Shown: piece by piece, positions 1-34,208 of the stretch | Position numbering within the stretch: position 1 is the first letter of the stretch | How the letters are laid out: every line of letters begins with the position of its first letter | Source of the DNA: Actinomycetota bacterium | GTDB taxonomy: Bacteria; Actinomycetota; Thermoleophilia; Solirubrobacterales; JACPNS01 | Direction: 5' to 3' | DNA length: 34,208 nt | NCBI GenBank assembly: GCA_016219715.1 | Contig: JACRKX010000025.1 | Span: forward strand, 1 to 34,208 | Notes under the pieces: generated by a model | What the model was told of the DNA's origin: nothing | The model's database searches: none | What the model saw: the letters and a program-made list of their open reading frames with translations, nothing else | Translations under genes and position numbers: made by a program

Positions 1-140
1 TCTGCGGCTTCATGAAGACGATCACGCTGCGCGGCCTGCGCGACGCGCTGCGCGACGACAAGTACCACGTCGAGGTCGCCCCGGAGATCGCCGAGCGCGC
101 CCGCATCCCGATCGAGCGGATGATCTCGATCACCGGCTGA
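1..140 (+). CDS. nadA: Quinolinate synthase NadA, C-terminal end (partial)
   Basis: This is the last 45 codons of a gene that begins before the window; codons start at base 3 and the stop is TGA at 138–140. The residues open with CGFMKTITLRGLRDAL and end with a PIERMI motif. This matches the C-terminus of quinolinate synthase: the last [4Fe-4S]-ligating cysteine is followed by a Met and a TL motif, then by a helix ending in a P-x-x-RM pattern. NadA condenses iminoaspartate with dihydroxyacetone phosphate to make quinolinate for NAD synthesis. The call rests on this short tail alone, so the family is likely but not certain. Confidence 0.75.
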   Translation, partial: CGFMKTITLRGLRDALRDDKYHVEVAPEIAERARIPIERMISITG

Positions 141-176
141 GCCGCCCGCCGATCTGCCGGCCGGTACGATCGGACG

Positions 177-848
177 GTGAGGTCCAAAACGGCGCGACAG
201 CTGATCTGGTACCTGGGTGTCGCCGCGCTCGCGTTCGCGCTGCCGTTCGTGGGAACCAGCGTGCTCGACCTCGATCACGACGTCTACCTCGCGCTCTACA
301 TGCCGGTCATCGTCATCGCGATCTGGTGGTACGCGCGCTCCACGGAGGTGGATCTTCGCGAGACTTTTAGGCGGCGCCTGGCGCTTTCGATCGCGCTGGG
401 GGTCTTGGTCAGCGCGTTTCTCGTCGTGAACGTATTGTCCGAGGAATCGACGTCTCGCCCGGACGGCGTCTACTTCGCCTTCGAGTTGATCTGGCGCGGT
501 GCGTTCTACGGCGCGGTCGACGCATTGCTCCTGACTGTTTTCCCGTGCATGGTCGTGTTCGCGCTGCTCCGCGAGGATCTCACCGGGGCGCGCCGCAAGT
601 CAGCGTTCGTAGCCTTGTCGCTCGTTTTGATCCTGGTTTTGACGGCCGTTTACCACCTCGGATACGAGCAGTACCGCGACGACGGCGTCAAGGCGCCGGA
701 GATCGGCAACACGATCATCTCGATCCCGATGCTGGCGACCGTCAACCCCGCCGGCTCGCTGGTCGCCCATTCGACGATGCATGTCGCGGCCGTCGTGCAC
801 GAATACGAGACCGAGGTGCGGCTGCCGCCGGCGACCGACGCCGACTGA
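177..848 (+). CDS. Polytopic membrane protein of unknown function
   Basis: A 223-residue protein with about five hydrophobic segments (roughly residues 10–30, 38–52, 70–88, 103–130 and 142–160). A longer conserved-looking tail follows, with the motif PEIGNTIISIPMLATVNP and then a His-rich stretch (AHSTMHVAAVVHEYE) that might lie at the membrane surface. I do not recognise a family with a known activity. The GTG start at 177 has no Shine-Dalgarno, but TACGAT lies at 165–170, six bases upstream, which fits a leaderless transcript. It follows nadA by 36 bp on the same strand. The histidines near the C-terminus suggest metal binding or an enzyme-like site, but this is only a guess. Confidence 0.6.
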   Translation: MRSKTARQLIWYLGVAALAFALPFVGTSVLDLDHDVYLALYMPVIVIAIWWYARSTEVDLRETFRRRLALSIALGVLVSAFLVVNVLSEESTSRPDGVYFAFELIWRGAFYGAVDALLLTVFPCMVVFALLREDLTGARRKSAFVALSLVLILVLTAVYHLGYEQYRDDGVKAPEIGNTIISIPMLATVNPAGSLVAHSTMHVAAVVHEYETEVRLPPATDAD

Positions 849-963
849 CGAGGCAATTCGAACGATCGTCCCCAGACGTCGCCGCTCGTTGCGCGATCCC
901 CCTAAAATTTCGTACAAGAGATCTTCACAGATCCTTGACAGACCCTTGGTAAGGTTCCCCCCG

Positions 964-1212
964 ATGTCCGCCACACTCTCACCGGTACGCGCCGCCCATG
1001 ATGCGGACGCGCTGACGATCAACGAAGCCGCCGAAGTCAGCGGCTGGTCGCCACGCATGCTGCGACGCTTGCGCGAAGAGCCGCTGCTTGGAGCAGCAGT
1101 CGACATCTGGCTCGATCAGACACCCGAGCCACCCGCGGAAGTCGACCGGTCAGACTGGCTCGACTGGGAGCAGGAAAAGCACAAGCGCCTGCTCGAGTCG
1201 ACCGACTTCTAA
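964..1212 (+). CDS. Small helix-turn-helix protein (MerR/excisionase-like)
   Basis: An 82-residue protein. Residues about 18–40 (LTINEAAEVSGWSPRMLRRLR) form a typical winged-HTH recognition motif like those of MerR or excisionase proteins. The remainder is acidic and Trp-rich (DWLDWEQEKHKRLLES) and could be a short dimerisation or docking helix. ATG 964 is chosen because an AAGG at 951–954 lies about 9 nt upstream and the HTH follows at once; the frame stays open further upstream without further similarity. It lies 87 bp before ahcY on the same strand, so it may be co-transcribed with it or regulate it. No effector domain is present. The function is inferred from the motif only. Confidence 0.6.
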   Translation: MSATLSPVRAAHDADALTINEAAEVSGWSPRMLRRLREEPLLGAAVDIWLDQTPEPPAEVDRSDWLDWEQEKHKRLLESTDF

Positions 1213-1299
1213 CCCGGCCGCAGACCGAATATCCAGCAATTCGCCGCAGCATCCGTGGCACCGACCGACTCACCGATCCCCCAAGGAGACTCCTTTCGA

Positions 1300-2751
<1,452 letters not shown>

Positions 2752-2778
2752 CGGCCAGCGAGCCCGCGAGAAGTCTCG

Positions 2779-2809
2779 AAAGGCCCGGCGCATGCCGGGC
2801 CTTTCTTTT
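2779..2809 (+). terminator. Rho-independent terminator of ahcY
   Basis: A perfect 11-bp stem (AAAGGCCCGGC, loop GCAT, GCCGGGCCTTT; 2779–2804) is followed by CTTTTG. It sits 28 bp after the ahcY stop codon. An A-tract at the base of the stem may allow weak termination from the other strand too. Confidence 0.9.
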
Positions 2810-2848
2810 GTCGATGGCGCTCCGTCCGCCGCGCCGCTAGCTTGGACG

Positions 2849-3544
2849 ATGATGGATTCGTTCGTCGCGATCGACTTCGAGACGGCCACCTGGGGGGTGG
2901 CCTGTGCCGTTGGCATCGTCCACTTCGAGAACGGCATCGCGATCGACGAGCGCTACTCACTGATCAACCCCGGTATCTCGCCGCGCCGCTGGGAGATGGG
3001 CGCGATCCGCATTCACGGCATCAAACCCGACGACGTCCGCGAGGCGCCCACCTTCACCGAGATCTGGCCCGAGCTGATCCATTACGCGGCTTGTTATCCG
3101 CTGGTCGCGCACAACGCCAACTTCGACATGGGCGTGCTGCGCAGCGAGCTAGAGCGCGCGGGGCTCGACACGCCCACGATCCGCTACGGCTGCTCGATGG
3201 CCCTAGCCCGAAACGCCTGGCCCAAGCGCCGCAAGAACGCGCCGCGCGCCAAAACCGCGGTCGGCGAAACCGCCGCCGCCGATCGCGACGCCGAGCAGGC
3301 CGCGATCGCCGCCGCCGCACGCGACTGTCCAGACAACCACAAGCTCAACACGCTCTCTGAGTTCCTCAGCATCGACCTTCAGCACCACAATGCGCTCAGC
3401 GACGCCGTCGCCTGCGGCATGATCACCGTCGCCGCCGTCAAGCAGCTCGGCCACAACACGCTCGCAGCGGCATACGAGAGTCCCCGCCTGAGCTGGGGCG
3501 AGATCAGCCCCGAACTGCTGGCCACCGCGGCCAGCAAGTGGTAG
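2849..3544 (+). CDS. DEDDh-family 3'-5' exonuclease (DnaQ/PolC-epsilon type)
   Basis: A 231-residue exonuclease of the RNase T/DnaQ superfamily that removes nucleotides 3' to 5' using two metal ions. All three exo motifs are visible: DFET near the N-terminus (Exo I), HNANFDMG around residue 88 (Exo II) and HHNALSDAVA around residue 190 (Exo III, with the catalytic His and Asp). An Ala/Arg-rich insertion between Exo II and Exo III (about residues 125–165) is longer than usual. Two adjacent ATGs (2849 and 2852) are possible starts. TAGCTT at 2838–2843 sits 5 or 8 nt upstream of them, suggesting a leaderless message. It is a stand-alone nuclease with no polymerase domain, probably for DNA repair or RNA trimming; the substrate cannot be read from the sequence. 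Confidence 0.88.
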   Translation: MMDSFVAIDFETATWGVACAVGIVHFENGIAIDERYSLINPGISPRRWEMGAIRIHGIKPDDVREAPTFTEIWPELIHYAACYPLVAHNANFDMGVLRSELERAGLDTPTIRYGCSMALARNAWPKRRKNAPRAKTAVGETAAADRDAEQAAIAAAARDCPDNHKLNTLSEFLSIDLQHHNALSDAVACGMITVAAVKQLGHNTLAAAYESPRLSWGEISPELLATAASKW

Positions 3545-3653
3545 CCCAGGCGGTCGCGGCGCGGCACAGCACAACTTGGCTTGCGCCTCCCGACATCCCG
3601 GCGGCACCTACCGGCGGTCTCGTCCGGCCCGCAAGCAGAATGGCCTGCGCCTT

Positions 3654-3771
3654 TCAAAAACGCCAATTAACAAATATGTTATTTAGAACATCGCCCTCGA
3701 CCGACTCGACACACCCACGCGGACGAGCCGCTGATGCACTAAACAACATATTTGTTAAATCCCGTTTTTGA
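3654..3771. repeat. Long AT-rich inverted repeat between convergent genes
   Basis: Two 39-nt arms (3654–3692 and 3733–3771) match at 33 of 39 positions in inverted orientation, around a 40-nt GC-rich spacer. Each arm contains a perfect 14-nt shared core, TTAACAAATATGTT, which is itself nearly dyad-symmetric (TAACA…TGTTA). It also contains a TCAAAAACG block. It is strikingly AT-rich for this genome and lies between the 3' ends of the exonuclease and dehydrogenase genes. No target-site duplication is obvious. It could be a pair of repressor operators, a small MITE-like element or an unusual bidirectional stem; the sequence does not decide. Confidence 0.8.
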
Positions 3772-3795
3772 GACCCCGTCGCGGACTGACCCGTG

Positions 3796-4638
3796 TCAGG
3801 ATTTCGCGCCGCGCGAGCCGGCGGCGCGGCGGCGCGTCTCGCGCAGCGTCTGGCGGTGGAGCCGGTACGACAGCGACGGCGAGAGACGCTCCAGCCACCA
3901 GCCGACCCGCCCGTAGAACGGCGTTACGACCAGCCGCTTGCGGGCCGCGACTCCGTTGAGCAGCCGCCGCACGGCCTTGTCGGTGGCCAGCGGCTTGATC
4001 GGCACCAGCTTGCGGGCGTCGGTGCCCTCCAGCGACCCGCGCAGGGTGTTGTTGGTGAACATCCCCGACTGCACGAAGGCGGGGCAGAAGAGTGTGAGAT
4101 GTACGCCGTGCTCGGCCGCTTCGAGTTCGAGCGTGTTGTGCAGGCCGACCAATGCGTGCTTGGTCGCGCAGTAGTGCGCCTGAAGCGGTACCGGCACCAG
4201 TCCAGCCACCGAGGCCGTGGTGACGATCTGGCCGCCGCCCTGCGTGACCATCTGGTCGTAGGCGAGCTTCGTGCCGTAGGCCACGCCGCGCAGGTTGACG
4301 TCGATGATCTTGTCCCAGTCGTCGAGTGTGACCAGCTCGAACTCGCCGAAGATCGCGACGCCGGCGTTGTTGAACATCAGGTCGAGCCGGCCGTGCTCGG
4401 CCACGACCGCGTCGATTGCCGCCCGCAGGTCTTCACGCCTCGCCACGTCAACTCGCATTGCCGTGGCTTTGCCCCCGGCGCCCGCGATCTCGGCGACGAC
4501 GCCGTCGATCCCTTCGACGACGTCTGTCACCCACACGTGCGCCCCGGCCGCCGCCAGCTGCAGCGCGCTCTCGCGCCCGATGCCGCTGGCCGCGCCGGTG
4601 ACGATCGCGGACTTGCCGTTGAAGACTTCAACCCCCAT
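3796..4638 (-). CDS. Short-chain dehydrogenase/reductase (SDR)
   Basis: A 280-residue classical SDR with a Rossmann fold. The cofactor motif TGAASGIG is near residue 16, the structural NNAG motif near residue 90, the catalytic serine is in TTASVAG, and the YxxxK motif is YCATK near residue 155. A C-terminal extension of about 30 residues is Arg-rich and may contact the membrane or a partner. Asp in the segment VTDVVEG at the end of strand 2 would favour NAD(H), but this is tentative. The substrate is unknown. On the minus strand TAGACT (4655–4650) lies 11 nt before the ATG, suggesting a near-leaderless message. The gene converges on the exonuclease across the inverted repeat. Confidence 0.9.
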   Translation of the reverse strand: MGVEVFNGKSAIVTGAASGIGRESALQLAAAGAHVWVTDVVEGIDGVVAEIAGAGGKATAMRVDVARREDLRAAIDAVVAEHGRLDLMFNNAGVAIFGEFELVTLDDWDKIIDVNLRGVAYGTKLAYDQMVTQGGGQIVTTASVAGLVPVPLQAHYCATKHALVGLHNTLELEAAEHGVHLTLFCPAFVQSGMFTNNTLRGSLEGTDARKLVPIKPLATDKAVRRLLNGVAARKRLVVTPFYGRVGWWLERLSPSLSYRLHRQTLRETRRRAAGSRGAKS

Positions 4639-4706
4639 ACGAGGGCGAGAGTCTAACTGACACGACGTCTAATTAGCGGCCGGCGCGTTCGCTCGGCGCG
4701 CGCGGG

Positions 4707-5360
4707 TCAGTCTCCGCCGCCGCCCATCGAGTTGAGGATCGGACACGGCTGGCGGCGTTCCCACAACTGCTGCAGTTCGTCGGCGGTGAGGTCGGGACGG
4801 TCCTCGACCTGTCCGATCAGCACTTCGATCCAGTCCAGCTCGCATGGGCACTTCTGTGCGGCCATGTGTTGCTTGGCGCTGCGGCGCAGGTTGTGCAGCA
4901 GGCGGGTGGCGTCTTCGCGCACCTGGGAGCTGAACTCGACGGTGTCTTGCGAGGGCTCGGGGTGGTCGGCCGGCTCGAGCATCGCCAGCAGGATCTCGCG
5001 CATGCCAATCACGCCGACGGTGCGGCCTTCGTCGACCACGACCAGGTGGCGGAACTTGCCGGTGTTCATCGTGTCGACGGCGTGGCCGAGCGACCAATCG
5101 GGCGCCGCGGCGATCACGATGCGCGTGTGGTGGTCGCCAACGGTCTTGCCGTCGAGCGACTCGCCGCGGCTGACGACCTTGACGATGTCGTGCTCGGTGA
5201 AGATCGCAGGCGAGCCGTCTTCGGTCGCGACGATCAGGGCGCGGCCGTGGTGATCGCGCATGATCGCGGCCGCCTCGGTGAGGGGCGTGTCAGGTGAGAC
5301 GCTGTCGAACTCGTGCATCGCCTGCTCGACGGTTGCTGTCTGAAGAACAGTGGAATCCAT
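4707..5360 (-). CDS. Two-CBS-domain protein
   Basis: A 217-residue protein with two tandem CBS domains: residues about 10–65 (ATVEQAMHEFDSVSPDTPL…) and about 75–130 (HLVVVDEGRTVGVIGMREIL). CBS pairs bind adenine nucleotides such as AMP, ATP or SAM and act as energy or ligand sensors. The C-terminal 80 residues form a helical region with a CPC motif (QKCPCELDW) and a Gly-rich end (SMGGGGD), for which I recognise no domain. No catalytic domain is attached, so it probably regulates a partner. The ATG at 5360 has no clear Shine-Dalgarno; GATACT lies a few bases upstream on the minus strand and could be a −10 element. Confidence 0.85.
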   Translation of the reverse strand: MDSTVLQTATVEQAMHEFDSVSPDTPLTEAAAIMRDHHGRALIVATEDGSPAIFTEHDIVKVVSRGESLDGKTVGDHHTRIVIAAAPDWSLGHAVDTMNTGKFRHLVVVDEGRTVGVIGMREILLAMLEPADHPEPSQDTVEFSSQVREDATRLLHNLRRSAKQHMAAQKCPCELDWIEVLIGQVEDRPDLTADELQQLWERRQPCPILNSMGGGGD

Positions 5361-5715
5361 ATGCCAAGTATCCCCGTTCTCGCCTGCGCGTGCCGCGCTG
5401 GCGTCCGTGTTGTCCTCGTTCGCGACCGGCGCGCGAACGGTGGCTGATTGCGTCCGGCGCAGTCGGACTTCCGTACGCGCAGTCTATTGGACGAGGACAG
5501 CCGTCCGCCTCACCGCTGCAGGCGGCTTGTGGCGGGCGGCCAGGGGGGAGAAATGGACGGCCGCGGCAGGAGGCCGGACCTGAGCGCCTTGGCCGGCGCT
5601 CCTTACCGCGAGGCTTCACGGAACCCCCCGTGAAAACCGTCCAACCATCTATACGGCCGCTCACAGCCCGCAGTTAAGCGAGTTCCGACACTCGTCCATA
5701 TGGACGTTCGTTCCT
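5361..5715. other. 355-bp gap with several hairpins, no convincing gene
   Basis: This lies between the 3' end of the first large subtilase and the start of the CBS gene. It holds three clear inverted repeats. One is a 7-bp stem at 5582–5601 (GAGCGCC / GGCGCTC). The second is a 7-bp stem at 5615–5634 (TTCACGG / CCGTGAA). The third is a perfect 14-bp palindrome CGTCCATATGGACG at 5693–5706, just after the subtilase stop. None has a T-run typical of an intrinsic terminator. On the minus strand the first two would lie in the upstream leader of the CBS gene. I recognise no riboswitch or tRNA. Confidence 0.5.
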
Positions 5716-8700
5716 TTAAAAACGCATCCGTTTCGCGATTTTCGCTGCGGCAATCTGGTAGCTGGCGGCCGGGCTGAACCGTGCCGTCACCGAACACGTT
5801 CCCTTTGCCCCGCGCAAGCCGATCAGCGCGCTTCTGGCGCGTTCGAGATCGGCCTGGTTGCCGATGCGCTTGCGTCCACAGCGAGCGCCGACGATCAGCG
5901 TTCCCGTAGAAGCCCTCGACACGGTCACCTGCAGCAGCTTGCGCCTGCCCTTGCGTACGACCTTCAAGGCGAGACCGACCTTCTGCGCGCTGGTCTCGAT
6001 GGTCGCCGAAGCGCGCACCATGCGATTCAGTGCGTCGAGCGCTTGGGCCTCGACGGTTACGGGGCGGCCCTGGCGTGCCACCGCCGGAATCACGTACAGG
6101 CCGCCGTCGACGGGCACAAACGGCTGCGACGGGTGGTAGCGGGCGTAAGCGGTGACTGGCGCGCCGACGTTGAAGGCGCGCACGACGACCTGGGCCCGGG
6201 CACCGTAGGAGACGCGGGGCGGCGCCTGTAGCTCGATTGCCGGCTCATCGGCGTCTACGGTCCAGCTGCGCAGCTCTGAGAACTCGGAGCGGTTACCGGC
6301 CACGTCGGTTGCGCGGATCCTCGCGCGTACGTTCTGACCTTCGGCGGCGGTCACCGCGAAGGCGCCGCTGGCGTCGCTGCCATCGTGGACCGTGCTGAAC
6401 GGCCCGCCGTCGACCGAAGTCTGCAATTCGACGGAAGCCACACCCGAGAGCTGGTCGTTTGCGCTCCAGGTGACCATCGCCGTGCGCGCGCCGTACCACG
6501 ACACCGGCGAGTCGATCGCGACCGACGGCGCGACGTTGTCGACGTTCAGCGCGATAGAGCTGGACTGTCCGCTGAAGACCTCAGAGAAGCGCGACCCTTG
6601 AGCGATCACGCGCAGCCCGTAACTGCCGGGCGTGTCGGCCTGAACGGTGAACTCGACGGGCCACGTACCGCCTGGCTGGAGGGTCGCGTTTGCCGGCGTC
6701 GAGATGTCGAGCAGAGTCAGCCCGGCGGGGGTCTCTAGATAGGTGTCGATCGACTGCAGCGCGAGCCCCGTGGTCAAATCGGTGCCGCTCGACTGGTTGA
6801 CGATGTCGGCGCCGATCACGACCGTGTCGCCGGTGTGCAGCGAAGGCTTGCTCAAGGTGATGTTGGTGATCGCCAGGTTCGGCGTGGCCAGCGGGGTGAC
6901 CGGTTGTTCGGCAGCCAGCGCGAATGGTTCGCTCGCTGCGCCGTCGATGCCGCTTGCGGCCTTCACCTTCACGATCGCCGAACCTGCGTTTGCCGCGCGC
7001 GTCTGCTCGACGTTGTCGCGCGCGTCGGCCGCCACGGCGTGCGGACCGAGCGCTTCGGCGTGCTCCTCGCCGTCGACACCGCAGTGGGCGACGGGCGAGC
7101 CGCTCGCGCAGGCGGTGTCGTCGTCGTTGTCGACGCCGGTGGAGGTGTCGCCGCTCGTTCGGTAGAGGAAGAGGTCGAGGTCGGTCAGCGTACGGGCGGA
7201 GAAGCCCGTGATCGTCGGCCAGACCGGGGCGTTGATGCGCCGGTTCCAGGCAAGCGTCACACGCTCGCCGGCCGCCAGCCCGTCGACGCGGTAGAAGCGA
7301 GCCGAGTTGGGACCGGGCTGGCCGTTGGCGCCGGGCGCGGCCGTCACGCTGCCGATCGCCACGTTGCCACGATCGGCGTGGGCGGTCTCCAGCGCCAGCT
7401 CGCCCCAGCCGCCGTCGGGCGTCCAGTAGCGCGCCGCGCTCGTGCCGCCGGGCGAGTCGTATTGCGAGGGCAGCATGAAGGAGCTGTTGATCAGCAACGC
7501 GCGCTGAGCAAGCGGGCTGGTCACACCGACGCCCGCCAGTAGCGCGCTTGCGCCGGCAAGCCGGGCGGAGGCGTAGGAGGTGCCGGTGCCACAGTCGGCG
7601 ATCCACGAGGCGGCGTCTTCGTCGCTCGGGCAGTCGGAAGAGCCTTCGGCAAGCAGGTCGGGCTTCTTGCGGCCGCTGGCGGACGGGCCGGGAGAGCTGG
7701 CGGCCGAGATCGCGTCGTCGGCGCGTCCGGAGCCGTTTGGCGACATCGCGCCGGCGCAGAGCGTGTTGTGCGAGATGCACGGCGACGCCACGCGCTGGGC
7801 GGCGCTGTTGCCGGCCGCCGATGTGCGGGTCACGCCGAAGTTGGCCACGTAGAGGTCGGCAACCTTTTCGCTGTAGGGGTCGCTATTGCCGCTGGCCACG
7901 CCCGACGAGTCGTTGACGACCTCGGGCAGGTCGCCGGCCGGCGCCTCGCCTCCGTTGCTGAAGCCCAGCAGCCAATCGTCGGTGTTGCCGGCGCCAAGCG
8001 GATCGATCAGCTTGTCGACGCGGTGCGCGATGCCGAGGTGCGCTGCGTCGCGCGACCCCACGATCGCCGCCACCGCGTTGCCGTGCAGCGAGCCGTATCC
8101 GCACCACATGTCGCTGACGGCCGGTGTGGGTGAGCAGAGGTTTGCGCCGCCACCGGCCACAGCGCGCTTTGGAGTGCTGACGATGCCGGGCGCGCGCGAG
8201 CTCCAAGCGCTGTGAAACAGGTTGACGCCCTGGTCGACGATCGCCACGTCGGGGCCGCCCTGGCCGTCGGCGCTGTCGACCGCGCCCGAGCAGGATGCGT
8301 CGGCCGCGCCGGCGCCGGTGCAGCCGGCCGCGTGCCAGGTTGGCGAGCCGTCGACGTCACTCGCAGCCATCGGCTTGTGTCGCGGCGCAGCTTCGATCGA
8401 AGCCACGCCGTCGATCTGGAGCGCCTTCTTGAGTGCGCTGAATGGAAGCGTGACGATGATCGAATTCGGCGCCGCCGAATGACTCTCGATCTTCGCGCCG
8501 AGCTTGCGCAGCTTGCCGATCACCGGCCGCTGGCTCTGGGCCACCGCGTCGGCCGAGTCATTCGAGATCGAAGCGATCGCCAGCTCGCGCTCGCGCTCCC
8601 AGCGATCAATGGCATCGGGATCGCGGGTCGTCAGGCCGCCGGCGAGCCGCTTCGCGCTCTCGGCATCGAGACTCTCGCCGATCGCCGGCTGCGAGTCGAG

Positions 8701-8916
8701 CACCACGGCCACACGGTGTCGCGTGGTGCCCCTGTGGGCATGGGAAGATGGCACGGCCGCCGTGGCGGCGGTCGTGTCGCGGGATCCTTCCCGGCGATCA
8801 CCCGTTCCCGAGATTGCATACATCAACCCGGCCCATGCGAATACGCATACGAGGAGGACCGGAATATGCCGAGAACCGAGCGAACCGCGATTGCGGCGCG
8901 CATTGGTCATTGACAT
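5716..8916 (-). CDS. Large secreted subtilase-like S8 protease, divergent paralogue
   Basis: A 1066-residue protein with an N-terminal signal or anchor (hydrophobic residues about 18–36). An S8 peptidase domain spans about residues 215–500, followed by Ig-like and fibronectin-like repeats to a basic C-terminus. The likely triad is Asp228 (in AIVDQG), His278 (in SLHGNAVA) and Ser447 (in GTGTSYASA), with Asn370 in SAAGN for the oxyanion hole. The Asp motif reads DQG instead of DTG, and the usual Pro after GTSxA is missing, so activity may be altered. It is a paralogue of the next gene upstream: they share GSPTWH/GSETWH, LPEVVN, SGRKKPDL/GGRKKPDL and the DNVEQ…VKVKA block. Two Met codons (8916 and 8910) could start it. 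It probably acts at the cell surface; the substrate is unknown. Confidence 0.85.
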   Translation of the reverse strand: MSMTNARRNRGSLGSRHIPVLLVCVFAWAGLMYAISGTGDRREGSRDTTAATAAVPSSHAHRGTTRHRVAVVLDSQPAIGESLDAESAKRLAGGLTTRDPDAIDRWERERELAIASISNDSADAVAQSQRPVIGKLRKLGAKIESHSAAPNSIIVTLPFSALKKALQIDGVASIEAAPRHKPMAASDVDGSPTWHAAGCTGAGAADASCSGAVDSADGQGGPDVAIVDQGVNLFHSAWSSRAPGIVSTPKRAVAGGGANLCSPTPAVSDMWCGYGSLHGNAVAAIVGSRDAAHLGIAHRVDKLIDPLGAGNTDDWLLGFSNGGEAPAGDLPEVVNDSSGVASGNSDPYSEKVADLYVANFGVTRTSAAGNSAAQRVASPCISHNTLCAGAMSPNGSGRADDAISAASSPGPSASGRKKPDLLAEGSSDCPSDEDAASWIADCGTGTSYASARLAGASALLAGVGVTSPLAQRALLINSSFMLPSQYDSPGGTSAARYWTPDGGWGELALETAHADRGNVAIGSVTAAPGANGQPGPNSARFYRVDGLAAGERVTLAWNRRINAPVWPTITGFSARTLTDLDLFLYRTSGDTSTGVDNDDDTACASGSPVAHCGVDGEEHAEALGPHAVAADARDNVEQTRAANAGSAIVKVKAASGIDGAASEPFALAAEQPVTPLATPNLAITNITLSKPSLHTGDTVVIGADIVNQSSGTDLTTGLALQSIDTYLETPAGLTLLDISTPANATLQPGGTWPVEFTVQADTPGSYGLRVIAQGSRFSEVFSGQSSSIALNVDNVAPSVAIDSPVSWYGARTAMVTWSANDQLSGVASVELQTSVDGGPFSTVHDGSDASGAFAVTAAEGQNVRARIRATDVAGNRSEFSELRSWTVDADEPAIELQAPPRVSYGARAQVVVRAFNVGAPVTAYARYHPSQPFVPVDGGLYVIPAVARQGRPVTVEAQALDALNRMVRASATIETSAQKVGLALKVVRKGRRKLLQVTVSRASTGTLIVGARCGRKRIGNQADLERARSALIGLRGAKGTCSVTARFSPAASYQIAAAKIAKRMRF

Positions 8917-9035
8917 AAACGTAGTGGGTTTTAGGGAGATGGCAAGGGGGCTGGCGGCATGAGTTCGGCCGGATCACCGAGCCCTGCTGCGTCGCTATCG
9001 CAACGCTATTTCCGAAGCGCGAACGTGGTCGCGAG

Positions 9036-12000
9036 TCAGGAGACGCGAACGATCTTGGTGGCTCGTCCGGCAAGCATGGTGCCGCGAGCGCCTGAGATCG
9101 CGTTTAGGCGATAACGCCCGGGTTTGAGCGAAATGGAAAGGACGAAGCGCCCGCGGGTTACCTGAACGCGTTTGCGCACCCGTTTGGTGCCGCGTTTACC
9201 GATCCGGGCGACAGTCACCGTTAACTTGCCGCGGTACTCCTTCGAAACGGCGCCTCGCAGCCGGAGCCTGCCGGATCGCGCTTTGGCACCGGTTATCCGC
9301 AGTCCGGGGTTGACGTAGAGCGAGGGGACCGAGAAGTTCCGAGTTGCCGTCGCAACGCGCCCGAGCGTGTCGGTCGCCCGCACGGTAAGCGTGGTCGCGA
9401 AGTCCTTCACCCGGGTGTTGGTGAAGCTGGCGATTGCGCTGTCGATGAACGGCGACTCCGAGCCGGCCCCCGAAAACGAGAAAGACCCGGTGACGGGAGC
9501 TCCTCCGACGTTGGCTACGGAGACGGGAGCGTTCAGAACGTTGCGGGCCGGGAACGACTCCGAGCCGATCGTCGCCTCTGGGCCGATCGCATCGATCGTG
9601 GTCGAAGCCGTCGTCCAGCCGGAGACGTTGCCGAGGGTGTCCGTGGCGCGAACGCGTATGGCGAGGGTCTCGCCTTCGGTCCCGCCGATGGAGGCCGAGG
9701 TCGACGTCGTCCCGGCCGCCAGCACCGAAAACGGTCCGCCGTCGCGCGAGAGCTCGATGTCGTAGGTTGAGACGCCTGTGCCGTCCGTTGCGCTCCAGGT
9801 GAACGCCGCGTTCGGGTCGATCGACCATTCACCGGGGCCGGCAGCCGTCACGATCGGAGCGTCGGAGTCGACGCTGAAGCTGTCCGAGCCTTCGCCGGAG
9901 AACGTTTCGCCGTATGTCGATCCGGTGACGGTGGCGGTCAGGTTGTGAGTCGCCGTCGCCGCGCCTGAGACCTGCCAGCTGGCGTTGGCGCTTCCCGAGG
10001 CTGCGATTGTGCCGAGCGACTGGGTTAGAGCCCCGCTTTCAAGAGTCACGCCTGCGGGTAGCGAGAGGGTTATCTGCGCACCAGTAAGCGCGAGGTCGGC
10101 AGAGGGATTCGCGATCGTCGCGTTCACCGTGACGGTGTCGTTCGGCGCCACGGCCGCGGGCGACGCATTCAGTGTGGCCGCTGGGATTGGAGTCTCGAGT
10201 GCGTCAAGCGTGTGATCGGCGGCGAGCGAGAACGGCTCGGCGGTCGTCCCGTCGATAGTGCTGATCGCCTTCACCTTGATGATCTGCGTGCCTGTGCCGG
10301 TGGAGCGAACCTGCTCGACGTTGTCGGGTCCGTCGCTTCCGTTTCCGGGCATCGGGTTGTCGACGGTGACGGTCTGGTCGGTGTCGACCGTGTCGTTGGC
10401 GTCGACGCCGCCGGTTGCGGTTGGGGTGCAGCCGGGCGAGCAGGCGTCGCCTTCTGCGAACTGGAAGAGATCGAGGTTGGTGAGGGTCGAATATGGCGGG
10501 GCGTTGTTGCCCGTGTAGTTGCCGAGGCGCCGATTCCAGACGAGCGTCGTGCGATCGCCGACCGCAACGCCGGTCACCCGGTAGAAGCGCGCGCCGTTGG
10601 CTCCAGCCGGCGTGACCGCGCCGTTCGCATAGTTCGCGCGCTGGATGAACGCCCCGTCAAGGTTGAGCGCTCCCCAGCCACTTCGAGGCATCCAGTAGGT
10701 CTGGCCCTGGATCGGCGTGGCGGAGTTGATGAGGATTGCTTTCTGGGCGGTTGGGGAATAGACGCCGGTCGAGGCGAGTAGGGCTACTCCGGAGGCGGCT
10801 TGGGGGGCGGCGTAGGAGGTGCCGGAGCCACCGGAGGTGTAAGAGGTGTCGTCGTTCTGCGACGGCGTACCGGCGGCGGGATACGGTTGCGCGATCAAGT
10901 CTGGCTTCTTGCGACCGCCGTAGGTGGGGCCAGGCGAGGAGTTCGGCCAGACTGTCCAGGAGGTCTGGTTGTACGGCTGGCCTTGGATGTCGAGGCCGCC
11001 CGCTGTGATGACGTTGAAATTGTTCCCTGGCGTGCTGACGCGATGCGGCCCGTCGCCGCATCCGGTATATCCGGGGTCCGCAATTCCGCAGTTGCCAGCG
11101 GAGACCGTGTACGCGATGCCGTACTGCGAAACGGACGCATCGACCGGCGACCACGCGAAGTTGCTGTCAGCGCTGTCCTCGTAAATGCCGGCGCTGTAGT
11201 TGACAACCTCGGGGAGATCGGCAACGCCTGGCTCACCGTTGTAGGTGACACCGAGCCACCATCGGTAGGCGTTTTTCGCTTCATAGGTGTCGTAGAGGTT
11301 GTCGAGACCGTAGGCCTGACCTTTGCGGTTTTGCCAGGTTGGCGGCCAGGGTGCGCCGCCAGTCCCGTAAACCCCGAGGTCTGTGGCCGCGACGGCTGCC
11401 CCGACGGTGTTGCCGTGCTTGCTTCCGCTGAAGTCAGTTCGCCCAGCCGGCGATATGACGCGCGACGGCCCGGAGCCGACACAGGTCGCACAGTCACCGG
11501 GCACCCGCGTACGAAACGCGGCATGAGATGTCCGCAGTCCAGTGTCGAAGGCGACATAGTCCGGTCCACCATTGCCGTCAGCCGATGTCCCGCCCCCGGT
11601 GAAGCCGCTGGAATGCCAGGTCTCCGAGCCGTCAACTGGCGAACTCGCCAAGACGGGCTTCTCGGCGTGGACAACTGCGTTCACGTCGCTTGAACCCGTG
11701 ATTGTGGCGAGTGCATTTGCCGGCAGCACAGCGGTGATCGTGTTTGGGATCGGCGTCGCCGACTCGACGCGACCGCCGACGCGCTTGATCGCGCGGGCAA
11801 CTCGCTCGCTCTGCAGCGTTCCCGAGCGTGCAGCGCTTCGGATTGCCGGCAAGGCTGCGTTTCGCTGGTCGTCCATCATCGCCGCGACACGGGCCTCTTG
11901 AGCAGTCCGGCGCTTCGGACTCCGAAGGGCGGCCGCGCGCGCCGCACGTGCGCCCGGCAAACGGCCGGTGAGTTCGGGCCGACGCGAATCGAGCTTCGCC

Positions 12001-12236
12001 GTCAGGCTGTTGTCGGAGAGAAAGAACGTGACGCGAACGCGAGTTCCAGCCAGTTCCGCCAGGCTCTCGATCTGTGAAGCGGGGATGACGTGGGCCGTTT
12101 GGGCGCTTTGCGAGCGCGTCTTGGAGCCGCCGGCGACGCCACTTGCGCAGAGCGCGAGAAAGGTCGCGAGGAGAGCGCAGGCGACGCCCCTGGCACCAAC
12201 GCGGCAGATCAGCGATGTTGAAGTTCGCGCGGGCAT
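9036..12236 (-). CDS. Large secreted subtilase-like S8 protease with Ig-like C-terminal domains
   Basis: A 1066-residue protein with a signal peptide (hydrophobic residues about 15–35). A poorly conserved pro-region leads into an S8 domain at about residues 220–520. The triad is well preserved: Asp231 (YVAFDTG), His274 (SKHGNTVG) and Ser474 (GSGTSYAAP), with Asn382 in SAGN. After the peptidase come a jelly-roll-like segment (DNVEQV…IIKVKA), then beta-sandwich repeats with the phrase IRVRATDTLGNVSGW. A very basic end (residues about 985–1066) probably binds the wall or nucleic acid. It is the better conserved of the two paralogues. The ATG at 12236 has only a weak GAAAAG upstream. It is probably transcribed separately from the Ig-like gene, because a terminator lies between them. 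Confidence 0.88.
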   Translation of the reverse strand: MPARTSTSLICRVGARGVACALLATFLALCASGVAGGSKTRSQSAQTAHVIPASQIESLAELAGTRVRVTFFLSDNSLTAKLDSRRPELTGRLPGARAARAAALRSPKRRTAQEARVAAMMDDQRNAALPAIRSAARSGTLQSERVARAIKRVGGRVESATPIPNTITAVLPANALATITGSSDVNAVVHAEKPVLASSPVDGSETWHSSGFTGGGTSADGNGGPDYVAFDTGLRTSHAAFRTRVPGDCATCVGSGPSRVISPAGRTDFSGSKHGNTVGAAVAATDLGVYGTGGAPWPPTWQNRKGQAYGLDNLYDTYEAKNAYRWWLGVTYNGEPGVADLPEVVNYSAGIYEDSADSNFAWSPVDASVSQYGIAYTVSAGNCGIADPGYTGCGDGPHRVSTPGNNFNVITAGGLDIQGQPYNQTSWTVWPNSSPGPTYGGRKKPDLIAQPYPAAGTPSQNDDTSYTSGGSGTSYAAPQAASGVALLASTGVYSPTAQKAILINSATPIQGQTYWMPRSGWGALNLDGAFIQRANYANGAVTPAGANGARFYRVTGVAVGDRTTLVWNRRLGNYTGNNAPPYSTLTNLDLFQFAEGDACSPGCTPTATGGVDANDTVDTDQTVTVDNPMPGNGSDGPDNVEQVRSTGTGTQIIKVKAISTIDGTTAEPFSLAADHTLDALETPIPAATLNASPAAVAPNDTVTVNATIANPSADLALTGAQITLSLPAGVTLESGALTQSLGTIAASGSANASWQVSGAATATHNLTATVTGSTYGETFSGEGSDSFSVDSDAPIVTAAGPGEWSIDPNAAFTWSATDGTGVSTYDIELSRDGGPFSVLAAGTTSTSASIGGTEGETLAIRVRATDTLGNVSGWTTASTTIDAIGPEATIGSESFPARNVLNAPVSVANVGGAPVTGSFSFSGAGSESPFIDSAIASFTNTRVKDFATTLTVRATDTLGRVATATRNFSVPSLYVNPGLRITGAKARSGRLRLRGAVSKEYRGKLTVTVARIGKRGTKRVRKRVQVTRGRFVLSISLKPGRYRLNAISGARGTMLAGRATKIVRVS

Positions 12237-12390
12237 CTTTTCAAGCTACAGAATGGGATCGGACACTCTCGACATTTGTATGAACGTTTGCGAAGATCGT
12301 CCGTTGCGGTTCGGCGCCCCAGGTGTCGATACAGTGCTTCTAGAGCGAGGACGAACGGGGTTTGCTTTGGCACTCACCTTCGGACTCAAG

Positions 12391-12430
12391 AAACGGCCGG
12401 GGCGTGATACCCCGGCCGTTTCCTTTTTTC
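12391..12430 (+). terminator. Strong hairpin with a T-run on the + strand
   Basis: A perfect 12-bp stem (AAACGGCCGGGG / CCCCGGCCGTTT) with a 7-nt loop is followed by CCTTTTTTC. This is an intrinsic terminator for + strand transcription, yet no + strand gene lies nearby. On the minus strand the stem runs into TTTCTTG, so it may also act weakly in the direction of the local genes. Confidence 0.7.
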
Positions 12431-12435
12431 ATGGG

Positions 12436-12504
12436 CTATGGGTCTCGTTGAGCGACCAGCAGCAGCACGACTAGAGCGAGGACAAACGACGTCTGCTCTG
12501 CCAT
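12436..12504 (-). CDS. Possible 22-residue hydrophobic micro-protein
   Basis: A 23-codon frame from ATG (12504–12502) to TAG (12438–12436). The peptide begins MAEQTSFVLAL, continues with a run of Val and Leu, and ends QRDP: one short membrane-like helix with a polar end. It sits between the Ig-like gene's terminator and the second hairpin. The duplicated unit encodes a related peptide start (PKQTPFVLAL after GTG 12373). Of the four differences within the shared 27-nt tag, three are synonymous in this frame, which hints at coding. The Shine-Dalgarno is weak, and no family is recognised. Speculative. Confidence 0.22.
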   Translation of the reverse strand: MAEQTSFVLALVVLLLVAQRDP

Positions 12505-12517
12505 CCCATCCGGACAC

Positions 12518-12549
12518 GGAAAAAGCGGCCAGAGGAGTCTCCGGCCGCT
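12518..12549 (-). terminator. Rho-independent terminator of the Ig-like secreted protein gene
   Basis: On the minus strand an 11-bp stem with one G·U pair (AGCGGCCGGAG / CTCTGGCCGCT, loop ACTC) runs into TTTTTCC. It lies about 95 bp beyond the stop codon of the gene ending at 12644 and would end the sigma–Ig-like operon. Confidence 0.85.
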
Positions 12550-12643
12550 AATGCCGACTGAACCCAATCAGCTCGTAGCGCGTGAGCGCTTGCGGAGGGG
12601 CTCGTCTGTCGCTGTCGGCGGGCGAACGCATTTCGGTGGTGAC

Positions 12644-15643
12644 TCAGTTCAGCCGCAAAGTGACCCTCCTCGACGAGCTGGCGGCGTGGTTCCATCCGTC
12701 CTCGGTCGGCGCGTAGACACGGAAGACGATGCGCGCCTTCACGCCCTTCGAGATCCGGTCGAACCTGTACTTGACAGCGAAGTTGCCGTTCGAGTCAGTG
12801 TGAGCGATTGCCACGGCGGGCCGCCACTTCTTGCCGGCGTAGAACTGCAGGGCGACGATCTTGCCAGCGGCGGGGATTACACCGTCGAACGACCGCACCG
12901 ATCCGCGGAAGGTCACGGTTTGCCCAGTTCTGGCATGGCGTGTCGACACGCGCAGCTTGAGCTTTGCCCCGGTTCCGAGCTGCACGGTCGCCGAGGTGTC
13001 CTGGTTGGTGTTGGTGCCGGGGTAGTAGACGCGGATCTGTCTGCTGACGCCGGGCCTGATCTTGAACACGTAGGAGCCGTCGGTGCGCGTTGAGGTCGTG
13101 CCCAGAAGTTGTTCGCTTCCGCCCTTGACACGCGCGTAGATCTCGATTGGCTGACGGGCGAGGCGGGTCAGCGTGTTGGTGGTCAGGAAGCCCTGCGCGA
13201 CCGCGCCGCGCTTATAGCCGACCGAAAGAGTCGGGTAGGTGCCGGTGAAGACGACCTTGCCGCGGGACCGTTTGACGCATTTGGGGCCGCGCTTCTTCTT
13301 GCAGGTTCTCTTGGCCTTTGAGAGTCCGGCCGAGAGGGCGACGCCGTCGCGCATCGGATTCTCGAAGGTGAAGGTGTTGCCGTTCTCGTCTTTGGATGTG
13401 ACGAGTTCGTTTCCGGCCTGGTCGTAGGCGCGGACACGGGCGACGTAGGTGCCCTGCGGTAGCGACGTGTCCGGGAAGACCGCAGACGCGACCGCTGAGG
13501 TTGGGTAACCGCCGACGGGGTTGCCTGAGAGATCCGCGAGCGAGGTTGGAAGGAGCTGCCAGTCGCCTTCGCCCTGCTTGCTGACTTCGATCGTGCTCAG
13601 TGCGATGCCCGAGACGCTGTCGCCGATCGGCGCACGAAGCAGTCGCGGATTGCTTGACGAGCGCGCGGTGAAATGGCCGGTGGGATCGGATGCGTCAATT
13701 CCGAAGTTGACGACCTTCGCGGCCGCCTTGTTGCCGGCGAGGTCGACCGGTGAGAGGCGTAGTTCTTTGGAACCTTCGCCGGAAATACTGATCATTGTGT
13801 CGGAGCCCCGGGGCACGTTGGTCGCGTCTGGGCCGACGCCGTCGATCGAATAATCGAGGTATGCACCGTCCGCGAATTCGTTTGTGGCGCTAGGGGCCAT
13901 CCCAGAGAGAGCGTCGGTGCCGTGAAGGCCGACCAGCTGACCGTCCTTATACCAACGACCGTTCTCGATGCCCGAGATAGTTCCGGTGGGATCAGTCAGG
14001 TCAACCTTCGCCTCAACGTTTTCGGTCGCCGACGAAGCCAACCCCGCGCAAGTCACCGCCCTCAGGTGAATCCAGTGGTTGTCCTCGGACAGGTTCGCCG
14101 GAAGTCGCCACTTGCGCACATTGCCGGGGATGTTGATTGTCGTTCCTGGGTTGTCGATCTGGCTAAGGCTGATCGATCCGGCGAAACCACATATCGGAGC
14201 GAAAGAGCCAGGCAGTGCGGTGAAGTCCCACTCCTGGTCGTAGCCGTTCGCGAGGTCCAACCGGCTAATCCACCCATTCGCCTGCCCCTGCGGCGCCGCA
14301 GGCGGAGTCGGGTCGTAACCAATCTCGTGGTCTGAATCCGCGCCACCGCCAGACCCATCTCCGATAGCACTCTCATTCCCGGCTTTGTCGATAACCGAAA
14401 GGCGAAGCCTCCACTGTCCGGCCGCGGGAACGGTAAGGCCGCTGATCGATGAGCGGGTAGCGGCGATGCCTGAGACCGTGCCCCCTACGGGGATCGTGAC
14501 GGCGGCGGGATTCGACTGACTCCCGGCGTCAACTGGCTCGACGTCGACCTTCACCTGATCGATGCCCGAGTGCGTCTCGTCTTCGAGCTCCTCGGTGTCG
14601 TTCGCCCACGTCACGTCGAAGTCGTTGGTCGCGCTCCAGCCTTGCTGCGTGCCAGCGATGGCTATGTTGCTCGGCGTGCTCGGACCAGTGTTGTCGACGT
14701 AGAACGAGACCGTGTTCGTGTGTTGATTGCCGGCGGCGTCAGTGGCGCGCACCGTGTAGGCGTGCGGGCCGTCGCCGGAGTTCGCGGAGATCACATTCGT
14801 GTTGACCGAACCGAAGTTGTCGTACTTCGTGCTCGGGCAGGGTTGCCAGTTGACGTAGTTGCACCCGGAATTGAGCGTCGTGACGATCGGCTCGAGTGTG
14901 GTGTCGCCGTCGGCGTAGGACTCGACCTGCTTGATGCCGCCCTGTGCGTCGGCGCCGCCGACATACGTAGTCCTAGTGCCGCTATTCCAGGCGCGACCGA
15001 CCGGCTGGTTGTAGGAAGTCTTGAGTGTGCCGCTGTAGGGCGGAAGAGCTCCGGGGGCGACCAGGTCTTCGACGGTGAAGATCATCGAGCCGAATCCGAG
15101 ATGGCCGAGAACGCCGGTGCCTTGGTAGTTGCCGCTGGCGGTCACGACGTTGAACATGTAGCGATTGCACGTGTAGGACGTATACAGGCAAGCGACGTTC
15201 GTCTCAATCGTCTGCCCGGCGGTGTCGAACGCTGGGAGGGTGGTGCTCGTCGTGCAGATTCCGTTCCATACCGGCAGCCCGTCGATACAGGTACGAATGG
15301 CGTTCGTGGTCGAGCCGCCGCCGACGGATCCGTTGACCTTGAGGTTGAGGTTCGAGAACTTCAGACCGCTCGGCAGAGAGGGGGTCGACCACCACATGTA
15401 CTGGCCGCCGCCGGCGACGCCGGTCGCTGTCAGCCCGAACATGCTGTTGAAACAGGAGGCGACCCCGCCAGTGAATCCGTTTGCCCCCGCCGCCCAACCG
15501 GGAGCGCTTGCGTCTCCGTAGGACGGGTGGCACTGGTAGACGTTGTAGGAGCCTGCGCTGGCCGGGGCGGCCATCGCCGCGAGCAGCACAAGGCATGCCA
15601 GCGCAGAGAGGAGCTGTGCCCTGAGGCCGAATCGAATGGTCAT
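12644..15643 (-). CDS. Large secreted Ig-like surface protein
   Basis: A 999-residue protein with a clear signal peptide (MTIRFGLRAQLLSALAC… ending in ASA at about residue 30). The first 200 residues contain several Cys and look like a lectin-like or concanavalin-like beta-sandwich (SYNVYQCHPSYGDAS…). Repeated Ig-like modules follow, marked by VRATDAAGNQH, SVIDKAGNESA, SPVDLAGNKAA and VRAYDQAGNEL. The end is two basic beta-sandwich modules rich in Lys and Arg. No catalytic motif is visible, so an adhesive or structural role at the cell surface is likely. ATG 15643 is chosen because the signal peptide begins there and AAGGA lies 12 nt upstream. It follows the sigma-factor gene by 37 bp, so the two are probably one operon ending at the terminator at 12518–12549. 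Confidence 0.82.
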   Translation of the reverse strand: MTIRFGLRAQLLSALACLVLLAAMAAPASAGSYNVYQCHPSYGDASAPGWAAGANGFTGGVASCFNSMFGLTATGVAGGGQYMWWSTPSLPSGLKFSNLNLKVNGSVGGGSTTNAIRTCIDGLPVWNGICTTSTTLPAFDTAGQTIETNVACLYTSYTCNRYMFNVVTASGNYQGTGVLGHLGFGSMIFTVEDLVAPGALPPYSGTLKTSYNQPVGRAWNSGTRTTYVGGADAQGGIKQVESYADGDTTLEPIVTTLNSGCNYVNWQPCPSTKYDNFGSVNTNVISANSGDGPHAYTVRATDAAGNQHTNTVSFYVDNTGPSTPSNIAIAGTQQGWSATNDFDVTWANDTEELEDETHSGIDQVKVDVEPVDAGSQSNPAAVTIPVGGTVSGIAATRSSISGLTVPAAGQWRLRLSVIDKAGNESAIGDGSGGGADSDHEIGYDPTPPAAPQGQANGWISRLDLANGYDQEWDFTALPGSFAPICGFAGSISLSQIDNPGTTINIPGNVRKWRLPANLSEDNHWIHLRAVTCAGLASSATENVEAKVDLTDPTGTISGIENGRWYKDGQLVGLHGTDALSGMAPSATNEFADGAYLDYSIDGVGPDATNVPRGSDTMISISGEGSKELRLSPVDLAGNKAAAKVVNFGIDASDPTGHFTARSSSNPRLLRAPIGDSVSGIALSTIEVSKQGEGDWQLLPTSLADLSGNPVGGYPTSAVASAVFPDTSLPQGTYVARVRAYDQAGNELVTSKDENGNTFTFENPMRDGVALSAGLSKAKRTCKKKRGPKCVKRSRGKVVFTGTYPTLSVGYKRGAVAQGFLTTNTLTRLARQPIEIYARVKGGSEQLLGTTSTRTDGSYVFKIRPGVSRQIRVYYPGTNTNQDTSATVQLGTGAKLKLRVSTRHARTGQTVTFRGSVRSFDGVIPAAGKIVALQFYAGKKWRPAVAIAHTDSNGNFAVKYRFDRISKGVKARIVFRVYAPTEDGWNHAASSSRRVTLRLN

Positions 15644-15680
15644 TGTCTTGGTGGTCCTTGGTCGATGATTGTGGGAGCGC

Positions 15681-16886
15681 TTAGCGCCCTTCTGGCAGGA
15701 ATTCGCTCGAGCCGTTGTCAACGTGCTTCGGGGAGGACGTGGCGGGCTGAGTGTTCGACGGCGGGGAGGACGGCGCGCTGGCGGCCGGAGTTGTCGTGGC
15801 CCGCCGGTGCTCTTGCTTGCGGGCGGCGCGATCGGTCGCGGTCGGCCGTGAATCGATGCGATCGAACAGGCTCGGCGGTGTGGGAGAGACCGGCGCGGAT
15901 GCCGACTCGACTGCCGACTTCTCGGGCGTGCGTTCGAGCACGCCACTGTGCTCGGCCGCCACGCCGCCGGCCGTCAGCACGGCGGCGGTCGCGGCAATCG
16001 CTCCCAGCTTCTTTGCGGTGCCCACTTCTATCCAGTGCTGGATCGCCGCGACCTGGGCGCCGACGCGATCGTTTGCAGACGTCCAGACGGCGCCGAACTG
16101 ATCGAACACGTTCGGGAGCGATTCGCCGACGGGGGAGGCGGCCGACGCCACCAGTGGAAGCGGGAAGAGCACGGCAATGCGCGTCGGAGCTTCGCGGTAG
16201 GCGCGAAGCGTCGCTCGGCAGCCCGCGCAGTTGCGGAGGTGGGCTCGGGCTTCCATGTGGGCGTACGAATCGCCGTCGGCCATTCGCTGCAACACCGGCT
16301 CGAGCCGTTCGCATTCAGATCCAGATTCGATCGCCGAGAAATGAGACGTGAAGGCCCTCCGGCCGTCGGTCACGCAGCGCGTCACCTTGCGTGCGGTGAA
16401 TCCGGTCAGCTCGGAAATCTCGCCGTAGGAATGGCCCTGGGCGTAGGCGAGCAGGCAGTGAACCTGATCGTGGGTGAGGTGCTCAAGGGCTTCGGCGCCG
16501 GTGCTCGTGCGCTCGCCGCGCACGAGCAGTTCGTCGGGAGTCGCGCTGTCTGACTCGACTTCGTCTTCAAGCGACTCGATCGGATCGCTGGCGGTGCGCT
16601 TGCGAGAGCGCGCGATGTCGAGCGCCTCGTTGCGCACGACGGTGCGGAGCCACGGGATCAACTCGGCTGGATCGGCGCTCGGTGCCTTGGTGAGCAAGAT
16701 CTCGAGGGCGCGCTGGTAGGCGTCGTCGGCATCGTCTGCGGTGGCGCTGTACTTCAGCGCGTCGCGCAGGATCATCGCGCCGTGTGTGAGCACCAGCTCG
16801 GTGGCCACTTCGTTCAATTCGCTTGTCGATATGTGCGGGTTCGCGCCGTCGCTGCCGAGCGCAGGCGGCGCTGCTGTCTTACTCAT
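15681..16886 (-). CDS. ECF-type sigma factor fused to a zinc-finger anti-sigma domain and membrane segment
   Basis: A 401-residue protein. Residues about 30–98 are sigma region 2 (DDADDAYQRALEILL, PWLRTVVRNEALDIARSRKR), and about 130–185 are sigma region 4 with its HTH (HDQVHCLLAYAQG, YGEISELTGFTARKVTRCV). Residues about 190–230 carry a His-x3-Cys-x2-Cys motif (HLRNCAGC) typical of zinc-binding anti-sigma factors. A hydrophobic segment at about 294–312 (LGAIAATAAVLTAGGVAA) could span the membrane, and the C-terminal 80 residues are Pro/Ser/Thr-rich, like an extracytoplasmic linker. It thus joins in one chain what are usually two proteins, suggesting a membrane-held sigma factor released by proteolysis; that mechanism is inference. 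It leads the operon with the Ig-like secreted protein. The ATG has TGGAAAT upstream. Confidence 0.85.
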   Translation of the reverse strand: MSKTAAPPALGSDGANPHISTSELNEVATELVLTHGAMILRDALKYSATADDADDAYQRALEILLTKAPSADPAELIPWLRTVVRNEALDIARSRKRTASDPIESLEDEVESDSATPDELLVRGERTSTGAEALEHLTHDQVHCLLAYAQGHSYGEISELTGFTARKVTRCVTDGRRAFTSHFSAIESGSECERLEPVLQRMADGDSYAHMEARAHLRNCAGCRATLRAYREAPTRIAVLFPLPLVASAASPVGESLPNVFDQFGAVWTSANDRVGAQVAAIQHWIEVGTAKKLGAIAATAAVLTAGGVAAEHSGVLERTPEKSAVESASAPVSPTPPSLFDRIDSRPTATDRAARKQEHRRATTTPAASAPSSPPSNTQPATSSPKHVDNGSSEFLPEGR

Positions 16887-17254
16887 TTCGATTTCCAGTC
16901 GTTGTCGGGCGAGGTGCCGAGTTCGCTAGCAACGCGCGGGCGGGGCAGCCGAGAGGCTTGGGCCGCCCCCCGTGCCGAACTTCCCCCCGACGGGGGACGA
17001 GCCCAACCCTGGCGCGCGGTGTTCCCCAGGGACTTGGAGACGCGCGCTCGGTTCTGTATAGCTCAGAATTCGGTATGTGGCAAGGGTGAATATCCGCAGT
17101 TGTGGTCTGCGGTGTTCACACTCGGTTAACGAATGAGCGGGGTCGCTCTTACTCCCTTGAATGGGGTAGTGAGCGAAATAATCTTTCGCGATCGCTTCAG
17201 ATTGCCGTTGCGCAGGCGCCTGCGCAGAGATCGCAACCTTGCGCGAGATCTGGC
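16887..17254. other. 368-bp gap: leader of the sigma gene and palindromes
   Basis: It lies between the nucleoside phosphorylase stop and the sigma-factor start, both on the minus strand. It holds an 18-bp perfect palindrome TGCGCAGGCGCCTGCGCA (17209–17226) just after the phosphorylase stop. Other repeats are GCGAAA-N5-TTTCGC (17173–17189), TTCTG-N7-CAGAA (17052–17068) and two GC-rich stems near the sigma start (16942–16969, 9 bp with one wobble pair; 16984–16996, 5 bp). The palindrome lacks a T-run. I find no reliable promoter, known riboswitch or tRNA. Confidence 0.5.
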
Positions 17255-18094
17255 TTAGGAGTCGGCTGGTCGCCTGCCCGCGGTTGCCTCGACGGCTCGT
17301 ACGCCCACCAGCCCCAGAAGGTCTCCGGCCTCTCCGAGCTGCGGTGTTGTCAGGCGCCGTCGATCGCCGGCGTAGAGCTCGTCGCTGACGACCAGCAGGC
17401 AGGCGGCCGGGATTCCGTGTTGCCGCGCCACGCTCAGCACCGTCGCGCACTCCATGTCCAGGCACAACGCACCGTCGGCGGCCAGCTTCTCGTTCCATGC
17501 CTTGCCGCGCGGGTCGTAGAACAGGTCGACGGTCGCCGCGACTCCTGAGTGGGTGGTGTGGCCGGTTCCCGTTGCCTTTTCGAGCACCACCTGCGTCAGC
17601 TCCGCGTCTGGCAGCACCCGCTCGCCCTCACCCAGAGCGTTGCCGAGCGTCTGGCTCGTGCCGTCGTCGCGGATGCACTCGGTTACGACGATCAGGTCGC
17701 CGAGCTTCGGCCCCGGGGCGATCGCGGCGCATGTGCCGACGCGCAGAAACAGCTCCGCACCTAGTTGCACAAGCTCCTCGCAGACGATCGCCGCACTCGG
17801 TCCGCCCATGCCGGTTGACTGCACGACCACGCCGGTGCCGCCCGCGGTAACCCCGCTGTACCCCCACAGCCCCCGCCGGTGGTTGAACATGCGTGGCGCG
17901 GTCAGCTGCCCTGTCGCGATCGCCATCGCCCGCGCCGGGTCGCCGGGCAGCAGCACTCTCGGGTGAAACTCCGCCGCCGGATTGAGGTGCAGCGTGTGGG
18001 TTCCGGGCTGATCTTCAGAGGGCGATCGCAGCGTGTCTTCGACCAGCCTTGCACGCTCGGATTCAGGGTTTTCCCCGGCTGACATCGACGGCAT
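17255..18094 (-). CDS. Nucleoside phosphorylase (uridine phosphorylase / PNP_UDP family)
   Basis: A 279-residue member of the PNP/UDP phosphorylase family, which splits nucleosides with phosphate into a base and ribose-1-phosphate. Visible landmarks are the phosphate-site motif VLLPGDPARAMAIA (about residues 47–60), the STGMGGPSAAIVCEEL loop, FLRVGTCAAI, and the nucleoside-binding LDMECATVLSVA near residue 215. GDP and MGGPS favour the uridine phosphorylase-like branch, but purine specificity cannot be excluded. The first 35 residues are an acidic extension. Two Met codons (18094 and 18085) are possible starts. On the minus strand TACGAT (18109–18104) sits 9 nt before the first, fitting a leaderless message. 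It is divergent from the H1-like gene with only 23 bp between the two start codons. Confidence 0.88.
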   Translation of the reverse strand: MPSMSAGENPESERARLVEDTLRSPSEDQPGTHTLHLNPAAEFHPRVLLPGDPARAMAIATGQLTAPRMFNHRRGLWGYSGVTAGGTGVVVQSTGMGGPSAAIVCEELVQLGAELFLRVGTCAAIAPGPKLGDLIVVTECIRDDGTSQTLGNALGEGERVLPDAELTQVVLEKATGTGHTTHSGVAATVDLFYDPRGKAWNEKLAADGALCLDMECATVLSVARQHGIPAACLLVVSDELYAGDRRRLTTPQLGEAGDLLGLVGVRAVEATAGRRPADS

Positions 18095-18102
18095 CGTGGG
18101 AG

Positions 18103-18109
18103 TATCGTA
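18103..18109. promoter_or_regulatory. Overlapping divergent −10 elements
   Basis: The 7-bp TATCGTA reads as TATCGT on the + strand (18103–18108), 9 nt before ATG 18118. On the minus strand it reads TACGAT (18109–18104), 9 nt before ATG 18094. Both genes would then start transcription at or very near their start codons, and RNA polymerase could occupy only one promoter at a time. This is inferred from hexamer position only. Confidence 0.4.
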
Positions 18110-18117
18110 TGCAGCCT

Positions 18118-18696
18118 ATGGCTCCCAAAAAGAAAACTCCACAAGGCATTACCGACCAGCTGCGCAGTGCAATCGAGCGGACCTTCGACGCCACCTTCGG
18201 CGACGGCGGTTTCAACCGAGACAAGGCGCAGGACCTACTTGACGACGCGGTAAGCGCCGCGGAGCGCTTCCGCAAGAACGCGTTCGACGAGATCAAGAGC
18301 GCCGGCGATGACCTTCGCACCGCCGCGACCGATGAGATCAAAGCCACGCGCAAGCGGCTCGACAAGCTCGAAAAGCAGATCAACGACCTCGACAAGAAGC
18401 TTCGGTCGGCCGGCCGCCCGGCGTCCAAGCGCAAGCCGGCCGCTAAGACCGCTTCGCGCCCGGCCGCTCGTACGGCTGCCAAGCCCGCCGCCCGCACAGC
18501 CGCCAAGAAGCCCGCGGCCAAGAAGGCAACCGCGGCAAAGCCCGCCGCCCGCAAGACCACGGCAACCGCCAAGAAGCCCGCGGCTAGCAAGACCACCGCG
18601 GCCGCCAAGAAGCCCGCCGCCCGCGCTACAGCGGCCAAGAAGCCGGCCGCCAGCAAAGCCTCAACGGCCGCCAAGAAGCCCGCGGCCAAGAAGTAA
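18118..18696 (+). CDS. Histone H1-like Ala/Lys/Pro-rich protein
   Basis: A 192-residue protein with two parts. Residues 1–95 are amphipathic helix (IERTFDATFG, AAERFRKNAFDEIKSAGDDL, TRKRLDKLEKQINDLDKKL), probably a coiled coil and somewhat like phasin or apolipoprotein-like helices. Residues about 98–192 are many degenerate repeats of KKPAA, AAKPAARTA and KKPAASK, as in eukaryotic H1 tails and bacterial AlgP or PhaF proteins. Such tails bind DNA non-specifically, so a nucleoid-organising role or a link between storage granules and DNA is plausible. ATG 18118 is preferred over 18109 because a −10-like hexamer ends immediately before 18109. A strong terminator follows. Confidence 0.75.
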   Translation: MAPKKKTPQGITDQLRSAIERTFDATFGDGGFNRDKAQDLLDDAVSAAERFRKNAFDEIKSAGDDLRTAATDEIKATRKRLDKLEKQINDLDKKLRSAGRPASKRKPAAKTASRPAARTAAKPAARTAAKKPAAKKATAAKPAARKTTATAKKPAASKTTAAAKKPAARATAAKKPAASKASTAAKKPAAKK

Positions 18697-18720
18697 CCAC
18701 CGCAGCAATCGCACACAGAG

Positions 18721-18754
18721 CGCCGTGGCCGGTCTTACCGGCCGCGGCGTTTTT
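18721..18754 (+). terminator. Rho-independent terminator of the H1-like gene
   Basis: A 12-bp stem with one T·G pair (CGCCGTGGCCGG / CCGGCCGCGGCG) has the loop TCTTA and is followed directly by TTTTT. It sits 25 bp after the H1-like stop codon. Confidence 0.93.
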
Positions 18755-18914
18755 GTGTCCCGTCCAGTTTTCGGGTAATTCCTAATGAGCCGTTCACAAT
18801 TGCCTGCGAGAATCACCCTCACTTGCTCTACCCGCCCGGTACCGCGGGCGCCTTGCGACGAAGGATCGACGGGGGCGTGGACCGGAGCGACTGATACACA
18901 CAGAGGCGTAGGCG

Positions 18915-19220
18915 ATGGCTGACGCAAAAGCAAATCAACGGCCCGGTCCGGCCGCGAACGGAGTTATGACCGCCGAGCAGGTGGCCGCGCGAGCGGGCGT
19001 GTCCGTGGGCACGATCAAGCGCTGGGTCAAGGCCGGCGCGATCCCCAACTTCAACGGCGAATGGACAGCGGCGTCGGCCGCGCACGCGCGCATCGTCTCG
19101 CAGCTACGCCGTAACGGCCAGCCGCTCGAAGACATCGTCGCCGCCGCCAAAGACGGCCGCCTCGCGCTGGGCTCCGCCGACTCGCTCTTCCAGAACGAAG
19201 GGGTGCGCTGCTGCAGGTGA
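18915..19220 (+). CDS. MerR-like helix-turn-helix protein, probable N-terminal part of the cyclase
   Basis: A 101-residue protein with a MerR-type HTH at about residues 18–45 (MTAEQVAARAGVSVGTIKRWVKAGAIP). A helical stretch follows (HARIVSQLRRNGQPLEDIVAAAKDGRLALG), ending …SADSLFQNEGVRCCR. AGAGG about 8 nt upstream supports ATG 18915. Its stop overlaps the cyclase GTG start by 4 nt (GTGA at 19217–19220). In related actinobacterial proteins that I know, this HTH plus 'GRLALG…LF' segment is the N-terminus of a single cyclase polypeptide. The break could therefore be real translational coupling or the result of a deletion with a frame change near 19195–19210. The Cys-Cys-Arg tail looks out of frame. 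Confidence 0.7.
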   Translation: MADAKANQRPGPAANGVMTAEQVAARAGVSVGTIKRWVKAGAIPNFNGEWTAASAAHARIVSQLRRNGQPLEDIVAAAKDGRLALGSADSLFQNEGVRCCR

Positions 19221-19966
19221 TCCGCGTGGCCTCGAAGTCGTTCAGCGACCTCGCCGACGCCGAGGCGCGGCTGATCCGTCTCTTCGTACACGAGCCGCTG
19301 CTGCAGGCCGGCGCCGGGGGCGCCGAGATCTCCGAGGTGATGGGCAAGCTCGTCGAGACATCGCTGCCGCACATGACTCCGATGTTCGAGTACATGCACT
19401 CGCGCTTCCTTCAGCAGTTCGCCGAGCAGATCCAGATCGAGAACGTTCAGACCGGCGCCGTCAGCAGCACGCGCGGTCACCTCGACGTGGCAATCTGCTT
19501 CGTCGACATCTCCGGCTTCACGCGCTACACGGAAGAGGCCGGCGTGGAGAAGGCCTTCGAGCAGGCTGACCAGCTCAGGCAGGACATCCAGACCACGCTG
19601 CCCGACAGCGCCCGCATGATCAAACTCACCGGCGACGGCGCGATGATCGTCGGCAGCGAGGCGGCCGAGCTGGCGCGCTGGGCCGCCGACTTCGCCAACC
19701 GCCCCGACAAGATCTTCCGGCTGCGCATCGGCATGGACTTCGGCGAGGCGCTCTACCGCGACGGCGACTACTTCGGCGGCGCCGTCAACATGGCCGCCCG
19801 CGTGCTCAACCGCGCCGACGCCGAAGAGGCGCTGGCAACCGAGTCGCTGAAGAACCAGATCAAGAACCGCGCCGCCGCCGGCCTACGTTTCCAGTCGATC
19901 GGCAAGGTTCGGCTGAAGGGCTTCGACGATCCCGTCGAGCTCTATCGCATCGAGCCACGCGGTTAG
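19217..19966 (+). CDS. Class III adenylate/guanylate cyclase
   Basis: A 249-residue protein. Residues about 1–85 are a helical regulatory region (SDLADAEARLIRLFVHEPLL…), and about 88–245 form a class III cyclase catalytic domain. Metal-binding aspartates are in CFVDISGFT and KLTGDGAMIVG, and transition-state Asn and Arg are in AVNMAARV, so it should be active. YFGGAVN and the C-terminal GKVRLKGFDDPVELY are typical. The product, cAMP or cGMP, cannot be told with certainty. The conserved region already begins before the GTG start (in-frame codons upstream read ALLQ), which suggests that the natural N-terminus lies in the HTH gene. It converges on the third subtilase; the two stop codons share TTAG at 19963–19966. 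Confidence 0.88.
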   Translation: MIRVASKSFSDLADAEARLIRLFVHEPLLQAGAGGAEISEVMGKLVETSLPHMTPMFEYMHSRFLQQFAEQIQIENVQTGAVSSTRGHLDVAICFVDISGFTRYTEEAGVEKAFEQADQLRQDIQTTLPDSARMIKLTGDGAMIVGSEAAELARWAADFANRPDKIFRLRIGMDFGEALYRDGDYFGGAVNMAARVLNRADAEEALATESLKNQIKNRAAAGLRFQSIGKVRLKGFDDPVELYRIEPRG

Positions 19967-21588
19967 CGCTTCGAAATAACCGCCACGCGGCCTTTGCTGC
20001 GTCCGCGGCCGGCCTTGCGCTCATTGCCGGCCTCGTCGACGGCGATCACGCTCCAGCGGTGCTTGCCAGAGCTGACCTTGATCTTCACCGAGGTCCTCGC
20101 GATGCGCGGTCCCTGTGAGCCGTCGGGGTCGTCGACGGTGGCCTTCAGGCGGCCGTCGACGTAGATCTCGTAACCGACTAGGTCGGTGTCCTGTGTGCGG
20201 CTCCAGGTGAACTTCACCTTGCCGCCACGGTGTACGCGAACGCGCTTGCCGGGACGCTTGAGCCTGAACGGGCTTGGCGCGGCGTCGACCGAATCGACCG
20301 GGTGGCCGATCGCGGCGAGTGCGCCGACGGCGTCGGCGATTCCACCCGACTGCACGCGGCCGGCGAGTGTGTCGACCTGGCGTGAGCCGTACTTGATTGC
20401 GTCGACGATCTGCGAAGCGGGCAGGCCCGGCTCGGTCGACTTCAGCAGCGCGGCCACGGCGGCCACGTGCGGGGTCGCCATCGAGGTGCCGCTCCATGCT
20501 TCGTAGCTGCCACCTACTGTGCTGGTGACGTCGACGCCCGGTGCGGCAACGTCGACGGTCTGCGGTCCATAGTTCGAGAAACCAGCCAGCTGGTTCTCGC
20601 TGTTGGCGGCGGCGATCGAGATCAGATTCGGAAGGTCCATCGATGCCGGGTAGCTCGGCATGTCGTCGTTGTCTGATCCATCGTTGCCGGCCGCTGTGGC
20701 GAACACCACTCCGGCGTCGCCGGCACGGCGGATTGCGTCCTCCAGGGCGGCGCTGTACTCAGGTCCGCCCCAGCTTGCGTTGATTACGGATGCGCCCTCG
20801 CTGATTGCGTAGTCGATCGCGGCGATCGCGTCGCCGACGTTGCCTACGCCCTCGGAGTCGAGGAACTTCAGCGACATGACCTGTGCGCCTGGGGCGACGC
20901 CGACGGCGGGATTCCCGTCGTCGGCGACCGCGGCGACCGTCCCGGCGACGTGAGTGCCGTGGCCCTCTTCGTCGTCGGGCGTGCCGTCGCTTCGCACCCA
21001 GTCGGCTCCATAGACATCGTCGGTGAAGCCGTTGCCGTCATTGTCGACGCCATCGACCACTTCGTCCCCGTTCTGCCAAAAGTTCGAGACAAGATCAGGG
21101 TGGTCCAGGGCGACGCCGCTGTCGAGCACCGCAACCGTTATGCCGGATCCGCGACTAACGTTCCAAGCCGTCGGAGCCTTGACTTTGATAACTCCCCACA
21201 GGGTGCCGTCCGTAAGGAATGAATCGTCTGCCCAGGCCTGACGTCGAACGATGTAGTTCGGCTCGGCGTAAGTGACACCGGGCTGCTCTTCGAGCAGCTG
21301 GGCCACTTCGGTTGTGCTTGCACCCGCATCGACCGAAACCACCGCGCTGCCATCAGGCAGACGCTGGTCGATCGAACCCAAGGTCTCGTTCACAATTGCG
21401 CGACTCTCCGTCTTCGAAGTGTCCTCGTCGAATCGCACGATCAGCTCACCGGGAACCGCGTTAGAGGCCGCCTGTGCCGTGGCGGCCGCCACGAGGGCGG
21501 TAAGTAGAACGACTGAAACCGCCAACGTCACACTGATTCGGACGAGGGCGGTACGGTACGACCACTGGGTTGTGCGGGCACCTGGCAC
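19963..21588 (-). CDS. Secreted subtilisin-like serine protease (S8 family)
   Basis: A 541-residue canonical subtilase. A signal peptide (hydrophobic residues about 15–40, ending AQAAS) is followed by an inhibitor-I9-like propeptide at about 45–118 (PGELIVRFDED, EQPGVTYAEPNYIV). The peptidase domain is at about 125–415. The triad is Asp156 (AVLDSGVALDHPDL), His210 (EGHGTHVAGTVAA) and Ser369 (SGTSMATPHVAA), with Asn302 in TAAGNDG. A Ca-binding-like loop, DGVDNDGNGFTDD, lies near residue 185. The C-terminal 110 residues form a fibronectin-III-like domain ending in a basic tail. The GTG start at 21588 lacks a Shine-Dalgarno, so the exact start is uncertain. It is divergent from tilS. Unlike the two 1066-residue paralogues it has an ordinary architecture and a full motif set. 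Confidence 0.95.
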   Translation of the reverse strand: MPGARTTQWSYRTALVRISVTLAVSVVLLTALVAAATAQAASNAVPGELIVRFDEDTSKTESRAIVNETLGSIDQRLPDGSAVVSVDAGASTTEVAQLLEEQPGVTYAEPNYIVRRQAWADDSFLTDGTLWGVIKVKAPTAWNVSRGSGITVAVLDSGVALDHPDLVSNFWQNGDEVVDGVDNDGNGFTDDVYGADWVRSDGTPDDEEGHGTHVAGTVAAVADDGNPAVGVAPGAQVMSLKFLDSEGVGNVGDAIAAIDYAISEGASVINASWGGPEYSAALEDAIRRAGDAGVVFATAAGNDGSDNDDMPSYPASMDLPNLISIAAANSENQLAGFSNYGPQTVDVAAPGVDVTSTVGGSYEAWSGTSMATPHVAAVAALLKSTEPGLPASQIVDAIKYGSRQVDTLAGRVQSGGIADAVGALAAIGHPVDSVDAAPSPFRLKRPGKRVRVHRGGKVKFTWSRTQDTDLVGYEIYVDGRLKATVDDPDGSQGPRIARTSVKIKVSSGKHRWSVIAVDEAGNERKAGRGRSKGRVAVISKR

Positions 21589-21675
21589 GTAATTTGTGTC
21601 GGGTGTCCTGCCTGCAGCTTCGACGAAATGGCCGCAATTTGGACGCGTGTACTAGGGCGTCGACCGGTGTTTTTG

Positions 21676-23067
21676 ATGGATTTACCCGATTTAGAGAATT
21701 CGATCCGTGAGCAGGCTCTGCTGTCCCATGGCAGGCGAACGCTCGTAATGCTCAGCGGCGGCGGCGACTCGGTCGCGCTGCTGGCGCTCGCGAAATCGGT
21801 GTGCGGCCCCGACTCGGTGGTCGCGCTGCACGTCAACTACGGGCTGCGCGGCGAGGATTCGGCGGCCGACCAGCGTCACTGCGAGCAGCTCTGCGAAGAA
21901 CTCGGCGTGACGCTTCAAGTCGAGCGGGCCACGTTGCCGGAGTCCGGAAACCTGCAGGAACTCGCGCGCGACGAGCGCTACCGGCTGGCTGAGGTCGCCG
22001 CGCGCCGCCACAACTGCGAGACGATCGCCGTTGCGCACAACGCCGACGACCGCGCCGAGACGATTCTCTACCGCCTCGCCGCCTCTCCGGGCCGCCGTGC
22101 ACTGCTGGGCATGCCGCGCAGCCGCGGCAACGTCGTGCGGCCGTTGCTCGACTTCACGCGCGAGGAGCTGCGTGAGTGGTGCGCCGGTCAAGGACTCGCC
22201 TGGCGCGAGGACGCGACCAACGCCGACCCGCGCTTTGCCCGTACCCACGCGCGCGCCGCGCTGGCCGAGCTGCGCGAGCTGCACCCGGTCGCGATCGACA
22301 ACATTTTGCGCACGGCCGATGAACTGGCCGTCGAGAACGAGGCGCTTGGCGAGATCGTCGACGGACTGCTGGCCGGCGCGCTGGCCGAAGGCGGCGACCG
22401 GCTGCCAGCCACGGCGCTTGACGGGATGGCGCCGCCGCTGGCTGCCCTGGTACTGCGCGAGTTCGTCGAGCAGGCGACCGGAGCGCCAGCCCCTGCGGCC
22501 CGTGGCGCGCTGGAACGCGTGCTTGGGGCCGCGCAGTCCGGCGGCAGCCGCACGATCGAGATCGAGGGCGCGAAGCTGCTCGTCGAGTACGGCGTGATTT
22601 CGGTGGCCGCATCCGATCGAGACGAGCCACCGGCTCCGCCACCGGAGCCGGCCTCGTTGAGCCTGCCTGGAGAGGTCGTCTTCGGTGAGTGGCGAATCGC
22701 GGCGGCCACTGTCGACGCCACCACCGAGCCCGGGGCACACCACATGCTGTTGACCGGTGAGCGGGCCACAGCGCCTCTACTGGTGCGCCCGCGCCGTCCC
22801 GGCGATCGCATGCGACCGCGCGGACTGGGCGGCAGCAAGTCGCTGCAGGACCTGATGGTCGACCGCAAGATCCCGCGCGCGCAGCGCGACTCGCTGCCGG
22901 TCGACCGCAAGATCCCGCGCGCGCAGCGCGACTCGCTGCCCGTAGTCTGCGCCGGTGACGAGATCGTCTGGGTGCCGGGTCTGGCCAAGGGTGAGCTGGC
23001 GCCGCTGCCCAGGCACGCCGCCACGTCGTCCGAGCTGGCAGTGCTGCTTACGGCCAAGCCCGTCTGA
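21676..23067 (+). CDS. tilS: tRNA(Ile)-lysidine synthase, with an internal 14-residue duplication
   Basis: TilS attaches lysine to the C34 wobble base of tRNA-Ile(CAU) using ATP, so the tRNA reads AUA. The PP-loop motif SGGGDS is at residues 27–32, followed by HVNYGLRGEDSAAD and AHNADDRAETILYRL. The middle has the LRPL-like VVRPLLDFTREELR segment, and the C-terminal domain has RPRRPGDRMRP and SLQDLMVDRKIPRAQRDSLPV. The last block is doubled in frame: residues 395–408 and 409–422 both read VDRKIPRAQRDSLP. ATG 21676 gives 463 residues; an in-frame ATG at 21628 would add 16. It is followed by hpt, a common pairing in bacteria. The duplication lies in the tRNA-binding C-terminal domain and could lower activity. 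Confidence 0.93.
   Translation: MDLPDLENSIREQALLSHGRRTLVMLSGGGDSVALLALAKSVCGPDSVVALHVNYGLRGEDSAADQRHCEQLCEELGVTLQVERATLPESGNLQELARDERYRLAEVAARRHNCETIAVAHNADDRAETILYRLAASPGRRALLGMPRSRGNVVRPLLDFTREELREWCAGQGLAWREDATNADPRFARTHARAALAELRELHPVAIDNILRTADELAVENEALGEIVDGLLAGALAEGGDRLPATALDGMAPPLAALVLREFVEQATGAPAPAARGALERVLGAAQSGGSRTIEIEGAKLLVEYGVISVAASDRDEPPAPPPEPASLSLPGEVVFGEWRIAAATVDATTEPGAHHMLLTGERATAPLLVRPRRPGDRMRPRGLGGSKSLQDLMVDRKIPRAQRDSLPVDRKIPRAQRDSLPVVCAGDEIVWVPGLAKGELAPLPRHAATSSELAVLLTAKPV
22857..22940 (+). repeat. Perfect 42-bp tandem duplication inside tilS
   Basis: Bases 22857–22898 and 22899–22940 are identical over 42 nt, and the flanking bases differ on both sides. It keeps the reading frame and inserts 14 residues. 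Identity at every third position implies a very recent event or an assembly error. Confidence 0.95.
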
Positions 23068-23111
23068 CACCCGCGACCGCCGGCGTCGCGATCGCAATTA
23101 CACTCGGCGTC

Positions 23112-23642
23112 ATGCCAGGGCCTCCAGAGATCGGTGAGATCCTCGTCCAGTCGGACGACCTCAACCATCGCGTTCGCGAGCTCGGGCGTCAGATCAGCGC
23201 CGATTACACAGGCGAGTCGATCTTGCTGGTCGGCGTTCTGAAGGGCGCGCTGTTCTTCCTCGCCGACCTGATGCGCGCGATCGACATCGACTGCGAAGTC
23301 GATTTCATGGCCGTTTCGTCTTATGGGTCGAGCACTGAGAGCAGCGGTGTGGTGCGCATCCTCAAAGATCTCGAGACCTCAATCGAGGGCCGGCACGTTC
23401 TGATCGTCGAAGGCATAGTCGACAGCGGCCTGACACTCAGCTACCTGATGAAGAACCTTGGCGCGCGCGAGCCGGCGAGCCTTGCGGTCTGCTCGCTGCT
23501 CACCAAGCCGGGCCGGTTCAAGGTGAAGCCCGACCTGAAATACGTCGGCTTCGAGATCGACGACCGTTTCGTGGTCGGATACGGGCTCGATCTCAACCAG
23601 CGCCTGCGCAACCTTCCGTACGTTGCCGCGTTAAAGCAATAG
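23112..23642 (+). CDS. hpt: Hypoxanthine phosphoribosyltransferase
   Basis: A 176-residue enzyme that converts hypoxanthine or guanine and PRPP to IMP or GMP in purine salvage. Landmarks are LLVGVLKGALFFLADL, the flexible loop MAVSSYGSSTESSGVVRILKDL, the PRPP motif HVLIVEGIVDSGLTL (about residues 95–109) and the base-site YVGFEIDDRFVVGYGLD. The PRPP motif normally reads E-D-I/V-x-D-S/T-G; here position 101 is Gly (GGC) instead of Asp, while the catalytic-base Asp104 is kept. TACACT at 23099–23104 lies 7 nt before the ATG, with no Shine-Dalgarno, so a leaderless message is likely. It sits between tilS and ftsH, a gene order found in many bacteria. Confidence 0.94.
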   Translation: MPGPPEIGEILVQSDDLNHRVRELGRQISADYTGESILLVGVLKGALFFLADLMRAIDIDCEVDFMAVSSYGSSTESSGVVRILKDLETSIEGRHVLIVEGIVDSGLTLSYLMKNLGAREPASLAVCSLLTKPGRFKVKPDLKYVGFEIDDRFVVGYGLDLNQRLRNLPYVAALKQ

Positions 23643-23672
23643 CCCGGCACGGCCGAAGCAACTCTGGTGACC

Positions 23673-23716
23673 GTGGCGCTCTCCCGGCGCCACCCCTAAA
23701 CGCCCTCCGCAGGGCG
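23673..23716 (+). other. Two hairpins between hpt and ftsH
   Basis: A 7-bp stem GTGGCGC / GCGCCAC (23673–23693) and a 6-bp stem CGCCCT / AGGGCG (23701–23716) lie in the 122-bp gap. Neither is followed by a T-run, so they are not clear intrinsic terminators. They may reduce read-through from hpt into ftsH, which appears to have its own −10-like TAGCCT (23751–23756). Confidence 0.4.
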
Positions 23717-23764
23717 GACTGCATGCGGCGTTCGCATACGCGTTCGTTGGTAGCCTGACTGGCG

Positions 23765-25735
<1,971 letters not shown>

Positions 25736-25743
25736 CCACGCCG

Positions 25744-26340
25744 ATGAGTGTGCCCGGCCGTCTTGCCCTCGTGGTCCTGTGCGTCTCCGCGTTGGTGGTC
25801 GTCGGCTGCGGCGGAGACGACAAGCCCGGCCAATCTTCGACCGCGCCGATGGGCGTGTCGAGCGCGATCGACGGGAACGCGACATGCGACCGGCGGATCC
25901 TCGACGCAGACTCCGCCGCGCCCGGAAGCGTGTCAGTGACTCTCGATGAGCTGACGTACTCGACCGGGTACTCCGACGAGCCGGCGAAGATTCGTAGTGG
26001 TGCCCACAAGGGCCTCTACTCGTGGAAGGGCGGTTCCGCCCTGACGAGCGAACGCAACGCGATTCTCGAACTCGACCGCGACCAGATCGACGAGGCGCGC
26101 CTGCTCTACGACGAACTCGACAGAGATGTCTCGTTCGACGACGTCGCCAGCACCGTGCGCTTCTCGGCCTGCCAGGAGACCGACTTCATCGGCAGCGACG
26201 AGAAGATGGGCAAGATGACGGTCTGGGGCGGCGCGGTCCTCACCAAGCAGCCCGAACTCTGCCTGCGCGGCCGTCTCTTCTCGGAGCGCAACAGCGAGTC
26301 GAAGCCCATCGTCATCGCGCTCGGCCGCGACTGCGACTAG
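25744..26340 (+). CDS. Putative lipoprotein of unknown function
   Basis: A 198-residue protein with a lipoprotein signal: basic start, hydrophobic residues about 7–20 and a lipobox-like VVVGC with Cys22, followed by GGDDKPGQSS. The mature part has three more Cys (in NATCDRR, FSACQET and PELCLRG) plus one at the very end (GRDCD), which could form disulfides. No known domain is recognised. It starts 9 nt after the ftsH stop, so it is probably co-transcribed with it. It converges on the SRPBCC gene with a 4-nt overlap (CTAG at 26337–26340). A link with FtsH at the membrane is conceivable but unsupported beyond position. Confidence 0.7.
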   Translation: MSVPGRLALVVLCVSALVVVGCGGDDKPGQSSTAPMGVSSAIDGNATCDRRILDADSAAPGSVSVTLDELTYSTGYSDEPAKIRSGAHKGLYSWKGGSALTSERNAILELDRDQIDEARLLYDELDRDVSFDDVASTVRFSACQETDFIGSDEKMGKMTVWGGAVLTKQPELCLRGRLFSERNSESKPIVIALGRDCD

Positions 26341-26819
26341 CGCCCGCGCGCGAGCATCCGCCGCCAGCGTCGCTGACGGTAGGGGAAGAACAGCTTCACG
26401 AACAGCACGCTGCCGGGCAGCAGCATTGCCGGAGCGTCGAGCTCGATTTCGTCGGTGTAGCGGCAGCTGTTCTCGCCGGTGGGCTCGAATGTCAGGCGGT
26501 GATTCCAGGTGCGGATCGGTCCGCTGCGTTCGTGCGTGTAGAGCTCGAACCCGCCGTCTGGGGCCGGCCCGTCGCCGACGATTTCCAGTTGATGGCGCCA
26601 GGCCGGAATCAGCTGCAGAAACCACAGGCGTCCTTCGAGCCGGTCGCCGGCCTTGAAGCTGGCCGGCGCTTCGTCTGCGGCCTTGCGGTGCTCTTTGCCG
26701 AGGACGATTCTGATCACGGGCCACACGACGTACTCGAAGACGGCCAGCTCGTGCGCCATCGCGAAACCGCGATCGGCCGGGACCGGCAGCTCCGTCGAGA
26801 CGCGGACGAATCGGCTCAT
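26337..26819 (-). CDS. SRPBCC (START/Bet v 1-like) family protein
   Basis: A 160-residue protein beginning MSRFVRVSTELPVPADRGFAMA, a typical first strand and helix of polyketide cyclase/START-like proteins that bind hydrophobic ligands in a cavity. The middle segments GDRLEGRLWFLQLIPAWRHQLEIV and NHRLTFEPTGENSCRYTDEIEL are the beta strands of the fold. A long final helix, LFVKLFFPYRQRRWRRMLA, is hydrophobic and then very basic. ATG 26819 is chosen because the family motif starts there. Ligand and role are unknown. It is divergent from folP, with 28 bp between their starts. Confidence 0.7.
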   Translation of the reverse strand: MSRFVRVSTELPVPADRGFAMAHELAVFEYVVWPVIRIVLGKEHRKAADEAPASFKAGDRLEGRLWFLQLIPAWRHQLEIVGDGPAPDGGFELYTHERSGPIRTWNHRLTFEPTGENSCRYTDEIELDAPAMLLPGSVLFVKLFFPYRQRRWRRMLARGR

Positions 26820-26847
26820 CGCCGTAGTCTTGCATCCCCCTAGGATC

Positions 26848-27696
26848 ATGCGCGTGACGCAACCCGACTTCAAGTTGATGGGCGTGCTCAACGTGACCCC
26901 CGATTCGTTCTTCGACGGCGACTCCTACCCCGACGCGCCTGCCGCCGCAGCCCACGCCGCGGCGCTGGTGGCAGCCGGCGCATCGATCGTCGATGTCGGT
27001 GGCGAGAGCACGCGCCCCGGCGCCGAGCCGGTCGACGCCGAGACCGAGATCCACCGCACGCAGCCTGTGATCGAGATGGTCCACCGTGCCCACCCGGGCG
27101 TGCAGATCTCGATCGACACGATGAAGCCGGCCGTGGCCCAGGCAGCCCTGGCCGCCGGCGCGACCTACGTGAACGACGTCTCAGCCTTCACTCACGCGCC
27201 GTCGCTTGCCGGCATCGTCGCCGACTCCGGCGCCGAGTGCTGCCTGATGCACATGCTCGGCGAGCCGCGCACCATGCAGGACGATCCGCGCTACGACGAC
27301 GTAGTCGACGACGTGCGCGCGTTCCTCGAGCAGCGGATGAGCTTCGCGATCGGCGAGGGCGTGCCCGAGGAGCGGATTCAGCTCGATCCCGGGATCGGCT
27401 TCGGCAAGACGCTCGCGCACAACCTTCGCCTGTTGAACGAGCTAGACAAGATCGTGGCGCTGGGGCGCCCCGTCGTGATCGGCGCCAGCCGCAAGTCGTT
27501 CATCGGCAGAATTGCCGCAGAGGCCGGCGTCAGCGGCAGCGAAGTCGCCGAGCGCCTGCCGGGAACACTGGCCGCCAACGTAGTTGCGTTGCAGCACGGC
27601 GCGTCGGTCTTCCGTGTGCACGACGTCGCCGAGACCGGGCAGGCCCTGGCGGTGGCAGCCGCGCTGACGGCCGCCGCCCCGGCCGCTGGCAACTAG
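26848..27696 (+). CDS. folP: Dihydropteroate synthase
   Basis: FolP joins p-aminobenzoate to 6-hydroxymethyl-dihydropterin pyrophosphate to make dihydropteroate. The 282-residue protein carries the family signatures: GVLNVTPDSFFDGDSY, VDVGGESTRPGAEPV, ISIDTMKPAVA, TYVNDVSAF, CLMHMLGEPRTMQ, LDPGIGFGKTLAHNLRLL, GASRKSFIG and a final HGASVFRVHDV. ATG 26848 is preceded by AGGATC; an open frame extends further upstream but runs through the divergent gene. It is the first of the three folate genes folP-folB-folK, with folB beginning 13 nt after its stop. This is the target of sulfonamides; the residues around TRPG look normal. Confidence 0.97.
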   Translation: MRVTQPDFKLMGVLNVTPDSFFDGDSYPDAPAAAAHAAALVAAGASIVDVGGESTRPGAEPVDAETEIHRTQPVIEMVHRAHPGVQISIDTMKPAVAQAALAAGATYVNDVSAFTHAPSLAGIVADSGAECCLMHMLGEPRTMQDDPRYDDVVDDVRAFLEQRMSFAIGEGVPEERIQLDPGIGFGKTLAHNLRLLNELDKIVALGRPVVIGASRKSFIGRIAAEAGVSGSEVAERLPGTLAANVVALQHGASVFRVHDVAETGQALAVAAALTAAAPAAGN

Positions 27697-27709
27697 TCTG
27701 AGCTCTGCC

Positions 27710-28186
27710 ATGACCGATGAGCCGAAGCCGCCAGAAGACGCAGTGCCCGATAACGACGAGACCCCCGACGACGAGGGCGAACTCGACGACGACTCTTTCG
27801 AAGAAGACGAAGAGGAGGGGCTCGACACGGCCGTCAGCATCGACATCACCGGTCTGTCGGTCTACACGCACCACGGCGTCACCGCCGCCGAGCGCGAGAT
27901 CGGCCAGCGTCTGTTGATCGACGTGAGTTTCGAGTTAGACGGCTGCGACGCCACGGTCACCGACGCGATCGACGACACCGTCGACTACGGCGCCGTATGC
28001 GAACAGGTCTGGCTGGCCGCGCAGGATCGCAGTTACAAGACACTTGAACGCCTCGGATCGGCGATCTGCGACCGGCTGATGGACCACTTCGGCGTAGACG
28101 AGGTGATGGTGCGCTGCACCAAGCCCGAGCCGCCGATCCCGCTGCCGGTCGGCAGCGTCTCGGTAGAGGTGTGGAAGGAGCGGTGA
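27710..28186 (+). CDS. folB: Dihydroneopterin aldolase with an acidic N-terminal extension
   Basis: FolB cleaves dihydroneopterin to 6-hydroxymethyl-dihydropterin and glycolaldehyde. The catalytic domain covers residues about 40–158. It shows the Glu-containing loop in THHGVTAAEREIGQRLLIDV, Tyr in DTVDYGAV and the catalytic Lys in RCTKPEPPIPLPVGSVSVEV. The first 39 residues are an extra tail with 21 Asp or Glu (EGELDDDSFEEDEEEG), absent from ordinary FolB proteins of about 120 residues. It is probably disordered. TAGTCT (27694–27699, overlapping the folP stop) lies 10 nt before the ATG and could give a separate leaderless transcript. folK overlaps the end by 4 nt. Confidence 0.93.
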   Translation: MTDEPKPPEDAVPDNDETPDDEGELDDDSFEEDEEEGLDTAVSIDITGLSVYTHHGVTAAEREIGQRLLIDVSFELDGCDATVTDAIDDTVDYGAVCEQVWLAAQDRSYKTLERLGSAICDRLMDHFGVDEVMVRCTKPEPPIPLPVGSVSVEVWKER

Positions 28187-28671
28187 GCACCGCCTATCTC
28201 GGCCTCGGCAGCAACGTCGGCGACCGGGCAGCGAACCTGCGGGCCGCGGCCGAAGCGCTCGAGGCCAACGGAGTCGAGGTCGTTGCGCGCGCTTCGCTGT
28301 ACGAAACCGCGCCTCAGGGCGAGGTGCTCGACCAGCCGGACTTTCTGAACTCGGCGCTGCGCATACGCACTGGGCTTGCGCCGCTGGAGCTGCTCGATCT
28401 CTGCAAGCGCATCGAGCGCGAACTCGGACGCGATCCGTCCGGCAGGCGGCACGGCCCTCGCCCGATCGACATCGATGTGCTGCTCGTCGGCGACCGAACC
28501 CTGGCGCATGAGCGGCTCACGCTGCCTCACCCCGAGATCGCTTCGCGCCGCTTCGTGCTCGAGCCGTTGCTCGAGCTGGACCCCGACCTCACGCTGCCCG
28601 GCGGCACGCACGCAGCCCGACTGGCCAGCGCGGTGCGCGATCAGCCTGTCACGCGCCTGGGCGACTTCTAG
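28183..28671 (+). CDS. folK: 2-amino-4-hydroxy-6-hydroxymethyldihydropteridine pyrophosphokinase
   Basis: FolK transfers pyrophosphate from ATP to hydroxymethyl-dihydropterin, the step between FolB and FolP. The 162-residue protein shows AYLGLGSNVGDRAANLRAA at the start, the pterin loop SLYETAPQG, DFLNSALRIRT, and the catalytic segment RRHGPRPIDIDVLLVGD with the two metal-binding Asp residues, then LPHPEIASRRFVLEPL. The GTG start at 28183 overlaps the folB stop (GTGA), and GGAAGGAG lies immediately upstream, so translational coupling is likely. A GTG at 28171 in the same frame is an alternative. It converges on the GST-like gene with only 9 bp between stops. Confidence 0.96.
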   Translation: MSTAYLGLGSNVGDRAANLRAAAEALEANGVEVVARASLYETAPQGEVLDQPDFLNSALRIRTGLAPLELLDLCKRIERELGRDPSGRRHGPRPIDIDVLLVGDRTLAHERLTLPHPEIASRRFVLEPLLELDPDLTLPGGTHAARLASAVRDQPVTRLGDF

Positions 28672-28680
28672 CCGACGGCT

Positions 28681-29460
28681 CTAGACGGCGCTGGGAGTTG
28701 CCTGGCGGACCGGCGCCAGCCAATCGGCCGGCAGTATGCCGCCCTGAACGTGGCCGTGTGTCTCGCCGGCCGGGAAGATGCGGCGTGTGAGCTGGCCGCA
28801 GGGGCGCTGCTCGATCGCGTCGCGCAGGTCGTCCATGCTCATCCACAGGTTTAGCGTGGCCGCGATCTGTAGGTCGGCGGCGTTCGGCGACTCGCCACCG
28901 ATCACCCCGTCGGCGATGTAACCATCGATCTTGTCGAGCATTTCCGGTAGCTCGGCTAGGTCTCGGCGGACGCGCTCGTCGTCGGCCTTGTTGAGCGCGG
29001 CCTGGATCGCGGCCACGGGCTTTGCCGCCGCGCTCTGCACGAAGGCCGGCAGCGGCACCCGGTCGCCGGTCGAGTAGCTGAGCATCGCCTGCGGCGAGCG
29101 TCTCAGGTGTGCCCAGGTCAATCGCCTGCCGACGTCCTGGAAGTTGCCGTCGGCCCATGTCTCTGCCGCGATCACGCGGTCGCGTTCGGCCTGGGCCGCC
29201 GGGAACAGCCGCGGCTCGGGCACAAGCGAGTCGAGCATGCGGAAGATCGCCCGAGTGGTCTGGACCTTCTCGACCGTGCCCGAAGCGTCGGTGTACTTGA
29301 TCGCCGGCACCGTGCGCGAGCCGAACATCAACTTCATCTGCAGCCGGTGCGCCGGCGGGATGACGACGACTTTCTTGTAGTCGAGGCCTTTGAGATCGAG
29401 CGCCTTGAAGACTGCGTTGCAGGGGTGAGAGCCGGGTATGTAGTAAACCCTGATCGACAT
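28681..29460 (-). CDS. Glutathione S-transferase-like protein
   Basis: A 259-residue protein with a thioredoxin-like N-terminal domain (residues 1–80: IRVYYIPGSHPCNAVFKAL at the usual active-site position, then MFGSRTVPAIKYTDASG with the cis-Pro). An all-helical C-terminal domain follows at about 95–235 (RLFPAAQAERDRVIAAETWADGNF… NAADLQIAATLNLWMSM). The N-terminal SHPCN motif offers a Ser and a Cys as possible thiol-activating residues. Actinobacteria often use mycothiol rather than glutathione, so the true cofactor is unclear. The minus-strand start at 29460 has no obvious Shine-Dalgarno. It is divergent from coaX across a 156-bp gap. Confidence 0.8.
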   Translation of the reverse strand: MSIRVYYIPGSHPCNAVFKALDLKGLDYKKVVVIPPAHRLQMKLMFGSRTVPAIKYTDASGTVEKVQTTRAIFRMLDSLVPEPRLFPAAQAERDRVIAAETWADGNFQDVGRRLTWAHLRRSPQAMLSYSTGDRVPLPAFVQSAAAKPVAAIQAALNKADDERVRRDLAELPEMLDKIDGYIADGVIGGESPNAADLQIAATLNLWMSMDDLRDAIEQRPCGQLTRRIFPAGETHGHVQGGILPADWLAPVRQATPSAV

Positions 29461-29616
29461 GCGACCATGATCGCAGGCCGGGCAAGAGACCGGACTGAGC
29501 CGTTCGTCCAGGCAGTCATCCGAAGTAGTTCCATTGCCGTCGCCTCGCGGCTATAAAGTCTTGGCAACGCGCGGACCGGAAGATACGGCCGCGACGACAG
29601 GGGGAGCACTTCAGGC

Positions 29617-30384
29617 GTGCTGTTAGCGGTCGACATCGGCAATACCCAGACGCACCTCGGCGCTTTCTCCGATGGGCAGCTGCTCGAGCACTGGCGCCAC
29701 GCCACCGATCGCGACGCCACCGCCGACGAGCTCGCCAGCAGTTACACCAACCTGCTCGCGCTGCGCGGCCTCACCTTCACCGACCTCGACGACGTGATCG
29801 TCAGCTCGACCGTGCCCAAGGTGCTGCCGGAGTACGTCGAGATGTCCGAGCGTTACCTAGGCGAAGAGTGCCTGGTGGTCGGCCCCGGCCTGAAGACCGG
29901 CATGCCGATCCGCACCGAAAACCCGCGCGAGCTTGGCGCCGACCGGCTAGTCAACGCAGTTGCGGCCTACGACCGCCTCGGCGGCCCCTGCGTCGTCGTC
30001 GACTTCGGCACGGCAATCACCTTCGATGCCGTCAGCGCCGACGGCGAGTATCTCGGCGGCATCATCGCGCCGGGCGTGGAGATCTCGCTCAACGCCCTCA
30101 CCGAGCGCGCCGCCAAGCTGCCGCAGGTCGAGTTGACCGAGCCCGAGCGGTTGATCGGCAAGACCACGCTCGAGGCCATCCAGTCGGGCGTGATCTATGG
30201 CTTCGCTGCACAGATCGACGGGATCGTCGAGCGGCTGCGCGAAGAGCTCGGCGACGAGACCCAGGTGATCGCCACCGGCGGCCTGTCGTCGCACATCGTT
30301 CCGTTCTGCGAGACCGTCGAGTTGATCGACGACATGCTCACGCTCGTCGGCCTGCGGCTCATCTACCAGCGCAACTCGCGCTAG
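29617..30384 (+). CDS. coaX: Type III pantothenate kinase
   Basis: CoaX phosphorylates pantothenate, the first step of coenzyme A synthesis. The 255-residue protein has the ASKHA-fold phosphate-1 motif AVDIGNTQTHLG at the start, VSSTVPKVLPEY, the GADRLVNAVAAY motif, and phosphate-2 VVVDFGTAITFDAVSADGEYLGGIIAPG. Type III kinases are insensitive to CoA feedback and need a monovalent cation. The GTG start is supported by GGGGAG at 29601–29606, about 10 nt upstream. TATAAA at 29552–29557 could be its −10 element, though its −35 match (TTCCAT, 29529–29534) is weak. It converges on the CAP-domain gene with 26 bp between stops. Confidence 0.96.
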   Translation: MLLAVDIGNTQTHLGAFSDGQLLEHWRHATDRDATADELASSYTNLLALRGLTFTDLDDVIVSSTVPKVLPEYVEMSERYLGEECLVVGPGLKTGMPIRTENPRELGADRLVNAVAAYDRLGGPCVVVDFGTAITFDAVSADGEYLGGIIAPGVEISLNALTERAAKLPQVELTEPERLIGKTTLEAIQSGVIYGFAAQIDGIVERLREELGDETQVIATGGLSSHIVPFCETVELIDDMLTLVGLRLIYQRNSR

Positions 30385-30410
30385 CCGGCTGCCGCATTGC
30401 CGGAGCGCCG

Positions 30411-31010
30411 CTAGTAGCGCGTGCCGAACTGATTGACGTAGATCGCGACCGGTCCGGCGCCGTCGTAGTCGCCGCCGATCGCATCGCCGTCGACGAGCAC
30501 GGCCGCGACGGCCTGCTCGCGGAAGCCGCGACGCAGGATATTGGCGCGGTGGCCCGGCGAGTCCATCCACATAGCGACCATCTCGCGTGGAGTGGCGCCG
30601 GGATTGCTGGAGTAGGCGAGGTTCTCGCCAAGTGTGTAGCCGTTCGCCTTCCTGCTGTAGCCAAAGCGTGTGATGCGGCCGGCGAAGCTTGGTCCGCCGC
30701 TGCGCTGGTGGTCGAAGTAGGCGTGCTCGACCATGTCGTTGGCCTGCCACTGCGAGCTCTTGTGAAGGTTGCGGTTGAAGCGCAGACCGCGCATGTGCCG
30801 CTTACGACGCTCGCGGTTGACGAGGCAGCGCGTGGCGGTCTCGGCCTGCGCGACTTCGTCGGCGTTCTGGGGCGAGAGGTCGGCGTTGGCACATCCGGCG
30901 GCGCTGGAAGAGGAAGGTGCGATGAGCGCCACCGCCGTCAAACAGACGGTCAGAGCGGCGGCGCGGCGGCCGGAATTGGCCATGGGTGAGCTTTTCCGAG
31001 TCTTGAACAT
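30411..31010 (-). CDS. Secreted CAP-domain (SCP/PR-1, YkwD-like) protein
   Basis: A 199-residue secreted protein. The signal peptide is at about residues 10–38 (RRAAALTVCLTAVALIAPSSSSAA), followed by a CAP domain to the end. Family landmarks are LVNRERRKRHMRGLRFNRNL, QANDMVEHAYFDHQRSGGPS with the first His of the cavity, GYTLGENLAYSSNPG with the Glu, and MVAMWMDSPGHRANIL with the second His. Two Cys (in AGCAN and TRCLVN) may form a disulfide. Bacterial CAP proteins are often found in the cell envelope, but their activity is mostly unknown. Two Met codons (31010 and 30983) are possible starts; the second sits right before the signal peptide. Confidence 0.9.
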   Translation of the reverse strand: MFKTRKSSPMANSGRRAAALTVCLTAVALIAPSSSSAAGCANADLSPQNADEVAQAETATRCLVNRERRKRHMRGLRFNRNLHKSSQWQANDMVEHAYFDHQRSGGPSFAGRITRFGYSRKANGYTLGENLAYSSNPGATPREMVAMWMDSPGHRANILRRGFREQAVAAVLVDGDAIGGDYDGAGPVAIYVNQFGTRY

Positions 31011-31112
31011 GAGCGAAGTGAGCCGCAGTGGGCCTATTCATTCCTTTCGGGCGGGCTGTCGTTCCCCTTGAACTGACGTGGACAAATGTCGTAGGTGTCG
31101 CTCAAATGGGGT

Positions 31113-32183
31113 ATGCCCACCACAGTGGATGCCAAAACCGAGTCCTACAACTACCCTGAGTGCCCGATGGAACGACTGCACGAGAGCTTCGAAATCGGCG
31201 GTGTGACCGCCGCGAACCGCCTGCTATTGGCGCCTTTGGCCGGTATCGGCAACTGGTTCGTGCGCCTTCAGGCCAAGCGTTACGGGGCCGGTCTGACTGT
31301 CTCGGAGATGGTCTCCAGCCACGGACTCGCGTACGGCGACAAGCGCACGCGCACCGAGTTCCTGCGACTGCACCCCGACGAGGGGCCGACCAGCATTCAG
31401 TTGTTCGGCGCCGATCCGGCGATCATGCGCGAGGCGGCGGCGATCGTCGCCGAGAGCGGCGCCTCGATCATCGATCTGAACATGGGCTGTCCCGTCAAGA
31501 AGGTCTGCCGCACCGGTGCGGGCTCGGCGATGTTGCGCGATCCCGACACGGCGGTCGCGGTCGCGGCGGCCGCTCGCGAGGGTGGCGGTCTGCCGGTCAC
31601 CGTGAAACTGCGTCCGGGCAACAAGCCCGGCGAGCGTGAGGGTGTCGAGCTGGCCCATCGCCTGGTGACCGAGGCCGGTGTGTCGGGCATCGCCTTTCAC
31701 CCGCGCCATGCCAGCCAGCAGCACAAGGGTCTTCCCGACTACGAGCTGGCCCGCGAGGTTGTTGAATCACTGCCGGTGCCGGTGATCCTGAGCGGAGGCA
31801 TGATCGGCCCAAAGAAGGTTCGCCGGGTCTTTGAAGAGACTGGCGCCGCGGCGATCATGCTGGCGCGCGGCTCGCTGGGCAACCCGTGGATGTTCGAGCG
31901 TGTGCTCGGCACGCGCGGCTTCGAAGACCTGCCCACGCCGGCCGAGGTCGCCGACGAACTCAACTGGGTGATCGACCGTGCCGCGGAGCACTACGAAGAC
32001 AACCGCGCGGCTCGCTACCTGCGCAAGTTCTACCCGTGGTATCTCGAGCGGCTCAAGCAGTACGACGGCGAGCAGTTCACCCGTGCGTGCCTCAACGAAA
32101 TCAACCAGGCGCTACAGCAGACCGACACTCTCGACCAGGCCCGAACGGTGCTTGCTTCGGTCGCCGTGCCGGTTGGCGCCTGA
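31113..32183 (+). CDS. dusB: tRNA-dihydrouridine synthase
   Basis: This FMN enzyme reduces uridine to dihydrouridine in tRNA. It has 356 residues from ATG 31113. Landmarks are NRLLLAPLAGIGNWFVRLQAKRYG, SIQLFGADPAIMREAA, NMGCPVKKVCRTGAGSAML with the catalytic Cys, VTVKLRPGNK, IAFHPRHASQQHKG, VILSGGMIG and IMLARGSLGNPWMF. Its start is uncertain: GTG 31095, ATG 31113 and ATG 31167 (just before ERLHESFEIGGV, where similarity begins) are all in frame. TTGAAC (31068–31073) and TAGGTG (31092–31097) with an 18-bp gap form a plausible promoter, which would exclude 31095. The subclass is most like DusB by context with greA and lysS, but the subtype is not proven. Confidence 0.93.
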   Translation: MPTTVDAKTESYNYPECPMERLHESFEIGGVTAANRLLLAPLAGIGNWFVRLQAKRYGAGLTVSEMVSSHGLAYGDKRTRTEFLRLHPDEGPTSIQLFGADPAIMREAAAIVAESGASIIDLNMGCPVKKVCRTGAGSAMLRDPDTAVAVAAAAREGGGLPVTVKLRPGNKPGEREGVELAHRLVTEAGVSGIAFHPRHASQQHKGLPDYELAREVVESLPVPVILSGGMIGPKKVRRVFEETGAAAIMLARGSLGNPWMFERVLGTRGFEDLPTPAEVADELNWVIDRAAEHYEDNRAARYLRKFYPWYLERLKQYDGEQFTRACLNEINQALQQTDTLDQARTVLASVAVPVGA

Positions 32184-32231
32184 CCTGAGCGCCGCTGCCG
32201 GCCCCGATCGGCTGGGAGCCGCCAGTCTCCC

Positions 32232-32240
32232 TGGTATATT
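32232..32240 (+). promoter_or_regulatory. Extended −10 promoter of greA
   Basis: TGG-TATATT (TATATT at 32235–32240) has the TGN extension of an extended −10 element and lies 11 nt before the greA ATG at 32252. No −35 match is seen. The predicted transcript would have a leader of only a few bases. Confidence 0.45.
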
Positions 32241-32251
32241 CCGCGCCCCGA

Positions 32252-32640
32252 ATGGCACGCGAAACCATCGTCAGCGCGACTTTGGCGACATCTCAGAGAA
32301 CGCCGAGTACGACGCCGCCAAGAACGAACAGGCGATGCTCGAGGCCCGTATCGCGCACCTCGAAGAGAAGCTGCGCTCCGCGTCGATCGTCGACGAAAAG
32401 AACATCGAGAAGGACATCGTCGGTGTCGGCACGACCGTGCACCTGAAGGACCAGAAGACAGACAAGTCCTCGAAGTTCAAGATCGTCGGCAGCTCCGAAG
32501 CCGACCCGGCCGCCGGAAAGCTCTCGAACGAGTCGCCGATCGGCAAGGCGCTGATCGGCCACAAGCGCAACGACGTCGTCAAGATCCCGGTGCCTCGCGG
32601 TCCGGCGCGCCAGCTGAAGATCACGAAGATCGAAGCGTAG
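32252..32640 (+). pseudogene. greA: Transcription elongation factor GreA, 5' part deleted and frameshifted
   Basis: GreA rescues backtracked RNA polymerase by stimulating transcript cleavage. A normal start is present: ATG 32252 reads MARETIV. But after about seven codons the sequence jumps, in a different frame, to DFGDISENAEYDAAKNEQAML, which is normally about residue 40. From there to the stop the protein is intact, including the tip of the coiled coil (GDISEN) and the FKBP-like C-terminal domain (VGSSEADPAAGKLSNESPIGKALIG). About 30 residues of the first coiled-coil helix are missing and the frame moves by one base. No good start codon exists in the downstream frame. As written the gene cannot make normal GreA. 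A sequence or assembly error is as likely as a true pseudogene. Confidence 0.82.
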
Positions 32641-32674
32641 GCATCGCCTCCGGCGATGTAATCTGCCGTCGCGT

Positions 32675-34047
32675 ATGAACGCCGACGACAATCCGACCGA
32701 CGCGCCAGTAGAGGGCCCCGCCGAGCACGAGCTGATCGCCGAGCGGCGCGCCAAGCTGCAGCGATTCCGCGATGCCGTCTCGCCGGCCGTCGCGGCCACG
32801 GCAAGGCAGCGTTCCTCGACATCGTCGACCGCAGCGGCAAGATGCAGGTTCACGCGCGCGAGGATCTGCTGGGCGAGGAGCAGTTCGAGTTGCTGACCTC
32901 GCTCGACCTCGGCGACCTGGTCGGCATCGACGGCACGGCATTCGTCACCAAGCGCGGCGAACTCTCGCTGGCGGCCACCGGCTGGACGCTGCTGGCCAAG
33001 AGCCTGCGACCGCCGCCCGACAAGCATCACGGCCTCGCCGACATCGAGACCCGCTACCGCCACCGCGAACTCGACCTGATCGCCAACGCGGAAGCGCGTG
33101 AGCTGTTCATGCTGCGCAGCCGCGTGATCGCGCTGGTCCGACGCTGGCTCGACGACAGGGGCTTCATCGAAGTCGAGACCCCTGTGTTGCAGCCGATCTA
33201 CGGCGGCGCCCTGGCGCGGCCGTTCGTCACTCACCACAACCAGCTCGACCGCGACTTCTTCCTGCGCATCGCCACCGAGCTGTACCTCAAGCGCCTGATC
33301 GTCGGCGGCCTCGAGAAGGTCTACGAGCTGGGCAAGGACTTCCGCAACGAGGGCGTCAGCCACAAGCACAACCCAGAGTTCACGATGATCGAGTGGTACG
33401 AGGCCTACGCCGACTACGAAAAGGTGATGGACGACCTCGAGACGCTGGTCAGCTGGCTGGCCGATGAGGTCGGCTACGACGGCGAGCTCGACTTCAGCGC
33501 GCCGTGGCCGCGCATACCGCTGGCCGAGGTGATCGAGCAGCAGACCGGCATCGACGTGCTCGCGCACCGCGACCGAGACGATCTCTTCGCGCAGATGCGC
33601 GACAAGGGTTTCATGGAGGTCGACGCCGGCGATAGCTGGCCGCAGCTCGTCGACGATCTGCTCTCTAAGCACGTCGAACCCAAGTTGAAGAACCCGACCT
33701 TCATCATCGACTACCCGGTCGAGCTCTCGCCATTCGCCAAGGCGCATCGCGCGAAGGAGGGCATCGTCGAGCGCTTCGAGTGCTTCGCGGCGGGCATGGA
33801 GTTCAGCAACGCCTTCACCGAGCTAAACGACCCGGACGTTCAGCGTGAGCGCTTCGCCGCTCAGACCCGCCTGGCGGCCGAAGGGGACGAAGAGACCCAG
33901 CCCCACGACGAAGACTTTCTGCAGGCGCTCGAATACGGCATGCCGCCGACCGGCGGCATCGGCATCGGCATCGACCGCCTGGTGATGCTGCTCTCCGGCG
34001 CGCACGCGATCCGCGAGGTCGTGCTGTTCCCGGCGATGCGCGACTGA
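32675..34047 (+). pseudogene. lysS: Lysyl-tRNA synthetase (class II), internal deletion and frameshift near the 5' end
   Basis: LysRS charges tRNA-Lys. ATG 32675 begins a normal N-terminus (HELIAERRAKLQRFRDA, to about 32776). The frame then changes, and the protein resumes at GRRGHGKAAFLDIVDRSGKMQ from 32785 onward in a frame shifted by one base. About 40 residues of the OB-fold tRNA-binding domain are missing. The rest is complete: YGGALARPF, motif 2 FRNEGVSHKHNPEFTMIEWYEAY, and motif 3 GGIGIGIDRLVMLL. An ATG at 32842 could start a shortened protein without most of the OB fold. TAATCT (32659–32664) lies 10 nt before ATG 32675. LysRS is essential, so unless another copy exists, a sequence error is the likelier cause. 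Confidence 0.88.
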
Positions 34048-34068
34048 GCGTGAAGCGCGTGGGCTAGG

Positions 34069-34208
34069 TGTGATTCCTGACCACGTTGTTCCTTAACTAG
34101 ATCATCCGGGCCTTCCTTGAGGCTGAGAGTTCCTACACAACTCGCCAAAAGGGAGGCACCGGATGAACATCCACGCTAACGCAGCGCTCACACTGAAAGG
34201 AAGAAGAC
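34069..34208 (+). mobile_element. Left end of an IS481-type insertion sequence (partial)
   Basis: About 20 bp after the lysS stop the sequence TGTGATTCCTGACCACGTTG begins, a plausible TGT-starting terminal inverted repeat. It is followed by a short AT-containing leader and a transposase start. The right end is outside the window, so neither the exact boundary nor a target duplication can be confirmed. Confidence 0.5.
34163..34208 (+). CDS. IS481-family transposase, N-terminal fragment
   Basis: Only the first 15 codons are in the window: MNIHANAALTLKGRR. This matches the usual opening of IS481-family transposases (MNIHxNAxLTxxGR), which continue with an HTH and a DDE catalytic core. GGGAGG at 34151–34156, six bases before the ATG, is a good Shine-Dalgarno, unlike most genes in the window. 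The call rests on the short motif alone. Confidence 0.65.
   Translation, partial: MNIHANAALTLKGRR

What the first reader, a model, noticed from the sequence alone, without database searches (positions are those of the whole stretch)
12518..16886. Sigma/anti-sigma fusion in an operon with a giant secreted Ig-like protein
One chain carries sigma regions 2 and 4, a HxxxCxxC zinc finger like those of anti-sigma factors, a membrane segment and a Pro/Ser/Thr-rich tail that could sit outside the cell. The only other gene before the terminator encodes a 999-residue secreted protein with repeated Ig-like modules. The arrangement suggests a self-inhibited, membrane-held sigma factor that senses the envelope and controls its own surface protein. 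This is the best candidate here for an undescribed system.
Basis: partly seen in the sequence, partly recalled or inferred. Interest (0 to 1): 0.58.

Follow-up and report, generated by a model that had tools for sequence, protein, structure and literature searches.

The report
Membrane-held sigma factor with secreted partner
A bacterial gene switch is fused to its own inhibitor and a membrane anchor, has an outer tail ending in a short conserved tag, and is made together with a large secreted protein; the same tag occurs on switch-less membrane proteins encoded beside relatives of that secreted protein, so the tag may be where the secreted protein docks.

Summary
Window 15681-16886 (-) encodes one 401-aa chain: ECF sigma regions 2 and 4, an HxxxCxxC anti-sigma zinc finger, a weak membrane helix and a 90-aa Pro/Ser/Thr/Ala-rich tail. 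Thirty-seven bases later lies a 999-aa secreted Ig-like protein, then a terminator.

The pairing is conserved: in the genus (5 genomes), 23 of 23 strong relatives of the secreted protein sit at such fusions, and the pairing reaches another family of the class. Fused sigma/anti-sigma proteins are a known kind (ECF48/52/53, IutY).

Three things look new. (1) The tail ends in a repeated Glu-Phe motif (EFLPEGR here, EFGP commonly): 41 copies against 1.8 in shuffled tails. (2) Seven short single-TM proteins without sigma domain, upstream of related secreted genes, end in the same motif, so the tail is probably a docking or recognition site. (3) The secreted family shares a six-cysteine N-terminal domain without Pfam match.

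Best explanation: a self-inhibited membrane sigma factor whose extracellular sensor is supplied in trans by its secreted partner, with release by proteolysis. Docking, inhibition and proteolysis are inferred. 'Controls its own surface protein' is not supported: the conserved promoter looks housekeeping-type and is followed by a structured leader without Rfam match.

The parts
15681..16886 (-). ECF sigma / anti-sigma (ZAS) / TM / tail fusion protein, 401 aa
16593..16796 (-). sigma region 2 (aa 31-98)
   Evidence: Pfam Sigma70_r2; helices in the AlphaFold2 model; ECF sigma structures by Foldseek
16380..16493 (-). sigma region 4 (aa 132-169 by Pfam, helices to about 181)
   Evidence: (below Pfam cut-off in this protein; at E <= 0.01 in 30 of 32 relatives)
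16167..16319 (-). zinc-finger anti-sigma domain (aa 190-240), with H216xxxC220xxC223 at 16218-16241
   Evidence: zf-HC2 in 24 of 32 members; RsiW, DdvA; H216, C220, C223 invariant in 32 rows
15954..16007 (-). predicted membrane helix (aa 294-311)
   Evidence: hydropathy and flanking charge
15684..15953 (-). Pro/Ser/Thr/Ala-rich tail (aa 312-401), predicted extracellular
   Evidence: low confidence in the fold
15684..15704 (-). C-terminal motif E-F-L-P-E-G-R (aa 395-401), the window's version of the EF tail motif
12644..15643 (-). secreted partner, 999 aa: signal peptide, six-Cys N-terminal domain, Ig-like modules
14726..15604 (-). end of signal peptide plus N-terminal domain of the secreted partner (aa 14-306); six cysteines invariant in 34 rows
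   Evidence: no Pfam match in 34 of 34 rows
17055..17083 (-). conserved promoter TTGCCA - 17 nt - TATACA
16960..17048 (-). structured 5' leader: hairpin P1 (17012-17048) beginning exactly 6 nt after TATACA, then hairpin P2 (16960-17004)
   Evidence: no Rfam match; one strong hit per genus genome
12524..12549 (-). terminator-like hairpin with T run after the secreted gene

Best explanation
The chain is a membrane-bound, self-inhibited ECF sigma factor. Its fused zinc-finger domain holds sigma regions 2 and 4 inactive at the membrane. One weak helix crosses the membrane and a disordered tail outside carries one or more Glu-Phe (EF) motifs, one at or near the C-terminus. The co-transcribed secreted Ig-like protein docks on that motif through its six-Cys N-terminal domain and acts as the extracellular sensor or anchor in trans. 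A change in the envelope alters the docking and starts regulated proteolysis (a first cut outside, then a site-2 protease), which frees the sigma part. Shown: domain order, conserved two-gene unit, enriched EF motif, the same motif on sigma-less TM proteins beside related secreted genes, presence of a site-2 protease family. Inferred: inhibition, topology, docking, proteolysis, regulon.
For: Domains. Unit: 23 of 23 strong secreted-family hits in the genus lie at a fusion, with starts from 4 bp of overlap to +67 bp at most fusions. Motif: 41 copies in 37 tails against a shuffled mean of 1.8, max 6. Motif against partner: 29 with and 10 without an adjacent partner when the motif is present; 0 and 29 when absent. 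Sigma-less proteins with an EF tail upstream of secreted-family genes: L183, L184, L185, L187, L188, L191, L193 with a TM segment, L192 cut. Of 22 secreted-family genes in loci chosen because they were not at a known fusion, 9 have an EF-tail ORF upstream, against 47 of 4000 random places. Real ORFs over 100 aa ending in EFGP were nearly all fusions. Site-2 protease family: 5 of 5 genus genomes.
Against: No binding, cleavage or expression data. Ten EF-tail fusions have no secreted-family gene next to them; genomes G006 and G024 have a fusion but no secreted-family hit at E <= 1e-8, and the G024 fusion ends in EFGL. Seven genus paralogues end in variants such as GLAP rather than EF, and I defined that class after seeing them; with EF alone the association falls to p = 1.9e-4, and relatedness is not corrected for. 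The weak TM and a second hydrophobic stretch (1.76 in the window) leave a two-helix topology possible. The AlphaFold2 model is poor beyond residue 240 and shows no reliable sigma/anti-sigma docking.
Confidence: 0.5

Rival explanations
1. The EF motif is a recognition tag for an extracytoplasmic protease (a C-terminal processing or PDZ protease), not a docking site for the secreted protein. The secreted protein is only an output gene.
For: The motif is often at the extreme C-terminus; the fused sigma/anti-sigma IutY is activated by Prc and RseP (PMC8999054, passages). A site-2 protease family is present. A predicted secreted protease-like gene (9036-12236) lies next door in the window; a secreted gene of 858-1095 aa follows in the four orthologous loci too.
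Against: The motif also occurs on sigma-less TM proteins beside the same secreted family, where sigma release cannot be the purpose; it also occurs in the middle of tails.
Confidence: 0.22
2. An ordinary ECF52/48/53-type fusion whose tail does nothing specific; the neighbouring secreted gene is a target kept close by chance of ancestry.
For: Same overall plan as ECF52 (PMC5826349, passages). Some fusions of the family have no secreted partner next door.
Against: The tail motif is about 20-fold enriched; no carbohydrate-binding domain in the window's tail; pairing persists in divergent fusions and in another family of the class.
Confidence: 0.18
3. The tail anchors the secreted protein to the membrane and the sigma part reports free tail (supply of surface protein) rather than an outside signal.
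For: The secreted protein shows no Pfam anchor domain; sigma-less EF-tail proteins could be pure anchors.
Against: Nothing tests this directly; it shares the docking step with the best explanation.
Confidence: 0.1

Closest known systems
ECF52 sigma factors (SCO4117, Streptomyces coelicolor)
   Same: ECF sigma domain, zinc finger, TM, Pro-rich extracellular part on one chain; proposed release by proteolysis (PMC5826349, passages)
   Different: ECF52 ends in a fused carbohydrate-binding domain; the window's tail has none and ends in an EF motif, with a separate secreted protein in the operon. No genome outside the class matched at E <= 1e-12 (11 of 246, all in the class).
ECF48 and ECF53 sigma factors
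   Same: C-terminal zinc-finger and TM extensions in Actinobacteria (PMC8999054, passages)
   Different: Sequences were not at hand; no comparison was made.
IutY (ECF243, Pseudomonas putida)
   Same: Sigma factor fused to a membrane anti-sigma part; activated by Prc and RseP (PMC8999054, passages)
   Different: [quoted passage not shown] here the partner is a secreted Ig-like protein.
SigI/RsgI of Clostridium thermocellum
   Same: Extracellular part senses outside, sigma part controls surface proteins (PMC10766802, passages; RsgI domain details recalled)
   Different: Two separate proteins; the sensor is fused to the anti-sigma factor.
ECF57-type fusions with WD40-like repeats
   Same: Sigma with a C-terminal regulatory extension (PMC8999054, passages)
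   Different: One phylum hit, L231, has a long C-terminal part that I read as propeller-like, and no EF tail; not our family.

Membership tests
ECF sigma factors (group 4) | regions 2 and 4 | tested here: met
   (r2 in 32 of 32, r4 in 30 of 32 at E <= 0.01)
ECF sigma factors (group 4) | directs RNA polymerase to specific promoters | not testable with these tools
   needs expression or ChIP data
Zinc-finger (ZAS) anti-sigma domain | HxxxCxxC in a helical domain related to known anti-sigma factors | tested here: met
   (24 of 32 zf-HC2; not the window protein itself)
Zinc-finger (ZAS) anti-sigma domain | binds and blocks sigma | tested here: inconclusive
   AlphaFold2 model of low confidence
ECF52 | zinc finger, TM and Pro-rich stretch after the ECF domain | tested here: met
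   (TM predicted, weak)
ECF52 | C-terminal carbohydrate-binding domain | tested here: not met
   no Pfam domain after the sigma part; 90-aa tail
ECF52 | sequence similarity to SCO4117 | not tested
   the sequence was not at hand
ECF groups of the 2021 re-classification | assignment to a numbered group | not tested
   the paper is not held
IutY / ECF243 | iron-starvation cell-surface signalling with an outer-membrane receptor | not tested
   no receptor search was made

The most novel reading that the evidence does not exclude
A modular surface system of Thermoleophilia: secreted proteins with an undescribed six-Cys N-terminal domain dock on EF-motif tails of single-TM proteins. The cytoplasmic end of the TM protein is exchangeable: either nothing (an anchor) or an ECF sigma with a built-in anti-sigma domain (a reporter). 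The sigma factor would thus sense a separate secreted protein through a short linear motif.
Probability: 0.42. Interest if true: 0.75.

Novelty: new variant of a known kind. Interest (0 to 1): 0.62.

Why it matters
Fused sigma/anti-sigma proteins have been predicted to sense the outside, but what they sense is mostly unknown. If the EF tail is a docking site, sensor and switch are two separable parts joined by a 4-7-residue motif. That makes the signal input of a whole group of such sigma factors directly testable, offers a natural one-component sigma switch for engineering, and gives a first role to a large family of secreted proteins in a poorly studied class of bacteria.

Tried and rejected
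Autoregulation by an ECF promoter: aligning five orthologous upstream regions gave only a TTGC...TATACA promoter; no ECF-type element was conserved there by eye. The planned search for a two-box motif shared by paralogues was not run.

Known riboswitch: no Rfam match at gathering score; five chance-level hits with the lax threshold. Model R1 finds the leader hairpin strongly once in each of the 5 genus genomes, always at this locus; the best hit elsewhere in 21 genomes is E 0.036. Covariation is modest: 4 of 13 pairs changed on both sides, 7 cells, against at most 2 cells in slid controls, with only 5 sequences (in that alignment the window and L048 rows are imperfectly placed).

EF motif as a general export tag: rejected. 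20 EFGP-stop sites in 41 genomes, 4 for the reversed control. Nine were ends of fusions already fetched; 11 further places were fetched and read: two more fusions (L167, L168), one TM protein of unclear start (L169), six only in ORFs under 100 aa (L170-L172, L174, L175, L177), two with no ORF reported (L173, L176). L172 lies at a contig start and may be the broken end of the cut G035 fusion. EFGFE anywhere: 37 sites against 7 in the control; 20 places were read, and 18 of the 20 sites lay inside or far from the end of unrelated frames.

Fold of the secreted N-terminal domain: useless (mean pLDDT 32, two sequences). Two weak PDB sequence matches (E 0.048 and 0.2) were not taken as evidence.

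First gene-calling passes gave some wrong starts and wrong frames in GC-rich loci; others (coding score; profile search) replaced them. Rows dropped: fusions cut by a contig end, rows without HxxxCxxC (among them L145, which has an EFGP end and an adjacent partner), and L122 (too little room). L071 was scored 'none' by the pattern (it ends GGFGFE) and moved to the motif class. L047, L134, L149 and L153 gave no fusion by profile at the thresholds.

Full report
OBSERVATION. On the minus strand, 15681-16886 encodes 401 aa and 12644-15643 encodes 999 aa, 37 bp apart. The first has sigma region 2 (above the Pfam cut-off), region 4 (below it in this protein alone) and passes the NCBIfam ECF cut-off. 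H216-C220-C223 forms the HxxxCxxC motif, invariant in 32 aligned relatives; 24 of the 32 match zf-HC2, and the family profile finds the anti-sigma factors RsiW and DdvA at the right place. The AlphaFold2 model (mean pLDDT 50.8, 3 sequences) shows the sigma helices and a helical 190-240 region at moderate confidence and nothing reliable after 240. Foldseek's best matches are ECF sigma factors. A weak helix at 294-311 is followed by a 90-aa Pro/Ser/Thr/Ala-rich tail. The second protein has a signal peptide, Ig-like modules and no Pfam domain in its first 280 residues.

CONSERVATION OF THE PAIR. The fusion occurs in 5 of 5 genus genomes, as the ortholog and 1 to several paralogs. The ortholog always sits between a phosphorylase-like gene (Pfam-tested in the window only) and a second large gene, in 5 of 5 genomes. 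A search with the secreted protein (E <= 1e-10) gives 23 hits in the genus (6+3+8+3+3), all within a few kilobases of a fusion or, on G002:C28, of the C-terminal fragment of one. With a profile of the N-terminal domain (34 rows, six invariant Cys) the family is wider: hits in 38 of 41 genomes, 32 in the genus, of which 23 are at fusions known. Of the other nine, five loci holding six hits were read: one hit follows a divergent fusion ending EFDLQ (L182) and its tandem neighbour had none directly upstream, three follow sigma-less EF-tail proteins (L183, L184, L185), one had none found (L186). G001:C20 (two hits) and G002:C26:8578 were not read.

THE TAIL MOTIF. The tails are low-complexity but carry [EDQ]F-x-[P/F/V/I/L]: 41 copies in 37 complete tails of the closer fusions, shuffled mean 1.8, maximum 6; 10 against 0.8 in 30 tails of the more distant group. 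Many tails have one copy at or near the C-terminus, and several a second inside. Window and orthologs end EFLPEGR, EFTPEGR, EFLPEER+3, EFLPEAR; many others end EFGP. Among complete zinc-finger fusions with at least 1.2 kb downstream (or with the partner visible), 29 of 39 with a motif (31 EF, 7 of the LxP class, L071) have a secreted-family gene right after; 0 of 29 without a motif do (Fisher 5e-11, or 1.9e-4 with EF alone). The LxP class was defined after looking, and related sequences are not independent. In the distant group the fusions with motif and partner are L120, L140, L167, L168 and L182; L131 has the motif but no partner. In another family of the class, L178, L179 and L181 have both; L180 has neither by these criteria, though a weak hit (E 1.4e-9) follows it.

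SIGMA-LESS PROTEINS. Twenty places of the secreted family not at a fusion known then were picked by hand, giving 22 genes. Nine have an EF-tail ORF directly upstream, against 47 of 4000 random places (1.2%). One is the fusion L182. Eight lack the zinc finger and gave no hit to the sigma profile; seven have a clear TM, one is cut at a contig end. Called lengths of six are 138-199 aa. A further one, G022:C1:217923, ends EFGFEG just before its secreted gene (L210). Thirteen of the 22 had none by this test. This is the main reason to read the tail as a docking or recognition site tied to the secreted family rather than to sigma activity. The short proteins whose N-termini I read have basic N-termini before the TM, which favours a tail outside the cell (inference).

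PROMOTER AND LEADER. In the five orthologs TTGC...TATACA is followed, always after exactly 6 nt, by a hairpin (P1) with an internal loop TCTCGGT (TCTCCAA in the window) and a second hairpin. P1 is found strongly once per genus genome, lacks an Rfam match and shows modest covariation. The operon thus probably starts from a housekeeping-type promoter, with RNA-level control possible.

MECHANISM. Shown: order of domains, conserved unit, enriched motif, sigma-less twins, M50 protease family in 5 of 5 genus genomes. Inferred from known fused sigma factors (IutY; SCO4117, where a truncated form lacking zinc finger, TM and binding module activated the gene's own expression: PMC8999054 and PMC5826349, passages): self-inhibition and proteolytic release. 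Inferred here: docking of the secreted partner on the tail. Against: ten motif-bearing fusions without an adjacent partner, and two genomes (G006, G024) with a fusion but no secreted-family hit.

KNOWN OR NEW. As a fusion it is a known kind; it fails ECF52 on the carbohydrate-binding domain, and SCO4117 itself was not compared. At E <= 1e-12 the window protein matched 11 of 246 phylum genomes, all in its class; a profile at E <= 1e-15 matched 13 of 198, two outside the class. One of those two (L231) has a long, apparently propeller-like C-terminal part. Literature searches listed no paper on such fusions in Solirubrobacter, Conexibacter or Thermoleophilia; the 2021 ECF re-classification is not held, so the group may already have a number.

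Noticed in passing
window 16960-17083 (-): Housekeeping-type promoter plus a structured leader that begins at the predicted +1, conserved in 5 of 5 genus genomes, single-copy, no Rfam match: candidate new cis-regulatory RNA.
   Followed up: partly
window about 17150-17170: Inverted-repeat-like element TACCCCATtCaaGGGAGTA upstream of the promoter; similar in L049, L050 and L051. It could be an operator or the end of the preceding transcript.
   Followed up: no
window 9036-12236 (-): 1066-aa secreted protein with subtilisin-like D/H/S motifs (DTG, HGN, GTSYAAP; recalled motifs) but no Pfam peptidase match; a large gene follows in the four orthologous loci too.
   Followed up: partly
window 5716-8916 (-): Another large ORF (1066 aa from the first ATG) with only weak Ig-like matches; it follows the protease-like gene.
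   Followed up: no
L052, L054, L055, L059, L063: In one family of the order the fusion lies near genes that look like sugar transferases and ABC-2 polysaccharide export (by eye), another link to the envelope.
   Followed up: no
L076 (G008:C1:4342736 and 4352155): The two halves of a fusion gene lie about 9 kb apart with stops in frame, next to a secreted-family gene: probably a broken gene.
   Followed up: no
L046 and L047 (G002:C16 and C28): Front and rear parts of a fusion at two contig ends; transposase-like letters at the C16 end suggest an insertion element.
   Followed up: no
L231 (G129:C49): Sigma / zinc finger / TM / long, apparently propeller-like C-terminal fusion outside the class.
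   Followed up: no

What the first reader, a model, noticed from the sequence alone, without database searches (positions are those of the whole stretch)
32252..32300. greA keeps its start but has lost about 30 codons and its frame
MARETIV from ATG 32252 is followed, one frame away, by DFGDISENAEYD. In GreA proteins about 40 residues separate the start Met from GDxxEN; here only about 11 do. The extended −10 and start codon are intact, so this is a lesion rather than a misread start. The missing part is the first helix of the coiled coil that enters the RNA polymerase secondary channel.
Basis: partly seen in the sequence, partly recalled or inferred. Interest (0 to 1): 0.6.

Follow-up and report, generated by a model that had tools for sequence, protein, structure and literature searches.

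The report
greA gap, probably an assembly error
The greA gene in this uncultured actinobacterium really is printed with 88 bases missing and out of frame, but the neighbouring, indispensable lysine-tRNA synthetase gene and several other genes of the same draft genome show the same kind of cut, so the gap is most likely a fault of the assembly and not a change in the organism.

Summary
From ATG 32252 only 26 nt precede the codons for DFGDISENAEYD, against 114 nt in four related genes (L042, G002, G003, G004). The gap is therefore exactly 88 nt (not 94 or 97) and breaks the frame. Start codon and -10 element are conserved in relatives. The first coiled-coil helix is lost; acidic tip and C-terminal domain remain. 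The reading as a genetic lesion is doubtful. In the same window lysS, 35 nt after greA and the only lysyl-tRNA synthetase found in the bin, lacks 118 nt, and a MerR/cyclase gene lacks 172 nt, both out of frame. Elsewhere in the bin der is cut and joined to an ABC ATPase gene (217 nt gone), a methyltransferase lacks 77 nt and a gene on C20 about 59 nt. One gene-by-gene test finds four frame-breaking gaps of 50 nt or more in 228 comparisons against this genome and none in 582 against two related genomes. The rest of greA and lysS shows ordinary purifying selection. Best reading: local mis-assembly of a draft MAG. A second, intact GreA gene exists on contig C57. Low interest; raw reads would settle it.

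The parts
32233..32240 (+). -10-like element (TATATT, in an extended TGnTATATT setting) of greA, about 12-16 nt before the ATG; conserved TATA(T/C)T at about the same distance in four relatives
   Evidence: promoter role inferred
32252..32273 (+). 5' end of greA, codons 1-7 (MARETIV) plus one base; still in the native start frame
32273..32275 (+). junction: 88 nt present in all relatives are absent here (codons about 8-37 of GreA)
32278..32640 (+). rest of greA (DFGDISENAEYD ... KITKIEA, stop), intact but out of frame with the start
32675..32776 (+). 5' end of lysS (34 codons) in native frame
32774..32777 (+). junction in lysS: 118 nt absent relative to G002 and L042; GCCG matches both flanks
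32776..34047 (+). rest of lysS, out of frame with its start; only LysRS found in the bin
18948..19202 (+). N-terminal MerR-type HTH part of a HTH/cyclase gene
19199..19202 (+). junction in the HTH/cyclase gene: 172 nt absent relative to G002, G003 and G004
19202..19960 (+). C-terminal part of that gene with guanylate/adenylate cyclase domain, one frame away

Best explanation
The 88-nt gap in greA is most likely a local assembly error of a draft metagenome-assembled genome (the window is a whole contig, C124, of a 125-contig, 86%-complete bin). In the living organism greA is most likely full length and makes an ordinary GreA that enters the RNA polymerase secondary channel and stimulates transcript cleavage. 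Shown: the gap, its size, its absence in relatives, and further gaps of the same kind in this assembly, including in the only lysS found and in der. Inferred: that the missing bases exist in the organism. The exact fault (bad gap closing, joining of contig ends, or chimeric reads in low-coverage places) is not determined.
For: Three frame-breaking gaps lie in this one 34-kb contig: greA 88 nt, lysS 118 nt, HTH/cyclase 172 nt. More lie elsewhere in the bin: 217 nt joining der in frame to an ABC ATPase gene on C57, 77 nt in a methyltransferase on C15, about 59 nt in a gene on C20. Gene-by-gene test: 4 distinct frame-breaking gaps of 50 nt or more in 228 gene comparisons with this genome as subject, 0 in 582 with G002 or G003 as subject. 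DNA test: gaps in this genome only, none in either direction between G002 and G003 over 197 kb aligned. lysS is the only LysRS found: no class I LysRS above cut-off, and the other class II hit is aspS; LysRS and Der are indispensable in known bacteria (established knowledge). The missing pieces of greA and lysS are nowhere else in the bin. The remaining greA and lysS codons show dN/dS like that of intact pairs (greA: window-L042 0.08, window-G002 0.12, L042-G002 0.11) and no further stop or indel. Private perfect tandem duplications (42 nt in tilS, 72 nt on C57) also occur, reminiscent of the unmerged overlaps described for MAG scaffolds in PMC7111523.
Against: No reads or second assembly of this species could be examined. 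Junctions show 0-4 nt of shared sequence, which is also what real illegitimate deletions leave. Most genes in the sampled 467 kb look intact, so the faults are scattered or clustered. The bin is incomplete, so a second lysS could exist outside it. The 42- and 72-nt duplications are multiples of three and could be real.
Confidence: 0.83

Rival explanations
1. A real, recent frame-breaking deletion has inactivated greA; the second GreA (C57) covers for it.
For: A full-length second GreA (156 aa, both Pfam domains, GDLKENAEY tip) is in the bin, as in the other genomes of the genus. GreA loss is tolerated in many bacteria (own knowledge). Short junction homology is typical of illegitimate deletion.
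Against: The same type of damage hits lysS and der, which are not dispensable, in the same assembly. No sign of relaxed selection in the remaining gene. The other members of the genus keep this greA (in G001 split over two contigs).
Confidence: 0.1
2. The lineage is undergoing genome-wide decay by small deletions, greA and lysS included, with lysine charging supplied by a copy missing from the bin.
For: Several private deletions of 59-217 nt across the bin; bin only 86% complete.
Against: Decay by deletions alone, with no point stops and with dN/dS as in intact relatives, is unlikely; bin size 2.2 Mb is like that of its relatives (2.4-2.6 Mb).
Confidence: 0.04
3. A working short Gre-like protein is made, by an internal start or by programmed frameshifting at the junction.
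For: The rest of the reading frame is open to the normal stop.
Against: Either product would lack helix 1 of the coiled coil; Gre activity depends on the coiled-coil domain and its tip (PMC3132773). Relatives have one continuous frame. The same would have to hold for lysS and the cyclase gene.
Confidence: 0.02
4. The first reader mistook the start, and the gene starts elsewhere in frame with DFGD.
For: An open frame runs from 31978 to 32640.
Against: That frame crosses dusB out of its frame; the MARETIV start and the -10 element match relatives.
Confidence: 0.01

Closest known systems
Transcription elongation factor GreA (TIGR01462, PF03449 + PF01272; E. coli GreA 1GRJ)
   Same: C-terminal domain and helix 2 with the acidic tip GDISENAEYD match GreA models above cut-off; genus orthologues lie in the same dusB-greA-lysS order
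   Different: codons about 8-37 (helix 1) and the frame are missing in this sequence only
Local assembly errors of MAGs as described in Chen et al. 2020 (PMC7111523)
   Same: wrong consensus inside protein genes of a draft bin; duplicated contig-end sequence
   Different: read support could not be inspected here, so the cause is not proven
Ordinary bacterial pseudogene by deletion
   Same: intact start and promoter-like element, lost frame
   Different: the same damage also hits the sole lysS and der; no decay of the remaining codons

Membership tests
GreA (TIGR01462 / PF03449+PF01272) | C-terminal GreA/GreB domain | tested here: met
   PF01272 87.3 bits, positions 3-76 of 77
GreA (TIGR01462 / PF03449+PF01272) | complete N-terminal coiled coil (two helices) | tested here: not met
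   PF03449 matched only from position 32-36 to 71; helix 1 absent
GreA (TIGR01462 / PF03449+PF01272) | acidic tip residues (GDxxEN) | tested here: met
   GDISEN at the start of the downstream frame
GreA (TIGR01462 / PF03449+PF01272) | one continuous reading frame from the start codon | tested here: not met
   88-nt gap, 88 mod 3 = 1
GreA (TIGR01462 / PF03449+PF01272) | transcript-cleavage stimulation | not testable with these tools
   needs biochemistry
Local assembly error | gaps private to this assembly and spread over unrelated, also essential, genes | tested here: met
Local assembly error | lack of read support at the junction | not testable with these tools
   no reads available
Real pseudogene | relaxed selection or further lesions in the remainder | tested here: not met
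   dN/dS unchanged, no stops; a very recent event would also look so

The most novel reading that the evidence does not exclude
The deletions are real: a living Thermoleophilia lineage carries frame-breaking deletions in greA and in its lysS, and has replaced or bypassed these functions.
Probability: 0.05. Interest if true: 0.6.

Novelty: not a real feature. Interest (0 to 1): 0.1.

Why it matters
Mainly as a warning: this bin carries silent gaps of 59-217 nt, without Ns, inside genes, so pseudogene, gene-fusion (Der-ABC ATPase) or gene-loss claims from it need read support. If real, loss of one GreA paralogue would be a modest result; loss of the sole lysS would be remarkable.

Tried and rejected
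Considered that the missing pieces sit elsewhere in the bin: not found. Considered that the gaps mark removed runs of N: the only N runs in the sampled bin are whole masked contigs, so this could not be shown. Considered that deleted stretches are sequence shared between co-occurring species (assembly-graph branch points): true for greA between G001 and G003 (59 nt identical; G001 contigs C45 and C145 end and start inside greA with exactly 55 nt overlap), but apart from 29 nt for lysS in G003 the other gaps show no such sharing, so it is not a general cause. A 112-nt gap at 28187 versus G003 lies where G004 also differs from G003, hence natural variation. A 136-nt gap on C16 is intergenic and weakly aligned, set aside. 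Small +1/-1 frame differences were not used. The first protein-level control was confused by shadow frames and was replaced. Rfam scan of the window gave no match.

Full report
Observation. The window has ATG at 32252 followed by MARETIV, and DFGDISENAEYD is read from 32278 in another frame. In four related genes (L042, G002, G003, G004) the distance from ATG to the D of DFGD/DFGE is 114 nt; here it is 26 nt. The gap is thus 88 nt, 29 codons and one base, and the frame is lost. The ATG, the residues around it and a TATA(T/C)T element just upstream are conserved in the relatives. The rest of the gene is a normal GreA: NCBIfam GreA models above cut-off and Pfam PF01272 complete, PF03449 only from position 32-36 of 71. 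Compared with E. coli GreA (1GRJ) the missing part is helix 1 of the coiled coil, while the acidic tip and helix 2 remain.

Surroundings. The order dusB-greA-lysS is kept in relatives. lysS begins at 32675, 35 nt after greA. Its first 34 codons match relatives, then 118 nt are missing at 32774-32777 and the frame is lost. A third case lies at 19199-19202, where a gene with a MerR-type HTH and a cyclase domain lacks 172 nt relative to three relatives. All three gaps are private to this genome among those compared.

Is lysS dispensable here? Only two class II synthetase hits of this Pfam family are in the bin: this lysS and aspS on C72. No class I lysyl-tRNA synthetase reaches cut-off. The missing lysS and greA pieces are not elsewhere in the bin. 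A living cell needs a lysyl-tRNA synthetase (established knowledge), so either the sequence is wrong or another copy is outside the 86%-complete bin.

How common is it in this assembly? I took 467 kb of the bin and samples of G002, G003 and G004. Chained DNA alignments show further gaps only in this bin: 217 nt on C57, which removes the end of der and the start of the next ABC ATPase gene and joins them into one 818-codon frame, and 77 nt in a methyltransferase gene on C15. Between G002 and G003, 197 kb aligned, no such gap was found in either direction. A gene-by-gene test found four distinct frame-breaking gaps of 50 nt or more in 228 gene comparisons against this bin (118, 172, 77, 59 nt) and none in 582 comparisons against G002 or G003. 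That test misses greA itself because its 5' piece is too short, and G002-G003 is a more divergent pair than G000-G002, so sensitivities are not identical.

Signs of decay. The remaining codons of greA and lysS evolve like those of intact relatives: dN/dS about 0.08-0.12 for greA against the two closest relatives, 0.11 between these two. There is no extra stop or indel. A real lesion would have to be very recent, and so would all the others.

Conclusion. The most economical reading is local mis-assembly, at about 0.83. Such errors in metagenome-assembled genomes, and the resulting wrong protein sequences, are described in PMC7111523. Which fault produced them is open. The greA stretch is a plausible trouble spot: in the related bin G001 two contigs end and begin within greA, overlapping by exactly 55 nt, but the other gaps show little or no shared sequence of that kind. 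A real greA deletion, backed by the second, full-length GreA on C57, keeps about 0.1.

Noticed in passing
window 32675-34047: lysS, the only lysyl-tRNA synthetase found in the bin, lacks 118 nt after codon 34 and is out of frame.
   Followed up: yes
window 18948-19960: MerR-type HTH plus cyclase-domain gene lacks 172 nt relative to three relatives and is out of frame.
   Followed up: yes
window 22857-22940: Perfect adjacent 42-nt duplication (14 codons, VDRKIPRAQRDSLP twice) in the TilS C-terminal domain; G002 has one copy. Real or an unmerged overlap.
   Followed up: partly
L131 (G000:C57) about 4199-4215: 217-nt gap joins der (EngA) in frame to the next ABC ATPase gene, giving an 818-codon frame that looks like a fusion protein.
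   Followed up: yes
L131 (G000:C57) 14075-14218: Perfect adjacent 72-nt duplication absent from G002.
   Followed up: partly
window 32233-32252 and 32655-32675: greA and lysS both have a conserved -10-like element about 12-16 nt before the ATG in relatives, leaving little room for a Shine-Dalgarno leader, which suggests nearly leaderless mRNAs in this group.
   Followed up: no
L042: Contig with greA 92% identical to this one is filed in a Xanthobacteraceae MAG (JAUSIF010000161.1); it looks like a misbinned Thermoleophilia contig.
   Followed up: no
L167 end / L040 start (G001:C45 and C145): Two contigs of a related MAG end and begin inside greA with an exact 55-nt overlap, i.e. an assembly break at the same gene.
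   Followed up: partly
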